From the NCBI GenBank assembly GCA_017403955.1, contig JAFRDH010000015.1:1-62964 (forward strand): DNA of 62,964 bases, given 5' to 3'. Numbering within the stretch: position 1 is the first letter of the stretch; the number at the start of each line of letters is the position of its first letter. Below, in pieces: positions 1 through 62,964 of the stretch. The position numbers and the translations under genes are program-made. Under the pieces are notes generated by a model. That model saw nothing but the letters and a program-made list of their open reading frames with translations. It was not told the DNA's origin and ran no database searches. The stretch comes from Mogibacterium sp. (GTDB lineage: Bacteria > Bacillota > Clostridia > Peptostreptococcales > Anaerovoracaceae).

Positions 1-1
1 C

Positions 2-310
2 CATCACCACCACCATCACCACCACCACGGACATGATGCTGATGAGGTGTTTGATGAGGTCGGAACACAGACAAGCAACAAGTATTCAAAAGCAGAACTC
101 GAAGAGATCGTTGACAGCCTTGACGAGTGCGGCGAAGTCCTCAGAGCTAAGGGTATCGTAGAATGCACAGACGGCGGCTGGCTTGAGTTTGATTATGTAC
201 CTGGCGAGGGTGAAGTCAGAGAGACTGAGGCTGAGGCAACAGGCATGGTCGTTGTTATCGGAACAACACTCAAGAGAGACAAAATCAAAGAACTCTTCAG
301 ACTTGCATAG
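2..310 (+). CDS. CobW/G3E-family GTPase, C-terminal fragment (5' end outside window)
   Basis: Reading frame 2 is open from the window edge to a TAG at 308-310. The fragment begins with nine consecutive His codons followed by GHDAD, then a compact domain containing LRAKGIVE and WLEFDYVPGE, which matches the C-terminal domain of CobW/ZNG1-type GTPases. The His-rich linker before that domain is typical of metal (often zinc) handling members of the family. The P-loop GTPase half lies upstream, outside the window. The gene directly precedes a second CobW-type GTPase by about 50 bp, so the two are probably co-transcribed. The family is well supported; the metal specificity is inferred. Confidence 0.8.
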   Translation, partial: HHHHHHHHHGHDADEVFDEVGTQTSNKYSKAELEEIVDSLDECGEVLRAKGIVECTDGGWLEFDYVPGEGEVRETEAEATGMVVVIGTTLKRDKIKELFRLA

Positions 311-361
311 AGTACTCACATCAAGAACACAATAATAGATTAGAATCATTAGGAATTTAAA

Positions 362-1303
362 ATGACAGATAAACCTGTATATATGTTTACCGGCTTCCTA
401 GGAGCCGGCAAGACGACTTTTATCAAAGAGACTCTCGAGAACCACGAGTTTGGTGATGACGGAAGAACGCTTCTCCTGATCTGCGAGAGAGGTGAGACCG
501 ATTATGAGCCTGAGAAGTTCGTCGGCCCGGGTGTCAGAGTAGAAGTCATCAAATCAAAAGAAGAAATGAACGAGGCGAACCTTCGCAGGATCGCTGCTAA
601 GGGCGGATATGACCGTGTAGTCGTCGAGTACAACGGAATGTGGGAAAACCAGGAGTTCTTCAAGTCTATGCCGAGGAACTGGCTGATCCAGCAGGAAATG
701 GCGATTTTTGACGCAACCACATTCATGATGTACAACCGCAATATGCGTCAGCTCTGCTTCAACAAAATGCAGACTGCAGACATGGTCATCTTCAACCGCT
801 GCGAGAAGGGCTTTGACAAAATGCCGTTCCACAAAGAAGCGAGGATCGCCAACAGAAGGAGCCTTGTCGTATATGAATACGGCCCTGACGATATCGAGCC
901 GGATGACATCATCGACCCGCTTCCATATGATATGAACCAGTCTAAGATCGCTATCGAGGATGACTGGTATGCAGAATGGTACCGCGACATCAATGAGAAC
1001 GAAGACGACTATGACGGTAAGACATTTGTGATCAAAGGCCGCGTCGCTCTCTCGGATGAACTTCCTGATGGACAGTTCGCTTTCGGAAGACATGTCATGA
1101 CATGCTGCGAGGCTGACATCCAGTTTGCCGGACTGCTGGCATATTACTCCGGTCAGGAGAAACTCAAAGTAGGAGACTGGGTACAGATCACAGCAAAAGT
1201 AAGGATCGAATATGCAGAGGCATATAAGGAAAAAGGACCGGTCCTGTATATCAAGAAGCTCGAAAGATGTGAACCATGCAATCCGGAGGTCGCAACATTC
1301 TAG
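362..1303 (+). CDS. CobW-type GTPase fused to a YcgQ/TIGR03943-like C-terminal domain
   Basis: 313 residues. The N-terminus carries the P-loop TGFLGAGKTT (residues 10-19) of the G3E/CobW family. The usual CxCC metal site after the P-loop is not there (ICERGE instead), and the guanine-specificity motif reads FNRCEKG rather than NKxD, so nucleotide preference may be relaxed. From about residue 215 the chain resembles the conserved C-terminal half of YcgQ-like proteins (TIGR03943/DUF1980): a GRHVMTCCEAD motif with Cys248-Cys249, followed by a VGDWVQI strand. YcgQ-type proteins are linked to metal or permease systems, so the fusion suggests a metal-delivery GTPase, possibly zinc-related. It follows another CobW paralogue with a His-rich linker. 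Start chosen at the ATG after AGGA. Confidence 0.75.
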   Translation: MTDKPVYMFTGFLGAGKTTFIKETLENHEFGDDGRTLLLICERGETDYEPEKFVGPGVRVEVIKSKEEMNEANLRRIAAKGGYDRVVVEYNGMWENQEFFKSMPRNWLIQQEMAIFDATTFMMYNRNMRQLCFNKMQTADMVIFNRCEKGFDKMPFHKEARIANRRSLVVYEYGPDDIEPDDIIDPLPYDMNQSKIAIEDDWYAEWYRDINENEDDYDGKTFVIKGRVALSDELPDGQFAFGRHVMTCCEADIQFAGLLAYYSGQEKLKVGDWVQITAKVRIEYAEAYKEKGPVLYIKKLERCEPCNPEVATF

Positions 1304-1335
1304 CAAGATAATCCCCCTGGAACACAAGGAGAATT

Positions 1336-3606
1336 ATGTCTTTAAAAAATAGCATTAATCGCTGCAACCAAACCATAAAACGAATCGCCGCTTCGGCTTT
1401 GTCTGTGTGCCTCATAGCAACAGGAATTGTTACTGCGCCGGCACCTGCATATGCTGCATCGGATTTCACGACCATCACGCCGTTCGATAATACTCAGTAC
1501 GGAAAGGGTTCTGATGATAACAAATATACACATAACGGAGCCTTCGCAGGAGACCTGATCGTTAATGGCGTCGATGTTTCATGGTGGCAGGACAATGATT
1601 CCAACTGGGTCAAAGCCAAAAAGGAAGGCGTCGACTTCGCGATCCTGAGAGTCAGCTATACCAGTCTTTCAAACCCGTTCCGCACCGTTGCCGATACTCA
1701 CTTCTACACTCATTATAAGAAGTTAAGAGAGGCGGGAACGGATCTCATTGGCGTATATGCATACTCACAGGCCAAAAGCGAGAACGAAGCAGCTTCTGAG
1801 GCATCATTTGCTGTGAAGAGACTCAAGTCACTCGGGATCGGACCGGAGGACCTTGAACTTCCTGTATATATGGACTATGAGTTCGGAGGCGGCAGACTTT
1901 CGCCATCCATGTCGATGACGACTGCGACCAAATGCGCGAAAGCTTTCTGTGAGGTCATCAGGAATGCAGGCTATAAGCCTGGCATTTACGCAAGCACGAA
2001 TTTCTACAAGAATTACATCAATCTGAACTCCCTCGGAAGCGATGTAGATATCTGGTGTGCGCAATACTATTACAAGAACACTTTATCTCCGGTCTACACA
2101 AAGTGGCAGTACTCGAGCACTGCGACAATTGACAAAATCCTTTCGACCAGTACCGGCAAGACAGGCGGTACCGACGTCGATTTCTGGTATGTCGATATGG
2201 CCCGGAATCCATCATCCGGTTTCAGGATCTACGGAAATACGCATATGACTTATACCGGCAAACCGGTCAAGCCGTCCCTTGAGATCTACTACGGGAACAG
2301 GCTGCTCACAGAGGGCAAAGACTATACGATCAGTGGTATCACCAATATCGCACTGACAAATGGCGAAGCCTATGCGTATGTCATGGGGATAGGCAAGTAC
2401 AGTGGATATGCTGTTGTTCCGTTCTCTATAGGAAAGGGATATAAGGAGCATATCGGACTCAACAATGCTGCATGCAAAGATTCTGAAGGTGTGATCCTTT
2501 CCAACAAGCATATCGTCGAGGAGATCACCAAGTATCTTGTCAGATTCGTTGATGAAGAGGGCAAGGATATAATTGATCCGGCGTATTATGAGAATGGTAC
2601 GGTTGGTGCTGAAGTGAAAGTGCCTGCTCCTGAGAAGGAAGGCTTCACATTCACCGGATGGCTTGATGCTGAGGGCAATAATATCGGGACTTCAGTACTT
2701 GATGTCACCAGCCCGGTCACTTATACAGCGGCATTCGAACCGCTTCCGGAAACTGCTGAGGAGACTGTGGAGCCTGCAGAAACTGTAGAAGATGCAGCTC
2801 CGGACGAAACTCAGGAGGCACTTGAAGCTGGTACTGCCGATACTGAGGCAACAGAACCGGAAGAAACAGCTGAAGAAGCAACTGATGCTGCAAAAGGTGA
2901 ACCGGAAGCAGTACCTGCTGATGCAGACGGAGCAAAGGACGGGGAGCCGGCAGAAGAAGACACCGATGTGCTTCCTCCTAAAATCATTGAGACTGTCGAC
3001 ACAGGAAAGACATATCTGGAGCTTGAGATCGGGTTCAATTCGAATGGAAGCTATGTCAGAAATGTACCTGAAGGCAAGTCCGCCGAAGACCTTGTCAACG
3101 CTATCCAGATCCGCGGGAAAGACGATGATTATTCTCTGAAGGTCATCGACGCTAAGTATGCAGAAGTGACCGGAAGTGTCAGCACCGGAGATATGCTCGG
3201 AGTATATGACGGAGACAAGCTCGTAGGAACAGCGGATATCACCGTCAACGGATCTTTGCTCAGCGACACAGGTTCGGTACATCTTAAGAAAGCGACTGCA
3301 TCCAAAGTTGCTGTTGCTAAGACCTCTGTCAAGAAACTCAAGAAATACAAAAAGGCGTTCAAAGTCACTGTCAGCCAGAAGAGTTACGCTTACGTCAGCG
3401 GTTATCAGGTCAAGTACAGCACCAGAAAGGACATGTCCGGCGCGAAGATCAAGACGATCGGAACTTCTTACAGCAAGGTAAGCAAGAAGATCAAGGGGCT
3501 CAAAGCCAAGAAGCGCTATTATGTTCAGGTGCGTTCATACAAGGTCGTGAACGGTAAGAAATACTATTCCGGCTGGAGTGCGAAGAAGTCGGTCAAGACA
3601 AAATAA
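1336..3606 (+). CDS. Secreted GH25 lysozyme-like protein with Flg_new and FN3-like modules
   Basis: 756 residues. A signal peptide covers residues 1-40 (cleavage after APAYA). Residues about 74-290 are a glycoside hydrolase family 25 muramidase-like domain; the catalytic acidic residues are visible as GVDVSWW (Asp80) and YMDYEFGG (Asp180, Glu182). Next come a small beta domain (FRIYGNTHMTYTGKPV), an InlB/Flg_new repeat (YLVRFVDEEG to GFTFTGW), a long Glu/Ala/Thr-rich linker, and a lysine-rich FN3-like domain at the C-terminus (VSGYQVKYSTRKD to YYVQVRSYK). There is no LPxTG motif, so wall retention probably relies on the basic C-terminal module. The likely role is peptidoglycan cleavage at the cell surface. 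A good AAGGAG site lies just upstream. The CotH protein at 6260-9259 ends with the same kind of module. Confidence 0.85.
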   Translation: MSLKNSINRCNQTIKRIAASALSVCLIATGIVTAPAPAYAASDFTTITPFDNTQYGKGSDDNKYTHNGAFAGDLIVNGVDVSWWQDNDSNWVKAKKEGVDFAILRVSYTSLSNPFRTVADTHFYTHYKKLREAGTDLIGVYAYSQAKSENEAASEASFAVKRLKSLGIGPEDLELPVYMDYEFGGGRLSPSMSMTTATKCAKAFCEVIRNAGYKPGIYASTNFYKNYINLNSLGSDVDIWCAQYYYKNTLSPVYTKWQYSSTATIDKILSTSTGKTGGTDVDFWYVDMARNPSSGFRIYGNTHMTYTGKPVKPSLEIYYGNRLLTEGKDYTISGITNIALTNGEAYAYVMGIGKYSGYAVVPFSIGKGYKEHIGLNNAACKDSEGVILSNKHIVEEITKYLVRFVDEEGKDIIDPAYYENGTVGAEVKVPAPEKEGFTFTGWLDAEGNNIGTSVLDVTSPVTYTAAFEPLPETAEETVEPAETVEDAAPDETQEALEAGTADTEATEPEETAEEATDAAKGEPEAVPADADGAKDGEPAEEDTDVLPPKIIETVDTGKTYLELEIGFNSNGSYVRNVPEGKSAEDLVNAIQIRGKDDDYSLKVIDAKYAEVTGSVSTGDMLGVYDGDKLVGTADITVNGSLLSDTGSVHLKKATASKVAVAKTSVKKLKKYKKAFKVTVSQKSYAYVSGYQVKYSTRKDMSGAKIKTIGTSYSKVSKKIKGLKAKKRYYVQVRSYKVVNGKKYYSGWSAKKSVKTK

Positions 3607-3699
3607 CACAATGAAAAAACGACTCTGAACAAGTCACGCCCCAATCGACCTGTGCATAGCCGTTTCTTCAAAGCACTATCTCATATCGAGTCTGGTTTT

Positions 3700-3734
3700 A
3701 ACGATCCTTCCCGTAGACTGAAGGATCGTTTTTG
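3700..3734 (+). terminator. Rho-independent terminator after the GH25 gene
   Basis: A perfect 10-bp stem (AACGATCCTT with AAGGATCGTT, 3700-3709 and 3721-3730) closes an 11-nt loop and runs into a T-tract. It ends the GH25 transcript. The rest of the 3607-3896 gap holds only the AraC gene promoter region. Confidence 0.85.
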
Positions 3735-3832
3735 TGTTATGTATGCAAAATTACTCTTTCGAGTTGAACTGACATCCTGCGTGCATTAACACAATCCATG
3801 AATATATTGTATAAAAAATGAACTGCATATGT

Positions 3833-3838
3833 TATAAT
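3833..3838 (+). promoter_or_regulatory. Candidate -10 box (TATAAT) for the AraC/Y-polymerase operon
   Basis: A consensus TATAAT lies about 59 bp before the AraC-type start codon. No convincing -35 hexamer is visible at 16-18 bp upstream, so the promoter may need an activator; a positively acting AraC protein would fit but this is inference. Confidence 0.45.
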
Positions 3839-3896
3839 TCTGTTATGAATAATGTAATTAAATTACGAGAAAACGACTAATAGGCAGGTTTTTATA

Positions 3897-4628
3897 ATGG
3901 CTAACAGGAAAACAGCGGGAATGATTCTGAGCCGCACAAGACGCAATCAGATCTATTTACCTTATCTTCGCAAGAAGAAATACTTCGAAGCGATCACAAC
4001 AGGCAATGTCGAAGCGATAGCGGTTTTGTCACAGAAAAATTATGAGTACCCTACCGCGCTTTTCAACAGGTGCGGAAGCTACAGCGAGGCAATGAACAAG
4101 ATGTATTATGAGGCGGTCTGCGCTGCTTCGGAAATGTGTCTTATTGCGATACAGGCAGGACTCCTGGACATGGTCGCTTATGATATTAGGGACGAATTCA
4201 TCAAAGAATTCGACAATGCGGTTTCGCTGCCGGATATCTATGATCTGGTACATGGCATGGCCCACAGCTATGCGGTCAAGATGCAGTATGTGATCAGGGA
4301 GAAATCCCATTCGCCTAGAGTGGTCAAGATGATGACATATATCGAAGAACATCTTACGGACAAGATCGAGCTGGCTCAGATCGCTGAGCATGTCAACGTC
4401 AGCAGGACATACGCATCGGCTGTTTTCAAAGAAGAAATGGGCATCACGATCAGCGAATTCATCACTCATGAACGTATCCTCGAGGCAAAGAGGCTTCTCA
4501 GAGATACCGACCTGACGTCGGCTGCGATCGCTGACAAGCTTGCATTCTGCTCGCAGAGTTATTTCACCAAGACCTTTATGGAACATGAGGGTATGACGCC
4601 TGTCGAATACAGGAAGAATACGATATGA
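3897..4628 (+). CDS. AraC-family transcriptional regulator
   Basis: 243 residues. The C-terminal 100 residues form the double helix-turn-helix of AraC/XylS proteins: IELAQIAEHVNVSRTYASAVFKEEMGITISEFI for the first unit and SAAIADKLAFCSQSYFTKTFMEHEGMTPVEYRK for the second, including the conserved closing P-x-E-Y-R. The N-terminal 130 residues match no domain I recognise and are too short for a cupin plus linker; they are helical and contain several cysteines. The stop codon overlaps the start of the Y-family polymerase gene (ATGA), so the regulator and polymerase are translationally coupled. It may control its own operon. The AraC call is secure; the signal sensed is unknown. Confidence 0.85.
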   Translation: MANRKTAGMILSRTRRNQIYLPYLRKKKYFEAITTGNVEAIAVLSQKNYEYPTALFNRCGSYSEAMNKMYYEAVCAASEMCLIAIQAGLLDMVAYDIRDEFIKEFDNAVSLPDIYDLVHGMAHSYAVKMQYVIREKSHSPRVVKMMTYIEEHLTDKIELAQIAEHVNVSRTYASAVFKEEMGITISEFITHERILEAKRLLRDTDLTSAAIADKLAFCSQSYFTKTFMEHEGMTPVEYRKNTI

Positions 4629-5980
4629 GAAAACCCGGAGAGGACAGAACTTTTTTATGCATAGACCTTAAGTCCTTCTACGCTTCGGTCGAATGCGTCG
4701 AGCGGGGGCTCGATCCGATGACGACAGATCTTGTCGTTGCTGACCCGACCCGTTCCGACAAAACGATTTGCCTGGCCGTTTCGCCATCGCTCAGAGCGCG
4801 CGGCGTAAGCAGCAGGGCGAGGGTCTTTGAAATACCCAAAAGTTTCGAATATATCATGGCGCCTCCGCGTATGCATCTCTATCTTGATTATGCTGCAGAG
4901 ATCTACAAAGTCTATCTCGACTACATAGCGCCAGAGGATATGCATGTTTATTCGATCGATGAAGTTTTCCTGGATGTGACTCACTATCTGAGCAGATATA
5001 ACTGCACGCCCAAGCAAATGGCGGAACTCCTGATGGGAGAGGTGAGAAGGCGTATCGGGGTCAGGGCCACTGCAGGAGTAGGAACTAACCTGTATCTTGC
5101 CAAGATCGCGCTCGATATCGTCGCAAAACACGCACCGGATTTTATCGGTATGCTGGATGAAGAGACATATATCAAAACTCTTTGGGACCACAAGCCGCTT
5201 ACGGATTTCTGGCGGATCGGGCCCGGCACAGCCAAAAGGCTTGCCAAGATCGGTGTGACTTCTATGAGGGACATCGCTAATGCTGATGAAGATCTGCTGT
5301 ATCGTATTTTCGGCATCGATGCGGAGCTCCTGATCGACCACGCTTACGGCATTGAGCCGACTAATATTTCGGATATCAAGGGATACAAGAACAAGAGCCA
5401 TTCGCTTTCACGCGGCCAGGTGCTCATGAGAGATTACAATAATGAAGAAGGCGAGCTGATCGTCAAAGAGATGACCGAACAGCTTTGCCACGAAATGACG
5501 GATCTCGGGATGCTGACGAAGAATGTCTCGATCGCTGTCGGTTATTCCAACGCACTTAAGGTCCCGATGTCTTCCGGCTCGGTGTCGTTCAGCGTTCTTA
5601 CCGATGCGTCATCACTGATCATTCCGGGGGTAGCTGAGCTTTACCGCAAAATAACAGTGCACGATTACCCTGTCAGAAGGATCTTCGTCAACTTCAACGA
5701 TATCAAGGAGAAAGAAGCTGAACGCCAACTCACATTGTTCGATCTTGCCGAGGCTGAGAGCAAAGAAGAAGGAAAGACTGCAGGAGAGATGCGAAAGCAG
5801 GGAATGGCCGACCCGGTCACTGAAACGCAGGCCAGAATGAAGAGAGATTCGGCACTGCAGGAGGCAGTCAATTCGATACGCAAGAAATACGGCAAGGATG
5901 CGATGATCCGGGCGATGGATCTTGAAGAAGCTGCAACTACGATCGAGCGAAATCATCAGATCGGCGGACATAAGGAGTGA
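4625..5980 (+). CDS. Y-family (error-prone) DNA polymerase, UvrX/YqjW-like
   Basis: 451 residues. The palm motifs of Y-family polymerases are visible: CIDLKSFYASVE (metal-binding Asp14) and YSIDEVFLDV (catalytic Asp112-Glu113), then the helix-hairpin-helix region (DFWRIGPGTAKRLAKIGV) and little-finger domain. The N-terminal context (VADPTRSDKTICLAVSP) is closer to UvrX/UmuC-like Firmicute proteins than to canonical DinB. These enzymes perform translesion synthesis across damaged template. The gene overlaps the AraC regulator by 4 bp and is followed by a YolD-like gene, a pairing known in Bacillus (yqjW-yqjX, uvrX-yolD). No LexA box is obvious upstream. The family call is secure; the subfamily is inferred. 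Confidence 0.9.
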   Translation: MRKPGEDRTFLCIDLKSFYASVECVERGLDPMTTDLVVADPTRSDKTICLAVSPSLRARGVSSRARVFEIPKSFEYIMAPPRMHLYLDYAAEIYKVYLDYIAPEDMHVYSIDEVFLDVTHYLSRYNCTPKQMAELLMGEVRRRIGVRATAGVGTNLYLAKIALDIVAKHAPDFIGMLDEETYIKTLWDHKPLTDFWRIGPGTAKRLAKIGVTSMRDIANADEDLLYRIFGIDAELLIDHAYGIEPTNISDIKGYKNKSHSLSRGQVLMRDYNNEEGELIVKEMTEQLCHEMTDLGMLTKNVSIAVGYSNALKVPMSSGSVSFSVLTDASSLIIPGVAELYRKITVHDYPVRRIFVNFNDIKEKEAERQLTLFDLAEAESKEEGKTAGEMRKQGMADPVTETQARMKRDSALQEAVNSIRKKYGKDAMIRAMDLEEAATTIERNHQIGGHKE

Positions 5981-5987
5981 TTATATA

Positions 5988-6182
5988 ATGGGAAAGAGAC
6001 CGAGAACGAAGATGCCTATCTCACAGCGCGCAAAACAGTTCGCGCCATTTCAGGCAGTAGGCGGACTTGATGAAGCGCTCAAGCGCGCTGAAGAAGAGCA
6101 CAGACGTGCGCTCGAAAAAGAATATGTCAGAATAACAGATTCAGAGGCTGATGAAAAGCTTAGAGCAACTCAGAATGAATAA
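5988..6182 (+). CDS. YolD-like small protein
   Basis: 64 residues, starting at the ATG seven bases after the polymerase stop, with AAGGAG in the polymerase 3' end as ribosome binding site. The segment MPISQRAKQFAPFQAVGGLDEAL is the hallmark of short YolD-like proteins that accompany UvrX-type polymerases in Firmicutes. The C-terminal half is a charged helix. Its biochemical role is not established; a regulatory or accessory role in translesion synthesis is inferred from gene pairing. An in-frame upstream start at 5922 lies inside the polymerase gene and lacks a ribosome binding site, so it was not used. Confidence 0.8.
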   Translation: MGKRPRTKMPISQRAKQFAPFQAVGGLDEALKRAEEEHRRALEKEYVRITDSEADEKLRATQNE

Positions 6183-6194
6183 AGTACACTGAGA

Positions 6195-6233
6195 AAAAGC
6201 TGCATGCCGGGCATTCCGGTATGCAGCTTTTTT
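6195..6233. terminator. Terminator between YolD-like and CotH genes
   Basis: AAGCTGCATGCCGG pairs with CCGGTATGCAGCTT (one G-T pair) around a 5-nt loop, with an A-run before and a T-run after, so it can work in both directions between the convergent yolD-like and CotH genes. Confidence 0.9.
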
Positions 6234-6259
6234 GGTAGTTTTTCCTGCTGAGATTATGC

Positions 6260-9259
6260 TTAGCGAACCTTAGCTCCTGCCTTGTTGGACCATTTACCTT
6301 CATATGTCTTGCCGGAGATCCTGGTGAAAGGCTTTACTCTGTAATAGTAGCGCTTGCCTTTCTTGAGTTTGCCGGAAGTCCATTTTACGGTCGAGCCTTT
6401 CTTGACTGTGGCTATTTTCTTATACTTGCCGTTTTTCTTGGTCGAGCGGTAAATGTAGTAGCCGGATGCGCCTGCCGACTTCTTCCAGGTCAGTTTTTGC
6501 TTATGTTTTTTAAGCGATTTGACTTTTACGCTTACCTTACGAGCCTTGGCTTCCTTGATCAGTGCAGCTTTGGATTTTGTAACGGTCACTTTGCATGTCT
6601 GAATATTTCCGTTGTCCGGGAGATAGTAGACGATGACTGCGGTACCTGGTGCATTGGCAGTAATGATACCTAAGCTATCAATGTCAGCAACATCAGGGTC
6701 CGATGAGATCCATGCATGTTCCATTGTAAAGCATGGCTGTGGAGATAACGTTGCTGTGAGCTGTGTGTACTTGCCCTGCTCAAGCTTGATCGCTTTGCTG
6801 CTTATGGTCACTTCGGCAGCATCTTCGTATTCGGTTTTTTCATTATCCAGAATATGCAATTTGAAAGACTTGCTCACACCATTCCAGAGTTTGCCGGTAA
6901 TTACAGTATCTCCGAATGAATGGCCGATGAGCTCGCCGTCACTATTGAATGATGCTACGGATTCATTCGAAGAAGACCATTCTACTTTCCCGGCTGTTGC
7001 ATCATCAGGCAAGATCCGGTATGAGAAATCAATAATGCTGCTTTCACTTTGTTCAAAATCTGAAGCATAGCAAAGAAAATATTTATCATAAGTATCGAAG
7101 TACAAATTTTTTGGCTCTATGGCTTTATCCGCTTTGACATATCTGCCGGTGAGGACGGTATCTGCTTCTATGATTATACTTTCTGTATATGCAAAACCTT
7201 CACTATCACACCAGCCCTCGAACAAATATCCTTTTCTATCCGGGGCAGCAGGGACAAATGGGAGAGGAGACCCATGCAGCAAAGTGATAACATCGATTGT
7301 TTTTCCGTCAAGGACGAACTTGACTGTGTGTTCAACTGTGCTTATTTCACTGAGAGCTTTTTCAACGTTCGCTTTTCTTGCCAGGATCCATGCACGCAGC
7401 TGATCGATTTCATTTTTATAAGGCCTTGAAGTCTCGCCGTCATTTCCCTCGAAACTGCCATATTTCTCGTGATCATACTTGTAGGATGTCTCCATTTGAG
7501 CCATGTATTTGGCAAGTATTCCGTCATCTGCAGTGATTTGATTGAGCAGATCGCAAAGACCACCTTCTTCTGACCAACGGCTCTTTATCCTGTCAAGGAA
7601 TGTTTTGTTGGAAAAAAGCCTGCCGGACCATGCATTTGATGTATAATCCAGTCCCTCAGGAGGTTCTATGTCATAATCAAGATCGCCCCATGCAACATAA
7701 TCGAAATCCCACAGCGGACCCCAATACAGTTTTTCATGCTGCTCGTTTGAAGGATCTCTCTTCTTATACAAATATGTACTGCCTGAGGAATACGCATCAC
7801 CATTCGCTGAGAATTCCTGTACCCACCAGTAGTCGACAGCAGAATCAAAATCAAGATATTCTGTATAGCTCCGACCCTGAGTGTCTTCGAAATTATTACC
7901 GAAAATCGCTGCTTCGGTAGATTCAACGAAAGCCTTGATGTAATCGAGCTGATATTGATTGACTCCATCATCAAAAGAAGGACTTTCGATATACATGCAC
8001 ATCCCCTGTTTCGTCTGGAATGCTTTAGGATCATCTTCTCCATCTCCTGCTTCCATGGAAAGAAGATATCCGCCGGAATTAATGAACGGGTCATCCGACT
8101 GAGGATTATCATCGAGGTCATCTATATCAACTCTGCCTTTACCGATTCTTATTTGCTCACAGAGAAGGTAGCTGCCATAATATTCGCCGTTCATTACAAC
8201 TTCAACAGGAACGCAATCAGGAGTATAATCAAGGCCCAGTTTACGGCCGAGCCAGTACGTCATACGGTTGCGTACAAGGCTGTTATCAAAACGGTTTGCC
8301 AGAAGCACCCAATGCTTATTAGCGTCAAAGCCGAACAGTTCCTGCTTCTTTTCAAATTTCACCTTGTATGGCTTCTTGTCCGCATCCCATGTTGAATTGC
8401 CGCGGCCGCGAATGTATTCGAGTTTCAATCCGGTGAGGCTCTGCTGAACACCGTAATCGCCACGGAAGGTTTCGTCATCATTGAATGCAGCAGGAACCTT
8501 AAGATCTACGGTACCATAGCATTCTGCAGAGTGATCCGGACTGCCATTCATGGCGCTGATGCTTCCGAGAGATTCATCAATGTGGAAAAACATTACCGGT
8601 ATCGTTGTCTCACAGAATTCGATCGAGCGCAAAGCGATCGCTGTACTCTTTGTTGGTTTTAGTCCTGATATTTCAAAACCAATGTATACCTTGTGCTTGC
8701 CGGTAATGGCGGAGTCCATGATATCTATTGAAATGTCTCCGTTGCTGTACCATTCCTTCTTACCTTGTTGTTTCTTGAGTTTTACGCTCATTACAGGTGT
8801 GTCGGAATCATCCAGAAATACGTTTGCTTTAACATCAGGTGTTCTGTCTGACAGTGCATCCAGACATATCTTGCCGACAGGGGCGCGGTCAAAATCAAAC
8901 TCATCCGCGATTTCAATTAATCCGGAAGTGAGATCTTCTACTTTGCCTTTCAGCAGAATGCCATTGCGGTACTTAGTCTTGCTGACAGTGACTTTAGGGG
9001 CATCACTATCTTCAGATGCAGGCGATGTCATGCTTTCCGGAAGAATGAGTTTGCCGCTGTCGTAAAGTTCAGGCATTTTGACGATGAAGTAAGGGTCAAA
9101 AGTATATTCTGCCTGAGCTTCCTCAGAAACGTCATTTTCAGTCGTCTCTGTTTGCGCTGAAGGCGAAGCATCCGTATCCTCTGCAGCGAGAACTATCTGG
9201 GGGACCAGCATGGAGATGCTCAGCAACAGCGAGAGTAAAATTGATAGTATTCTCTTCAT
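6260..9259 (-). CDS. Secreted CotH kinase-family surface protein with Ig-like and FN3-like domains
   Basis: 999 residues from the ATG at 9259, which is preceded by GGAGG and starts a clean signal peptide (MKRILSILLSLLLSISM, cleavage after VLAA); an upstream in-frame ATG would bury that signal. Residues about 275-640 are a CotH domain, with the characteristic RGRGNSTW motif near residue 286, then NRFDNSLVRNRM, GEYYGSYLL and the WGPLWDFDYV segment. CotH proteins are atypical protein kinases known from Bacillus spore coats, but many clostridial relatives are cell-surface proteins. Then follow a Flg_new repeat (about 645-712), two Ig-like segments, and a lysine-rich FN3-like domain at the end (SGYYIYRSTKKNGKY). 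No LPxTG motif. Kinase activity is inferred from family only. Confidence 0.85.
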   Translation of the reverse strand: MKRILSILLSLLLSISMLVPQIVLAAEDTDASPSAQTETTENDVSEEAQAEYTFDPYFIVKMPELYDSGKLILPESMTSPASEDSDAPKVTVSKTKYRNGILLKGKVEDLTSGLIEIADEFDFDRAPVGKICLDALSDRTPDVKANVFLDDSDTPVMSVKLKKQQGKKEWYSNGDISIDIMDSAITGKHKVYIGFEISGLKPTKSTAIALRSIEFCETTIPVMFFHIDESLGSISAMNGSPDHSAECYGTVDLKVPAAFNDDETFRGDYGVQQSLTGLKLEYIRGRGNSTWDADKKPYKVKFEKKQELFGFDANKHWVLLANRFDNSLVRNRMTYWLGRKLGLDYTPDCVPVEVVMNGEYYGSYLLCEQIRIGKGRVDIDDLDDNPQSDDPFINSGGYLLSMEAGDGEDDPKAFQTKQGMCMYIESPSFDDGVNQYQLDYIKAFVESTEAAIFGNNFEDTQGRSYTEYLDFDSAVDYWWVQEFSANGDAYSSGSTYLYKKRDPSNEQHEKLYWGPLWDFDYVAWGDLDYDIEPPEGLDYTSNAWSGRLFSNKTFLDRIKSRWSEEGGLCDLLNQITADDGILAKYMAQMETSYKYDHEKYGSFEGNDGETSRPYKNEIDQLRAWILARKANVEKALSEISTVEHTVKFVLDGKTIDVITLLHGSPLPFVPAAPDRKGYLFEGWCDSEGFAYTESIIIEADTVLTGRYVKADKAIEPKNLYFDTYDKYFLCYASDFEQSESSIIDFSYRILPDDATAGKVEWSSSNESVASFNSDGELIGHSFGDTVITGKLWNGVSKSFKLHILDNEKTEYEDAAEVTISSKAIKLEQGKYTQLTATLSPQPCFTMEHAWISSDPDVADIDSLGIITANAPGTAVIVYYLPDNGNIQTCKVTVTKSKAALIKEAKARKVSVKVKSLKKHKQKLTWKKSAGASGYYIYRSTKKNGKYKKIATVKKGSTVKWTSGKLKKGKRYYYRVKPFTRISGKTYEGKWSNKAGAKVR

Positions 9260-9393
9260 AAAACAGCCTCCAATTATGTGGTGTAATAATGTTATTAGAA
9301 TTTTATAATATGAGGAGGCAAAAGGGGATGCTGCACGGCAATAATTCAGAATTCTTAAGAAAGAGCTGTGGGAGCGGCATGAAAAAAGCATGA

Positions 9394-9423
9394 AAAAAGG
9401 AGTTCGTGATGAACTCCTTTTTG
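9394..9423 (-). terminator. Terminator of the rplM-rpsI operon
   Basis: A 12-bp perfect stem (AAAAAGGAGTTC with GAACTCCTTTTT) with a 5-nt loop lies 46 bp beyond the rpsI stop. A/T tracts on both sides make it functional on the minus strand and perhaps on both. Confidence 0.85.
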
Positions 9424-9469
9424 TTTGGCTCTTGTAGTCTGAGCAATTGCCTCTTGGGATAGTTGTTGA

Positions 9470-9868
9470 TTATCTCTTTGAGAACTGGCTTGCTCTTCTA
9501 GCCTTCTTGAGACCAGGTTTCTTTCTTTCCTTCATTCTTGGATCTCTTGTGAGGAAACCTGCAGCCTTAAGTGTAGCTCTGTAAGCTTCAGCATCTACTT
9601 CGCAAAGTGCTCTTGAGATACCGTGTCTGAGTGCTCCAGCCTGACCGGTGAATCCGCCGCCGTTAACTGTTGCGATAACGTCGAAGCTTCCGAGTGTTCC
9701 TGTGAGCTCGAGAGGTCTCTTAACTTCGTTCTTAACGATATCCTTCTCACCGAAGTAAGTGTCAAGGTCTCTCTTGTTGATGATGATATTTCCGGAACCC
9801 GGGAGAAGTCTGACTCTAGCTACGGATGACTTTCTTCTGCCTGTTGCCTGATACATAGTCTTAGCCAT
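9470..9868 (-). CDS. rpsI: 30S ribosomal protein S9
   Basis: 132 residues, the usual length. It begins with [14 protein letters not shown] and ends with the conserved basic tail [11 protein letters not shown], whose terminal Lys-Arg reaches the ribosomal P site tRNA. The gene follows rplM by 17 bp, the near-universal bacterial order. A clear AGGAGG-type site precedes the ATG. Confidence 0.97.
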
Positions 9869-9885
9869 TTCTTAATCCTCCCTTC

Positions 9886-10314
9886 CTAGAAATTCCATAC
9901 TTCCGGCTTCTGAGCTGCATGTGGATGCTCAGGTCCGGCATAAACTTTAAGCTTCTTGAACATCTGACGGCCAAGTTTGCCCTTTGGCATCATTCCTCTT
10001 ACTGCGTGGATGATGACTTCTTCCGGCTTCTTAGCTCTCATCTCACCGAGTGTGGTCTCCTTGAGTCCACCCGGATAACCGCTGTGTCTCTTGTAAACCT
10101 TGTCAGATTCCTTCTTGCCTGTTACAGCAACCTTCTCAGCGTTGATAACTACTACATAGTCACCAGTGTCGATGTGCGGTGTGTAAGTCGGCTTCTTCTT
10201 GCCTCTCAGGATCATAGCTGCCTCAACTGCGAGCTTACCGAGAGTCTTGCCTTCTGCATCGATAACGTACCACTTGCGGTCGATATCGGATGGCTTAGCG
10301 ATGTAAGACTTCAT
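9886..10314 (-). CDS. rplM: 50S ribosomal protein L13
   Basis: 142 residues with the L13 signatures [28 protein letters not shown] and the [13 protein letters not shown] segment. It is the first gene of the rplM-rpsI operon. A strong sigma-70-type promoter lies about 190 bp upstream on the minus strand, leaving a long untranslated leader that could carry an L13 autoregulatory structure. Confidence 0.97.
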
Positions 10315-10501
10315 TTTTTAATTCCTTTCTGCCTACTAAGTTCCGTGGGCAGATGATATATCTGCGCTTCGAACCGTTTTCGGCCCGCCTACTCAGTACG
10401 GGGTACTTTTTCGGCATTACTAGTAATAAATTATTAGTGCCTCAGCTGCCGGCCTTATGGCCTGCCTTGGCTCCTGCTACAGAAAAGCTCTGCGCACAGG
10501 C
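10315..10501 (-). promoter_or_regulatory. Long 5' leader of rplM, candidate autoregulatory RNA
   Basis: The transcript from the promoter at 10508-10536 would have about 187 untranslated bases before rplM. The leader contains short stem-loops, for example GCAGAT with ATCTGC (loop ATATC, 10349-10365) and GTAC-CCC-GTAC. L13 leaders that bind L13 are known in some Firmicutes; whether this one belongs to that class cannot be judged by eye. Confidence 0.4.
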
Positions 10502-10507
10502 TTATTT

Positions 10508-10536
10508 AGTATATGCTTGCAAAGCCTTGAAGTCAA
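10508..10536 (-). promoter_or_regulatory. Sigma-70-type promoter for rplM-rpsI
   Basis: On the minus strand: TTGACT at 10531-10536, a 17-bp spacer, and TATACT at 10508-10513. Its -35 box overlaps the -35 box of the divergent EamA promoter. Confidence 0.8.
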
Positions 10537-10554
10537 GGGAAAATCTGATATAAT
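10527..10554 (+). promoter_or_regulatory. Promoter for the EamA permease, predicting a leaderless mRNA
   Basis: On the plus strand: TTGAAG at 10527-10532, a 16-bp spacer, an extended TGA before TATAAT at 10549-10554. The expected transcription start falls on or next to the ATG at 10562, and there is no Shine-Dalgarno sequence, so the mRNA is probably leaderless. Confidence 0.6.
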
Positions 10555-10561
10555 TTCACTC

Positions 10562-11455
10562 ATGACTGACAGAACTAAAGGTAACATAGCACTCCTGCTC
10601 ACGGCTATTCTGTGGGGTACAGGATTCATATCACAGAAGCTAGGCAATGAGGTCATGCCGCCTATGACATTCAATGCCGTGAGGCAGCTTATGGCGTGTG
10701 TCGTATTGAGCCCGCTGGCGATCAACGGCCTTAAGAAAAGCGGATATCTCGATCCTGCACGCAGCACTGCTTCCGAGATAAGCTTCAGATATAATAAACT
10801 TCTTCGCGCAGGTATACTGTGCGGTATTTTTATGCTGATCGGAACTGCTACACAGCAGATCGGACTTCTGACGGTAAGTGCCGCAAAGTCCGGCTTTATT
10901 TCTGCGGTCTATATCGTGCTGGTCCCGGTGTTCAGTGTCCTGATAGGGCAGAAGGTCAGACTTAAATCGGTCATCTGCATTATCATTGCTATGGTGGGCT
11001 TTGCCATCATGAGCCTTACAGGCGGACTCGGCAAAACGACACTGGGAGACTGGCTGACGCTTATAAGCGCTGCGGGATTCGCTGCCCAGATCGTAGCGAT
11101 CAATTATTTTGTGGACAAAGACAACCCGCTTCTTATTTCATGCCTCCAGTTCTTCTTCTGCGGAGCGCTAGGTCTTGTTATCGCAATAATAGCAGAAGGA
11201 CCGACCATCGCGGCTGTATTCGCCGGGATCCCGATCCTTCTTTATCAGACTTTTGTTCCTACTGCCGGCGGCTACACGCTTCAGATCGTCGGTCAGAAAT
11301 ATACAGATTCTTCAACAGCTGCGCTGATCATGAGCCTCGAGGCAGTTTTCGCGGCAGTGTTCGGTGCGCTGTTCCTTCATGAAATGATGTCTTTTCGCGA
11401 GATCGCGGGAAGCGCTATTATTCTCTCTGCTACCATTATCGGGCAGCGCGAATAG
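10562..11455 (+). CDS. EamA-family (drug/metabolite transporter superfamily) permease
   Basis: 297 residues with about ten hydrophobic segments in two homologous halves, the EamA layout. Early motifs GNIALLLTAILWGTGFISQK and FNAVRQLMACVVL match the first half; the second half contains FAAQIVAINYFVD and ALIMSLEAVFAAVFGALFLHE, with the conserved E-x-x-F-A-A-x-x-x-x-L-x-x-E pattern near the C-terminus. The substrate is unknown. The start at 10562 (MTDRTKGN) is chosen over an upstream ATG at 10457 because the longer version would cover the promoter and adds a non-membrane, Cys-rich tail. No ribosome binding site precedes it. The gene ends 5 bp from the convergent FAD oxidoreductase. Confidence 0.85.
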   Translation: MTDRTKGNIALLLTAILWGTGFISQKLGNEVMPPMTFNAVRQLMACVVLSPLAINGLKKSGYLDPARSTASEISFRYNKLLRAGILCGIFMLIGTATQQIGLLTVSAAKSGFISAVYIVLVPVFSVLIGQKVRLKSVICIIIAMVGFAIMSLTGGLGKTTLGDWLTLISAAGFAAQIVAINYFVDKDNPLLISCLQFFFCGALGLVIAIIAEGPTIAAVFAGIPILLYQTFVPTAGGYTLQIVGQKYTDSSTAALIMSLEAVFAAVFGALFLHEMMSFREIAGSAIILSATIIGQRE

Positions 11456-11459
11456 CATT

Positions 11460-12842
11460 TTACTGCTGACCTGCGATTTCTCTTGCAACAAATACTCCGC
11501 TTGCGGAAGCATGTGACAATGAGTGAGTCACGCCGCTTCCGTCTCCTATTATGTAAAGTCCCTTGTGCGACGTCTCAAGATGCTCATCGAGCTTGACTTC
11601 CATGTTGTAGAATTTGACTTCGACTCCATAGAGAAGAGTATCATCGTTGGCAGTTCCAGGCGCTATTTTGTCGAGCGCGTAGATCATCTCAATGATACCG
11701 TCAAGAATACGTTTTGGCAGAACCAGGCTCAGATCACCAGGCTCAGCCTTGAGTGTAGGTGTGACAAAGCTGTCAGACAGTCTCTTGTGATTGGTCCGGC
11801 GTCCTCTGATAAGATCGCCAAAGCGCTGAACGATGACACCGCCTCCAAGCATGTTCGAAAGTCTTGCGATGCTTTCTCCATATCCGTTGCTGTCCTTGAA
11901 CGGCTCTGAGAAGTGTTTGGATACAAGGAGAGCAAAATTTGTATTGCGGGTCTGCTTTGCAGGATCCTCATAGCTGTGGCCGTTGACTGTGACGATACCG
12001 TTGGTGTTCTCGTTAACTACGCTTCCGCGAGGGTTCATACAGAATGTACGAACCTTGTCTTCGAATTTCTCTGTCCTGTAGACGATCTTGCTCTCATACA
12101 GCTCATCTGTCAGATGAGAGAAGAGTTCAGCCGGAAGTTCGACTCTGACGCCAATATCTACTCTGTTTGAGCGAGTAGGGATCTTGAGTTCAGAGCAGAT
12201 CTCTTCCATCCATTTACTGCCGCTTCTGCCTACAGAAACGATACAGTTGCTGCAAGTGAATTCGCCTTTATCGGTGACGATTATGTATTTCTCTGAGCCG
12301 CCTTCACTCATGGTCCTGATATGCTTTACAGGTGTGAGGAAGTGGAAATCGACTTTTTCTTTAAGCTCGTTATAGAGATTGGTGAGCACGATGTAGTTGA
12401 TGTCTGTACCCAGATGTCTGACCGAAGCATCGAGAAGCAGGAGCTTGTTCTGCATGCATATCTTCTTGATCGAAGTATTTGCTGTCGAATAAAGCTTTGT
12501 GCCTTCGCCGCCGTGCGACAGATTGACAGAATCGACATAATTCATCAGCTTGATCGCTTTTTCCTTGCCGATAAACTCGTGCAGTGTACCGCCAAAATCG
12601 TTAGTTATATTATATTTTCCGTCTGAGAATGCGCCCGCACCGCCAAAACCGCTCATGATCGAACAGCTCTTGCAGTTGATGCAGCTTTTTACCTTTTCTC
12701 CGTCAATAGGGCATTTCCTGTCTTTGAGTTCATTGCCGGCTTCAAAAACCCCTATCTTCAGCCCGTTGTCAAGTTTAGTCAGTTCATATGCAGCAAATAT
12801 GCCGCCCGGACCTGCGCCAATTATTATTACATCATAATCCAT
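11460..12842 (-). CDS. FAD-dependent dehydrogenase (COG2509-like)
   Basis: 460 residues. A Rossmann FAD-binding motif VIIIGAGPGGIFAAYE opens the protein, followed by a cysteine cluster CPIDGEKVKSCINCKSC (4 Cys, roughly residues 44-60) that may hold a metal or Fe-S centre, then GFGGAGAFSDGKYN. The C-terminus has a second nucleotide-binding motif GLYIIGDGSGVTHSLSHASASG. This pattern fits the uncharacterised FAD dehydrogenase family COG2509 found in anaerobes. The electron partner is unknown. AGGAG lies upstream, and a full consensus promoter sits 60 bp before the start. Confidence 0.8.
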   Translation of the reverse strand: MDYDVIIIGAGPGGIFAAYELTKLDNGLKIGVFEAGNELKDRKCPIDGEKVKSCINCKSCSIMSGFGGAGAFSDGKYNITNDFGGTLHEFIGKEKAIKLMNYVDSVNLSHGGEGTKLYSTANTSIKKICMQNKLLLLDASVRHLGTDINYIVLTNLYNELKEKVDFHFLTPVKHIRTMSEGGSEKYIIVTDKGEFTCSNCIVSVGRSGSKWMEEICSELKIPTRSNRVDIGVRVELPAELFSHLTDELYESKIVYRTEKFEDKVRTFCMNPRGSVVNENTNGIVTVNGHSYEDPAKQTRNTNFALLVSKHFSEPFKDSNGYGESIARLSNMLGGGVIVQRFGDLIRGRRTNHKRLSDSFVTPTLKAEPGDLSLVLPKRILDGIIEMIYALDKIAPGTANDDTLLYGVEVKFYNMEVKLDEHLETSHKGLYIIGDGSGVTHSLSHASASGVFVAREIAGQQ

Positions 12843-12898
12843 TTTTCAGGCTCCTTTCTCCGAATCTCTACAATACCCTCTATTTGCAAAACCGCATG

Positions 12899-12927
12899 AT
12901 TGTACCAACTATGATGAATAATGTCAA
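12899..12927 (-). promoter_or_regulatory. Consensus promoter for the FAD dehydrogenase
   Basis: On the minus strand: TTGACA (12922-12927), 17-bp spacer, TACAAT (12899-12904). Transcription would begin about 50 bp before the start codon at 12842. Confidence 0.8.
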
Positions 12928-12975
12928 TAGATTGTGATAGAATAAGAACCTGAAGTAAACAGGAGGGACCAGGGG

Positions 12976-13677
12976 ATGATCAAAGTAACTGTTATAGCCG
13001 GAACGCCGGTCGATACTCAAATGGGAGTCGACTTCATAAGGCGCAAAAATAGCTCGTTTGAAAAACCTGTAGCTGAACCGAGATACAGACCTGTTTCGGA
13101 GAACTGCGATGATCAGGTAAGGTTCCAGTATTCGGATGCGGATACGAAGCGCCGCAGGATCGATGAGATCTTTGACAGTGAGATAGAAGAGGGTGTCAGG
13201 GATTTCTTCATATATTGCAATTCGCTGTCTGGCGCGTTCGACTTCGACTCATATGCCGCAGACAAGTCCGAAGAGACCGGATGCAGTATCAGGATATACA
13301 CACCGCTTCAGATATACAGAGATCTCGGCCAACGTTTTGAGCGCATCGGTGTGGTCGCAGCAAATAATCTTTCCGCGCATAACATAGAAGAGAATCTGCT
13401 TCTGACCAATGACGACCTGTATGTTATAGGATCAGGGAATATGGCTGTTGTAAGAAGCATCGAAGAGGGTATAGAGCCTGAGGAGATCATCCGCAGATGC
13501 GGCCTCGGACATATGATCGAATATATGAAGGCGTGCGGATGCGAAGCACTTCTGCTCGGATGCACGCATTTCCCGTATCTCAGGAAAGAACTCGACAAAA
13601 TCTGCAGTCTTGAGATCATCGACCCTGCAGATGAAATGTTTGCGGGGATGCTGAGAGCAAACGGAATAGATTTTTAA
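12976..13677 (+). CDS. Aspartate/glutamate racemase-family protein
   Basis: 233 residues. Two cysteines expected in the active site of cofactor-independent Asp/Glu racemases are present: Cys81 in YCNSLSG and Cys196 in LLLGCTHFPYL, the latter being the hallmark motif of MurI-type enzymes. The first motif (CNSLSG rather than CNTAS) and the N-terminus (VIAGTPVDTQMG rather than the usual GVFDSGxGG) deviate from glutamate racemase, so the amino acid racemised is uncertain. It is followed 20 bp later by the lysozyme-like gene and probably shares its transcript. Ribosome binding site AGGAGGG. Confidence 0.75.
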   Translation: MIKVTVIAGTPVDTQMGVDFIRRKNSSFEKPVAEPRYRPVSENCDDQVRFQYSDADTKRRRIDEIFDSEIEEGVRDFFIYCNSLSGAFDFDSYAADKSEETGCSIRIYTPLQIYRDLGQRFERIGVVAANNLSAHNIEENLLLTNDDLYVIGSGNMAVVRSIEEGIEPEEIIRRCGLGHMIEYMKACGCEALLLGCTHFPYLRKELDKICSLEIIDPADEMFAGMLRANGIDF

Positions 13678-13697
13678 CTGACCCGGAGGACAAACTA

Positions 13698-14342
13698 ATG
13701 CCTGATATCACTATCACCAAACCAAGCTGGACTTCAGAGATCCCTGAAGCTATAGATGCGATCATCAAGATGGATAAGGATGAAGCCGCCAAACATGCTG
13801 AGAAGGTAATTGCGAAGTACGGTGACTGGATCGACACAGTATCTGAAAAATATTCTGTCCCGTCTGCAATTATCAAGTCGATCTTATATATGGAAATCAC
13901 CAGGATCAACATGCTGGATACCGCGGCTGACCTTGCAGTCTGGAGCAATCTTTTTCCTAAGAAGGACAGCTCCACAGGGCCTGCTCAGATTTTCGGAAGG
14001 GTCGGACTTGAAGCGATAAACTTTGCTGTGGAGAAAGGGTATACCGACTATGAGAAACTGGGGATCGTAACGGATCATGTCCTCGACAGCAGCGATCCTG
14101 ACGATGTAAGACTGATCTGGAAAAAGCTTCATAATGATAAGAATGCTAATATCGAGATCGCAACTCTGAACATTCTCTGCGCAGCCGATGAGATGACCGG
14201 ACGCATAGATTTCGGCAATTACAGTGATGAAGAACTCAAACATATCCTGACGAGATATAATGCGGATACACGCAATATAACACCTTACGGGGAAGAAGCT
14301 TTTGAGAATTATATAAGGTACAGCAAGCCTGCGGCCGAATAA
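13698..14342 (+). CDS. Lysozyme-like (transglycosylase-fold) protein, cytoplasmic or exported unknown
   Basis: 214 residues, no signal peptide. A helical region contains AIIKSILYMEITR (Glu66), then SSTGPAQIFG (91-100), which resembles the catalytic Glu followed by the S-x-G-x-x-Q-I motif of lytic transglycosylases. The C-terminal LTRYNADTRN also recalls the ARYN motif of such folds. If so, it would cleave glycan strands, and its link to a racemase gene suggests cell-wall metabolism. Without a secretion signal this is uncertain; it could also be a non-enzymatic member. GGAGG precedes the ATG. Confidence 0.5.
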   Translation: MPDITITKPSWTSEIPEAIDAIIKMDKDEAAKHAEKVIAKYGDWIDTVSEKYSVPSAIIKSILYMEITRINMLDTAADLAVWSNLFPKKDSSTGPAQIFGRVGLEAINFAVEKGYTDYEKLGIVTDHVLDSSDPDDVRLIWKKLHNDKNANIEIATLNILCAADEMTGRIDFGNYSDEELKHILTRYNADTRNITPYGEEAFENYIRYSKPAAE

Positions 14343-14371
14343 GACGGAACGGCAAACTGACAGCAAGAACA

Positions 14372-14948
14372 GAAAAGGACGAGCATTTTGCTCGTCCTTA
14401 GTATTTGTTAACATATTCAGTTGTACTGCTCTGTAATGATATTATACAGTAGCTTCCGTCTGATTATTATTGTTTGCGTTTTCTTTGGTTATCCTGATAA
14501 GCTTTCTGTTTTATTTCTTTTTCTCTTTTCACTTATCTGATACCTGTAAGCAGGTGGGCCTTGCAGAGTTCCTATGACAGGATAACCTCTCTCTCAAATG
14601 TTCCCATCGGTCCGTTCCTCCAGTTCTGCGCTTCCGCTTTGTCTTGTCGCCGATCTCTGATCTTCCGGCACTTTGCAGCTGATCCACTTGCCGCTTTTGT
14701 ACTACATGTCTTGTCTGCCCTGTACTCTTTATCTGTGTACTCTTTCCTCTGATTACTTTTCGGTTATGTACTTTTCGTGCTGGCCTTAGTCCGGTTGGTT
14801 TGCTACCGGCTTTCGTTACCGCCTAATTCTTCCACTGCCTACTTTTTCGTCTGAGTACTTCTTCCACTATCATTCGGTACTGTGGCATTTATTCTTGTAC
14901 TCTGTAGTGCCTTGTTTGTCGGCTTTGCTTTAGCTTTTCCTTTAGCTT
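14372..14948 (-). ncRNA. Candidate large structured non-coding RNA (~570 nt)
   Basis: The 770-bp gap between the lysozyme-like gene and the DUF885 gene holds no plausible ORF. On the minus strand it is framed by a consensus promoter (14955-14984) and a strong terminator hairpin (14374-14400), giving an RNA of about 570 nt. The minus-strand product is strikingly purine-rich with many A-rich loops (AAAAGTA, GAAAGAGTAC, GAACGG). A perfect 10-bp long-range pair joins CAGGATAACC (plus-strand 14578-14587) and GGTTATCCTG (14487-14496), enclosing a tight hairpin ACCTG-TAAG-CAGGT (14542-14555). Further stems include CCGGT/ACCGG near 14790-14810 and GCCG/CGGC near 14650-14670. Size and style recall ornate large RNAs such as OLE, ROOL or GOLLD, but I cannot assign a class. 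Confidence 0.6.
14374..14400 (-). terminator. Terminator hairpin ending the candidate RNA
   Basis: AAGGACGAGCA pairs perfectly with TGCTCGTCCTT around a short AAAA-type loop; on the minus strand it is followed by TTTTCTG. It may also serve the convergent lysozyme-like gene, though the plus side lacks a T-run. Confidence 0.8.
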
Positions 14949-14954
14949 GGTTAG

Positions 14955-14984
14955 ATTGTATTATTTTATGTACAAGATTGTCAA
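14955..14984 (-). promoter_or_regulatory. Consensus promoter for the candidate RNA
   Basis: On the minus strand: TTGACA (14979-14984), 18-bp spacer, TACAAT (14955-14960). It points into the ORF-free region, not towards a protein gene with a usable start. Confidence 0.7.
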
Positions 14985-15112
14985 GAGGGGAATATGTTCT
15001 AAATAAATACAAAAATTCGCGTGCCGGGAGTCTGCATGTTACACAATACTGGAATGTCAGAGCCATTTGGAATAGAATAGAGTGGATATTTTCATAAAGG
15101 AGAATAGATCAG

Positions 15113-17341
15113 ATGAAAATTATAGAAGCTATCAGACGCAAACTGCATTTCTGCAGGCGCGATACAAGATCTGAGGAAGAGGCTGCCGCGATCGCTTCAG
15201 AATCAGTCAACAAAGCCGCAGCAAGACAGCGTGAGAGGATCAGGAACAGAAAAGGACCTAAGAGAAATAATACTCTCAGGATGTTCAGCGTTGCTCTTGC
15301 CGCTATGCTCACGGTTTCACTTGTGATCCCGGGGACTTTGACCGTTTCCGCGACAAACCCGGATTTTAACGACTTCCTTGAGAACGAATGGAAGGAAAGC
15401 ATGGAGCTCGATTATCTCACAATGCACCTTGCGGTCAAGGACTATAAGTCTCTTGGCCTGACCAAACCGGAAGTGACGCTTGGAGATATTTCCTACGAAC
15501 AAATCGAGAAAGAAGTCAATGATGCAAAGAATTCACTTGAAAAGCTCCGCGCTTTTGACCTCGAATCACTTGACGACACACAACAGCACGACTATCTGGC
15601 ATACGAGGACTATCTTGAATGCATCATTGGCATGGAACAATATCCGGAAATGATAGAAATGTTCCGCCCGATCAACGGCATGTTCACGCAGATCAAGGAA
15701 GTCTTCGAAGATTTTAAGATGCACAGTGAAGAAGACGTTGAGGATTACATGACGCTCCTTGCGGATTTCCCGAGGTATATCGATCAGATGCTCGACTTAA
15801 CTTCACAGCAGGCTGCAAAAGGTTATCTGATGAGCGATGATTCTGTTGATGAAGCGGTCGAAGAAATAAATGACTTTGTCTCTGCAGGCGAAGGAAATGA
15901 GCTGATCGCTGTATTCAACAACAATATGGATGAGATCGACTGGCTTGCTGATGATGCGAAAGAAGAGTACAAGACCAGGAATCATGATATCGTGATCAAC
16001 AGTATCATCCCGGCTTATGAAAAAGCGGGCAAAGCACTTACGGGTCTTAAAGGGAGCAGAAAGTGGGGCAGCCCTGTCTGTGAATATCCTGAAGGAAAGG
16101 ATTATTACACCTGGCTTGCCAAATATAACTGCGGCACTGACGAGACTCTGGACGAGAAATTCGATTTCCTTACAGCATCCATCAAGGAGACTTTGGCATA
16201 TTACAGGAACGTTCTTCGCGCGAATCCGTCGCTTGAAGAACCCGCAACTATAGAAGGGCTTGAATCGCTTGATGATGTTATCGGGCATCTACAGGATAAT
16301 ATGGGCGGATTCCCTGCAGGACCGAAGGTCAATTATAAGCTTTCATATCTTGACGAGAGTGTAGCGCAGGATGCGATGGCATATTACATCCAGTCGCCTG
16401 TCGATGATGTAACCGAAAATGTGATCCGTGTCAACAAAGACTCTGTCAAAGATATCAACACACTGTATTTCACTCTGGCGCATGAAGGCTATCCGGGGCA
16501 TCTCTATCAGATGACTTGGTATCAGAACTCAGGAGCCGCCAAACTGAGACATGATATCACGACTCTGGGATATCAGGAAGGCTGGGCTAATTATGTTGAA
16601 CGTATCATGCTCCAGAGATCCGGGCTTGACGAAGCAAGTGTAGAAATGATAGCTTGCGAGGAATTCCTCGGATATATGGTCAACGCTGCTTCGGACATTG
16701 CTGCAAATGGTCTTGGCTATACGGTCAAAGACCTCTCTAAGTGGTTTGGTGAGATCGGTCTGGATGGAAGCTATGCTAAGGATTACTATGACTATTCAAT
16801 TGCATACCCTGGGGTACTGCTTCCATACGGATATGGCGAAGCAAAGTTCTGGGATCTGAACGGAAGGGCAAGAGCAGCTCTCGGAGAAGATTTCGACCTT
16901 GAAGAATATCACCTGCAGCTCCTGACAAACGGACCAAGGCAGTTCGAGATAGTCGAGCAGGATCTCAAAGCCTATGTTGAATCTAAAGGAAAGACTCTGC
17001 CTGATGAAGTCAAAATGTTCGAGGATGAGAAGATTACCGCAGGAAAGGAACAGACTCAAACCAAATCCTCGGGATACTGGCTCATCACCGTAGTTTTCGG
17101 TGCGGCAGCACTGGTGATTTTCGGTGCTTTGTTCATCATTTTAGGACGCAGACATAAACGACCTGTCGAACCGGCACGAGCTAAAGATATTTATTTCCCG
17201 GACGAACCGGAATCTTCAGCTGTAGAAGGCGACTCCTTTGAGAGCGAAGTGCTGACAGAAGAATCAAACTACGAATTGAATGACACTGAGCCGGACACGA
17301 CAAAAGAAGCCGGCAGTGATCAATTTGATCAATATGAATAG
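15113..17341 (+). CDS. Membrane-anchored DUF885-family metallopeptidase-like protein
   Basis: 742 residues. An Arg/Lys-rich N-terminal stretch precedes one membrane segment (about 54-78, MFSVALAAMLTVSLVIPGTL). The main domain is DUF885: the zinc-type motif HEGYPGH (about 457-463) and the downstream QEGWANYVE glutamate motif are both intact, which fits an M32-like gluzincin peptidase. A second membrane segment lies near residues 650-675 (WLITVVFGAAALVIFGALFII), followed by an acidic tail of about 60 residues. The peptidase domain would therefore sit outside the membrane between two anchors. The substrate is unknown. It is followed by an EamA permease 21 bp downstream, probably in the same transcript. 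Confidence 0.8.
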   Translation: MKIIEAIRRKLHFCRRDTRSEEEAAAIASESVNKAAARQRERIRNRKGPKRNNTLRMFSVALAAMLTVSLVIPGTLTVSATNPDFNDFLENEWKESMELDYLTMHLAVKDYKSLGLTKPEVTLGDISYEQIEKEVNDAKNSLEKLRAFDLESLDDTQQHDYLAYEDYLECIIGMEQYPEMIEMFRPINGMFTQIKEVFEDFKMHSEEDVEDYMTLLADFPRYIDQMLDLTSQQAAKGYLMSDDSVDEAVEEINDFVSAGEGNELIAVFNNNMDEIDWLADDAKEEYKTRNHDIVINSIIPAYEKAGKALTGLKGSRKWGSPVCEYPEGKDYYTWLAKYNCGTDETLDEKFDFLTASIKETLAYYRNVLRANPSLEEPATIEGLESLDDVIGHLQDNMGGFPAGPKVNYKLSYLDESVAQDAMAYYIQSPVDDVTENVIRVNKDSVKDINTLYFTLAHEGYPGHLYQMTWYQNSGAAKLRHDITTLGYQEGWANYVERIMLQRSGLDEASVEMIACEEFLGYMVNAASDIAANGLGYTVKDLSKWFGEIGLDGSYAKDYYDYSIAYPGVLLPYGYGEAKFWDLNGRARAALGEDFDLEEYHLQLLTNGPRQFEIVEQDLKAYVESKGKTLPDEVKMFEDEKITAGKEQTQTKSSGYWLITVVFGAAALVIFGALFIILGRRHKRPVEPARAKDIYFPDEPESSAVEGDSFESEVLTEESNYELNDTEPDTTKEAGSDQFDQYE

Positions 17342-17362
17342 GGGTAGATCAGTTAATACAAA

Positions 17363-18259
17363 ATGAAAAAAGTTGTTGCTTATATCATTATGTCGGCGAC
17401 CATTTTTGCTACAATGGAGGTCGCACTCAAAATAGCGGGCAGCGGGCTGGATCCGTTTCAGCTGACTGCAATAAGGTTCTTTATAGGTGGACTCGTTCTT
17501 CTGCCGCCTTCATATCTTGAGCGCAGGAGCAGCGGGTACAAACTTGATGCGAGCGATATCGCGTGGATGGCAACGATCGGTATCGTCGGCATACCGATCA
17601 GCATGATGGCTTATCAGATCGGCGTCATGGGCTGCAATGCTTCAACCGCAGCACCGATCTTCTGCATCAATCCTATGTTTGCCATGGTCATAGCTCATCT
17701 CTTCACTACAGAAAAGATGGACAAGAGGAAATGGATCGCTTTCGGACTCGGCATCATCGCCATGTTTTTCATGATAAGACCGTGGGATGTGCAGGAGGGC
17801 AACACCGTCAGAGGAATCGTAATAATGATTTTCTCCGCGGCAACTTTTGCGGCGTATTCCGTTATGGGCAAACGATCCATCGGACGCATCGGAGCCTTCA
17901 CGCAGACCTGCATCAGTTTCATAACCGGTTCGCTGATCCTTCTTGCCATAACAGTAGCCACAGGCCATCCGGTATTTGCCGGCATCAAAGAGAACATCGG
18001 CCTTGTTGCTTATGTAGGATTTGTTGTGACCGGAATGGGATATATACTCTACTTCCTCGCGATCAGAGAGTCAGACGCATCGACAGGTTCGATAACATTT
18101 TTCATCAAGCCTGCGATCGCGCCGGTTTTCGCAATACTCCTCCTGCATGAGTCTGTCTACTGGAACACGGTAGTCGGTATTGTCCTCCTGATAGTCGCGT
18201 CAGTCATAACCATCACAGACGCAGCCATCCAGAGGAACCATGACCAGGCAGCAGACTGA
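17363..18259 (+). CDS. EamA-family permease
   Basis: 298 residues with about ten membrane segments. Opening motif YIIMSATIFATMEVALKIAG and FQLTAIRFFIGGLVLLPPS match the first EamA repeat; the second repeat contains FAAYSVMGKRSIGRIG and STGSITFFIKPAIAPVFAILLLHESV, with the Pro- and Glu-containing pattern of DMT transporters. It is paralogous to, but clearly different from, the permease at 10562. The substrate is unknown. No good ribosome binding site is visible, but translation could be helped by the preceding DUF885 gene. Confidence 0.85.
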   Translation: MKKVVAYIIMSATIFATMEVALKIAGSGLDPFQLTAIRFFIGGLVLLPPSYLERRSSGYKLDASDIAWMATIGIVGIPISMMAYQIGVMGCNASTAAPIFCINPMFAMVIAHLFTTEKMDKRKWIAFGLGIIAMFFMIRPWDVQEGNTVRGIVIMIFSAATFAAYSVMGKRSIGRIGAFTQTCISFITGSLILLAITVATGHPVFAGIKENIGLVAYVGFVVTGMGYILYFLAIRESDASTGSITFFIKPAIAPVFAILLLHESVYWNTVVGIVLLIVASVITITDAAIQRNHDQAAD

Positions 18260-18289
18260 TGAAGGCGTATGTCTTTCATGCCCGGACCA

Positions 18290-18372
18290 GCGGTGCGGAT
18301 ACGGCCAAAGTCTCACAACGTTACACTCGAGAGCTAGCCTGGCAGGATTGGCGGTGCGGATACGGACAAAGT
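18290..18372. repeat. 22-bp near-perfect direct repeat, two copies
   Basis: 18290-18311 and 18351-18372 agree at 21 of 22 positions (core GCGGTGCGGATACGG, then CCAAAGT or ACAAAGT), spaced 61 bp apart. The second copy runs into the left arm of the inverted repeat that starts at 18367. They may be relics of a duplication or of element insertion. Confidence 0.6.
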
Positions 18373-18640
18373 TCAACTTTACTGAAAAACAGACTGTTTG
18401 GCATGCATTTTCAGTAATGGTTTCCGGATGATGGGGTGTGAAAAAGCAAGAGACGTCTCAATTTTATGATAATAGGGGGATTAATCCCCCTTTTTCGTGG
18501 CTATTTCTCGATCCGAAATGCCTTTTTAGATGATTTTGCGTATTATCTATTGATTTGCGCAGCAATACTCGGTAGTAGTGGAGTTTCTTTTACTGAAAAT
18601 AGGGGTGCAAAGGGCGATTTTTCAGTAAAAATGAACTTTG
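18367..18640. repeat. 274-bp MITE-like unit with 22-bp terminal inverted repeats
   Basis: 18367-18388 and 18619-18640 are inverted copies matching at 20 of 22 positions (CAAAGTTCA, two variable bases, TTTACTGAAAA). Each arm also forms its own hairpin inward: TTACTGAAAA/TTTTCAGTAA (18379-18388, 18408-18417) and the 12-bp TTTTACTGAAAA/TTTTCAGTAAAA (18588-18599, 18619-18630). The inside holds a terminator-like palindrome and no ORF. This mirrored hairpin layout suggests a small non-autonomous mobile or repeat element. The gap 18260-18825 contains nothing else I can name. Confidence 0.5.
18475..18495 (+). terminator. Terminator-like palindrome
   Basis: GGGGGATTAATCCCCC is a perfect 16-bp palindrome followed by TTTTT. 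It could end the EamA transcript about 215 bp after its stop, or belong to the repeat unit that surrounds it. Confidence 0.7.
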
Positions 18641-18825
18641 GCATATCTCAACCCAGCATATCTCGACTGATATAAAAAATAACGCATGCTTATCTGTTAA
18701 GAAAATTTATAGATATCATCACAACTATTAATTTTTCATCAAAGGATAAGTGCGCTATATTGTTATCAGAAAGCAAGACCACCAAGGTCAAGGAGATAAA
18801 AGAGCATCATAAGGAGGACATAAAG

Positions 18826-18918
18826 ATGGATATTCTCGTAACAATGATTTACACAGCAGTAATGACATTCATAGCTACCAAGGTCATTGAACACACACCA
18901 AATTCACAGAAGAAATAA
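18826..18918 (+). CDS. Small hydrophobic peptide (30 aa), possible type I toxin-like membrane peptide
   Basis: ATG at 18826 preceded by a perfect AGGAGG (18812-18817). The peptide begins MDILVTMIYTAVMTFIATKV, one membrane-spanning stretch, and ends with a short polar, basic tail (HTPNSQKK). A terminator follows 40 bp later (18959-18988), so this is a complete monocistronic unit. The layout (about 30 residues, membrane helix, charged tail) recalls Fst/Ldr-like type I toxins, and such genes usually have an antisense RNA; I could not identify one. It could equally be a membrane regulator peptide. The ORF is well supported, the function is not. Confidence 0.6.
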   Translation: MDILVTMIYTAVMTFIATKVIEHTPNSQKK

Positions 18919-18958
18919 TACTGACCTTACAAATATACCTGATTTGCTAAATGAAGAA

Positions 18959-18988
18959 CGGTGGAGCTTAATTGCATCCACCGCTTTT
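18959..18988 (+). terminator. Terminator of the small peptide gene, overlapping the GNAT 3' end
   Basis: CGGTGGA (18959-18965) pairs with TCCACCG (18977-18983), followed by CTTTT. The 3' arm and loop lie inside the last codons of the convergent acetyltransferase gene. Confidence 0.75.
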
Positions 18989-19543
18989 CTGTTCCCACAT
19001 TTCTCTTGTAAGTATTTTGTCCTCGGAATCTTCGATCGTGTTGATGCGGGTTTCGTATTTGCTGAAACCGTAGTGCCTGAAACCGCATTTTTCCTGTACC
19101 CTGTCTGATTGGGTGTTCCAGATGAAATGGCCGCAGACGATCAGGTCAAGACCGACTTCTTCGAAGAGATACCGGATCACTTCGAGGATGGCCTCGGGCA
19201 TCAGACCCTTGCCCCAGTGATCTTTTGATAAAACGTATCCGATCTCACGGCATTTCAGCTCGCTGAATTCAGGGAATTTATCTTCGCTATATTCTTCGAT
19301 CCCTACCGAGCCGATCGCTTTGCCGTTATATACGACTGCAAATGTTTTCTTGTCGTTTGCGAACATCTCCAGGATCTCGCGGGATTCCTTGATGGACTCG
19401 TGCGGTTTCCAGCCTGCCATCTCGCCGACACCCTTTACTTTTGCATAGTCATAGAAATCCTCGAGGTCGGAAAGCCTCCATGGCCTGAGGATCAGTCTTT
19501 CGGTCTTCAATACTACTTCAGTTATGTCTATAGGTACATTCAT
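18968..19543 (-). CDS. GNAT-family N-acetyltransferase (RimJ/RimL-like)
   Basis: 191 residues. ETERLILRPW-type opening (KTERLILRPWRLSDLEDFYDYA), central strand GKAIGSVGIEEY, the acetyl-CoA motif REIGYVLSKDHWGKGLMPEA (motif A with W-G-K-G) and the C-terminal NTQSDRVQEKCGFRHYG are all typical of RimJ/RimL-like GNAT proteins that acetylate N-termini or small amines. It starts 2 bp after the methyltransferase stop; its ribosome binding site (GAGGAGG) lies in the end of that gene, so the two are translationally coupled. Last codons overlap a terminator hairpin of the convergent small peptide gene. Confidence 0.88.
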   Translation of the reverse strand: MNVPIDITEVVLKTERLILRPWRLSDLEDFYDYAKVKGVGEMAGWKPHESIKESREILEMFANDKKTFAVVYNGKAIGSVGIEEYSEDKFPEFSELKCREIGYVLSKDHWGKGLMPEAILEVIRYLFEEVGLDLIVCGHFIWNTQSDRVQEKCGFRHYGFSKYETRINTIEDSEDKILTREMWEQKSGGCN

Positions 19544-19545
19544 AG

Positions 19546-20373
19546 TTATACCTCCTCGTTTTGTTCAGATTCTTTCCGGCAGATATACAGAAGATGTCCT
19601 GAGTTGCCGAGCAGTTCGCGGATCTCGCATGTCGCAAGGTGATAGTCCGCATATGCGGCAAAGCTGCTCTCCTCAAGTTCTCGTGATGTAAGGAGTTCTC
19701 CGAATTCAAGTGAACTGTCTGCAGCGACAAGATGCAGCTGCGATACGGGTTTGTGTGCGAAAAGCCCTTCGAACTCAGCAATGTCAAAGCCGGTAAAAAT
19801 CTGGTCTTCCGTGTGCTTAACAATATATCTTCTGTCAGGATCCCGGTCAATGTCAAAATTGTGGAGGAGTCCGCCTCTGAGGTCGCCATACAAATAGTTG
19901 CTCAGAATGATCGCGTATACTGAAAGAAATGCGAACATGATGATCCCACCCGGACGCGTGATCCTGATCGCTTCATCGATGGCTTTGTGCTGATCATCAC
20001 TGCTGTAAAGGTGATACATCGGGCCGAAAACAAGCGTCACATCAAAGGAGTTGTCGCCAAAAGCCGCCAGATCAAGAGCATCGCCTCTGAAAGATTTCAG
20101 ATTATCCAGTCCTTTGCCATGCTCACGAAGTATTTCAAGGTTGTGCTGTACGAGCTCGATTGCCGTGACGTCAAAGCCTTCTTTTGCCAGGGCGACCGAA
20201 TACCTGCCGGTACCCGCACCGATCTCTATGATCTTTGCGTTTTCGCCAGCATATCTGTGGATATAATGCATAGTCGTCAAATACTCGAGCCTTCCGTGCT
20301 GTGATTTGACAAGCCTGCGGTCCTCATCGTAACTCTCATAAACTGATCTGATGATCTCAATTCTCTGACTCAT
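19546..20373 (-). CDS. Class I SAM-dependent methyltransferase
   Basis: 275 residues. Motif I is AKIIEIGAGTGRYSVALAKEGFDVTAIEL (about 45-73), then FRGDALDLAAFGDNSFDVTLVFGPMYHL for motifs II-III, all characteristic of Rossmann-fold methyltransferases. The C-terminal 100 residues are specific and unassigned. The substrate is unknown; a downstream coupled acetyltransferase suggests a small-molecule modification pair, perhaps resistance-related (inference). The gene has GGAGG but no promoter of its own: transcription must read through a terminator at 20400-20432 that follows a 34-codon leader ORF, which points to attenuation control. Confidence 0.88.
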   Translation of the reverse strand: MSQRIEIIRSVYESYDEDRRLVKSQHGRLEYLTTMHYIHRYAGENAKIIEIGAGTGRYSVALAKEGFDVTAIELVQHNLEILREHGKGLDNLKSFRGDALDLAAFGDNSFDVTLVFGPMYHLYSSDDQHKAIDEAIRITRPGGIIMFAFLSVYAIILSNYLYGDLRGGLLHNFDIDRDPDRRYIVKHTEDQIFTGFDIAEFEGLFAHKPVSQLHLVAADSSLEFGELLTSRELEESSFAAYADYHLATCEIRELLGNSGHLLYICRKESEQNEEV

Positions 20374-20399
20374 TTTGTGCTGCCTCCGTTCTTCCTAAG

Positions 20400-20432
20400 A
20401 AAAAAAGCCTGCCTCGTGATTGAGACAAGCTT
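20400..20432 (-). terminator. Terminator/attenuator upstream of the methyltransferase
   Basis: On the minus strand AAGCTTGTCTC pairs with GAGGCAGGCTT (11 bp including G-U pairs) around a 6-nt loop and runs into seven T. It lies only 27 bp before the methyltransferase start. Confidence 0.85.
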
Positions 20433-20468
20433 CGGAATGAATACGTATCAAGTATGGATCCTGTTATG

Positions 20469-20573
20469 CTATCTTATGTCGCCCGTCCCGAATATGAGTA
20501 TGACAAAATGCCCCTGATTATCCGGAGCATTGTTGTTATTATTCATATTGAGGGACATATGTGATCTGTACAT
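20469..20573 (-). CDS. Leader ORF with an Asn-codon run (34 aa)
   Basis: Starts at ATG 20573 on the minus strand, preceded by AAAGGAT, and ends with TAG. Residues 9-15 read NMNNNNN, with six Asn codons in seven, and the tail is hydrophobic (HFVILIFGTGDIR). It sits between a consensus-spaced promoter (20607-20635) and a terminator that precedes the methyltransferase-acetyltransferase pair. This is the standard layout of a transcription attenuator leader peptide. Alternatively it encodes an independent small peptide with its own terminator. No similar peptide is known to me. Confidence 0.55.
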   Translation of the reverse strand: MYRSHMSLNMNNNNNAPDNQGHFVILIFGTGDIR

Positions 20574-20606
20574 AGTGATGATCCTTTTCTGATTATGTTG
20601 AGAACG

Positions 20607-20635
20607 ATATTAGCACAATAAGAGGTATGATGCAA
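20607..20635 (-). promoter_or_regulatory. Promoter for the leader ORF and methyltransferase operon
   Basis: On the minus strand: TTGCAT (20630-20635), 17-bp spacer, TAATAT (20607-20612). The start would fall near 20600, giving a leader of about 225 nt before the methyltransferase. Confidence 0.7.
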
Positions 20636-20748
20636 CGAAAACGCGGTCGGTGATGATGAAAGTTTTGTGGAATCAGCGGTTATGTGCAATAATAGGATCA
20701 GATTAAAAAAATAGGAACTACAGTGGAAACCGGAAGGGGGGAAATAGA

Positions 20749-21384
20749 ATGGGCAAGAAAATTATAGCTGTCAATGCCGGACCGAGGATGGGATGGAACA
20801 CGGAAACTTTGATTTCAGAAGCGTCTAAAGGCGCTGAGGCAGCCGGTGCGGAAGTCAAGAGATACGACTTGTTCCGCCTGGAAAAGTATACCGGCTGTAT
20901 TTCATGTTTCGGATGTAAGAAAGAAAAATTCAAAGGACATTGCATCTGCCGTGACGGTTTGACACCTGTTCTTGACGATATACGCGAAGCAGACGGGCTT
21001 ATTATCGGCTCGCCAAATTATCTGGGAGAACTGACGTCGTCTTTCCGCGCATTGTATGAGCGACTGATTTTCCAGAATCTTACATATAATCTCGAAACAC
21101 CGTGCTGCAACGATCGTCCGATACCTGTTTTGCTGATCATGACGAGCAACGCTCCGGACACTCTTTACACAGGAATGATGCAGAATTATCAGCAGACACT
21201 GAGCCGTTTCGTCGGACCGACGGACCTCCTTATTAGCGGAGATACCCTTCAGCTGAAGGATTACAGTAAAACTGACTGGCCATGGACGCTTTTCGATCCT
21301 GCAGCGAAGCAGAAAAGACATGAGACGGTATTCCCTAAAGAATGCAAAAAGGCATATGAATTGGGAGCCGCATTAGCGAAGTAA
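20749..21384 (+). CDS. Iron-sulfur flavoprotein-like NAD(P)H-dependent oxidoreductase
   Basis: 211 residues. A flavodoxin-like fold is indicated by IIAVNAGPRMGWNTETLI (FMN phosphate loop) and ADGLIIGSPNYLGELTSSFRALYERL. Between them is the compact cysteine motif C50-x2-C53-x2-C56-x8-C65 (TGCISCFGCKKEKFKGHC), plus C67, matching the Isf-type 4Fe-4S cluster site. Such proteins move electrons from ferredoxin or NAD(P)H to small acceptors or oxygen species. It is a single gene behind a clear AAGGGGGG site. The divergent leader-methyltransferase unit starts about 110 bp upstream. Confidence 0.85.
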   Translation: MGKKIIAVNAGPRMGWNTETLISEASKGAEAAGAEVKRYDLFRLEKYTGCISCFGCKKEKFKGHCICRDGLTPVLDDIREADGLIIGSPNYLGELTSSFRALYERLIFQNLTYNLETPCCNDRPIPVLLIMTSNAPDTLYTGMMQNYQQTLSRFVGPTDLLISGDTLQLKDYSKTDWPWTLFDPAAKQKRHETVFPKECKKAYELGAALAK

Positions 21385-21449
21385 ACGGCAGGGCAGAAGA
21401 AGGCGAACAAAGAGGCTGCCACACTTTTTATTGTGCGACAGACCCTTGC

Positions 21450-21469
21450 TATGGTGCGCCCGGCGAGGA
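21450..21469. repeat. 20-bp duplicate of the tRNA-Arg 3' end (att-like)
   Basis: TATGGTGCGCCCGGCGAGGA occurs here and again at 21641-21660, where it is the 3' end of the tRNA-Arg gene (including CCA). The copies are 191 bp apart in the same orientation. A duplicated tRNA 3' end is the normal scar of tyrosine-recombinase integration, so this may be an att site left after element loss. Confidence 0.55.
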
Positions 21470-21473
21470 AATC

Positions 21474-21534
21474 CGGCCGTCAAGGATCTTCGACCTGCTG
21501 CGCAGGCGCTGTCGCGTTCTTGACTGCCGTTTTT
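21474..21534 (+). terminator. Long nested hairpin with T-run, probable terminator of the flavoprotein gene
   Basis: CGGC-x-GTCAAG (21474-21484) pairs with CTTGAC-x-GCCG (21519-21529), an inner arm pairs CCTGC with GCAGG (21494-21506), and TTTTT follows at 21530-21534. Two more perfect hairpins follow: CGGGTGT/ACACCCG (21535-21560) and GAACTCG/CGAGTTC (21566-21582). The cluster lies between the two copies of the tRNA 3' end. Confidence 0.6.
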
Positions 21535-21606
21535 CGGGTGTCGCTTTCAGCTTACACCCGAATACGAACTCGTCGCGAGTTCTCACCCCACCGAATCGCA
21601 TGTATA

Positions 21607-21640
21607 ACAAAACCGGACACCATGGAGATGTCCGGTTTGT
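21607..21640 (-). terminator. Terminator downstream of tRNA-Arg
   Basis: On the minus strand AAACCGGACA pairs with TGTCCGGTTT around TCTCCATGG, followed by TGTTAT. It directly follows the tRNA CCA end. Confidence 0.75.
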
Positions 21641-21642
21641 TA

Positions 21643-21718
21643 TGGTGCGCCCGGCGAGGATCGAACTCGCGGCCTGTTCATTCGGAGTGAACCACTCTAT
21701 CCACTGAGCTACGGGCGC
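21643..21718 (-). tRNA. tRNA-Arg (anticodon CCG)
   Basis: 76 nt with encoded CCA. Acceptor GCGCCCG pairs with CGGGCGC, D-stem GCTC/GAGT, anticodon arm GTTCA-CTCCGAA-TGAAC giving anticodon CCG, T-arm GCGAG-TTCGATC-CTCGC. A TATAAT-like -10 is visible about 35 bp upstream on the minus strand. Confidence 0.96.
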
Positions 21719-21774
21719 GTGTTAAGCGCTTTTGTCAGCGCTTATTATTATATGTGATATGTTTCTATAGTGCG

Positions 21775-21807
21775 GTGTGTCAGAAAGAACCGTCCCCAGT
21801 GACACAC
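21775..21807. repeat. REP-like palindrome
   Basis: GTGTGTCA (21775-21782) and TGACACAC (21800-21807) form a perfect 8-bp stem around a loop containing AACCGTCCCC. Similar GTCCC-containing hairpins are scattered intergenically in many Firmicutes; a loosely related GGGACAGGGACG hairpin follows the tRNA-Thr at 62623. Confidence 0.5.
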
Positions 21808-21832
21808 TCCCGGTACAATAGGATCTAACTGT

Positions 21833-22009
21833 CGGCGGGAGCAGGAGAAAATCACTTGCGTAGAAGCCGCTGGAATTATCCGAGGTGACCGAAGCCGATG
21901 CGCTAAGAACGATCCCGAGCATTTTGTCGAGGGTCGTTCTCGCAGAGGCAAGGACGCCGAGGCTATAATTCCCGGCGACGCAGCACTGATTGGCTCCGGC
22001 TCCCGCCGG
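21833..22009. other. 177-bp nested inverted repeat, possible structured RNA
   Basis: Outer stem CGGCGGGAGC/GCTCCCGCCG (21833-21842, 22000-22009) continues after one mismatch with GGAG/CTCC; a middle stem GCCG-(CT)-GGAATTAT/ATAATTCC-CGGC joins 21866-21879 with 21966-21977; the apical part pairs AGAACGA with TCGTTCT (21906-21912, 21934-21940). Stems of 14, 12 and 7 bp nest in register. No ORF explains this. It lies between gpsA and tRNA-Arg, just after the gpsA stop on the minus strand. It may be a non-coding RNA or a repeat-family unit. Confidence 0.55.
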
Positions 22010-22022
22010 CTTGTTAAATCAC

Positions 22023-23021
22023 CTATTTATTTTCGTCTTTGCGTGGTCTTCCCATGAGGGCTTCGAGGGCGTCTTCGACTTTGAGTTTGCCCTGGATGAC
22101 GTTATAGATGGCTTCTGTGATCGGCATCTCTACGCCGGCTCTCTTGGAGAGCTCATAAGCAGCCTCTGCGGTGAACATACCCTCGACTACCATGCCGATG
22201 GACTTGCGGGCTTCTTCAGGATCCATGCCCTGGCCGATGAGTCTGCCGCAGCGGAAGTTCCTTGAGTGCATGCTGGTGCAGGTAACGATCATGTCGCCTA
22301 CGCCTGCGAGACCTGCGAATGTCTCGAACTTAGCTCCGAGAGCAATACCGAGTCTGGTCATTTCGGCAATGCCTCTTGTCATCATAGCAGCTCTTGTGTT
22401 GTCTCCGAATCCCATTCCATCGATGATGCCTGAGCCGAGAGCCATTACGTTCTTGACTGATCCTGCGAGCTCCATTCCGAGCATGTCATCGTTGGTGTAT
22501 ATCCTGAGCCTGTTGGTGGTGAAGAGGTCTCTGATAGCCTTCGCTGTGCGGGTATCTCTTGATGAAACCGAGATGGCTGTCGGAACTCCGACGCCGACTT
22601 CTTCTGCGTGCGAAGGTCCTGAAATGCAGGCATATCTTGTCATATCGAAGCCCACTTCCTCTGCGACCTCGGACATTCTGAGGAGGGTCTTCTGCTCGAT
22701 ACCCTTGGCTATGTTCATAGCGAGCGCGTCTTCCTTGATGAACGGAAGAGCAGCCTTGAGGGCACTTCTGAAGTGCTGAGCAGGAAGTGAGAAAACGACA
22801 ACGTCAGCATCCTTGAGAACGGCTTCATTGTCAGTGAAGAAATGATAGTCGCCGCTGAGCTTGACGCCCGGAAGATAGTCGACGTTCTCCATGGCTGCTT
22901 CCATGCGGTCAAGGTGGGCTTTGTCTATGTCGAAAATATTGACCGTGCATCCTTTGGCTGCAACAATAGTCGAAAGAGCAGTACCGAAGCTGCCTGCTCC
23001 TATGAATGTAACGGTACTCAT
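22023..23021 (-). CDS. gpsA: Glycerol-3-phosphate dehydrogenase [NAD(P)+]
   Basis: 332 residues, the usual size. N-terminal dinucleotide motif TFIGAGSFGTALSTIVAAKG, then KGIEQKTLLRMSEV, ISGPSHAEEVGVGVPTA and the catalytic-Lys helix AGSVKNVMALGSGIIDGMGFGDNTRAAMMTRG are all diagnostic of GpsA. The enzyme makes sn-glycerol-3-phosphate for phospholipid synthesis in the cytoplasm. AAGGAG precedes the ATG and a TATAAT -10 lies about 40 bp upstream on the minus strand. Phospholipid genes plsY/der, often neighbours, are absent here. Confidence 0.96.
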   Translation of the reverse strand: MSTVTFIGAGSFGTALSTIVAAKGCTVNIFDIDKAHLDRMEAAMENVDYLPGVKLSGDYHFFTDNEAVLKDADVVVFSLPAQHFRSALKAALPFIKEDALAMNIAKGIEQKTLLRMSEVAEEVGFDMTRYACISGPSHAEEVGVGVPTAISVSSRDTRTAKAIRDLFTTNRLRIYTNDDMLGMELAGSVKNVMALGSGIIDGMGFGDNTRAAMMTRGIAEMTRLGIALGAKFETFAGLAGVGDMIVTCTSMHSRNFRCGRLIGQGMDPEEARKSIGMVVEGMFTAEAAYELSKRAGVEMPITEAIYNVIQGKLKVEDALEALMGRPRKDENK

Positions 23022-23134
23022 ACTTTTACTCCTTGAAAATGTCTCGTTTGCGATAGCCGTAATATGTATTATAACTATTTTGCGGTAAAAAAGAAACCTT
23101 AAGCTCTGACAATGCTTTCATGGAGTATTTGTGC

Positions 23135-23140
23135 TACAAT
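23135..23140 (+). promoter_or_regulatory. Extended -10 box for the phosphatase operon, predicting a leaderless mRNA
   Basis: TGC-TACAAT (TGn plus TACAAT) ends eight bases before the ATG at 23148, so transcription should begin at or next to the start codon. No Shine-Dalgarno sequence is present. The -35 is weak. Confidence 0.5.
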
Positions 23141-23147
23141 AGCAAAC

Positions 23148-23777
23148 ATGAAACAGAAACTGTATTTTATCAGACATGGACATACATCGGGGACTGACCG
23201 CAATCTCATGTACGGCGCGACAGATCTTTCTGTGACAGAAGAAGGACTTCGCGAGATCGCTGAAATGGCGGAGGCTGGTATCTATCCTGACCCGGAGGGA
23301 GCTGAACTCTATACTTCCGGTATGCTCAGGACCGAGCAGACTTTCGAGAGGATCTACGGAGACGCAGAGCATAAGCAGGCGCCGCTTCTTAAAGAGATCA
23401 ATCTCGGCAAGTTCGAAATGATGACGGTCAGTGAGATCCTTGAAGATGAGTACGGCAAAGCCTGGCTCAGCGGACAGATCCAAGATCCGGATTTCGAGGG
23501 CGGAGACAGCCTCAGCGGGTTTATTGCCCGCACGACTGAAGGAATCCGCAGGATCATCGATGATTGCATTGAAAGAGATATCGACAGGATGATCCTTGTG
23601 GTACACGGAGCTGTTATTGCGTGCCTTATGAACGCATTCTTTCCCGGCGTGTATGATGATCTGTGGAACTGGACGCCGACTCCGGGATGCGGTTATGAGG
23701 TCATACTGATGGATGGGATCCCTGCAACATGGACGCTGTTCGGAGATGGTGTAACGGGCAAAGTCCCGCGCGCGTGA
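23148..23777 (+). CDS. Histidine phosphatase (phosphoglycerate mutase-like) family protein
   Basis: 209 residues. The catalytic RHG motif is in LYFIRHGHTSGTDRN; supporting residues are LYTSGMLRTEQTFE, LKEINLGKFEMM and the second catalytic His in ILVVHGAVIACLM. Size and motifs fit CobC/GpmB-like broad phosphatases rather than cofactor-dependent glycolytic mutase. The start at 23148 (MKQKLYF) is preferred over 23112 because the upstream version would include the -10 box. It is followed 14 bp later by the putative selenoprotein gene, so they form an operon. The substrate is unknown. Confidence 0.85.
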   Translation: MKQKLYFIRHGHTSGTDRNLMYGATDLSVTEEGLREIAEMAEAGIYPDPEGAELYTSGMLRTEQTFERIYGDAEHKQAPLLKEINLGKFEMMTVSEILEDEYGKAWLSGQIQDPDFEGGDSLSGFIARTTEGIRRIIDDCIERDIDRMILVVHGAVIACLMNAFFPGVYDDLWNWTPTPGCGYEVILMDGIPATWTLFGDGVTGKVPRA

Positions 23778-23791
23778 GAGGAAGAAGTCTG

Positions 23792-24472
23792 ATGATCCGG
23801 CTCAATTCCGATGCAATTGAATATATGAACCGGCTGGGTTTCAGAGACATCGTGCTGGATGCGATCAAATATACGACTTGATGTGATCCTCCGAGAATGG
23901 AGGTGTCGGTAAGTTTTACCGATGGTACGAGTGAGCGCGATCCTGAGTTGTATATTGAGGACACTTCCGAGCTCGGACGGGTGTATATCCACAGAGAAGG
24001 CGTTCTGGTGACGGGGGATATACAGGTAAGATATGAGAAACATCCCTGGATTGAATGTTTTGAACTTGACGGGGTCAAAGCCGCTCCTGCAAGGAGAAAG
24101 GGCATCGGAACGAAGAACGCTAAGGGTTTTGTCAAATCGCTCAGCACTATTTATTCAAAGGCTTACGATGAATACCGTGAGTACGGAGGCGATGAGGCAT
24201 TTGACGCAGAGGCGTATTTCGCGCATGCTGCCCGCTACTTTGCGGATATGGCAGGCGTTGTGGATAGAGCTAAAATGTACAGATTGTTTTCGGGTTTTAC
24301 TGAAAACATGTGGCGTGAAGGTGATGAGCAGATGTATCATATTGCAATGGATGTGATGCTTCCTGTTATAAAGGAACGAACCGCAGCATGGGATTTGTTT
24401 GAAGATAATATAACCGAAGAGTTCAGAGAGTTTATCAAAGAGAATATAAAGGAGAATATAAAGGAGAATTGA
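23792..24472 (+). CDS. Putative selenoprotein with Sec-Cys motif (UGA read-through at codon 30)
   Basis: An ORF from ATG 23792 (GAGGAAG upstream) reads 29 codons, meets TGA at 23879-23881, and continues in the same frame to 24472, 226 residues in all. Around the TGA the product reads KYTT-U-CDPPRMEV, a Sec-Cys pair at the end of a beta-strand, as in the remembered 'CC/Se motif' (seleno)protein family where other members have Cys-Cys. The downstream part (RVYIHREGVLVTGDIQVRYEK) continues the small-domain fold; the C-terminal 120 residues are helical and end in a KENIKENIKEN repeat. The shorter ORF from 23897 has no ribosome binding site. Two hairpins after the TGA could serve as SECIS. The function is unknown, possibly redox. 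Confidence 0.65.
23882..23922 (+). promoter_or_regulatory. Candidate bacterial SECIS hairpins after the in-frame UGA
   Basis: CCTCC-GAGAAT-GGAGG (23888-23903) has a G at the first loop position but sits only 11 nt after the UGA. TCGGTAA-GTT-TTACCGA (23906-23922), a perfect 7-bp stem with a GTT loop 31 nt after the UGA, is at a better distance. Either could bind SelB. Confidence 0.45.
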
Positions 24473-24473
24473 C

Positions 24474-25034
24474 ATGGCTAACAAGAAAAGAGAATTACGG
24501 TTCAATCTCAATGATGATGATTACAAGGCTTTCGGAAGATACCGTATTCTGTACACAGAGCAGGGCCGTAAGATGGTCTCGAGACACAGACTGACATATT
24601 TGATCACCGCTGTTATGATAGCGGTTCTGTTCACAGTATTCCATGTTGATCAGAAGTTCACGTATCTCATGTATGCGATCGCTGCGGCTCTGGTGGTCGT
24701 CGGAATCGTATTTTCTGAGAAAATGGTTCTTAAACAGCAGGACAATGCGATCGAGGCCAGCAAAGGCAGCGCGGAATGGGTACATGCTCCTGAGAGCGTG
24801 ATCAGATTCGATGATGAATCGTTCACCACGACCACAGGTGAAGATGTACAGACCTTCAGGTATGAAGAAATCAAGCTGATGGATCTGACTGAGGAAGGCA
24901 TTTATGTATGGATGAGCGACACGATGATCATGCCTCTTCCGCTTCACGCATTCCAGAATATGGATGAAATGAAAGAACTCTACAAGTGGGTCAAAGCAAA
25001 GAATAAAGAGCAGGGCGGTAATGCTGCTGAGTAG
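24474..25034 (+). CDS. YcxB-like membrane protein
   Basis: 186 residues. A cytoplasmic N-terminal segment (about 1-44) is followed by two adjacent membrane helices (about 45-85) and a soluble domain containing GSAEWVHAPESVIRFDDESFTTTTG, EEIKLMDLTEEGIYVWMSDTMIMPLPLHAF, the pattern of YcxB-like proteins. The role of the family is not known. The ATG lies just after the selenoprotein stop, and the repeated AAGGAGAAT coding for KEN at the end of that gene supplies the ribosome binding site, so the two are coupled. A strong promoter for the Met leader follows. Confidence 0.75.
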   Translation: MANKKRELRFNLNDDDYKAFGRYRILYTEQGRKMVSRHRLTYLITAVMIAVLFTVFHVDQKFTYLMYAIAAALVVVGIVFSEKMVLKQQDNAIEASKGSAEWVHAPESVIRFDDESFTTTTGEDVQTFRYEEIKLMDLTEEGIYVWMSDTMIMPLPLHAFQNMDEMKELYKWVKAKNKEQGGNAAE

Positions 25035-25108
25035 TGTCAAAGTGAGATGGATAATTATTTGGCGAGATGTTCTTTGTGAAAAACAACAAAAAATCACAAA
25101 CTTCTTGG

Positions 25109-25137
25109 TTGACATCCCACACTAAGATTGTTATAGT
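25109..25137 (+). promoter_or_regulatory. Consensus promoter of the met leader and metNIQ operon
   Basis: TTGACA (25109-25114), 17-bp spacer, TATAGT (25132-25137). The transcript would start near 25144 and carry about 230 nt before metN. Confidence 0.85.
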
Positions 25138-25174
25138 AACACTCGAACTTATTCTATGAAAGGAGCACATTCAC

Positions 25175-25240
25175 ATGGCAAGAAACATGATGATGGAAAT
25201 GGGAATGATGGGCATGTGCATGTGCAGAGCCGTTGAATAA
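25175..25240 (+). CDS. Met-rich leader peptide (21 aa) of the metNIQ operon
   Basis: ATG at 25175 with AAAGGAG eight bases before it, TAA at 25238. Nine of 21 residues are Met (positions 1, 5-7, 9, 11, 12, 14, 16), with two Cys at 15 and 17. It lies between the consensus promoter and a strong terminator, directly ahead of the methionine importer. The design matches ribosome-mediated attenuation: starvation for charged Met-tRNA would stall the ribosome on the Met codons and change folding before the terminator. No S-box or T-box consensus is seen in this leader. Confidence 0.75.
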   Translation: MARNMMMEMGMMGMCMCRAVE

Positions 25241-25295
25241 CATAGGATAAGGTCGTAACGAAGCCTGGGACTATGAGTTTTCTCATGTACTATAC

Positions 25296-25333
25296 CAGTG
25301 GGCAGGTCGTTAAGACCTGCCCACTGTTTTTTT
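25296..25333 (+). terminator. Attenuator/terminator before metN
   Basis: A perfect 13-bp stem CAGTGGGCAGGTC/GACCTGCCCACTG (25296-25308, 25314-25326), GTTAA loop, then seven T. It stands between the Met-rich leader ORF and metN with no promoter after it. An upstream hairpin ATGAG-TTTT-CTCAT (25273-25286) flanked by CTGG/CCAG could take part in switching, since CCAG shares bases with the terminator base. Confidence 0.9.
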
Positions 25334-25375
25334 CAGGAAATAAGCACTATCAGACAATAAACTGAAAGGAATCAA

Positions 25376-26413
25376 ATGGCAGAACACATTATCAGCCTTC
25401 AGGGAGTAACCAAAGAGTTCGATACCAAGAACGGCAAGGTAGTTGCCCTGAGAGACATTAATCTGAATATCGATAAAGGCGATTCATACGGGATCATCGG
25501 CCTTTCAGGAGCAGGAAAGTCGACTCTCGTCAGAACGATCAATCTGCTGGAAGAACCGACGGAGGGCAAAGTCCTGTTTGACGGAAATGTCCTCACAGGA
25601 CTCAAGAGCAAAGCTCTTAATATCCACAGACGCAAGATATCGATGATTTTCCAGCAATTCAATCTCCTGATGCAGAGGGACGCGATCGGTAATATCTGTT
25701 TCCCGATGGAGATAGCCGGGGTGCCGAAAGCCCAGGCGATCGCAAAGGCCAAAGAGCTTCTCAAGGTCGTTGACCTCGAGGACAGAGCGCATTCATATCC
25801 GTCGCAGCTGTCAGGAGGCCAGAAACAGAGAGTCGCTATAGCAAGAGCACTTGCATCAGATCCGGAGGTCATCCTCTGCGATGAAGCGACATCCGCACTT
25901 GACCCTAAGACAACAAGATCGATCCTCAAGCTCCTCAGACAGATCAACGAAGAGCGCGGGATCACACTCGTAGTGATCACTCACGAGATGGAGGTAATCA
26001 AACAGCTCTGCAATAAGGTCGCAGTCATCGAGAATGGTGAGATCGTAGAGCGGGGAGATGTGCAGGAGATCTTCGCAAGACCTAAGACCAAGGCAGCGAG
26101 AAAGCTGTTCTTCCCGGATGGCGAGACCAGTGAAAAGCCTGTCGGAAGGACTTCGACCAAGAACAGGATCAGGCTCGTCTTCAATGAGCAGAATGCTTAC
26201 AAACCGATCATCGCGAGAATGATCATGGAGCTGAACGCACCGGTCAACTTCCTCTACGCTAATCTGGATGTTCTCGGAGATCAGCAAAAAGGACAGATGG
26301 TCATTTGCCTGTCGGAAGACAAGGCGACCGCTGAGAAACAAAAGGCTTTTCTGGCCAGAGAAGGGGTAGAGTTCATAGAACTGGATGATGAAATGGAGGA
26401 GGTGACAGAATAA
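25376..26413 (+). CDS. metN: Methionine ABC transporter ATP-binding protein
   Basis: 345 residues. Walker A GLSGAGKST, signature LSGGQKQRVAIARAL, Walker B VILCDEATSALD and the H-loop THEME are present. The C-terminal part (from about 265, NRIRLVFNEQNAYKPIIARM to GVEFIELDD) is the NIL domain that binds methionine and trans-inhibits MetNI uptake. With MetI and MetQ it imports D/L-methionine across the membrane. The stop overlaps the metI start (TAATG). Transcription depends on passing the attenuator at 25296-25333. Confidence 0.95.
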   Translation: MAEHIISLQGVTKEFDTKNGKVVALRDINLNIDKGDSYGIIGLSGAGKSTLVRTINLLEEPTEGKVLFDGNVLTGLKSKALNIHRRKISMIFQQFNLLMQRDAIGNICFPMEIAGVPKAQAIAKAKELLKVVDLEDRAHSYPSQLSGGQKQRVAIARALASDPEVILCDEATSALDPKTTRSILKLLRQINEERGITLVVITHEMEVIKQLCNKVAVIENGEIVERGDVQEIFARPKTKAARKLFFPDGETSEKPVGRTSTKNRIRLVFNEQNAYKPIIARMIMELNAPVNFLYANLDVLGDQQKGQMVICLSEDKATAEKQKAFLAREGVEFIELDDEMEEVTE

Positions 26414-27075
26414 TGGAAATGCAGGAATTATTTAGTCTCCTCGGGCAGGGAACACTTGATTCCCTCTATATGATAATCATCTGCACGGTGGTTTCATATA
26501 TTATAGGACTCCCGATCGGAGTTTCGCTGATCGTCACAGCGCCGGGCGGGATCAGGCCACTGGGGATTTACAACAAGATCGTCGGTTTCATAGTCAACAT
26601 CTTAAGATCAGTACCGTTCCTCATCCTGATGATCGCTCTGATGCCGTATATCCGCAAGATCATCGGCACAGGAATCGGAAAGGAAGCAGCTACGGCAGCA
26701 CTGATAGTAGCCGCAGCACCATTCGTAGCAAGACTCGTCGAGCAGTCGCTCCTCGAAGTAGACCCGGGAGTCATCGAAGCGGCTCAGGCGATGGGAGCGA
26801 GCAACTTCCAGATCATAAGAAAAGTACTTTTGCTCGAAGCAAGACCGTCACTTCTGAACGGAGCGGCAGTAGCCACGATCAACATTCTCGGCTATACGGC
26901 AATGGCCGGTATCGTCGGAGCAGGAGGCCTCGGAGAGATCGCTATCAGGTACGGACTATACAGATTCCAGCCTTCAATAATGTGGATCACAATAGTAGTA
27001 CTCGTAATACTGGTACAGATCTTCCAGGAGATCGGCATCAAAGTCGTCAACAAGTACGACAACAGGATCAACTAG
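26413..27075 (+). CDS. metI: Methionine ABC transporter permease
   Basis: 220 residues with five membrane segments. The ABC-coupling loop reads VIEAAQAMGASNFQIIRKVLL (EAA motif), and the C-terminus has GAGGLGEIAIRYG, typical of MetI. It forms the membrane dimer of MetNI. It starts by overlapping metN by one base. Confidence 0.95.
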   Translation: MEMQELFSLLGQGTLDSLYMIIICTVVSYIIGLPIGVSLIVTAPGGIRPLGIYNKIVGFIVNILRSVPFLILMIALMPYIRKIIGTGIGKEAATAALIVAAAPFVARLVEQSLLEVDPGVIEAAQAMGASNFQIIRKVLLLEARPSLLNGAAVATINILGYTAMAGIVGAGGLGEIAIRYGLYRFQPSIMWITIVVLVILVQIFQEIGIKVVNKYDNRIN

Positions 27076-27161
27076 TTAATACCCCGGAGAGGGTCAATAA
27101 TAAAAACAACTCACAAGAAAAAGGTTTTCAAAGGGAAATTATTTACGAAAGGGGAAATATC

Positions 27162-27980
27162 ATGAAGAACTTTAAGAAAATCAGCATCATCACAGCTATT
27201 CTTGTACTTTCACTGGCTATCCTTACAGCATGCGGAGGCGGAGACAATGCTGATAAGACCATCAAGGTAGCAGCATCTCCTACACCACACGCAGTGATTC
27301 TTAATTCCATAGCTGACACACTCGCTGAAGATGGATGGACACTCGAAGTTGTAGAATTCGATGACTATGTACAGCCTAACGTAGCAACAACAGACGGCGA
27401 TGTAGACGCTAACTACTTCCAGCACGTTCCTTACCTCAACCAGTACAATGAAGAGAACGGAACTGATCTCGTAGCAGTAGCAGACGTTCACTATGAGCCA
27501 ATGCGTGTCTACAAGGGAACAAAGGACTCCTTCGATGCACTCGTTGACGGAGACAAGATCGCTGTTCCTAACGACGTTACAAATGAGGCAAGAGCTCTCA
27601 ATCTCCTCGCAGACAACGGTATCATCAAACTCAAGGATGGAGCAGGACTTGAAGCAACTAAGCTGGATATCGTAGATAATCCTAAGAATCTCGAGATCGT
27701 TGAGCTTGAGGCTGCAACTATCCCAAGTGCACGTCCTGACGTTGCTCTCGCAGTTATCAACGCAAACTATGCTCTCGGCGCAGGACTCACACCTGATGAT
27801 GCTATAGCATTTGAAGCACCTGATTCATTAGCTGCAGAGACAATGGTCAACGTTATCGTAGTCAATTCAGGTAACGAGAACACAGAGAAGACACAGGCTC
27901 TCGTAAAGGCGATCCACACTGACGCTGTTAAGCAGTTCATCCTTGACGAGTTCAACGGAGCTGTTCAGCCAAAGTTCTAA
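27162..27980 (+). CDS. metQ: Methionine-binding lipoprotein
   Basis: 272 residues. Signal peptide with lipobox LTAC (Cys24), then the NlpA/MetQ fold: ASPTPHAVIL, DDYVQPNVATTDGDVDANYFQHVPYL and NDVTNEARALNLLADNGIIKL are diagnostic. It captures methionine outside the cell for MetNI. The start at 27162 follows AAAGGGG and begins the lipoprotein signal; an in-frame start at 26982 lies inside metI. A short ACCC-GGGT hairpin lies in the metI-metQ gap. Codon choice here is more optimal (GCA/GTA/CTC rich) than in neighbours, as expected for a highly made binding protein. Confidence 0.95.
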   Translation: MKNFKKISIITAILVLSLAILTACGGGDNADKTIKVAASPTPHAVILNSIADTLAEDGWTLEVVEFDDYVQPNVATTDGDVDANYFQHVPYLNQYNEENGTDLVAVADVHYEPMRVYKGTKDSFDALVDGDKIAVPNDVTNEARALNLLADNGIIKLKDGAGLEATKLDIVDNPKNLEIVELEAATIPSARPDVALAVINANYALGAGLTPDDAIAFEAPDSLAAETMVNVIVVNSGNENTEKTQALVKAIHTDAVKQFILDEFNGAVQPKF

Positions 27981-28019
27981 ACTTTTGACGGAAGACAATA
28001 GAATAGAATGGCAATATCA

Positions 28020-28049
28020 CCGGGGCGGACATAGTCTGCCCCGTTTTTT
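28020..28049 (+). terminator. Terminator of metNIQ
   Basis: CGGGGC-G-GAC with GTC-T-GCCCCG around a short loop, then six T. Confidence 0.9.
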
Positions 28050-28139
28050 GTGAAGAGGATTTCACTTCTCTTTTATGCATTGTTATTATATAATCTACTA
28101 TGTATGTTTATGTAATCATCTCAGTCAATAGTTGTTGAG

Positions 28140-28157
28140 ACTGCATACTGATGCAGT
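28140..28157. promoter_or_regulatory. Perfect dyad, possible operator
   Basis: ACTGCAT-ACTG-ATGCAGT, 7-bp perfect inverted repeat 30 bp before the start of the giant repeat protein gene, within the expected promoter region (TTGTTG and TTGAGA lie at its left side). It may be a repressor site or a short hairpin. Confidence 0.4.
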
Positions 28158-28186
28158 ATTGATTTAATAATAGATAGGAAAAGACA

Positions 28187-31100
28187 ATGGATAAGAATTT
28201 CATTAAAGTTGACAAATGGGGAACATGTCTGTGGGGAATCGATGAAACAGGCAGACTGTTTATCAATGAAGGCATTGCAGGAGATGTCAGAGAGACCGGA
28301 GTTCCATGGGAAAACTATCGCGGACTCATCACCGAAGCCTCTGTCATAGGCAATGTCACTTTCCCGGAAGGTTCTTCGACTGCAGAACTGTTCAAGGGCT
28401 GCAAAGGCATGGAAAAGGCTGATCTCAGCGGTTTTCATACTGAAGGCGTCACAGATATGCACTCGATGTTCGAAGGCTGCACAAGACTCAAAGAACTGGA
28501 CATTTCCTGCATGGATACTACTTCCTGCAAGGATATGACGAGGATGTTCGCAAAGTGCGCACGCCTTACTGACATTCTCCTCGGGGAGAAGTTCATCATC
28601 ACAGGTGACGGTACTACTTCAACAGACCGTCTGGCTATCAAGGCTGCAGGAAAGTACAAGCGCGCAAGAGTCATCGACGCTGAGGGCTCCTCTGTGTTCT
28701 ATCACGAGAACGCAGGCCGCGGCATCGTCATCGAGAAGAAGACTGTCCCGGACACCAGGTATGTGATCGAGGATGTAATGTTCAATTCGCCTGCTGAGAA
28801 ATATGTCTTCACAGGCTGGAACACCCAGGAAGACGGTCAGGGCAAAACGATCCAGCCGGGCCGCGAAGTAAGAGGTATCGACGAGGATATCGATCTCTAT
28901 GCAGTATGGGCAAGTGCTCCTGAGATCGGAGAGGTACACCCGATACCTGAGTTCGCTTTCGGTGAGCCGATCCCGTTCGAAGTACCTGAGATCGTTTCCG
29001 CTAATGATCCTATGGTAACGGGATTCCTTGAAGTCAGCCCGAATGGCGAAGAAGGCACCTGGAAGGCAATCGACCACAATACAGTACTTCCTGTTTCCTG
29101 CAGCGGATGGCTGGTAAGACTTTGCGCTGAGAACAGTGTAGGCAAATCTTTCTCGAACCCTGTCAGGCTCCGCATCAGAAAGGCGATCATCGACATGTCG
29201 GGAGTACGCTGGGCAGAAGAATCCGACATGACATATAACGGCGAACCTAAGCACGTCTGGGTAGAAGGTCTTCCTACAGGACTCGATTCTGAGTACACAG
29301 GCAACGAGGCTGTCGAAGCCGGCACTTATGTTGCTTCTATTAATATCAACTACGATGACGAGAACTACAAAGAACCTCTTCTTGTCAGAGAGCATGAATG
29401 GTCAATCAAGAAGGCTTCATATGATATGTCTCAGGTACACTGGGATTACTCTGAGTCCTTCACATATGACGGGACTGTAAGAAGAGTTGAACTCGTCGGA
29501 CTTCCTGAGGGCGTAACTGTTACATATTCAGGAAATGAAGCATCTGATGCGGGAGTTTATACTGCTGCAGCTGAATTCGGATATGACAGTGTCAACTTCG
29601 AGAAGCCTGCGGATGTGGTTCCGTGCGTCTGGGAGATCAGAAAGGCGGTCATCGATCCTGCAGACCTGATTTGGTCAGAATATGAAGACTTTGTATATGA
29701 CGGTGAACCAAAGGAAGTACATATCACAAACCTTCCTGAGGATGCGGATGTTTATTATGAAGGCGCAGAAGAAACACCTGCAGGAAAGTATCTTGCAAGA
29801 GCTGCTCTGAGAGGCAACTATTGTGCAAGCGGTCCTGTTGAATATGAGTGGGAGATCGTCAAGGCTTCCTACGATATGTCCGAAGTCAGATGGGACTACA
29901 ATGGACCTTTCACATATGACAAAGCCGCTCACGGCGTTGCACTCACAGGCGTTCCCGCTCCGCTTGAAGTCAAATACAGATTCAATTCCGGCGTCTGCGC
30001 AGGCGACTACGAGGCAGAAGCTTCATTTATCAGCCCGGATACTCATAACTTCTTTACTCCTGACGACATGACGATCAAATGGTCGATCCTCAAGCAGGTC
30101 GCTGACATGAGCGGAGTAAAGTGGAACTACACCGGTCCGTTCACATACAACGGAGAACTCAGGAGAATCGAACTCGAAGGACTTCCGGAGGGTGTTTACG
30201 CGGATTATGAAGAGGCAAGCGCTTCGAACGCAGGCGTTTACAAAGCCCACGCGATCCTCAAGTATGACTATGACAATATGGTCGCAGAGCAGCCTGCAGA
30301 CTGCCAGTGGAAGATCAACAGAGACAGGATCGATGTTTCGAATGTACGCTGGGATTATACAGAGGCATTCACATATGACGGCAGCGAACATGGCGTTTAT
30401 CTGATGGGACTTCCGGAAGGACTCAACGTTGAATATACAGACAACGTTAAGATCGAGGCCGGCAAGTATGCTGCTTCTGCAACACTTACTCCAACGGATG
30501 CCACCAACTTCGAGGCACCTGAAGTAAGCGGCTGCACATGGGCGATCAATAAGGCTCCGATCGAGAGGAACAATCTCGAATGGACCGACTTCAGCACTTT
30601 CGTCTATGACGGAACAGAGAAGACTGTCGAGATCATCAGCGATATCGGTGATGACCTTAATGTAGAATACATCTACAACAAGCAGAAAAACGCAGGCAGA
30701 TATTTTGCCAAGGCGATTTTCTCTGCTGTAGATGATAACAATTTCAAGGCTCCGAATCCTGTCGGATGTTCATGGAGCATCAGCAAAGCCGAGCATGATA
30801 TGGCAGGCGTCGTATGGGATTATACCAAGCCTTTCGTTTATGACGGCACACGCAAGACGGTCAGACTGACAGGAGTACCTGAAGGCGTTTCGGTAAGCTA
30901 CACCAACGCTTCCCAGACGGATGCCGGTGATTATACAGCTATCGCCAAATTCACTACTAATGATACACATAACTACAATGCGAACATTCCTGACATGTCG
31001 CTCGACTGGAGGATCGACAAAGCTGAGTTCGATCTTACCGAAGTAAGATGGCAGGAAGAGAGAGGTTTCGCATTCGACGGAACTGACAAATCGGTAGCTC

Positions 31101-34100
31101 TCGTCGGACTTCCTGACGGACTCGAAGCAGTCTATACCGGCAACACCGGTATTTCCGCATCAGAATATGTTGCAAGTGCAGATTTCAAATACGATACCAG
31201 GAACTACGAAAGACCTCAGGTCGGACCTTGCCGCTGGAAGATCGACAGATCCCCTGTAGACGTTTCGCAGACCATCTGGAACTACGAAGAACCATTCGTA
31301 TATGACGGAAACGAGAAAACCGTTGCCGTAGTAGGCATCCCTGAGGGTGCTTACGCTGAATACAGCAATGCCAGAGCAGTCCAGGCAGGAACATATATTG
31401 CGACGGCTAATATCATTGCGATGGACAGAGACAATCATGTCCCGTGCAAACTCGAGAACCTCACATGGAGGATCGAGAAGGGTGACTATGATATGAGTCA
31501 CGTTTACTGGGATTATGAGAGACCGTTCACATATGACGGCAGCGAGCACAGGATCGTTCTCAAGGGACTTCCTGAGGGCGTGTTCCCGACATACAGGAAC
31601 AACGCAAGAACAGATGCAGGTACATATACGGCTTCTGTATCGTTCAAGATCGCTGATGACCGCAACTACAGAGTCCCGACATTCGAGGACTGTGAATGGA
31701 CTATCCGCAAGGCTGAATACGATATGTCAGGTGTTCAGTGGAATTACAGCGGCGAGTTCAAGTATACAGGAAGGATGCACGAAGTCCTGCTGAGAGGACT
31801 TCCTGACGGAGTAAGAGCGGTTTATGCAGGTAATGCAGCAGCTGCATCCGGATCATATGAAGCTTCCGCAGACCTGATCCCATATGATCAGGACAACTTC
31901 AACAAGCCATCCATAAGGAACTGCAACTGGCAGATCGTCAAAGCTGACTATGAGATGGCTGCTGTCAAGTGGGACTATGCCGGTGCAAAGACATATAACG
32001 GCAGATCCCAGAGTGTGATGCTCGAGCAGCTTCCTAACGGAGTCAGTGCTGAATACACAGGCAACGAAGCTGTTGAGGTAGGCAAGTATACAGCCAAAGC
32101 TGTTCTCAAGGTCTCCGACCCTGCGAACTACAATACTCCTGCTGTAAGTGACTGCGACTGGGAGATCGTTCCTGCAGACTACAACATGGCGGAAACTTCC
32201 TGGAATTATGTTCCGGGCGAAGTAACATTCGACGGGGAAAGAAAGAGCATCGAGATCGTAGGACTCCCGGGCAACGTAAGTGCTTCATATGAAGGCAATT
32301 CCGCTATCCAGGCAGGCGATTATGTTGCGACAGCTACTTTCACAACTACAGATACCAACTTCAAGGCACCTGAGACCATCAGATTCCCATGGAGCATCGG
32401 CCGTGCTGACTGCGACATGAAGTCTGTCAGATGGGATTACACGAATGAGTTCACATATGACGGACTCCCTAAGAGCATTGAGGTCAAGGGCCTTCCTTCG
32501 AACGTAACGGTAGAATACGAGAACAACACTGCAACAGATGCAGGCACATATACTGCAGTTGCAAGATTCAAGACAGATACCGCAAACTATAATGTTCCTG
32601 CTCCGATGAGCTGTGAATGGGTCATCAACAAGGCTGATGCGGATATCAGAAGAGTAAGATGGGATTACTCGCAGGCGTTCACATATGACGGTGAGACTAA
32701 GGTCATCGAGCTTGCAGGACTTCCTGACTATATCAAGGCAGAGTACTCCGGCAATGCCGGAACAACAGTCGGCAAGTATACGGCAAGTGCGACTCTGATG
32801 CCGGATAATACAGACAACTACAACATCCCTGTGATCGGAAGCTGCGACTGGGAGATCCTCAAGGCAGATTACGATATGTCGGATACAAGATGGGCAGGAG
32901 ATATGGAGTATGTCTATGACGGTACTGAGAAATCCATATTCCTTGAAGGCCTGCCTGAAGGTGTAGAGCCTGTATACAACTCCAATGCCGGAACAGAAGC
33001 AGGCGAATACACAGCTTCGGCAGAGCTGAGATATGATGAGGCGAACTACAACAAGCCGTACGCACCTCAGCAGAAGTGGTCAATTTACAAGACTTCATAC
33101 GATATGTCAACTGTTGCGTGGAATTACACAGACAGCTTTATCTATGACGGCACTGAGAAATCGATCTCACTCACCGGCGTTCCTGAAGGACTCACACCTG
33201 TCTATAAGGGCAACACCGGAACAGAGTCGGGCAGCTACGAGGCTGAAGTTTCCTTCGAATATGATGAGAGGAACTACGAGAAACCTGTATTCGGCGGATG
33301 CAGATGGGAGATCGGCATGGCCGATGCGCCTGTAAATGCAGAGGGCATAAAGTGGAATTACACTGGTCCGTTCGTATATGATGGAACACCTAAGAGCGTT
33401 GCGATCGCTGAGAAAGTGATCGAGCAGGGATTCTTCGGAAGACTGCGCGGCAAGAAGGCTGTTGTAGCACTTGAAGGTGTACCGGAAGGATTTGATGTCG
33501 TATACGAGAACAATGTCCAGACAGACGCCGGCGTCTACTATGCTTCAGCCAGACTGATCAATCCTGATGACACCAACTACAGAGAATTCACTGTACCTGA
33601 GTGCAGATGGGAGATCGTAAAGGCCGAGATAGATACTTCCGGAGCTAAGTGGAACTACGAAGGAGCTTTCACATATGACGGTGAAGAGAAGTCGGTAGAA
33701 CTTGTCGGACTGCCTGATACAGTAACTGTTACCTACACCAATAATGCTGCAGTGAATGCCGGCGAATATGAAGCGCTTGCTCATATCGAGGCTGCTGATC
33801 CTAAGAACTATGAACAGCCAAAGCCGGTCAAGGGATGCTGGTGGCAGATCAACAAGGCAACATATGATATGTCCGGTGCTTCATGGGCATATGAAGCTGA
33901 AGAGGTTTATGACGGCAAGGAAAAGACCGTTACACTCATCGGACTGCCTGAAGGTGTAAGAGTCGAAGCTTACAGAGGCAACAAGGCGATCGAAGCAGGC
34001 AACTACACTGCAGAAGCATCGCTCGACTTCAGCAACAAAGACAACTTTGAAACACCTGAAGTTCCTGACCTCAAGTGGAGGATCCGCAAGAAAAAGATTT

Positions 34101-34570
34101 CCACAGAGAACGCGAGCTGGAACTATGACGCAAGCACACTCTTCGTATATGATGAGAAACCGAAAGAAGTAAAACTTGTCGGACTTCCGCAGGATGTCGA
34201 TGTTGTATATATCGACAACATCAAGATCAATGCCGGAACATATACTGCAAGAGCAAGACTGACATATGATACCAGGAACTGTGAAGCGGATGAGATCCCT
34301 GATCTCAAGTGGACGATCCACAAAGCGAACTATGATGTTGAACATGTTCACTGGAGCTACGATAAGCCATTCAAGTATGACGCTTATGAGAAGAGCATCG
34401 TGCTGAGAAACGTACCGAAGTCCATCGATATAAGATACAGAGACAACAAGGCGTCGGCAGTCGGAACATATACGGCTAAGGCTTATCTGACATATGACAG
34501 TGAGAACTACAATCCTCCGGAAATCGATACTACCATCGACTGGGAGATCGTTCCGAGAGACCGTGACTAG
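28187..34570 (+). CDS. Giant tandem-repeat protein (2127 aa), BspA-like N-terminus, no signal peptide
   Basis: Residues 1-150 include BspA/DUF285-type repeats (AELFKGCKGMEKADLSGFHTEGVTDMHSMF, MFEGCTRLKELDIS). Residues about 180-245 are a Flg_new-like domain (YVFTGWNTQEDGQGK), then an Ig-like segment to about 330. The rest is 23 tandem repeats of 73-100 residues, consensus KADYDMS-VRWDY--FTYDGTEK followed by SVELVGLPEGV and AGTYTA, ending in C-W-I. They resemble MBG-like beta modules of clostridial adhesins. There is no signal peptide, membrane helix or LPxTG; an in-frame TAG lies four codons before the ATG, so no N-terminal extension exists. The protein ends VPRDRD. It precedes the CorC-like gene by 21 bp. 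Location and role are unknown. Confidence 0.85.
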   Translation: MDKNFIKVDKWGTCLWGIDETGRLFINEGIAGDVRETGVPWENYRGLITEASVIGNVTFPEGSSTAELFKGCKGMEKADLSGFHTEGVTDMHSMFEGCTRLKELDISCMDTTSCKDMTRMFAKCARLTDILLGEKFIITGDGTTSTDRLAIKAAGKYKRARVIDAEGSSVFYHENAGRGIVIEKKTVPDTRYVIEDVMFNSPAEKYVFTGWNTQEDGQGKTIQPGREVRGIDEDIDLYAVWASAPEIGEVHPIPEFAFGEPIPFEVPEIVSANDPMVTGFLEVSPNGEEGTWKAIDHNTVLPVSCSGWLVRLCAENSVGKSFSNPVRLRIRKAIIDMSGVRWAEESDMTYNGEPKHVWVEGLPTGLDSEYTGNEAVEAGTYVASININYDDENYKEPLLVREHEWSIKKASYDMSQVHWDYSESFTYDGTVRRVELVGLPEGVTVTYSGNEASDAGVYTAAAEFGYDSVNFEKPADVVPCVWEIRKAVIDPADLIWSEYEDFVYDGEPKEVHITNLPEDADVYYEGAEETPAGKYLARAALRGNYCASGPVEYEWEIVKASYDMSEVRWDYNGPFTYDKAAHGVALTGVPAPLEVKYRFNSGVCAGDYEAEASFISPDTHNFFTPDDMTIKWSILKQVADMSGVKWNYTGPFTYNGELRRIELEGLPEGVYADYEEASASNAGVYKAHAILKYDYDNMVAEQPADCQWKINRDRIDVSNVRWDYTEAFTYDGSEHGVYLMGLPEGLNVEYTDNVKIEAGKYAASATLTPTDATNFEAPEVSGCTWAINKAPIERNNLEWTDFSTFVYDGTEKTVEIISDIGDDLNVEYIYNKQKNAGRYFAKAIFSAVDDNNFKAPNPVGCSWSISKAEHDMAGVVWDYTKPFVYDGTRKTVRLTGVPEGVSVSYTNASQTDAGDYTAIAKFTTNDTHNYNANIPDMSLDWRIDKAEFDLTEVRWQEERGFAFDGTDKSVALVGLPDGLEAVYTGNTGISASEYVASADFKYDTRNYERPQVGPCRWKIDRSPVDVSQTIWNYEEPFVYDGNEKTVAVVGIPEGAYAEYSNARAVQAGTYIATANIIAMDRDNHVPCKLENLTWRIEKGDYDMSHVYWDYERPFTYDGSEHRIVLKGLPEGVFPTYRNNARTDAGTYTASVSFKIADDRNYRVPTFEDCEWTIRKAEYDMSGVQWNYSGEFKYTGRMHEVLLRGLPDGVRAVYAGNAAAASGSYEASADLIPYDQDNFNKPSIRNCNWQIVKADYEMAAVKWDYAGAKTYNGRSQSVMLEQLPNGVSAEYTGNEAVEVGKYTAKAVLKVSDPANYNTPAVSDCDWEIVPADYNMAETSWNYVPGEVTFDGERKSIEIVGLPGNVSASYEGNSAIQAGDYVATATFTTTDTNFKAPETIRFPWSIGRADCDMKSVRWDYTNEFTYDGLPKSIEVKGLPSNVTVEYENNTATDAGTYTAVARFKTDTANYNVPAPMSCEWVINKADADIRRVRWDYSQAFTYDGETKVIELAGLPDYIKAEYSGNAGTTVGKYTASATLMPDNTDNYNIPVIGSCDWEILKADYDMSDTRWAGDMEYVYDGTEKSIFLEGLPEGVEPVYNSNAGTEAGEYTASAELRYDEANYNKPYAPQQKWSIYKTSYDMSTVAWNYTDSFIYDGTEKSISLTGVPEGLTPVYKGNTGTESGSYEAEVSFEYDERNYEKPVFGGCRWEIGMADAPVNAEGIKWNYTGPFVYDGTPKSVAIAEKVIEQGFFGRLRGKKAVVALEGVPEGFDVVYENNVQTDAGVYYASARLINPDDTNYREFTVPECRWEIVKAEIDTSGAKWNYEGAFTYDGEEKSVELVGLPDTVTVTYTNNAAVNAGEYEALAHIEAADPKNYEQPKPVKGCWWQINKATYDMSGASWAYEAEEVYDGKEKTVTLIGLPEGVRVEAYRGNKAIEAGNYTAEASLDFSNKDNFETPEVPDLKWRIRKKKISTENASWNYDASTLFVYDEKPKEVKLVGLPQDVDVVYIDNIKINAGTYTARARLTYDTRNCEADEIPDLKWTIHKANYDVEHVHWSYDKPFKYDAYEKSIVLRNVPKSIDIRYRDNKASAVGTYTAKAYLTYDSENYNPPEIDTTIDWEIVPRDRD

Positions 34571-34591
34571 AGAGAGGTTTATTCGAATTAT

Positions 34592-35851
34592 ATGAACAGC
34601 TATTTGATAGCGATTATCGGACTGGTCCTGTGCTCGACTTTCTTCTCGGGCACAGAGACCGCCTTCTCATCAGTCAACAAGATCAAAATGAAGAATCTTG
34701 CGGCTGATGATAATAAAAGAGCAGAGATCGTGCTTGACCTGACAGAGAATTTTGACAGGCTCATCACTACTATTCTTGTAGGCAATACCATTTCAAATAT
34801 CGTGATGACGACTGTAGCGACAGTCTACGGTATCATCACATGGGGCAACAAAATCGGACCAACGATCGCCACGGTCATGGTCACTATTCTTGTACTTGTT
34901 TTCGGTGAGATTTCGCCTAAGATCATTGCAAGGGAATATGCCGAAGAAGTAGCGCTTTTCCTCGCGCCTTTCGTTAAGGGGCTTATCATTATCCTGACGC
35001 CGATCACATTTATTTTCATGGGACTGAAGGTCCTGCTCAAGAAAATGATCGGCAAGAACGATGCCCCTGAATTCTCCGAAGACGAACTTCTGACTATCGT
35101 TGAAGAGGCAGAGGCAGGCGGTGCTATCGGAGAGGAGCAGAGCGAACTGATCGCCAACGCGATAGAATTCAACGACGTAGAGGCGCTGGATATCCTGACT
35201 CCGAGAGTCGATATCGTTGCGATCGAAAAGGGAACACCTATCAGCGAGATCAAGCAGGTGTTCAGAGAATCCGGTCTTTCGAGAATTCCTGTCTATGAGG
35301 ATGACCTCGATAACATCATCGGTGTCCTCAACCAGAAGGATTTCTATAACAATAATGTAAAGACCATCAAAGACGTAGAGAGGATAATCAAGCCGGTAGC
35401 ATATGTTGCAGAGACACTCAAAGCAGCAGTTCTTCTCAAGAAGATGCAGGCCAAAAAGACTCATATTGCTATTGTTGTTGACGAGTACGGCGGAACGACC
35501 GGACTTGTTACGCTTGAAGATATAATTGAAGAAATCGTAGGAGACATCTATGACGAGCACGACGCGGTCGTTTCGAGAGATGTAAGACCTGCCGGACCGG
35601 ATACCTTTATGGTCTCGGGCGGAGCGAACCTCGAAGATTTCTTCGATATGTTTGATGAAGAAATCGATGCTGATGCCAATACGATCAATGGATGGGTCAT
35701 GATAGAACTTGACCGGATCCCGAGAGAGGGCGACGCCTTCGATTATGAATCGAGACACAAACTCTTCCATGTCAGAGTTACCAAGGCGGACAACCGCAGG
35801 GCTCTGATGACACGTATCCGTGTCGAAGACAAACCGGAAGAAGACGCATAA
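34592..35851 (+). CDS. Hemolysin C/CorC (CNNM)-family transporter
   Basis: 419 residues. An N-terminal CNNM/DUF21 membrane domain (about 1-180; FSGTETAFSSVNKIKMKNLA and GNTISNIVMTTVATVYG are conserved), a CBS domain pair (about 195-325, DILTPRVDIVAIEKG and THIAIVVDEYGGTTGLVTLEDIIEEIVGDI), and a C-terminal CorC_HlyC domain. Members are proposed magnesium/cobalt exporters controlled by Mg-ATP binding at the CBS pair. It follows the giant repeat gene by 21 bp and precedes secA by 28 bp, so all three could be co-transcribed. AGAGAGG lies upstream. Confidence 0.9.
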   Translation: MNSYLIAIIGLVLCSTFFSGTETAFSSVNKIKMKNLAADDNKRAEIVLDLTENFDRLITTILVGNTISNIVMTTVATVYGIITWGNKIGPTIATVMVTILVLVFGEISPKIIAREYAEEVALFLAPFVKGLIIILTPITFIFMGLKVLLKKMIGKNDAPEFSEDELLTIVEEAEAGGAIGEEQSELIANAIEFNDVEALDILTPRVDIVAIEKGTPISEIKQVFRESGLSRIPVYEDDLDNIIGVLNQKDFYNNNVKTIKDVERIIKPVAYVAETLKAAVLLKKMQAKKTHIAIVVDEYGGTTGLVTLEDIIEEIVGDIYDEHDAVVSRDVRPAGPDTFMVSGGANLEDFFDMFDEEIDADANTINGWVMIELDRIPREGDAFDYESRHKLFHVRVTKADNRRALMTRIRVEDKPEEDA

Positions 35852-35879
35852 TAATCAGTAAAGGAGCGTAGAAACTAAA

Positions 35880-38642
<2,763 letters not shown>

Positions 38643-38692
38643 TTGTCTGCTGGTCGTGACGCTGAGCTTCAGGAGAAGGAGGTTATAAGAAA

Positions 38693-38971
38693 ATGGCTGT
38701 AGTTTTGATAATATTGGCGGTCGTAGTTGTTTACGGTATCGTATGCTACAACTCACTGACCAAAGCTAAGAACCGTATCGAACTGGCTGAGCAGGAACTT
38801 ATCAAGTATCAGGAATCGGGAGATGACCGTGATATTGATAATGCTATGAAGTATTACAATGCGGTCATCCGTGACTACAATACTATGGTTGAAGCATTCC
38901 CTGCCAGATTCATAGCTGAACTTTTCAATTTCCCTAAAATGCATTCAGAGCACTTCGACGAAGGACTCTAA
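38693..38971 (+). CDS. Short LemA-like membrane protein
   Basis: 92 residues, about half the normal LemA length. It keeps the N-terminal membrane helix (VVLIILAVVVVYGIVCYNSL) and the C-terminal LemA signature YYNAVIRDYNTMVEAFPARFIAELFNF, but the central part with the long antiparallel helices is missing: the two ends are joined by only about 30 residues. The reading frame is intact with a good AGGAGG, so it looks like a shortened form rather than a broken gene. It is directly followed by a DUF2207 gene, the usual LemA partner. Function in the family is unclear (cell envelope). Confidence 0.75.
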   Translation: MAVVLIILAVVVVYGIVCYNSLTKAKNRIELAEQELIKYQESGDDRDIDNAMKYYNAVIRDYNTMVEAFPARFIAELFNFPKMHSEHFDEGL

Positions 38972-38993
38972 GCTGTATCAAGGAGATAAAGAC

Positions 38994-40943
38994 ATGAGGA
39001 CACAAAAGCACCGGGCACCGGTGATCCTGAGGGTCGCGGCTCTGACGGCGGTATTATCACTGTTCGTCTTTGGCCTGCCGCTTGTGGGTCATCAGGCATA
39101 TGCCGAGGACAATACTTATTCGACACCATCCTTCCATGTCGATGTCACTGCTTCTGAAGACAATTCGTTTCAGGTAGAAGAAACAATTGATGTGGACTAC
39201 ATCTATCCTCATCACGGGATCTACAGATACATTCCAACAAATGGAATACACATCACACGTCTGTACGTCCCGGGATATGACTATGAGACTTACTCTCAGA
39301 ATGGCTACAAAGTCGTAAAAATAGGCAGCGGCAGCTACACTTTGACCGGTCCGAACACATACTATGTCAACTACAACATGGCGTTTTATGATGACGAGGA
39401 CACATCGCTTGACCGTATGGCGCTCAACGTCATTCCGACAGGTTGGGAAACCGCGATAGATCATGCTTCCGCCACGATCACTTTGCCTAAACAGGCAGAC
39501 CTCAGCAAAGTCCAGATCTACTCCGGAACTTACGGAACTGAAGGCAATGAGGACAATGCTGAAGTGACTACTTCTGCCGACGGCAGGACGATCCAGGTCG
39601 ATGCATATAATATCCCGGCTTATCACGGGGTCACTGTCATACTCGAGCTGCCGGAAGGCTACTGGGTCGGCGAGACAGAATATGGCGCTCTGAATTCATT
39701 CGTATACCTGCTGTTCCTTCTCGGACCTGTAGGAGCATTCATGCTCTGGTTCGTTTACGGCAGGGACGAGCGTATGGTCAAAACGCTTGAATTCTATCCT
39801 CCTGATGATCTGACACCGGGGGAGATCGGATATGTTTATGACGGAAACGTAGACAAGAGAGACCTTGTTTCTACTATCGTTTATATGGCGGACAAAGGAT
39901 ATCTTGCGATCGAGCAGGAGAACCGCAAAGACTTCATACTCACATCGCTGAGCGACCCTGCTGAGGATGAACCGAAATACGTCCGCACACTTTTCTCCGG
40001 TCTTTTCCCAAAGTCAAAGCGTGTCAATACAAGCAAGCTCGGGGTCGCCTTCGGAAGGAAATATGAAAAAGCCGAGGAGCAGGTCCCGGAACGTCCGACA
40101 TACCTATATGGCTCCAAGCATACTCCGCAGTCGTGGGTCGCAAGGGGAGTCGGTGTACTGGCAAGCGCGATGCCTGTAGTCGCATTCTCGATGTGGGAGA
40201 TCATGAACGAATCAGCAGACGGTTTTGTCGGTCTCGCATGGGGCGCAGTACACATTCTGCTGGCAACATTGGTATTCTGCCATGCTGTGGATCATGCCCG
40301 CAGCGCTAGCAGGCTCAAGACAGCACTCTGGATCTGCCTTGGACTCTGGCTTACTATGGCAGGAATCGTACCAACACTCGGAGTTTCCGAACTGATGGAG
40401 AATATAAGCGATGCCAAAGCTATGCTTCTTACGGCGCTGGTAGTTATCGGAACGGGTATATCGATGTTCCTGGCGATCATCTCGCTGTCAGTCACTCCGA
40501 AATACAGAAATCTGATGGGCAGAGTACTTGGCTTCAGGGACTTCATCAGAACTGCAGAACTTGATCAGCTCAATGAGCTCGTTGAGCAGGATCCAGAATA
40601 CTTCTACCATATCATTCCGTATGCGTATGTATTCGGCCTGACCAACAGATGGATCAAGAAGTTTGAGAATATCGAGGTAGTGCAGCCTAAGTGGATCAGG
40701 ACTCCTTACGGTTATGGCGGCTTTGACAGATTCGATGCCTACATGATGGGAAGAATGATGAGCGACTGCACTGCAAGCGTAGGCAACAATATACATCTTC
40801 CGCAGCATTCCGGAAGCAGCGGCGGCTGGGGCGGTTCATCCGGCGGCTCGTCCGGCGGTGGAAGCAGCTGGAGCGGAGGCGGCTTCTCCGGTGGTGGTTT
40901 CTCCGGCGGAGGCGGCGGAGGCGGAGGCGGTGGCGCCTGGTAG
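38994..40943 (+). CDS. DUF2207-family membrane protein
   Basis: 649 residues. Signal peptide (about 1-37, cleavage after HQAYA), an extracellular DUF2207 beta domain (DVTASEDNSFQVEETIDVDYIYPHHGIYRYIPT), a membrane segment at about 240-262 (FVYLLFLLGPVGAFMLWFVYG), a cytoplasmic domain (PGEIGYVYDGNVDKRDLVSTIVYMADKGYLAIE), further helices about 385-505, and a Gly/Ser-rich tail ending in G-A-W. That layout is standard for DUF2207 proteins paired with LemA. The role is not known. RBS AAGGAGA. Confidence 0.88.
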   Translation: MRTQKHRAPVILRVAALTAVLSLFVFGLPLVGHQAYAEDNTYSTPSFHVDVTASEDNSFQVEETIDVDYIYPHHGIYRYIPTNGIHITRLYVPGYDYETYSQNGYKVVKIGSGSYTLTGPNTYYVNYNMAFYDDEDTSLDRMALNVIPTGWETAIDHASATITLPKQADLSKVQIYSGTYGTEGNEDNAEVTTSADGRTIQVDAYNIPAYHGVTVILELPEGYWVGETEYGALNSFVYLLFLLGPVGAFMLWFVYGRDERMVKTLEFYPPDDLTPGEIGYVYDGNVDKRDLVSTIVYMADKGYLAIEQENRKDFILTSLSDPAEDEPKYVRTLFSGLFPKSKRVNTSKLGVAFGRKYEKAEEQVPERPTYLYGSKHTPQSWVARGVGVLASAMPVVAFSMWEIMNESADGFVGLAWGAVHILLATLVFCHAVDHARSASRLKTALWICLGLWLTMAGIVPTLGVSELMENISDAKAMLLTALVVIGTGISMFLAIISLSVTPKYRNLMGRVLGFRDFIRTAELDQLNELVEQDPEYFYHIIPYAYVFGLTNRWIKKFENIEVVQPKWIRTPYGYGGFDRFDAYMMGRMMSDCTASVGNNIHLPQHSGSSGGWGGSSGGSSGGGSSWSGGGFSGGGFSGGGGGGGGGGAW

Positions 40944-40991
40944 CCTCGTGCCGGCAAGCCTACTTTAATTCAACGAAGGGTTTTGGGTTTT

Positions 40992-41684
40992 ATGAAGAAA
41001 TATGTTATTTTCGATTTTGATGGTACTCTTATCAATACGAATGATGTTATTGTAGGTTCGTGGCAGGCGACTTATGATCATTATCTCGGGCGCAGGGTGA
41101 GCCGGAAAGAGATCGAGCTTTCTTTCGGCGAGACTCTGGTGGATACGATCCGGAAGATGATCCCGGGCGCTGATGTGGATGAGGTAGTTGATTACTACCG
41201 CACATGGCAGAAGAACCATCAGAAGGAAATGGTCACTATCTATGAAGGTATAAGGGAACTGTTGGACCAGCTCCGGAATATGGGCTGCGTTATCGGTGTA
41301 GGAACATCGAGGACGTCGGCCAGTTTCTGGAATTATATGAGACAGTTCGGTATGGAAGATACTGTCGATGAAGTCGTGACGATGGATGATGTCACGAGAC
41401 ACAAGCCGCATCCTGATACAGTCAATGTCGTGCTTGCCAGAATGGCAGGGCTTCCGGAGGGGAGCGAGATCCCTGAAGAGATCCGCAAGGAGGCGATAAT
41501 GCTCGGCGATACCAGATTCGATATCGGGTGTGCAACAAATGCGGGTGTAGACAGTGTTCTTGTCACATGGGGACGCGAGATAGACTATAATGAAATAACC
41601 GCCTGGGGTACGGCGCCGACATATATAATCGGCAGACCGTCGCAGTTCCTTGAACTCATAGGATCTGCTCACCAGACAGAATAA
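40992..41684 (+). CDS. HAD-family hydrolase (PpaX/Gph-like phosphatase)
   Basis: 230 residues. HAD motif I is VIFDFDGTLINTN (nucleophile Asp8 and Asp10), motif II GVGTSRTS, motif III Lys in TRHKPHPDTV, motif IV IMLGDTRFDIGCATNAG. A helical cap (about 20-85) places it in subfamily I with phosphoglycolate phosphatase and pyrophosphatase PpaX. Start at ATG 40992, where AAGGG is about 11 bases upstream; a TTG at 40983 is too close to that site. The gene is followed by prfB 22 bp later. Confidence 0.85.
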   Translation: MKKYVIFDFDGTLINTNDVIVGSWQATYDHYLGRRVSRKEIELSFGETLVDTIRKMIPGADVDEVVDYYRTWQKNHQKEMVTIYEGIRELLDQLRNMGCVIGVGTSRTSASFWNYMRQFGMEDTVDEVVTMDDVTRHKPHPDTVNVVLARMAGLPEGSEIPEEIRKEAIMLGDTRFDIGCATNAGVDSVLVTWGREIDYNEITAWGTAPTYIIGRPSQFLELIGSAHQTE

Positions 41685-41706
41685 CACTGAATTAATCGGA
41701 GGCAGA

Positions 41707-42817
41707 ATGATTAAGCTGGACGAAATAAAAAGTCAACTTCCTGAGCTTGCAGCAAAGCTGGAGGAAGTGGGAGGTTATCTTTGACCCGGAGGGTCTTGCT
41801 AAGCGAATCAAAGAACTCGAAGATGAAAGCCTGAAAGCGGGCTTCTGGGATGATCAGAGAAAAGCCCAGAAAGTGCTCAAGGAGAAGAAGTCTCTGGAGG
41901 ACAGGCTCAGCGGATTCGAGAAGATCTCAGCAGGGATCGAGGAAATACCTGAACTTATAGAAATTGCCGAAGAACTTGATGACGAAGACGAGGCTAAGTC
42001 AGTCATCAAGGCGGTTGAAAAAATAGCGGATGATCTTGAAGACCTCAAGACAAGGATGCTCCTTTCCGGAAAATATGACAGCAAGGATGCGATCCTCAGT
42101 ATCCACGCGGGTACGGGCGGCGTTGATGCCAACGACTGGGCGGAAATGCTGGAGAGGATGTATCTGAGATATTGCGAGAAGAAAGGCTTCAGGACCAAGA
42201 TCCTCGACAGACAGGATGACGTTGACTACGGCATCAAGAGTACGACTATTGAAGTTCAGGGCGATAACGCATACGGACTTCTGAAGTCAGAGACCGGTGT
42301 CCACAGACTTGTCAGGATCTCACCGTTCAACGCGATGGGCAAAAGACAGACTTCTTTTGCCGCGGTAGAAGTCGTTCCGGATATCGGAGATGATATCGAG
42401 GTCACTATCAATCCGCAGGATCTTAAAATCGATACTTACAGATCGGGCGGCGCAGGCGGACAGCACGTCAATACGACAGACTCAGCGGTCAGGATCACAC
42501 ATATCCCGACCGGCATAGTTGTCACGTGCCAGAATGAGAGATCTCAGATAATGAACCGCGAAGTAGCAATGAAGATCCTGATTTCCAAGCTGACAAGAAT
42601 CGCAGAGGAAGCTCACAAGGAGAACCTCAATGAGATCAAGGGCGACCAGTCGATGGCTACATGGGGATCCCAGATCAGAAACTATGTTTTCCAGCCGTAT
42701 ACAATGGTAAAGGATACAAGGACCGGCGCTGAAGTCGGCAATGTCGATGCAGTAATGGATGGCGACATAGACATTTTTGTCAGAGCCAAACTGTCGCAGG
42801 ACGCTTCTGTCAGGTAA
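41707..42817 (+). CDS. prfB: Peptide chain release factor 2 with programmed +1 frameshift
   Basis: The ATG at 41707 follows GGAGG and reads 25 codons to CTT, then meets TGA at 41782-41784. The sequence GGGAGG-TTAT-CTT-TGA-C is the classic RF2 autoregulatory slip site: skipping T41782 gives D-P-E-G in the long frame. The joined product (41707..41781 plus 41783..42817) is 369 residues, the usual RF2 size. The stop-codon-recognition motif SPF is in VRISPFNAMG and the catalytic GGQ in GGAGGQHVNTT. RF2 ends translation at UGA and UAA and senses its own level through the slip. Relevant here, UGA read as Sec at 23879 must compete with RF2. Confidence 0.97.
41771..41785 (+). promoter_or_regulatory. 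RF2 +1 frameshift signal
   Basis: SD-like GAGG, TTAT spacer, slippery CTT followed by the in-frame stop TGA-C. Peptidyl-tRNA-Leu slips forward one base when RF2 is scarce. Confidence 0.95.
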
Positions 42818-42821
42818 CAAA

Positions 42822-45800
42822 ATGCTCAACTTATTCGCTGCCAGAGAAATAACAGACAAAGAACGTTTCATCTACGAGCATGTCCGGGGTGAGACGTTCG
42901 TTTTAGTACCGAATCAGTACACGCTCGTTGCTGAAGAGCAGGCGCTCAGGCACATGGGCGTGGACTGTCTTTTTGATGTTGAAATTCTTTCGATGAACAG
43001 GCTCGGGCTCAGGATGCTCACGGAGCAGGGACTTGAGTCTGTTACGATGCTGGATAAATACGGCAGATTCATGCTGCTGAGCAAGCTTGTCCGCGAGCAT
43101 ATCGATGATTTTGATATCTTCAGACGTTCAGCCGGCAAGCTGACTTTCACATCCATGCTCAATGATTTCATCTCTGAATTCAAGCAGCAGGACTGCAGTC
43201 TTGAAGAGATCGCTTCGATGCTCGAGGGTGATGACACAGATCCCCTCCTCAAAGCGAAACTTGAAGAACTCAGAGGCGTGATCGAGGCCTATGAAGAGGC
43301 GATCAAAGGCAAATATACTGACTCCGAAGATTATATTTCGATGTATGTCGATGCGATCAGAGAGTCAGAACTCATTAAAGGAAAGACGATCTGGATCTAT
43401 GGCTACGACAGCATAACACCAAAATTCACAAGTGCGATGCTCGAACTTGCCCTCAAAGCGGATTCGGTCAACTTCATAGTCAATCAATCGGATTTTGATC
43501 TGGATGAGCAGCTTGTCAGAATGCTCCGCAGAATGGGTGAGGAAAAGGGCATCAAAGTCCATTACGAGGAGATCGGCAAGGAATATGAACTGCCGAAGTC
43601 CGAAACGATCCGCAGGATCGAAAGAGGTCTCTGGAAAGATACTCTCTCAGAAAGCGAGATCGCTGACAACAGCAGCTTCTTCCCGGAGGATCTCACTGTT
43701 GTAAGTGCGGCGAATCCTTATTATGAAGCTGAGAGTGCGGCTGTGTACATCTGGCATCTGATAAGAGATCTCGGATACAAAATGCGCGAGATACAGGTCA
43801 TTGCGAATGATGAGGGTGTGATGCAGCCGATCATCCGAAGAGTTTTCGATGAATACGGACTCCCGGTTTTCATGGATTCTTCGAGGAATATAACAGATAC
43901 TGCTGCGGTTTCTTTTATCGTCAATCTTCTGTGGTTCGTTGTTCACAGGAGAGCTTCGGATCACTTATTCGCAATGCTCAAGACCGGGCTTGCGGGAACT
44001 GACGATTCAGTGACAGAAGATCTCGAGAATTATGTCAGGAACTATCACATCAGAGGCACGATGTGGGATAAGCCGTTCAAGTATGGAGAGGAAACCATCG
44101 GCACGGAAACTTTTGCGCTGATCGAGAATGCCCGCGGAGAGATAATGTCAAAAGTCAGCGTTCTTGATGAGCTTTTCAGGACGGGAACGATCGGAGAATT
44201 CGTACCTGCTTTCAAAGCATATCTGAGAGATGTGTGGGGACTCGAAGACAAAGTAGCGTCTGCTGTTAATGAAGAAGAAGAGCTTGGCCTTAATGACGAG
44301 GCTCAGAGAAATATACAGAGTTATGCTAAAGCGATCGGGATGCTTGATCAGATCGTTGAGATAATGGGTGAATCGGAGTTAGACCCTGCGGAGTTCACGG
44401 ATATTTATGTATCCGGGTTGACAGGGGTTGAAGTAGGCGTCATTCCTCCTGCCGCAGACGGCCTGGCTGTTGGAACGATGATAAGGACCCGTCCGAGGCC
44501 GGTACGCGCGGCTGTCATACTCGGAGCTAATGAGGGGACTTTGCCGCTTTCGCCATCACCGGAAGGCCTTTTCTCGGTTGACGAGAAAGAATATTTCAGA
44601 CAAAAGGGGTTCGCTCTCGGCTCGCTTGACGATATCAAAATGAATGAAGAGAACGCGGCGATGTACAGGATGATGGCAAAGCCATCTGAGAAGTTGTACA
44701 TAAGCTGGGCAGCTACCGATGCTGACGGCAATGATTTAAGCGCGTCGCCGGTGATAGAATCACTGCTCACACTCTTCCCGAGGCTCAGAGAAGACGGACT
44801 GGTACGTAAGGACGTCATCAGTGAAGGCTGGGGAACTGAGCTTATCGAAACGCCGGGAGAATCCCTCAGACATCTGATGGGAAGACTCAAGGACAGGAAC
44901 CTTACCGAAGTAGACGCTCTAACCAGAGCGCTTCTCAAGTGGTATCATGTCAACTCGCCGTCAGAGCTCGCTTTCATGCTTAAGGCTGCATCGGACGAGA
45001 ATGTCCCTGCTCCGCTCGGAAGCAGTATCGCAGGCAGGCTGTTCGGAAGAGCAGACGGATCGCTTGTGCTCAGTGCGTCCGCAATAAGCGGCTACTTCGA
45101 CTGTCCGTTCAAGTATTTTGTCGACAGAGGACTCCGTCCGCGTGAAGAAAGAGATTTCAGCGGCGACTCAAGGTCCATCGGAGATGCTTACCATGAATGC
45201 CTCATGAGAGTCGCGCAGAGGGTCATCAAAGACAAAGCGCTGCTCGCATCAGCAGCTGATGATGACGAAGAGATCGAGAAGCTTGTCAGCGAAGAGCTTG
45301 ACCGTATAGCAGGTGAGTACCGCGGCGGACTGTTCGTCTCGACCGGAAATGAAAAGTACAGAATGGACAGGATCCGCGAGATCTGTGCCGGCGCTGCAAA
45401 GGCTCTGATCAGACAGCTTTCAGCGGAATCGGTAAATGACGCGGCCTTCGAAGAATCTTTTGGCCGAAAAGCCAGATTCAAACCGATACATTTCAAGGTC
45501 GAAGACAGAGATGTATATGTTGAAGGAAAAATCGACCGCTCAGACTTCCTTGATGTAGCCGGAGAAGAGCGTGTCAGGATCATAGATTATAAAACAGGAA
45601 GCGATTCTCTCAATCTGTGGAAAATGCGTCACGGATACAAAATGCAGCTGATGATCTATATGATCTCGGCTTCGGGCGATCATGAACCGGCGGGCATTTT
45701 CTATTTCAATATCAAGGACCCGATCGAGTCGCTGGACGGCAAATCCGAAAAGCAGGCTTCGCAGATAATGGACAGAGATCCGGGGGATGTGTACAAGCTC

Positions 45801-46130
45801 AAAGGCAAATACATTGATGAGCCGGGCGTCCTGAGTTCAATGCCGGCAGAGGTCCTTGGCGGCGGAAGAAGCGACAGCGACAGGAAAATAAGCCGTGAAG
45901 AATATGAAGAAGTCAGGCAGGATGTCCTTGACCGTATCGAAGAAACGGCAGAGGGGATCCTCAAAGGAACAATAGATATAAGGCCGCTCAAAGAAGGCAG
46001 GGGACTGGTTTGTACGTACTGCAGTTTCCGCCCTATCTGCAGACAGGACCGTGAATACCCTCGTACAAGAGGCCGCGAGATCCCGCCGCAGCCTAAACCT
46101 AAGAAAGAACAGGAAGATAAATGTCAATAG
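42822..46130 (+). CDS. addB: ATP-dependent nuclease subunit B (AddB/RexB-like)
   Basis: 1102 residues from ATG 42822, 4 bp after prfB. The N-terminus is the inactive helicase-like part (ETFVLVPNQYTLVAEEQAL, then SPEGLFSVDEKEY), but the Walker A expected in Bacillus AddB is absent (FAAREITDKERF in its place), as in RexB of lactic acid bacteria. The C-terminus is a RecB-type nuclease (RIIDYKTGSDSLNLWKMRHGYKMQLMIYM) enclosed by the four-cysteine 4Fe-4S site: Cys near 761 (YFDCPFKYF) and Cys near 1064, 1067 and 1073 (CTYCSFRPIC). AddAB processes double-strand breaks for recombination. addA is not next to it in this window. The start has only a weak AGGT ribosome site. Confidence 0.88.
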   Translation: MLNLFAAREITDKERFIYEHVRGETFVLVPNQYTLVAEEQALRHMGVDCLFDVEILSMNRLGLRMLTEQGLESVTMLDKYGRFMLLSKLVREHIDDFDIFRRSAGKLTFTSMLNDFISEFKQQDCSLEEIASMLEGDDTDPLLKAKLEELRGVIEAYEEAIKGKYTDSEDYISMYVDAIRESELIKGKTIWIYGYDSITPKFTSAMLELALKADSVNFIVNQSDFDLDEQLVRMLRRMGEEKGIKVHYEEIGKEYELPKSETIRRIERGLWKDTLSESEIADNSSFFPEDLTVVSAANPYYEAESAAVYIWHLIRDLGYKMREIQVIANDEGVMQPIIRRVFDEYGLPVFMDSSRNITDTAAVSFIVNLLWFVVHRRASDHLFAMLKTGLAGTDDSVTEDLENYVRNYHIRGTMWDKPFKYGEETIGTETFALIENARGEIMSKVSVLDELFRTGTIGEFVPAFKAYLRDVWGLEDKVASAVNEEEELGLNDEAQRNIQSYAKAIGMLDQIVEIMGESELDPAEFTDIYVSGLTGVEVGVIPPAADGLAVGTMIRTRPRPVRAAVILGANEGTLPLSPSPEGLFSVDEKEYFRQKGFALGSLDDIKMNEENAAMYRMMAKPSEKLYISWAATDADGNDLSASPVIESLLTLFPRLREDGLVRKDVISEGWGTELIETPGESLRHLMGRLKDRNLTEVDALTRALLKWYHVNSPSELAFMLKAASDENVPAPLGSSIAGRLFGRADGSLVLSASAISGYFDCPFKYFVDRGLRPREERDFSGDSRSIGDAYHECLMRVAQRVIKDKALLASAADDDEEIEKLVSEELDRIAGEYRGGLFVSTGNEKYRMDRIREICAGAAKALIRQLSAESVNDAAFEESFGRKARFKPIHFKVEDRDVYVEGKIDRSDFLDVAGEERVRIIDYKTGSDSLNLWKMRHGYKMQLMIYMISASGDHEPAGIFYFNIKDPIESLDGKSEKQASQIMDRDPGDVYKLKGKYIDEPGVLSSMPAEVLGGGRSDSDRKISREEYEEVRQDVLDRIEETAEGILKGTIDIRPLKEGRGLVCTYCSFRPICRQDREYPRTRGREIPPQPKPKKEQEDKCQ

Positions 46131-46969
46131 AAGTTATATCGATCGGGAGCAGCAGCTCGGGCAATTCATACATAATCAAGGCAGGCAGTACCAGAATACT
46201 CCTTGATGTCGGACTGACAGCAAAGAAAATAGTCGGCGCTCTGGGGGATTTTGACATCGATCCTGGGGACGTCGATGCTGTTTTGCTGACGCACGAGCAT
46301 GTCGATCACGTCAAGAGCGTCAGAGCGATCGGACGCAAATGCAGTAATGCCTTGTTCGTAACAAGCAGGGGCACTGCCGAGCGCACCGAGAATTTCAAAT
46401 ACATACCTGAAGAAAGACGCAGGATAATAAGATCCGGAGATTCCGTGGAATTCAGAAACGGAGAGGATGAAGTTGTAGTCAGGTCGTTTTCACTCAGCCA
46501 TGACGCGGCAGAACCGGTCGGTTTTACAGTAGAGCATTACGGAGCGAAGGACCATTGCAAGCTGGGTGTCGTGACGGATACCGGTATCGTGACAGACGAG
46601 ATCTACGATGCGATACGTGATGCAGATATGCTGGTGTTCGAAGCAAATCATGATGAAGACCTTCTCATTTTCGGAGAGTATCCTTATCATCTGAAGGTCA
46701 GGATCAAAGGCGACCACGGGCATCTGTCGAACAAATATGCTGGCGAGGTGCTGTCCCGCCTGATCGAAGAGCGGAGACAGAAGAGTGAAGCAACGCAGAC
46801 AGAGCCTCTCGGGATAATGCTCGCGCATCTCAGCTTTCACAACAATGCGCCTTTCTACGCAAGAAGTACTATAGAAGGATTGTTCACAGAAAAAGGCTAT
46901 GTGAGAGACACTGATTACACTCTCACGATAGCCCCAAAAGACGATATCTGTATTCTCTCTACTGAATGA
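46121..46969 (+). CDS. MBL-fold metallohydrolase, YycJ/WalJ-like
   Basis: 282 residues. The metal-binding motif is LLTHEHVDHVKSV (HxHxDH), preceded by [25 protein letters not shown] and followed by a second His in FSLSHDAAEPVGF and MLVFEANHDEDLL. This matches YycJ (WalJ), a 5'-3' exonuclease-like protein linked to mismatch repair and cell wall control. It overlaps addB by 10 bp, so the two DNA-repair genes are coupled. Its 3' end overlaps the convergent mnmA gene by 11 bp. Confidence 0.85.
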   Translation: MSIEVISIGSSSSGNSYIIKAGSTRILLDVGLTAKKIVGALGDFDIDPGDVDAVLLTHEHVDHVKSVRAIGRKCSNALFVTSRGTAERTENFKYIPEERRRIIRSGDSVEFRNGEDEVVVRSFSLSHDAAEPVGFTVEHYGAKDHCKLGVVTDTGIVTDEIYDAIRDADMLVFEANHDEDLLIFGEYPYHLKVRIKGDHGHLSNKYAGEVLSRLIEERRQKSEATQTEPLGIMLAHLSFHNNAPFYARSTIEGLFTEKGYVRDTDYTLTIAPKDDICILSTE

Positions 46970-48050
46970 TCCCGCCGCCGAGCACATAGTCTCCGTCATA
47001 GAGGACGACTGACTGCCCGCTTGTGATCGCGCGCTGCGGCTCTTCGAATACCACTCGGACCATTCCGCCCGGAAGAACGGATGCAGTCGCCAGTGATTCA
47101 TGGTGGCGGTATCTTATTCTCGCCAGACACTGAACCGGCTCAGCAGGTTCAGGGATCGAAAGCCAGTTGAAATCCGAAGCGGTGAGTTCTCTTGTGAACA
47201 GATCCTCGTTATCTCCGAGGATGACTCTGTTATTAGCTGTATCCAGCCTGCAAACATATGCAGGCTTTTTTAGTGCAAGTCCGAGCCCTTTGCGCTGTCC
47301 GACAGTGTATTTGATGATACCCTTATGAGTACCCATTACATTTCCGTCAGCATCAGTAAAATCTCCCGGAGGATATTCCTTCCCGGCATATTGCTTGATG
47401 AATGAAACATAATCTCCGCCCGGTACGAAGCAGATATCCTGACTGTCCTTTTTATGGGCGGTCACGAATCCCTGCGCTTCCGCGATTTTTCTTACTTCCG
47501 GTTTGGTCATTGCGCCAAGCGGGAATAAGGTGCGTGCAAGTTGTTTCTGAGTAAGTGAGTATAGAAAATAGCTCTGGTCTTTGGCCGGGTCTGCCGCCTT
47601 CCGGAGTTTGTATCTTCCGGTCTGATCATCTTTCTCAATAACAGCATAGTGACCTGTCGCGATTATCGGCTCGCAGGCTCCGTCTTTACCGATCCTGTCT
47701 GCGCCGAGATTATATAAAGCTTCGAATTTGAGATGTTTGTTGCAGACAATACAAGGATTCGGCGTGCGGCCGGCTTCGTATGCCTCGATGAATCTGCGGA
47801 TTACTTCCTCTTTGAATTCTCTTCGCATATCAAGCTCGGCAAATCCGATCCCGAGCCTTTCGGCAACTTTGGCCGCGTCTCTGATACTGCTGAGATTGCC
47901 GCGGAGGATCCCTTTTCCGAAATCTGTTTCACTGTCAAAAAGCCGCATAGTAACACCGGTCGTATCGTAACCTGCCTCTTTGACAAGATATGCTGCGACA
48001 CTCGAATCAACACCGCCACTCATAGCAACAAGAGCTTTTTTCTTTTCCAT
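46959..48050 (-). CDS. mnmA: tRNA-specific 2-thiouridylase MnmA
   Basis: 363 residues. PP-loop ATP motif VAMSGGVDSSVAAYLV, first catalytic Cys in NPCIVCNKHLKFEAL, second in DSQDICFVPGGDY, and KYTVGQRKGLGLA. MnmA adds sulfur at position 2 of the wobble uridine of Lys, Glu and Gln tRNAs. The start at 48050 is preferred over the in-frame TTG at 48101 because a TATAAT box covers 48101-48106, which would place that TTG upstream of the transcript start. Confidence 0.93.
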   Translation of the reverse strand: MEKKKALVAMSGGVDSSVAAYLVKEAGYDTTGVTMRLFDSETDFGKGILRGNLSSIRDAAKVAERLGIGFAELDMRREFKEEVIRRFIEAYEAGRTPNPCIVCNKHLKFEALYNLGADRIGKDGACEPIIATGHYAVIEKDDQTGRYKLRKAADPAKDQSYFLYSLTQKQLARTLFPLGAMTKPEVRKIAEAQGFVTAHKKDSQDICFVPGGDYVSFIKQYAGKEYPPGDFTDADGNVMGTHKGIIKYTVGQRKGLGLALKKPAYVCRLDTANNRVILGDNEDLFTRELTASDFNWLSIPEPAEPVQCLARIRYRHHESLATASVLPGGMVRVVFEEPQRAITSGQSVVLYDGDYVLGGGIIQ

Positions 48051-48100
48051 ATCTCTGATTTTGCCTCTGTACCAACTGCTTTCGGATATAATATCACGCA

Positions 48101-48106
48101 ATTATA
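48101..48106 (-). promoter_or_regulatory. -10 box for mnmA
   Basis: TATAAT on the minus strand; the transcript would begin near 48094, about 44 nt before the mnmA start. The -35 is weak. Confidence 0.55.
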
Positions 48107-48149
48107 GCATTTATGCCTTAGAAATAGTTAGAGTTTCAGTAGTCTGTGT

Positions 48150-48155
48150 TATAAT
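48150..48155 (+). promoter_or_regulatory. -10 box for coaBC
   Basis: TATAAT on the plus strand, about 60 bp before coaBC, with TTAGAG 16 bp upstream as a weak -35. It lies back-to-back with the mnmA promoter. Confidence 0.5.
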
Positions 48156-48215
48156 TATTATGACTAAGAATGTTTTGATCTGATCGGATCAGCAGATTCT
48201 GCAGGAGGTTCAACA

Positions 48216-49409
48216 ATGCTTAAAGGGAAAACGGTCCTGATCGGTGTCACAGGTGGCATCGCAGCATACAAATCCGCTTACCTCGTCAGCGCTCTTAAGA
48301 AACAAGGTGCCAACGTGCATGTTATCATGACTGCGCATGCCACAGAATTCGTAGCACCGCTGACATTCCAGACACTTTCCGGCAACAGATGCATCACTGA
48401 CATGTTCGCGGATGATTATGAGTATGATGTCAGGCACATTTCGCTTGCCAAAGCAGCGGACCTGATCATGATCGCTCCGGCTACAGCGAATTTTATTGCG
48501 AAAGCTGCTAATGGTATCGCTGATGATATGCTGACGACAGTTGTCCTGGCTGCGAAGTGCCGCAAGTTTTGCGTGCCTGCGATGAATACTGCTATGTATG
48601 AGAACCCTGCTACGCAGTCCAATCTGGCAAAACTCAGAGAATTCGGCTGGGGGATCGTCGAGCCTGCGAGCGGACTTCTGGCATGCGGAGACGAGGGCAA
48701 GGGCAAAATGCCTGAACCGCAGGAACTGCTCCAGCACATTTTGTATGAGCTTGCATGCGATAAAGACCTCAGCGGGAAGCGCGTCGTAGTGACAGCCGGT
48801 CCGACACAGGAAGCGATCGATCCTGTCAGATATATCACCAACCATTCCAGCGGCAAAATGGGATATGCCATTGCGCAGGCCTGCGCGATGAGAGGCGCTG
48901 ATGTCACACTGATCAGCGGACATACCGCACTGGATGTTCCGATGGGTGTTCAGAGAGTCGATGTCACCAGCTCTGCAGACATGTACGATGCTGTGCTCTC
49001 GCGCGCAGCAGATGCTGACATGATATTCAAAGCAGCGGCTGTCGCAGATTATACTCCGACAACAGTCTATGATCATAAGGTCAAGAAGTCGGATGACGAT
49101 ATGTCGATCCCGCTGACAAGGACAAAGGACATTCTGGGAGATGTCGCTAAAATCAGACGTGATGATCAGATCATCTGCGGTTTTGCGATGGAGACAGAGA
49201 ACCTGATCGAGAATGCAAGAGGCAAACTTGCGCGCAAGAAACTTGACATGATCTGCGCCAACAGCCTGAGGACCGAAGGAGCCGGTTTTGCAGGAGATAC
49301 CAATGTCGTGACAGTCATTACAGCAGACGATGTCATCGAACTCGGCAAGCTCAGCAAACTCGAAACTGCACACCGCATAATCGATATCGCCCTCGGCCTT
49401 AAGAAATAA
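48216..49409 (+). CDS. coaBC: Bifunctional phosphopantothenoylcysteine decarboxylase/synthase
   Basis: 397 residues. The N-terminal flavin decarboxylase (CoaC) half has GVTGGIAAYKSAYLVS, the catalytic-type IAPATANFIAKAANGIADDML and PAMNTAMYENPATQSN. The C-terminal synthetase (CoaB) half has VVTAGPTQEAIDPVRYITNHSSGKMG and KAAAVADYTP. It performs two steps of coenzyme A synthesis from 4'-phosphopantothenate. GGAGG precedes the ATG. Downstream rlmH is 17 bp away. Confidence 0.95.
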   Translation: MLKGKTVLIGVTGGIAAYKSAYLVSALKKQGANVHVIMTAHATEFVAPLTFQTLSGNRCITDMFADDYEYDVRHISLAKAADLIMIAPATANFIAKAANGIADDMLTTVVLAAKCRKFCVPAMNTAMYENPATQSNLAKLREFGWGIVEPASGLLACGDEGKGKMPEPQELLQHILYELACDKDLSGKRVVVTAGPTQEAIDPVRYITNHSSGKMGYAIAQACAMRGADVTLISGHTALDVPMGVQRVDVTSSADMYDAVLSRAADADMIFKAAAVADYTPTTVYDHKVKKSDDDMSIPLTRTKDILGDVAKIRRDDQIICGFAMETENLIENARGKLARKKLDMICANSLRTEGAGFAGDTNVVTVITADDVIELGKLSKLETAHRIIDIALGLKK

Positions 49410-49426
49410 GATCAGAGAAGTGACAA

Positions 49427-49906
49427 ATGTTAAACATCAAAATCATATGTGTAGGTAAACTCAAAGAAAAATACTGGGAAGCAGCCTGCGGTGAATATCT
49501 CAAGCGCCTCGGAGGATACTGCAATCCCAGGATCATCGAAGTGAAAGAATCAAAACTTCCGGCAAATGCTTCTGAGACGGACGAGAAGAACGTTATCTTC
49601 AGAGAAGGGCAGGAAATAATCTCCAGAATAGAAAATGGCGATTATGTAATTGCCCTCGACATCAAAGGCAAAGAATTAGCATCAGAAGAGATCGCCGGGA
49701 AAATATCCGAAATATCCTTCAGCAACTCGAAAATCGACTTCATCATAGGCGGAAGCCTCGGGCTCAGTGATGAGGTCAGAAAGAGAGCGGACATGAAACT
49801 CAGTTTTGGCAGGATCACATTGCCTCACCAGCTGGCAAGAGTAGTTCTGCTGGAACAGATATACAGGGCATTCAAGATAAACGCAAACGAGACTTACCAC
49901 AAGTAA
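49427..49906 (+). CDS. rlmH: 23S rRNA pseudouridine(1915) N3-methyltransferase RlmH
   Basis: 159 residues, the standard length. SPOUT-fold signatures VGKLKEKYWEAACGEYLKRL, the knot IGGSLGLSDEVRKRADMKLSFGRITLPHQLARV and the invariant C-terminus LLEQIYRAFKINANETYHK are intact. It methylates Psi1915 in helix 69 of 23S rRNA. Confidence 0.96.
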   Translation: MLNIKIICVGKLKEKYWEAACGEYLKRLGGYCNPRIIEVKESKLPANASETDEKNVIFREGQEIISRIENGDYVIALDIKGKELASEEIAGKISEISFSNSKIDFIIGGSLGLSDEVRKRADMKLSFGRITLPHQLARVVLLEQIYRAFKINANETYHK

Positions 49907-49944
49907 TACCGATACTATTTATAATAGCAATGGAGGAAGAATTA

Positions 49945-50124
49945 ATGGCAAACAAGTACAGCAAGAGCAACAATTCGAGCAAGAACAAAGAACTCAGGAC
50001 TATCGAAGATTATCAGGAGAGACAGAAACGTCTTAACAAAGGGGCTAAGATAATGGCGATCATCCTGATTGCGTCTATGGTTGTTTTCTACGTTCTTTCT
50101 GCCGGATTAACACTTTTTGAGTAA
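49945..50124 (+). CDS. Small single-helix membrane protein (59 aa)
   Basis: Start at 49945 (MANKYSKSN), eight bases after GGAGGAAG. The first 38 residues are polar and highly charged; one membrane helix follows (IMAIILIASMVVFYVLSAGLTLF). No family is recognised with confidence; similar small tail-anchored proteins are common in Clostridia. It lies 38 bp after rlmH and may share its transcript. Confidence 0.6.
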   Translation: MANKYSKSNNSSKNKELRTIEDYQERQKRLNKGAKIMAIILIASMVVFYVLSAGLTLFE

Positions 50125-50234
50125 TTGTTGTTATTTTTTTAATTGTATTATTACGGTGTTAATTGTGATAAAATATAAACAATTGTAAGTTTTTCGGTGA
50201 TGATAGTAGTTGTTTCAGGAATTAGGAGGTGCCT

Positions 50235-50798
50235 ATGGAATTACAGATTCAAAACCTTGTATCCTCTATCCGCAAGGAAGGGGTAGAGGCGGCAAATGCC
50301 GAAGCCGAATCTATTATTGCAGAAGCAAAGAAAAAAGCCGATTCTATCGTTGCAGGAGCAAAGGCTGAAGCACAGCAGTACAAGGATGCTGCAGAGAAAG
50401 AAATCAACATACTCAAAGAAAGTGCTGAAGTCAGTGCAGAACAGGCAAAGAGAGATGCTTGCCTTGCGTTCAAGACCGAGATCCAGGGAGAGTTTGAGAA
50501 AATTCTTTCATCCGGTATCAGAAAAGAACTTTCAGGCGGCAGCCTCGGCAAATTGATTCGTGCGGCTGTTGCCGGTGAAAATGTTGCAGATTACGCTGCA
50601 GAAGTATCCGAAGTAAGTGACGCGCTCAAATCGGAACTTGCAGAAGAAATCAAGAAAGGACTGGAAATCAGACCGACTAAGAACGTTCAGCATGGATTCA
50701 GACTTGCTACTAAGGACGGATCCGGCTATTTCGACTGTTCAGATGACGGAATCATGGAGATGCTGATGCCATACTTCAGAAATCTGGATTTCCAGTAA
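50235..50798 (+). CDS. V-type ATP synthase subunit E
   Basis: 187 residues, start at ATG 50235 after AGGAGG. A long Ala/Glu/Lys-rich coiled coil (AEAESIIAEAKKKADSIVAGAKAEAQQYKDAAEKE, about 20-75) leads into a small globular C-terminal domain, the usual form of V/A-ATPase stalk subunit E. It is the first gene of the E-DUF2764-A-B-D-I-K operon. AT-rich DNA with TAAAAT/TATAAA boxes at about 50170-50180 is the likely promoter. Confidence 0.85.
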   Translation: MELQIQNLVSSIRKEGVEAANAEAESIIAEAKKKADSIVAGAKAEAQQYKDAAEKEINILKESAEVSAEQAKRDACLAFKTEIQGEFEKILSSGIRKELSGGSLGKLIRAAVAGENVADYAAEVSEVSDALKSELAEEIKKGLEIRPTKNVQHGFRLATKDGSGYFDCSDDGIMEMLMPYFRNLDFQ

Positions 50799-50813
50799 AG
50801 AAGGAGGCATAGT

Positions 50814-51335
50814 ATGGCTTCATATTATTATCTGATTGCAAGCCTGCCTGAACTCAGAGCAGATGGAGATATGCCTATAACCTATAGCGAATTTCTGTCA
50901 TGCTGCCAGTCAAATGTGAGTGAGAAGGATTACCAGATACTCAAGAATCTCACTCTTTCTTCCACAGAAGGACCGCTTGTAAATGAGTGGGCTCAATTCT
51001 ATGGAATGCTGAAAAAAGAGCTGAATTATCAGAGAAGTATGAATCTCGGCAAGAGTTATTCAACTGCATATGATAAGGATGGCCTGATATCCCAGGTAGT
51101 CGCCTCTGCTCTTTCGGCAAAGAATCCTCTCGAAGCGGAGAAACTTTTGCTGGAGTATGAGTTCGAGAATCTTGATTCACTGGTTGGGCTGCATATGTTC
51201 GATGACTATGTGCTGTTCGGCTATGCGATCAAATTGAAACTGCTTGAACGCCTTAATTGCTTCGAGCAGACAAAGGGCAAGGCTGAATTCAAGTCCTTAT
51301 TCGACGGGATACAGCAGCGCGTATACAGTTTGTAA
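50814..51335 (+). CDS. DUF2764-family V-ATPase operon protein
   Basis: 173 residues. It begins SYYYLIASLPELRADGDMPITYSEFL, the typical opening of DUF2764 proteins, and is otherwise helical. In Chlamydiae, spirochaetes and Bacteroidetes this protein occupies the position between subunits E and A, where other V/A-ATPases have subunit C or F; a role as a divergent C-like (central stalk collar) subunit is plausible but not proven. Spacing to its neighbours is 15 and 12 bp. Confidence 0.8.
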   Translation: MASYYYLIASLPELRADGDMPITYSEFLSCCQSNVSEKDYQILKNLTLSSTEGPLVNEWAQFYGMLKKELNYQRSMNLGKSYSTAYDKDGLISQVVASALSAKNPLEAEKLLLEYEFENLDSLVGLHMFDDYVLFGYAIKLKLLERLNCFEQTKGKAEFKSLFDGIQQRVYSL

Positions 51336-51347
51336 CAGGAGAGCTTT

Positions 51348-53078
51348 ATGAAAACACAAACAGGATATGTAGCTGGAGTCAACGGAAATATGATCAACGT
51401 CGATTTCGATGGCTCCGTTCGCAAGAATGAAGTTGGTTACATCCTTGTTGATGATAAGCGCCTCAAAGGTGAGGTAATCCGAATCAACAACGGGATAGTA
51501 AGTATGCAGATCTACGAGATGACCAACGGCATCAAGGTCGGTGACCCTGTAGAATTCACCGGGGAGCTGATGAGCGTAGATCTGGGTCCGGGACTGCTGA
51601 CACAGGTATTCGACGGTCTGCAGAACCCGCTGCCAAAACTGGCTGAGCAGTGCGGTTTCTTCCTGGAAAGAGGAGTTTATCTTGACGCGATTCCTGATCG
51701 TGACTGGGAGTTTACACCAGTAGTCAAAATCGGTGATTCCGTCAAAGCCGGCAGTACTGTCGGAACCGTTCCGGAAGGACTGTTCACTCATCGCATCATG
51801 GTTCCTTTCACACTTAAGGGCAGCGACTGGACCGTCAAGGAAATCAAAGAAGCAGGCACATATAATGTGCGTTCAACTATTTGTAAAATCGAAAACAGCA
51901 AAGGTGAGACAAAAGATCTCTCCATGGTATTCACACAGCCTATCAAGCAGGCCGTAAAGTGCTATGCTGAGAAGCTGCGTCCTTCAGAGCCGCTTGTAAC
52001 TAAGATCCGTTGTATCGACTCGTTCCTTCCGGTAGCTAAGGGCGGAACATTCTGTACTCCGGGACCTTTCGGAGCCGGCAAGACAGTACTTCAGCACATG
52101 CAGGCTAAGAACTCAGAGGCAGACGTAGTAATCGTAGCTGCCTGCGGAGAGCGTGCCGGCGAGGTAGTAGAAGTACTTAAAGAGTTCCCTGAACTGGAAG
52201 ACCCTAAGACAGGACGCTCACTGATGGAGAGAACAATCATCATCTGCAACACATCGTCCATGCCGGTAGCTGCCAGAGAAGCTTCCTGCTACACAGCAGT
52301 AACACTGGCTGAGTACTACAGACAGATGGGACTCGACGTTCTTCTGCTCGCTGACTCAACAAGCCGTTGGGCTCAGGCGATGCGTGAGATGTCAGGACGT
52401 CTGGAGGAAATCCCTGGTGAAGAAGCGTTCCCGGCTTACCTCGAGTCAACAATCGCAGCATTCTATGAAAGAGCCGGCGTTGTCCGTCTGTATGACGGCA
52501 CCAAGGCATCGATCACGATCGGTGGTACAGTATCACCTGCCGGTGGTAACTTCGAAGAGCCTGTAACTCAGGCTACACTGAAGGTAGTAGGTGCTTTCCA
52601 CGGACTTGCAAGAGAGCGTTCCGATGCGCGTAAGTACCCGGCTATTCACCCGGTAGACTCATGGTCGAAATATAAAGGCGTTGTTGATATGGACCTCGTC
52701 AACAAGGCTCGTGGTATTCTCATCAGAAGTACAGAAGTCAACCAGATGATGAAGGTAGTCGGTGAGGAAGGTACTTCCAGCGAAGACTATACGATCTATC
52801 AGAAGGGTGAGCTTCTTGACGCTGTATATCTGCAGCAGAACTCATTCGATCCAATCGATGAAGCATGCGTACCTGAAAGACAGCGCAAGGAATTCAACAG
52901 ACTTTATGATGCAATGACACGGACATACGACATTACAGATAAGAGAGAGATCCGTGCATTCTTCAACCAGCTCAGACAGGAGTTCCTTGACTGGCACGGT
53001 ACAGTATTCGAAACACCTGAGTTCGAAGCGCAGGAAAAGAAGATCACTGACTTTTATATGTCGAAGGTCGTAGAGTAG
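51348..53078 (+). CDS. V-type ATP synthase subunit A (catalytic)
   Basis: 576 residues. Walker [12 protein letters not shown] (about 238-248), the A-subunit-specific non-homologous region (about 110-190), Walker B-type [29 protein letters not shown]. It hydrolyses or makes ATP in the V1 head with subunit B. Codon usage is strongly biased as in highly expressed genes. AGGAGAG precedes the ATG. Confidence 0.95.
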
Positions 53079-53091
53079 GAGGTCGGTGAAC

Positions 53092-54387
53092 ATGCAAAAA
53101 GTATATACAAAAATAGAATCCATAGTCGGTAACGTTGTTACCGTGCGTGCGCCGGGCGTAAAGAACGGTGACCTTGCACTGGTAGGCGACAGTTACGCGA
53201 ACGTAATCAAACTGGACAAGGATATCGTATCCCTCCAGGTATTCGCAGGAGCTCAGGGCGTCAGCACAACTGACCCTGTACGTTTCCTCGGAAGACCTAT
53301 GATGGTTTCATTCTCTGATCATCTGCTCGGACGTATTTTCGACGGCGCAGGCGTACCAAGAGACAATGGTCCTGCTCTTACAGAGAACATGATCCCTATC
53401 GGTGGTCCTTCATTCAACCCGGCAAAGCGTATTCTTCCTAAGAAGATGGTACGTACCGGTATCCCGATGATCGATGTATTCAATACACTGGTAGAGAGCC
53501 AGAAGCTCCCTATCTTCTCCATCTCCGGTGAGCCTTACAACCAGCTGCTCTCGAGAATCGCGATGCAGGCTGAAGTAGACATCATCATCCTCGGCGGAAT
53601 GGGTCTTAAGTACGATGACTACATGGAATTCCGTGACACCCTCGAAAAGGGCGGTGCTATGAGCCATACTGTAATGTTCATCCATACAGCTGCTGACCCT
53701 ATCGTAGAGTGCACACTGGTACCTGATATGGCACTGGCTGTTGCTGAACAGTTCGCTCTGACAGGTAAGAGAGTACTCGTACTGCTGACAGATATGACCA
53801 ACTTCGCAGACGCTCAGAAGGAAATGGCGATCACTATGGAACAGGTACCGTCGAACCGTGGTTATCCGGGCGATCTGTACAGCTGCCTTGCTTCGCGTTA
53901 TGAAAAGGCCGTAGATATCGAAGGCGCCGGATCCATCACGATCCTCGGTGTAACAACAATGCCGGGCGATGACGTAACTCATCCGGTACCTGACAACACA
54001 GGATATATTACAGAAGGTCAGTTCTATCTCAAGGGCGGACACATCGAGCCATTCGGTTCACTTTCAAGACTTAAACAGAACGTAAACGGTAAGACCAGAG
54101 ATGACCACCGTGCTCTGATGGACGGTATGATTCGTCTCTACGCTCAGTACAAAGAGAGTCTTGAGAAGAAGTCCATGGGCTTCCTGATGACTGAATGGGA
54201 TGACAAGCTCCTCAAATACGGCGAATTATTCGAAACAAAGATGATGGACCTCAGTGTAAATATTTCGCTGGAAGATGCTCTTGACCTGGGCTGGGATATT
54301 CTCGCTGAGTGCTTCGAGCCTAATGAGACCGGTATGAAGACCAGTCTGATCAGGGAGAGATGGCCGAATAAGGATGCGTTGAATTAA
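53092..54387 (+). CDS. V-type ATP synthase subunit B
   Basis: 431 residues from ATG 53092, nine bases after AGGAGG; a GTG at 53086 is too close to that site. Non-catalytic head subunit: no Walker A, but [52 protein letters not shown] and the C-terminal helical domain are as in V/A-type B subunits. Confidence 0.95.
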
Positions 54388-54399
54388 AAAGGAGCGGTC

Positions 54400-55008
54400 A
54401 TGGCTATCAAACTAACAAAGAATGAACTGAAGAAGCAGAAGGACAACCTGAAGCAGTTTCAGCGCTATCTTCCGACTTTGCAGCTCAAGAAGCAACAGCT
54501 GCAGTCAGTGATCATGAGGATCCGCGCTGAACTCGAGCAGAAGGAAGCCGAACGCATTCAGATGATTGGTGATTTGGACGATTGGGTAGCTGTATTCGCA
54601 GAAAATGAAATCTTCGACGAGGAAAAGAAATTAGACCAGCTCGTACAGCCGGACAAGGTTATCTGCAAAGATGAGAATATTGCCGGTGTCACGATCCCTT
54701 CCTTCGAAGAGCTGACGTTCAAAGAAATCAATTATGATGTAGACGACTATCCACTTTGGGTCGACACTGCTATCTTTAAACTTCGAGAGATTGCCAGACT
54801 GGACGCTATAGTCACCACACTCCGGAAGCAGACACAGCTTCTGGAAGCAGAACTCCGTACAACTTCACAGCGAGTCAACCTTTTCGAAAAGGTCAAGATT
54901 CCGGAAGCAAAGGAGAATATCCGCGTCATTCAGGTATACCTTGGAGACCAGCAGACTGCGGCAGTAGTTCGCGGTAAGATCTCGAAGAAGAAATTAGTGG
55001 AGGTATAG
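54400..55008 (+). CDS. V-type ATP synthase subunit D
   Basis: 202 residues. Two long coiled-coil helices (KNELKKQKDNLKQFQRYLPTLQLKKQQLQ at the start, and RLDAIVTTLRKQTQLLEAELRTTSQRVNLFEKVKIPEAKENIR towards the end) form the rotating central shaft; the second contains the conserved R-V-N-x-F-E-x-x-x-I-P motif of subunit D. Start follows AAAGGAG. Confidence 0.92.
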   Translation: MAIKLTKNELKKQKDNLKQFQRYLPTLQLKKQQLQSVIMRIRAELEQKEAERIQMIGDLDDWVAVFAENEIFDEEKKLDQLVQPDKVICKDENIAGVTIPSFEELTFKEINYDVDDYPLWVDTAIFKLREIARLDAIVTTLRKQTQLLEAELRTTSQRVNLFEKVKIPEAKENIRVIQVYLGDQQTAAVVRGKISKKKLVEV

Positions 55009-55010
55009 CG

Positions 55011-56834
55011 ATGATTGAAAAAATGAAAATGGTTCACATCGTGACATCTGCCTCCGGTAAAGATGAGATGCTCAAAGGCCTCAGAGAAATAGGCGTTATG
55101 CATCTCGCAGAGAAACAAAGTGCAGATCGTGGGGTGACCGAACGTTTCCAGAACCTGTCAAAAACAGCAATGGCTCTCAAAGACTATGCTGACCCTAAGC
55201 AGGAAGGAAGTAAAGAGATCCTCAGCGATGATGAATTCAACACAATGTTCTCCGGTGTACAGAAAGCACTGGAACGCAAGGTCAGTCTGGGTCAGGAGAT
55301 CAGCACAGCCAAAACAGAGATCGACAGAATCTCTGCATGGGGCGACTTCTCTCCTGCAGATGTCAAAGCACTGAAAGAAGAAGGTTTCGATTTCCACTTC
55401 TACCGTATTGCAGAGAAGGAACTGCAGGCGGCGATCGCTGATGAGAATGTCCGCCTTATCCGTCTCGGTACGATCGACAAACAGAATACAGTAGCAGTTA
55501 TCGGAACACTTCCTCCAGAGATCCAGGCAACAGAGTTTGTACTTCCGGAGAAGAGTATTACACAGCTGCAGCAGGATATCGCTAAGGCAGAACAGGGCAT
55601 TGAGGCTTGTGACGGAGCACTGAAGGCAGCATCTATCTATGATGCCAGCTTTAAAGATCAGCTAGTGAAGGCACAGAATGAAGTGAACTTCTCCGCCGCA
55701 AAAGCGACAACTCAGGGTGATGACGACTTCGTCTGGCTTTCAGGTTATGTTCCTGAAGCAGACATGGATGCCTTCAAGGCAATGGCTGCAGAGAAGAATT
55801 GTGCATGGGCGGCAGAAGACGTAGCGGAGGACGATGACCAGATCCCGACTAAGGTCCGCTACAGCAAGATATCCAAGCTCATTCAGCCGGTATTCGAAAT
55901 TCTCGGCATACTTCCTGGCTACAGGGAACAGGATATCTCGCTCTGGTTCTTATTGTTCTTCACGCTGTTCTTCGCAATGATCATCGGAGACGGTGGATAC
56001 GGAGTGCTGATACTCCTTGGTACAGTTGCTCTTAATGTAAAACAGAAGAAGATCACTAACGTAACTTTCCTTCTGTATGTACTATCGATAGCAACAATTA
56101 TCTGGGGAGCCGTTACCGGAACATGGTTCGGTATGGCAAGTGCGATGAATGTACCATTCCTCAAAGCAATGGTAATTCCTTCTTTCGCAACCTATCCGGA
56201 AGTCTTCGGACTTGAAGCTAGTGTACCTCAGAATATGATCATGAAGTTCTCGTTCACGATAGGCGCGATACAGATGGCACTCGGATCAATTCTTTCGATC
56301 AAGAAGAAACTCGGAGAGAAAGATCTTTCGTGGGTTGCTGACGTCGGCTGGACGATCGCAGTAATCGCGATGTATCTGCTGTCACTGTTCCTGGTTATCC
56401 ATGAGAACATCAACATTAAACCGGTATTTGCGGCAATTGGAGTTGCATTCCTGCTGGTCGTTCTGTTTGGCGGTATGTCACCGGAAAAGACTATCGGGCA
56501 GGGGCTCAAATCAGGACTTGCGGATTCGTTCACAGTATTCCTGAACACAATCAGCTGCTTCGGTAATGTCATGAGTTATATCAGACTGTTCGCAGTCGGC
56601 ATGGCCGGCGTTGCGATTTCACAGAGCTTTAACGGGATTGCTGCCGGTATGCATGGACCGCTGATCATCCTCGGTGTAGTGGTTGTGCTTATTGGACATG
56701 CACTTAACATAATCATGTGTTTCCTGTCAGTAGTAGTACATGGTGTACGTCTGAACGTACTCGAGTTCTCAGGCCAGATCGGTCTTGAGTGGACAGGAAT
56801 CCCTTACGAGCCATTTAAAAAGTTAAATAATTAA
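55011..56834 (+). CDS. V-type ATP synthase subunit I (a-type stator)
   Basis: 607 residues. The N-terminal half is a cytoplasmic coiled-coil domain; from about residue 300 there are seven to eight membrane helices. The conserved core GDGGYGVLILLGTVALNVKQKK and SYIRLFAVGMAGVAISQSF carries the essential Arg (SYIRLF), which works opposite the K-ring carboxylate. Start 2 bp after subunit D stop. Confidence 0.94.
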   Translation: MIEKMKMVHIVTSASGKDEMLKGLREIGVMHLAEKQSADRGVTERFQNLSKTAMALKDYADPKQEGSKEILSDDEFNTMFSGVQKALERKVSLGQEISTAKTEIDRISAWGDFSPADVKALKEEGFDFHFYRIAEKELQAAIADENVRLIRLGTIDKQNTVAVIGTLPPEIQATEFVLPEKSITQLQQDIAKAEQGIEACDGALKAASIYDASFKDQLVKAQNEVNFSAAKATTQGDDDFVWLSGYVPEADMDAFKAMAAEKNCAWAAEDVAEDDDQIPTKVRYSKISKLIQPVFEILGILPGYREQDISLWFLLFFTLFFAMIIGDGGYGVLILLGTVALNVKQKKITNVTFLLYVLSIATIIWGAVTGTWFGMASAMNVPFLKAMVIPSFATYPEVFGLEASVPQNMIMKFSFTIGAIQMALGSILSIKKKLGEKDLSWVADVGWTIAVIAMYLLSLFLVIHENINIKPVFAAIGVAFLLVVLFGGMSPEKTIGQGLKSGLADSFTVFLNTISCFGNVMSYIRLFAVGMAGVAISQSFNGIAAGMHGPLIILGVVVVLIGHALNIIMCFLSVVVHGVRLNVLEFSGQIGLEWTGIPYEPFKKLNN

Positions 56835-56850
56835 GAAAAGGAGAATTGAT

Positions 56851-57279
56851 ATGAATCTTGCATTTCTTGGTATGGCTGCGGCCCTTGGTTTATCTGCTGC
56901 TGGTTCTGCATTCGGCGCTGGTTTTGCCGGAATGTCTTCGGTAGGTGCATGGAAAAAGTGCTACGCAAGTGGCAAGCCTGCTCCGTTCATTATGATCGCG
57001 TTCACAGGTGCTCCGCTTACACAGACAATTTATGGATTCCTTCTGATGAACTTCATCAATGGTGCTAACTGCGATGCAGGTATGGCACTTGGTGTTGGCC
57101 TCTTCGGCGGACTTGCTATCGGACTTTCCGCACTCTTCCAGGGCAGATGTGCAGCTGCTTCTGCTGATGCTCTTGGTGCAACAGGAAAAGGTACTGCTAA
57201 CTACTTCATTGTAATCGGTATCGTTGAGACAGTTGCGCTCTTCACACTCGTATTCAGCTTGCTGCTGCTCAACAGCTAA
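56851..57279 (+). CDS. V-type ATP synthase subunit K (double-hairpin rotor ring)
   Basis: 142 residues with four membrane helices, i.e. two fused hairpins. The ion carboxylate is Glu126 (VIGIVETVALF) in helix 4; the first hairpin has no such Glu but carries Thr57-Gln58 (APLTQTIYG), and helix 3 end has Gln97 (LFQGR). This set (T, Q, Q, E) is the one that binds Na+ in the Enterococcus hirae ring, so sodium coupling is likely (inference). GGAGAA precedes the ATG. Confidence 0.93.
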   Translation: MNLAFLGMAAALGLSAAGSAFGAGFAGMSSVGAWKKCYASGKPAPFIMIAFTGAPLTQTIYGFLLMNFINGANCDAGMALGVGLFGGLAIGLSALFQGRCAAASADALGATGKGTANYFIVIGIVETVALFTLVFSLLLLNS

Positions 57280-57319
57280 TTTAAACCGAAAAGTCTGAGA
57301 GACATAATTTTATAAGTTC

Positions 57320-57350
57320 GGGGGAGTTTCTAAAGAGACTCCCCCTTTTT
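57320..57350 (+). terminator. Terminator of the V-ATPase operon
   Basis: GGGGGAGTTTC pairs with GAGACTCCCCC (11 bp, one G-T) around TAAA, followed by TTTTT. Confidence 0.92.
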
Positions 57351-57400
57351 ACGTAGTGTGTGATAGAATATCGTATATCATTGATGACAGGAGGGGCGCT

Positions 57401-58897
57401 ATGGAAGACATAACAAAGCTTAGGCATGGTAGTGATATACTGGGCATTGCTACCGATGGAGTACCGGGCGAAGATGTTGATTTGACTGAAGAGTATGCCG
57501 GCAGGATAGGTGGCGCGTTCGCTTACTGGCTTGGCTTCAAAGTGAAAAAGAATCCATATGACCTCCATATTTGTATAGGAAATGACCCGAGGACTTCCGC
57601 TGATGAACTCAAAGCAGGGATATCAAAGGGAATTACCATGTTCGGAGGCGCACCATATGATGCAGGGATTGCGACAACACCTGCAATGTTCATGTCAACG
57701 ATTCTGCCGCATTTTGATTTCGATGGGGCGATAATGATCACTGCGAGCCATCTTCCTTACAACAGGAATGGATTCAAATTCTTTACGAAAGAGGGCAGCG
57801 TGGGCAAGGAAGACGTTGCTGAGATACTGAGGCTGGCATCCAGATATATATTCGTAGGTGACTATTATGAAGAGAGACCTGTCAACCTCATGCCGATGTA
57901 TGCAGCTTACATGAGGCAGATGATAAGCCTTGGCCTTAAAGACGTTCCCGGCGTACTCACAGGCATGCACATCATTGTCGATGCAGGTAACGGATCCGCA
58001 GGTTTCTTTGCAAAAGAAGTACTCGAAAAGATGGGCGCTGACATAAGCGGAAGCCTCTTCCTTGAACCGGACGGCAAGTTCCCTAATCACCAGCCCGATC
58101 CGTATAGCAAAGAAGCTTTGGCTGCAATCACCAAGGCAGTAGTCGATAACAAAGCAGATCTCGGTATCGCTTTTGACGGAGACGGTGACAGGGTCGCACT
58201 GATCGGACCGGATGGCAAACTGATCGCAAAAGACGAGCTTATCGCAATTGCGGCTGCGCTTGCAGCAGAAGATTATCCGGGCGGAACTGTTGTGACTGAC
58301 GGTGCGACATCAACAGAACTCCACGATTTCCTTGAGAATGATCTCGGACTCAAGCACTTCAGATACAAAAGGTGCTACAGAAACGTTATCAGCAAAGCGA
58401 AGGAATTATGCGAAGCCGGCGAGAATGCGTTCCTTGCTGTCGAGACATCGGGTCATGCAGCATTTTCAGATAACTATTTCCTCGATGACGGAGCTTTCCT
58501 GGCAGTCCAGGTCATAATCAACGCTGCAAGACTGAAGGCGGAAGGCAAAGACATCACGGCTCTTATTGAAGGCCTCGGAAGACCTGCTGAATCATGGGAA
58601 ATAAGATTCAGACTCAATTCGGAGAACTGTGACGAACTCGGCACTACTATCCTCGAGGATATGAAGACATGGGCACAGGAAACCGATGGACTGGGACTTG
58701 AAGAGCCTGAATATGAGGGCGTCAGAGTCAACTTTGATATTGACGGAAGTAAAGGATGGTTCCTGATGAGAATGGCTATGCATGATGCTGCCCTGCCATT
58801 ATGCATCAAGTCATCTGAAAAGGGTGGTATACGTAAGGTGCTTCCTCTGATAGGAGCTTTCCTGAATCAATACGAAGGCATAGAAATGCCTGAATAA
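57401..58897 (+). CDS. Phosphohexomutase (phosphomannomutase/phosphoglucomutase family)
   Basis: 498 residues, start at ATG 57401 after AGGAGGGG. Active-site serine loop ITASHLPYNRNGFKFF, metal loop FDGDGDRVALIG, sugar-specificity loop AVETSGHAAF and phosphate-binding C-terminal domain are all visible. It interconverts hexose-1-P and hexose-6-P; mannose versus glucose cannot be decided from motifs, although the GHxAF loop is seen in PMM/PGM-type enzymes. It is followed 12 bp later by a sortase B gene. Confidence 0.9.
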   Translation: MEDITKLRHGSDILGIATDGVPGEDVDLTEEYAGRIGGAFAYWLGFKVKKNPYDLHICIGNDPRTSADELKAGISKGITMFGGAPYDAGIATTPAMFMSTILPHFDFDGAIMITASHLPYNRNGFKFFTKEGSVGKEDVAEILRLASRYIFVGDYYEERPVNLMPMYAAYMRQMISLGLKDVPGVLTGMHIIVDAGNGSAGFFAKEVLEKMGADISGSLFLEPDGKFPNHQPDPYSKEALAAITKAVVDNKADLGIAFDGDGDRVALIGPDGKLIAKDELIAIAAALAAEDYPGGTVVTDGATSTELHDFLENDLGLKHFRYKRCYRNVISKAKELCEAGENAFLAVETSGHAAFSDNYFLDDGAFLAVQVIINAARLKAEGKDITALIEGLGRPAESWEIRFRLNSENCDELGTTILEDMKTWAQETDGLGLEEPEYEGVRVNFDIDGSKGWFLMRMAMHDAALPLCIKSSEKGGIRKVLPLIGAFLNQYEGIEMPE

Positions 58898-58909
58898 GGT
58901 GAATAATAA

Positions 58910-59680
58910 ATGCAAACTGATAATAACGAACCTAGAACTAAAAAACCAAAACGCCGCATAAGTAAAGCCAGAAGGATCGCAGAAGATATCATTATTGTTT
59001 GTCTTGCATGCATACTGGTCTACTCTGGCTGGAAAGTGTATTCGATCTCACACGAGTACCGTGTGAATAAAGAAATCTATGACAATATTGCTGATATCGC
59101 TCTCCCGGAAGGATATGACGGAGAGGTAGATTTTGATTCCCTGCGCGAAGTCAATCCGGATATAGTCGGATGGATCTATTACGAAGGGACTAAGATCAAC
59201 TACCCGATAGTCCAGGGCGATGATAATGATTACTATCTCCGTATAGCATTCGACAACACATGGGTCATTTCCGGAACGCTCTTCGTAGACGCTATAACAG
59301 AAGCACCGTTCGAGCAGTTCAATACTATTGTTTACGGCCACCATATGAAAGATGGTTCCATGTTCGGAGACCTGAAGAATCTGAAAGACGAGTCGTATTG
59401 CAAGGAGCATCCCCAGTTCGAACTCATCACTCCGGATCAGAAATATCATCTGAAGATAAGTGCCTTCCTGAATCAGCCGGCAGACAGCAAGATCTATACG
59501 ACGAATTTCCATAGCAAATCCAGCAAGAAGGAATACATAGATCTGATCAAATCACTTGCAATGTACACTACCGATGAGAAGATGACCACTGATTCCAAAC
59601 TTGTTATTCTGAGTACCTGCGCTTATGAGTATCAGAATGCAAGATATATGGTGATCGGTAAGTTGGTACCTTGGGAGTAA
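58910..59680 (+). CDS. Class B sortase
   Basis: 256 residues. A basic N-terminus (KKPKRRISKARR), one signal-anchor helix (about 24-43, EDIIIVCLACILVYSGWKVY), then the sortase barrel with INYPIVQGDDNDYYL, catalytic His in NTIVYGHHMKDGSMFGDL, Cys in LVILSTCAYE and Arg in YQNARYMVIG. Class B enzymes attach proteins with NPxTN-type signals (often haem-uptake proteins) or pilins to the wall. No substrate with a sorting signal is encoded in this window: the GH25 and CotH proteins lack one. Confidence 0.9.
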   Translation: MQTDNNEPRTKKPKRRISKARRIAEDIIIVCLACILVYSGWKVYSISHEYRVNKEIYDNIADIALPEGYDGEVDFDSLREVNPDIVGWIYYEGTKINYPIVQGDDNDYYLRIAFDNTWVISGTLFVDAITEAPFEQFNTIVYGHHMKDGSMFGDLKNLKDESYCKEHPQFELITPDQKYHLKISAFLNQPADSKIYTTNFHSKSSKKEYIDLIKSLAMYTTDEKMTTDSKLVILSTCAYEYQNARYMVIGKLVPWE

Positions 59681-59758
59681 TTAATATTTAATTTTTTAAT
59701 AAGCAGTGGTATAATTATTTCGCTCGCAAAGTAAAAAAGCAGAGAAAGGAATAGAACT

Positions 59759-60307
59759 ATGGAATATAAGATGACTATCGCCGGCCTTGAGAGGCACCTC
59801 CCGCTTTGTAAAGTTACAGACGACCTTTATATTGCAGGATTCATTATGTTCAATGATGTAGAGATCACAGAAGCCTGCGCAACAGAACTTCTCAAGAGCG
59901 CGCCGGAATTTGATGTACTTATTACTGCTGAAAGTAAGGGAATTCCACTCTGCTATGAAATGGCACGCCAGTCAGGCAAGCCATATATCGTTGCTCGTAA
60001 GGGAGCTAAGCTCTACATGCAGGATATCGTCAGAGTACAGGTCAACTCGATCACAACAGATCATGTTCAGACCCTTTGCCTCGGAAGAGATGAAAGAATG
60101 CAGCTTGAAGGCAAGCGCGTACTCATCGTAGACGATGTTATCAGCACAGGCGAATCCATCGCAGCACTCGAACAGCTCGTTGAGACAGTGAAGGGCAATA
60201 TCGTCGGTAAGTTTACCGTACTTGCAGAAGGCGAAGCAGCAGACAGAGATGATATCACATTCCTCGAATATCTGCCTCTCTTCAACGCAGACGGCACACC
60301 ACAATAA
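59759..60307 (+). CDS. Phosphoribosyltransferase (adenine/xanthine PRT-like)
   Basis: 182 residues. The PRPP-binding motif is VLIVDDVISTGESIAALEQLV; upstream VLITAESKGIPLCYEMARQSGKPYIVARKG matches the adenine/xanthine PRT fold. Length and layout fit an Apt/Xpt-like salvage enzyme; the base cannot be named with confidence. AAAGGA precedes the ATG, and a TATAAT at about 59710 is its likely -10. Confidence 0.85.
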   Translation: MEYKMTIAGLERHLPLCKVTDDLYIAGFIMFNDVEITEACATELLKSAPEFDVLITAESKGIPLCYEMARQSGKPYIVARKGAKLYMQDIVRVQVNSITTDHVQTLCLGRDERMQLEGKRVLIVDDVISTGESIAALEQLVETVKGNIVGKFTVLAEGEAADRDDITFLEYLPLFNADGTPQ

Positions 60308-60362
60308 ATAAATATCACTGGCAGCAAAGAACTGCAGCGGGAATCATCATTTAAATACAAAT

Positions 60363-60392
60363 GGCTGTCACACCGGAGTGTGGCAGCTTTTT
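60363..60392 (+). terminator. Terminator after the phosphoribosyltransferase
   Basis: GCTGTCACAC pairs with GTGTGGCAGC (10 bp, one G-T) around CGGA, followed by TTTTT. Confidence 0.9.
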
Positions 60393-60429
60393 CAAATGCC
60401 ATTATTTGGAGATCAACAGGTAAGAGGCA

Positions 60430-60933
60430 TCAGCGCAGGGTGCGCAGGATCATGGTAGATATTATCCCTACGAGTATTCCGGCTGCTATTCCGCTGAACA
60501 GAAGCACCGGAAAATAGAAGAACATCCTGAGGTCTTCGATGAGTGCCGAGGCTACAAGCAACTGCCCAAGATTGTGAAGAACACCTCCGGCCATGCTGAC
60601 ACCAATGACGGAGAACAAGCCGGTCTTCTTAAGGCAGATCATCCCTGCAAGGCTCAATATAGCTCCGGCAAGTGAATAGAACATTCCGAATGCTCCAGTG
60701 AAGAGCAGTCCGGCAATAATGATCCTGATCAGATTAACAGCTGCTGCGTCTTTCCAGCTGAACTTGTAGAGTGCTATGACAGCGACTGTGTTGGCTATGC
60801 CAAGCTTGACTCCCGGAATTCCGGGGCTGTATGGTATAATTGCTTCGACATATGAAAAAATAAGTGCAAGCGAGGCAAGCAGCGCGACGCGGGCAACGAA
60901 CTTGGCCGATGAATTACGAGGTGACTGAGTCAT
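60430..60933 (-). CDS. Gx transporter family / heptaprenyl diphosphate synthase component I-like membrane protein
   Basis: 167 residues from ATG 60933, which follows AGGAGG; an in-frame ATG at 60972 was rejected. Five or six membrane helices with IPYSPGIPGVKLGIANTVAVIALY and SMAGGVLHNLGQLLVA, the signature of the Gx/HepT family. In Clostridia this gene sits with NusG-domain-II and ApbE genes in flavin- or respiration-linked clusters, as here. Its start overlaps the NusG-II gene by 20 bp. Transport of a quinone precursor or other small molecule has been suggested; unproven. Confidence 0.8.
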   Translation of the reverse strand: MTQSPRNSSAKFVARVALLASLALIFSYVEAIIPYSPGIPGVKLGIANTVAVIALYKFSWKDAAAVNLIRIIIAGLLFTGAFGMFYSLAGAILSLAGMICLKKTGLFSVIGVSMAGGVLHNLGQLLVASALIEDLRMFFYFPVLLFSGIAAGILVGIISTMILRTLR

Positions 60934-61333
60934 AGCCGCCTCCTTTCTCCGAGCCGCCTTCGATCCTGACAATCAGCTTGTTCGGAAGGCAGACTATGCT
61001 CTCGCCGGATCGTGAAATATCCTTATGCTTGACACAGACCTGATTCTTGCATGTGGCTTCAGTGACAGAAACTTTACCGCCCTGTATAACGACTGTGTTA
61101 TATTTCGTATATGGATGATCCGGATCGCTTTCGGATTTCGTGCTTCCCGGTGCGGGAACATCGATCGTGCGATCTTCGAAGAGCGAATACTTTGCAAAGA
61201 GTTTTCCGTCAGACCGGATCATCACAGTATCACCGCCTGAATGCGACATACCAATAACTGCCGTCGCGGTGAGACCACAGACGACAAGTATTGCCAACAG
61301 CACAATATCCGCTTTTCGAATATATTTCTTCAT
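60914..61333 (-). CDS. NusG domain II-containing membrane-anchored protein
   Basis: 139 residues. One N-terminal membrane helix (ADIVLLAILVVCGLTATAVIG), then a small beta domain with NTVVIQGGKVSVTEATCKNQVCVKHKDISRSGESIVCLPNKLIVRIEGG, the NusG_II pattern including the C-x4-C pair and third Cys. Despite the name it is extracytoplasmic, not a transcription factor. It precedes the Gx gene and is divergent from the ApbE gene with only 27 bp between start codons. Confidence 0.85.
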   Translation of the reverse strand: MKKYIRKADIVLLAILVVCGLTATAVIGMSHSGGDTVMIRSDGKLFAKYSLFEDRTIDVPAPGSTKSESDPDHPYTKYNTVVIQGGKVSVTEATCKNQVCVKHKDISRSGESIVCLPNKLIVRIEGGSEKGGGYDSVTS

Positions 61334-61360
61334 GAGCAGAATGAAAGGAGTAATCCTGAC

Positions 61361-62446
61361 TTGAATAGAATCAAAAAGTTAACCACATTGATTGTTATAG
61401 TTTTGTTGATTATAACACAAACCGGGTGCGGTAGAGAATCAGATGGAGACGCTGCGGCAGAGCCTGTTACCGGCGAAAACTACTTCCTCGACACTGTTTG
61501 CACTATTTCTATTTATGAGATCAAGGGCGGAGATGGTACACCGGTAAGGGCGGCGGACAATGCAGAGACAGCAAATGCAGCGATTGATGACGCATTCACG
61601 CTTTGCGCAGAACTCGACAAGACGCTCAGCAGGACACAGGAAGTTTCCGAGATCAATACTGTCAACAAAGCCTGCGGGGAATGGACTGAAGTCAGCGACA
61701 GAACGCTGGAAGTCGTCAGTGCCGGGATCTATTATTCTGCTCTTTCCGGAGGAGACTTCGATATTACGATCGGAGGTGTTACTGATCTGTGGGATTTTCA
61801 TGCAGATCCGGAGAATGCGAAGGTTCCTGATCCGGATGCGCTCGCAGAGGCAGTCAAGCACGTGAACTATAATAATATTGAGATAAATGGCAATAAATTA
61901 CGAATTATTGACCCTGATACACGCATAGATCTCGGCGGGATCGCCAAAGGATACATCGGTGACCGTATGACGGAAGTCCTGGAGTCGGATGGCGTCACCT
62001 CCGGAATAATCAATCTGGGCGGGAATGTAATTTGTATAGGTGCTAAGGATAATAGTGCTGAAGGTGATGACGGAGCATTTGTGATAGGCGTTGAGACACC
62101 ATATTCAGACCGCTCGGAAATCGTCGGTAAGATCAATGCGCGCGACATGACTCTTGTCACATCCGGAGTGTATGAAAGACAGATAACTGTTGATGGTAAA
62201 GTGTATCACCATATTCTGAGCACCAAGACCGGCTATTCCGCTGACACAGATCTTGATTCAGTCACGCTCACTGCGGCAAAGGGTCAGTCCGCTGATGTGG
62301 ACGCACTCAGCACAATTTGCCTGATCAAAGGATCCTCTGCAGCAAAGGAACTCATTGAGAATACCCCGGGTGTAGAAGCTGTATTCGTCCTGCATGACGG
62401 GACTATAGATATGACATCCGGAATGGAATTCGAGACGATACAGTAA
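61361..62446 (+). CDS. apbE: FAD:protein FMN transferase (ApbE-like lipoprotein)
   Basis: 361 residues starting at TTG 61361, ten bases after AAAGGAG; this start begins a lipoprotein signal (lipobox IITQTGC), whereas longer versions would hide it. ApbE motifs: YFLDTVCTISIY, LSRTQEVSEINTVNKACG, GGDFDITIGGVTDLW, DLGGIAKGYIGDRM and GIINLGGNVICIG, plus a metal-site Asp/Thr region near the end (GQSADVDALSTICLI). The enzyme attaches FMN covalently to Thr of flavoproteins such as RnfG/NqrC outside the cytoplasm, using FAD. Confidence 0.92.
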   Translation: MNRIKKLTTLIVIVLLIITQTGCGRESDGDAAAEPVTGENYFLDTVCTISIYEIKGGDGTPVRAADNAETANAAIDDAFTLCAELDKTLSRTQEVSEINTVNKACGEWTEVSDRTLEVVSAGIYYSALSGGDFDITIGGVTDLWDFHADPENAKVPDPDALAEAVKHVNYNNIEINGNKLRIIDPDTRIDLGGIAKGYIGDRMTEVLESDGVTSGIINLGGNVICIGAKDNSAEGDDGAFVIGVETPYSDRSEIVGKINARDMTLVTSGVYERQITVDGKVYHHILSTKTGYSADTDLDSVTLTAAKGQSADVDALSTICLIKGSSAAKELIENTPGVEAVFVLHDGTIDMTSGMEFETIQ

Positions 62447-62488
62447 AGAAACCGGCATTTTGAATATTCTGAGGAACATTGGAAATTC

Positions 62489-62517
62489 TTGACACGAACT
62501 CCAAGTTGTTGTATATT
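62489..62517 (+). promoter_or_regulatory. Consensus promoter for tRNA-Thr
   Basis: TTGACA (62489-62494), 17-bp spacer, TATATT (62512-62517), ending 13 bp before the tRNA. Confidence 0.88.
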
Positions 62518-62530
62518 CTTAGTGCTATGC

Positions 62531-62607
<77 letters not shown>

Positions 62608-62622
62608 GCGAAACCCGCATTA

Positions 62623-62652
62623 GGGACAGGGACGCTTGTCCCTATAATTTTT
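62623..62652 (+). terminator. Hairpin with T-run between tRNA-Thr and tuf
   Basis: AGGGACA/TGTCCCT around GGGACGCT, then ATAATTTTTT. It can end the tRNA transcript; part of the tuf message may read through. Confidence 0.75.
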
Positions 62653-62688
62653 TCAATAATAACGTTATTTGTTGAAGGAGGAAGTTAA

Positions 62689-62964
62689 ATGGCAAAGCAG
62701 AAGTACGAGAGAACCAAACCGCATATCAACATCGGTACAATCGGCCACGTTGACCACGGTAAGACAACTCTTACAGCAGCAATCACATCCGTACTTAACA
62801 GAAAGTATGGACTTGGCGGAGACGTAGCATTCGATCAGATCGACAAGGCTCCGGAAGAAAAGGCAAGAGGAATCACGATCTCGACAGCACACGTAGAGTA
62901 TGAGACACCAAACAGACACTATGCTCACGTAGACTGCCCGGGACACGCAGACTATGTAAAGAAC
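62689..62964 (+). CDS. tuf: Elongation factor Tu, N-terminal fragment (3' end outside window)
   Basis: 92 codons from ATG 62689, nine bases after [30 protein letters not shown] contains the GTPase P-loop, [11 protein letters not shown] is switch I, and [13 protein letters not shown] is the G3 region where the window ends. EF-Tu brings aminoacyl-tRNA to the ribosome. The codon choice is strongly biased. The order tRNA-Thr then tuf recalls the tRNA-tufB arrangement of other bacteria. Confidence 0.97.

Follow-up and report, generated by a model that had tools for sequence, protein, structure and literature searches.

What is transcribed from the seemingly gene-free gap at positions 14,372 to 14,984 of this Mogibacterium sp. 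contig? We examined the gap within the whole 62,964-nt stretch of DNA (hereafter the window). The initial annotation had proposed a large non-coding structured RNA of about 570 nt that lacks a usable open reading frame (ORF) and belongs to the class of OLE, ROOL, and GOLLD or to a new one. The reading that we favor, with confidence slightly short of even and on the basis of sequence comparison and fold modeling, is a genus-specific, self-contained, translated regulatory RNA whose fold would be remodeled by ribosomes on a mini-ORF.

A predicted transcription unit and its relatives

The minus-strand unit predicted from the sequence measures about 580 nt in the window. It begins at a TTGACA-18-TACAAT promoter (14955..14984, minus strand; 11 of 12 consensus matches; predicted start about 14948) and ends at an intrinsic terminator with an 11-bp stem and a U-rich tail (14367..14399, minus strand; the hairpin itself 14399-14375). 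Both signals had been described in the initial annotation and were confirmed here. The promoter ranked first among 9 promoter-like sites between 13500 and 16000, where shuffled sequences gave 4.7 ± 2.6 sites, and a promoter-like box pair was found upstream of 20/20 members in one set and 21/21 in another. A dual-function RNA would be expected to carry its own promoter and terminator, and by sequence prediction these were found in 21/21 and 18/21 members, the exceptions to a simple terminator rule being L002, L011, and L030. The RNA is apparently independently transcribed, judging from these signals. The minus strand was predicted to fold at -123.6 kcal/mol compared to -102.8 ± 5.6 kcal/mol for dinucleotide shuffles (z = -3.7), and 0 of 100 shuffles equaled it.

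We compared the unit with known RNA families. At gathering thresholds, Rfam 15 recognized only two tRNAs in the whole window. At E <= 10, the best of five matches within 14340-15060 was MicX, which lay on the opposite strand and scored 26.9 bits, the cut-off being 75, and ten homologous loci searched at E <= 1 returned only a tRNA and one sub-threshold hit. The ROOL, GOLLD, and OLE covariance models had no match at gathering in the window, at E <= 10 in 14340-15060, or at E <= 1 in the ten loci, and the suggested membership in that class was not borne out; the other option offered, a new class, agrees with a conserved structured RNA that Rfam 15 does not recognize. ROOL, GOLLD, and OLE are described as structured RNAs of hundreds of nucleotides, ROOL and GOLLD being without known function in that account (PMC12286853). 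The present RNA resembles them in structure and size; unlike them, it has no model match, and its conserved core spans only about 170 nt with an ORF inside. The phage or prophage setting of ROOL and GOLLD, often near tRNA islands, was not seen among the neighbors read (asd, lysC, hom, a larE-like gene, the purine nucleoside phosphorylase gene, and DUF885). A single viral-contig pattern hit was unrelated on reading, and one locus (L030) had one tRNA nearby.

Several further candidates were rejected. The raiA motif RNA, or ModT, is like the present RNA a structured RNA of Bacillota as far as its description goes (PMC11706538); its model (RF03072) did not match at the RNA, and its matches sit elsewhere in 43 of the 47 genomes of the window's genus (42 over the cut-off), the window's own genome not being among them. 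Neither ARAGORN nor Rfam found tmRNA (RF00023) at the RNA, and over-cut-off matches lie elsewhere in 33/47 genomes, including that of the window; a tally of 47/47 at E <= 0.001 includes short partial matches. The 6S RNA model (RF00013) had no match here and matched elsewhere in 9/47 genomes, 8 over the cut-off and none in the window's genome. A CsrA sponge, to which GGA-rich repeats had pointed, was dismissed, as PF02599 was detected in 0/47 genus genomes and in 3/14 controls. An EF-Tu mRNA mimic, prompted by two pattern hits at apparent EF-Tu gene starts, was likewise dropped, the shared part being start-site sequence. It was noted separately that the window's genome holds two strong tmRNA matches (G000:C2:9966-10320 and G000:C23:4340-4693; 190 and 173 bits) and lacks a match to raiA, for which a second copy, contamination, or an assembly gap are candidate readings.

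The initial annotation had suggested an Rfam scan and a homologue search as checks, and the second of these recovered relatives. A DNA search of 99 relatives found 29 matching genomes at E <= 0.01, the best match being 70% over nearly the full length (G023); the most widely shared stretch was 14543-14631 of the window rather than the 5' part. A covariance model of the core (R1), built from 33 sequences and with 82 bits or more counted as strong, gave strong hits in 35/47 genomes of the window's genus (family Anaerovoracaceae), with two strong copies each in G008 and G037; the count of 40 obtained at E <= 0.01 takes in weak hits as well. Among the 12 genomes with no strong hit, four are 90-99% complete, G034 has a rearranged copy, and the others have none or weak hits. 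There was no strong hit beyond the window's genus in a family sample of 296 genomes from 92 genera, where an 83-genome tally includes many weak hits of 24 bits or less, and in an order sample of 393 genomes from 158 genera the matches at E <= 1e-6 were in the window's genus only. Both searches covered samples and used strict filters, under which distant or weak members may go undetected, and by sequence search the family has been found so far in one genus. The weak model hits were rejected as distant homologues, since 9 of 13 fetched lie at gene starts and the five best alignments lack the core fold.

Those records that bear names come from metagenome bins labeled "Mogibacterium sp.", "Clostridiales bacterium", and "uncultured Clostridiales bacterium", several from goat or sheep gut, with the Mogibacterium rows assigned to the family Anaerovoracaceae; the RUG bins are of rumen origin. 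The genomes are mostly metagenome bins, and the member counts depend on one model made from part of the same set. From 41 pattern stretches, reading identified 27 members and 14 unrelated sequences; 13 of the 27 duplicated known loci and 14 were added. L039 and L129 denote one locus, entered as L129 in the ORF and pseudoknot counts and as L039 in the neighbor counts; L131 repeats L066 and was uncounted, and L130, split into repeats on a contig that ends inside the core, was excluded. Many of the loci are close relatives of one another: the resulting 37 core rows comprise 35 different sequences, and 23 remain below 93% identity. The promoter, helix permutation, openness, terminator, and dyad sets draw on 21 members selected from the 37, most of them distinct. 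Titles and abstract starts yielded no published description of the RNA; subscription papers and bioRxiv lie mostly outside that coverage, and this is not proof of absence.

The mini-ORF within the conserved core

Where no usable ORF had been seen, we found an 11-codon ORF (14572..14607, minus strand; MGTFEREVILS, stop UAG) whose Shine-Dalgarno sequence GGAGG (14617..14621, minus strand) lies 9 nt ahead of the ATG. A homologous ORF is intact in 37/37 loci. Each has the conserved start, the in-frame stop, and the Shine-Dalgarno sequence (GGAGG or a near variant) by which a leader-peptide uORF is recognized, with 10-11 codons before a UAA or UAG stop. The ORF measures 36 nt in 31 loci and 33 nt in 6, and it stops at TAA in 21, at TAG in 16, and at TGA in none. 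Judged by sequence, the Shine-Dalgarno, the start codon, and the short ORF form the best conserved part of the RNA. The idea of a non-coding structured RNA is thereby half upheld: the RNA is conserved and folded, yet it is not plainly non-coding.

We then considered which features of the ORF are informative. As a control, the first stop in frame +1 fell at twelve offsets, with 20/37 loci sharing one, and in frame +2 it fell at an early shared offset in 28/37 loci. Because other frames also share stop offsets, a shared stop position alone is weak evidence. The telling points in the sequences are the varied codons before the stop, twelve different ones across the 37 loci, and the use of two reading frames: many members retain the RNA letters GGCUGUUCCG, yet the frame in which these are read differs, and a UAR stop follows within a few bases. 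The 33-nt form takes two changes on the core tree, although it may have a single origin.

The variation of the peptide bears on the possibility that the RNA is a micropeptide mRNA, whose product would be the 10-11 residue peptide and whose structure would stabilize or throttle the message. Complete translation signals and an own promoter are in keeping with this. The peptides, however, vary widely (MGTFEREVILS, MGYSNREVDPA, MGAIYMEAVPV, and MGIFKKGLFR), and the end is read in two frames while it is the RNA helices that are conserved. We regard this explanation as improbable.

The fold includes two long-range helices. In helix D, the late ORF codons pair with a segment some 80-100 nt downstream. 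Its 5' arm (GGUUAUCCUG, 14578..14587, minus strand) takes in the third base of codon 7 and all of codons 8-10, and its 3' arm is CAGGAUAACC (14487..14496, minus strand), both arms being supported by the sequence, by alignment A1, and by permutation; this is the perfect 10-bp long-range pair already noticed in the window, and the helix recurs in most of the 21 relatives. Matched arms gave -20.5 kcal/mol compared to -16.5 ± 0.7 for permuted arms (0/5000; 21 members). Foreign arms did as well as the own arm in 19/20 cases for L011, which pairs poorly, in 12 for L132, 11 for L006, and 9 for L014. In A1, 88.7% of helix D cells pair, with both-side changes in 5/10 pairs. Helix A joins a 5' arm (GCCGA, 14919..14923, minus strand) to a 3' arm identified in the permutation test (UCGGC, 14649..14653, minus strand), spanning up to some 400 nt and closing the 5' insert. 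Its arms covary among relatives (GCCGGA/TCCGGC, GCCGAC/GTCGGC, and GCCGAT/ATCGGC), and matched arms gave -18.7 kcal/mol compared to -14.2 ± 0.8 when permuted (0/5000; 15 members).

The smaller elements are arranged around the ORF. Helix B, a small GC hairpin 5' of the Shine-Dalgarno (14628..14637, minus strand), was read from the sequence, with 65.2% of cells paired in A1; it is absent on reading in L008, L010, and L012. The conserved motif CUCUGCAAGGC (14558..14568, minus strand, alignment A1) lies just 3' of the stop codon. Next comes hairpin C (ACCUG-CUUA-CAGGU; 14542..14555, minus strand), the perfect hairpin reported inside the long-range pair, with 96% of cells paired over the three pairs counted in A1. 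A 3' hairpin (14431..14449, minus strand) was read from the sequence, and a similarly placed candidate is readable in many relatives. The conserved box ACAACUGAAUA (14414..14424, minus strand) precedes the terminator; a regex for it matched in 18/21 members and in L022 caught a look-alike ahead of the true box. Antitermination involving the 5' arm of helix D and the terminator was inspected by eye and rejected as inconsistent.

Across the whole structure, A1 contained 52 doubly changed cells compared to 24.4 ± 3.9 when shuffled and 10-31 when slid, and 78.7% of paired cells compared to 74.1% when shuffled and 30-40% when slid. Pairs with double changes numbered 14 compared to 11.1 (31/500 shuffles as high), and further pair types fell below the shuffles in A1, that is, showed no excess; the shuffle and permutation statistics ignore shared ancestry. 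In a ranking of all 12,100 column pairs (23 sequences), few helix pairs were top-ranked (59-186 at rank 2 and 5-12 at rank 3), which we attribute to shared ancestry among the 23 sequences. By sequence comparison, the conservation of the structure and of the ORF is well supported.

The main alternative is that the RNA is an ornate RNA in the style of OLE, ROOL, and GOLLD, in which GGAGGACAGACC would be structural or would bind the 30S subunit with no functional translation. The RNA is structured and bears long inserts, as this account would have it. Alignment-free folding of 21 members gave mean unpaired probabilities of 0.63 for codons 2-6 and 0.19 for codons 7 to the end, and the start was of average predicted openness (Shine-Dalgarno 0.55 and AUG 0.45 compared to 0.48 for the whole RNA), not specially open. 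This average openness and the repetition of GGAGGACAGACC, mostly without ATG, in L130 of G034 are the best evidence for a non-translated RNA. Also counting against the favored reading, the peptide is conserved only in its M and mostly its G, and its letters are in any case constrained as RNA. Against it, an ATG and an in-frame UAR codon occur in 37/37 loci with varying neighbors and with two frames running through the helix, and there is no ornate-RNA model match. Moreover, 9 of the 13 weak hits fetched are the start of ORFs of 73-465 codons (L107, L110, L113, and L116 are not), so the start region resembles a functional translation start as found in this bacterial family. We consider a non-translated RNA unlikely, and a translated regulatory RNA remains our preferred reading.

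Modules, promoter surroundings, and genomic neighborhood

We sought to characterize how members differ outside the core. The 300 nt between the predicted start and the core are 70% purine in the window, in agreement with the purine bias first remarked upon. The variable insert (14654..14918, minus strand) carries AAGUAC repeats, is closed by helix A, and is missing from short relatives; AGTAC occurs 7 times in the window insert compared to 0.9 expected (0/500 simulations). The distance from predicted start to Shine-Dalgarno is 18-19 nt in L008 and L010, 324 nt in the window, and up to 443 nt in others. By sequence comparison, the purine-rich 5' stretch is an optional, lineage-specific insert and the source of the large size. 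Nine long-insert members fall on one branch (support 99/94), together with the short-leader rows L011 and L030.

Other modules are also clade-bound. A pseudoknot 3' of hairpin C scored above shuffles in 22/37 loci and in none on the window's branch; as a family-wide feature it was rejected, a score of at least 20 (with 4/60 shuffles or fewer as high) being reached in those 22 loci only. One clade (L021, L042, L128, and L132) carries additional conserved sequence, rich in hairpins, between helix D and the terminator, about 110-195 nt past the ORF stop, with no Rfam match at E <= 1 when searched in L021. In L130 (G034:C70), positions 851-1217 carry the Shine-Dalgarno-like GGAGGACAGACC six times (3 exact and 3 with two changes or fewer) at a spacing of 67-79 nt; an ATG in its usual context follows the first and last copies only, and the last copy has an 11-codon ORF.

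The promoter surroundings suggest regulation. In the window, an imperfect dyad TGTATTTATTTAGAACA (14995..15011, minus strand) lies 10 nt 5' of the -35 box as a candidate regulator site, and several relatives have a perfect dyad, TGTATT-N5-AATACA, upstream of the promoter. A dyad regex, composed after viewing the members, matched 14/21 of them compared to 0.06 expected from base shuffles, and the dyad sits at two main spacings that differ by about 10 bp, or about one helical turn. Among eight genomes searched, the perfect dyad occurs genome-wide once, at the RNA promoter, in G016, G024, and G044; G000 has one elsewhere, G023 has two on contigs without the RNA, and G009, G022, and G035 have none. 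On this sequence pattern, the promoter is probably regulated, and a dedicated regulator for the dyad is possible. It was also noted that in L009 a GC-rich, repeat-like block, structured to the eye and with no Rfam match at E <= 1, lies upstream of the RNA promoter.

The neighboring genes bear on two cis-acting explanations. With some flanks short, asd or hom was found within the flank in 29/37 loci; the orientation was convergent in 24 of these, and in the other 5 (L004-L007 and L066) the gene lay upstream and co-directional. The frequent convergent placement is what speaks for a regulator of the lysC-asd-hom cluster that would act by convergent transcription or antisense overlap. However, asd, hom, and lysC are absent throughout the window, where the promoter, core, and terminator all persist away from this usual neighborhood, the five same-direction loci do not fit, and the RNA has its own terminator. 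The second explanation, a cis-acting leader-peptide attenuator of a downstream gene, draws on the resemblance of the short ORF, stem, and terminator to attenuators such as those treated in PMC11109978, and on a co-directional purine nucleoside phosphorylase gene that follows the RNA in L005-L007, L016, and L066. Against this, the neighbors in the window are a divergent DUF885 gene and, as the next gene, a convergent 214-aa ORF with no Pfam match; asd or hom is convergent in the 24 loci; no consistent co-directional downstream gene was found across the 37 loci; and no run of one regulatory codon was visible in the peptides compared. The changing neighbors and orientations make both attenuation and a cis role at asd/hom unlikely, and we would give each of them very little credence. 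A self-contained unit is instead suggested by the RNA's own promoter, by the lack of any consistent gene downstream, and by the persistence of the RNA away from asd/hom. As a side observation, the RNA is oriented oppositely relative to asd and the phosphorylase gene in L005-L007 and L066 as compared to L014 and L015, so that an in-place inversion of the RNA seems to have occurred.

A proposed translation-driven switch

The self-contained translated RNA that we favor could work as follows. Transcription would start at the RNA's own promoter, which is probably regulated, and would stop at its own terminator. Ribosomes would load at the Shine-Dalgarno and AUG and translate the 10-11 codons. Several late codons (8-10 in the window) would supply the 5' arm of helix D, by which the structured core is closed. 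Every ribosome translating as far as the stop would therefore melt this helix, which would re-form once the ribosome leaves. The RNA would alternate between two states, one closed and one held open by a ribosome; in the open state, the 3' arm of helix D and the conserved sequence that follows the stop codon would be exposed. Such a molecule may be a translation-gated dual-function RNA that acts in trans, or it may sense ribosome supply. We infer transcription and actual translation, and likewise the switch, the regulatory output, and the targets. A more specific version appears doubtful to us: mini-ORF traffic to the UAR stop would be the folding switch, the RNA would report the supply of ribosomes or release factor 1 in trans, and lineages would add modules such as the AAGUAC repeats, the second 3' module, and the pseudoknot.

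The proposed arrangement shares parts with several known systems. SgrS/SgrT, RNAIII/hld, and SR1/SR1P are dual-function RNAs, each a stand-alone transcript with a short ORF and a functional RNA part. The present RNA would combine the same two parts; unlike in those cases, its ORF codons form an arm of the main conserved helix, and its peptide is shorter and unconserved. In tmRNA, an ORF lies within a structured RNA, the 3' part of the ORF is in a helix, and a hairpin follows. The present ORF likewise has its 3' part in a helix with a hairpin next, and one clade has a pseudoknot; in contrast to tmRNA, there is no tRNA-like part and there is a Shine-Dalgarno.

The ilvB and fthC uORF candidates from bacterial intergenic screens, as presented in PMC11109978, lie upstream of one gene, in a model with a terminator before the gene. 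Like the present RNA, these motifs have a conserved Shine-Dalgarno, start, and in-frame stop and are genus-restricted, and the stop of the fthC uORF can sit in a stem. Unlike the motifs as described there, the present RNA comes with a promoter and a terminator of its own, contains long-range helices, and lacks a consistent gene downstream.

Screens for structured RNAs class motifs as uORF, sORF, or structured RNA, and the present family would be both at once: the same bases serve as codons, in either of two reading frames, and also build one side of a covarying helix. Should the fold be gated by translation, this would be an attenuator-like device that has no gene of its own and acts as a free-standing regulator. 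A small natural version of the RNA measures about 325 nt, and roughly 20 distinct variants occur naturally, which makes the idea directly testable.
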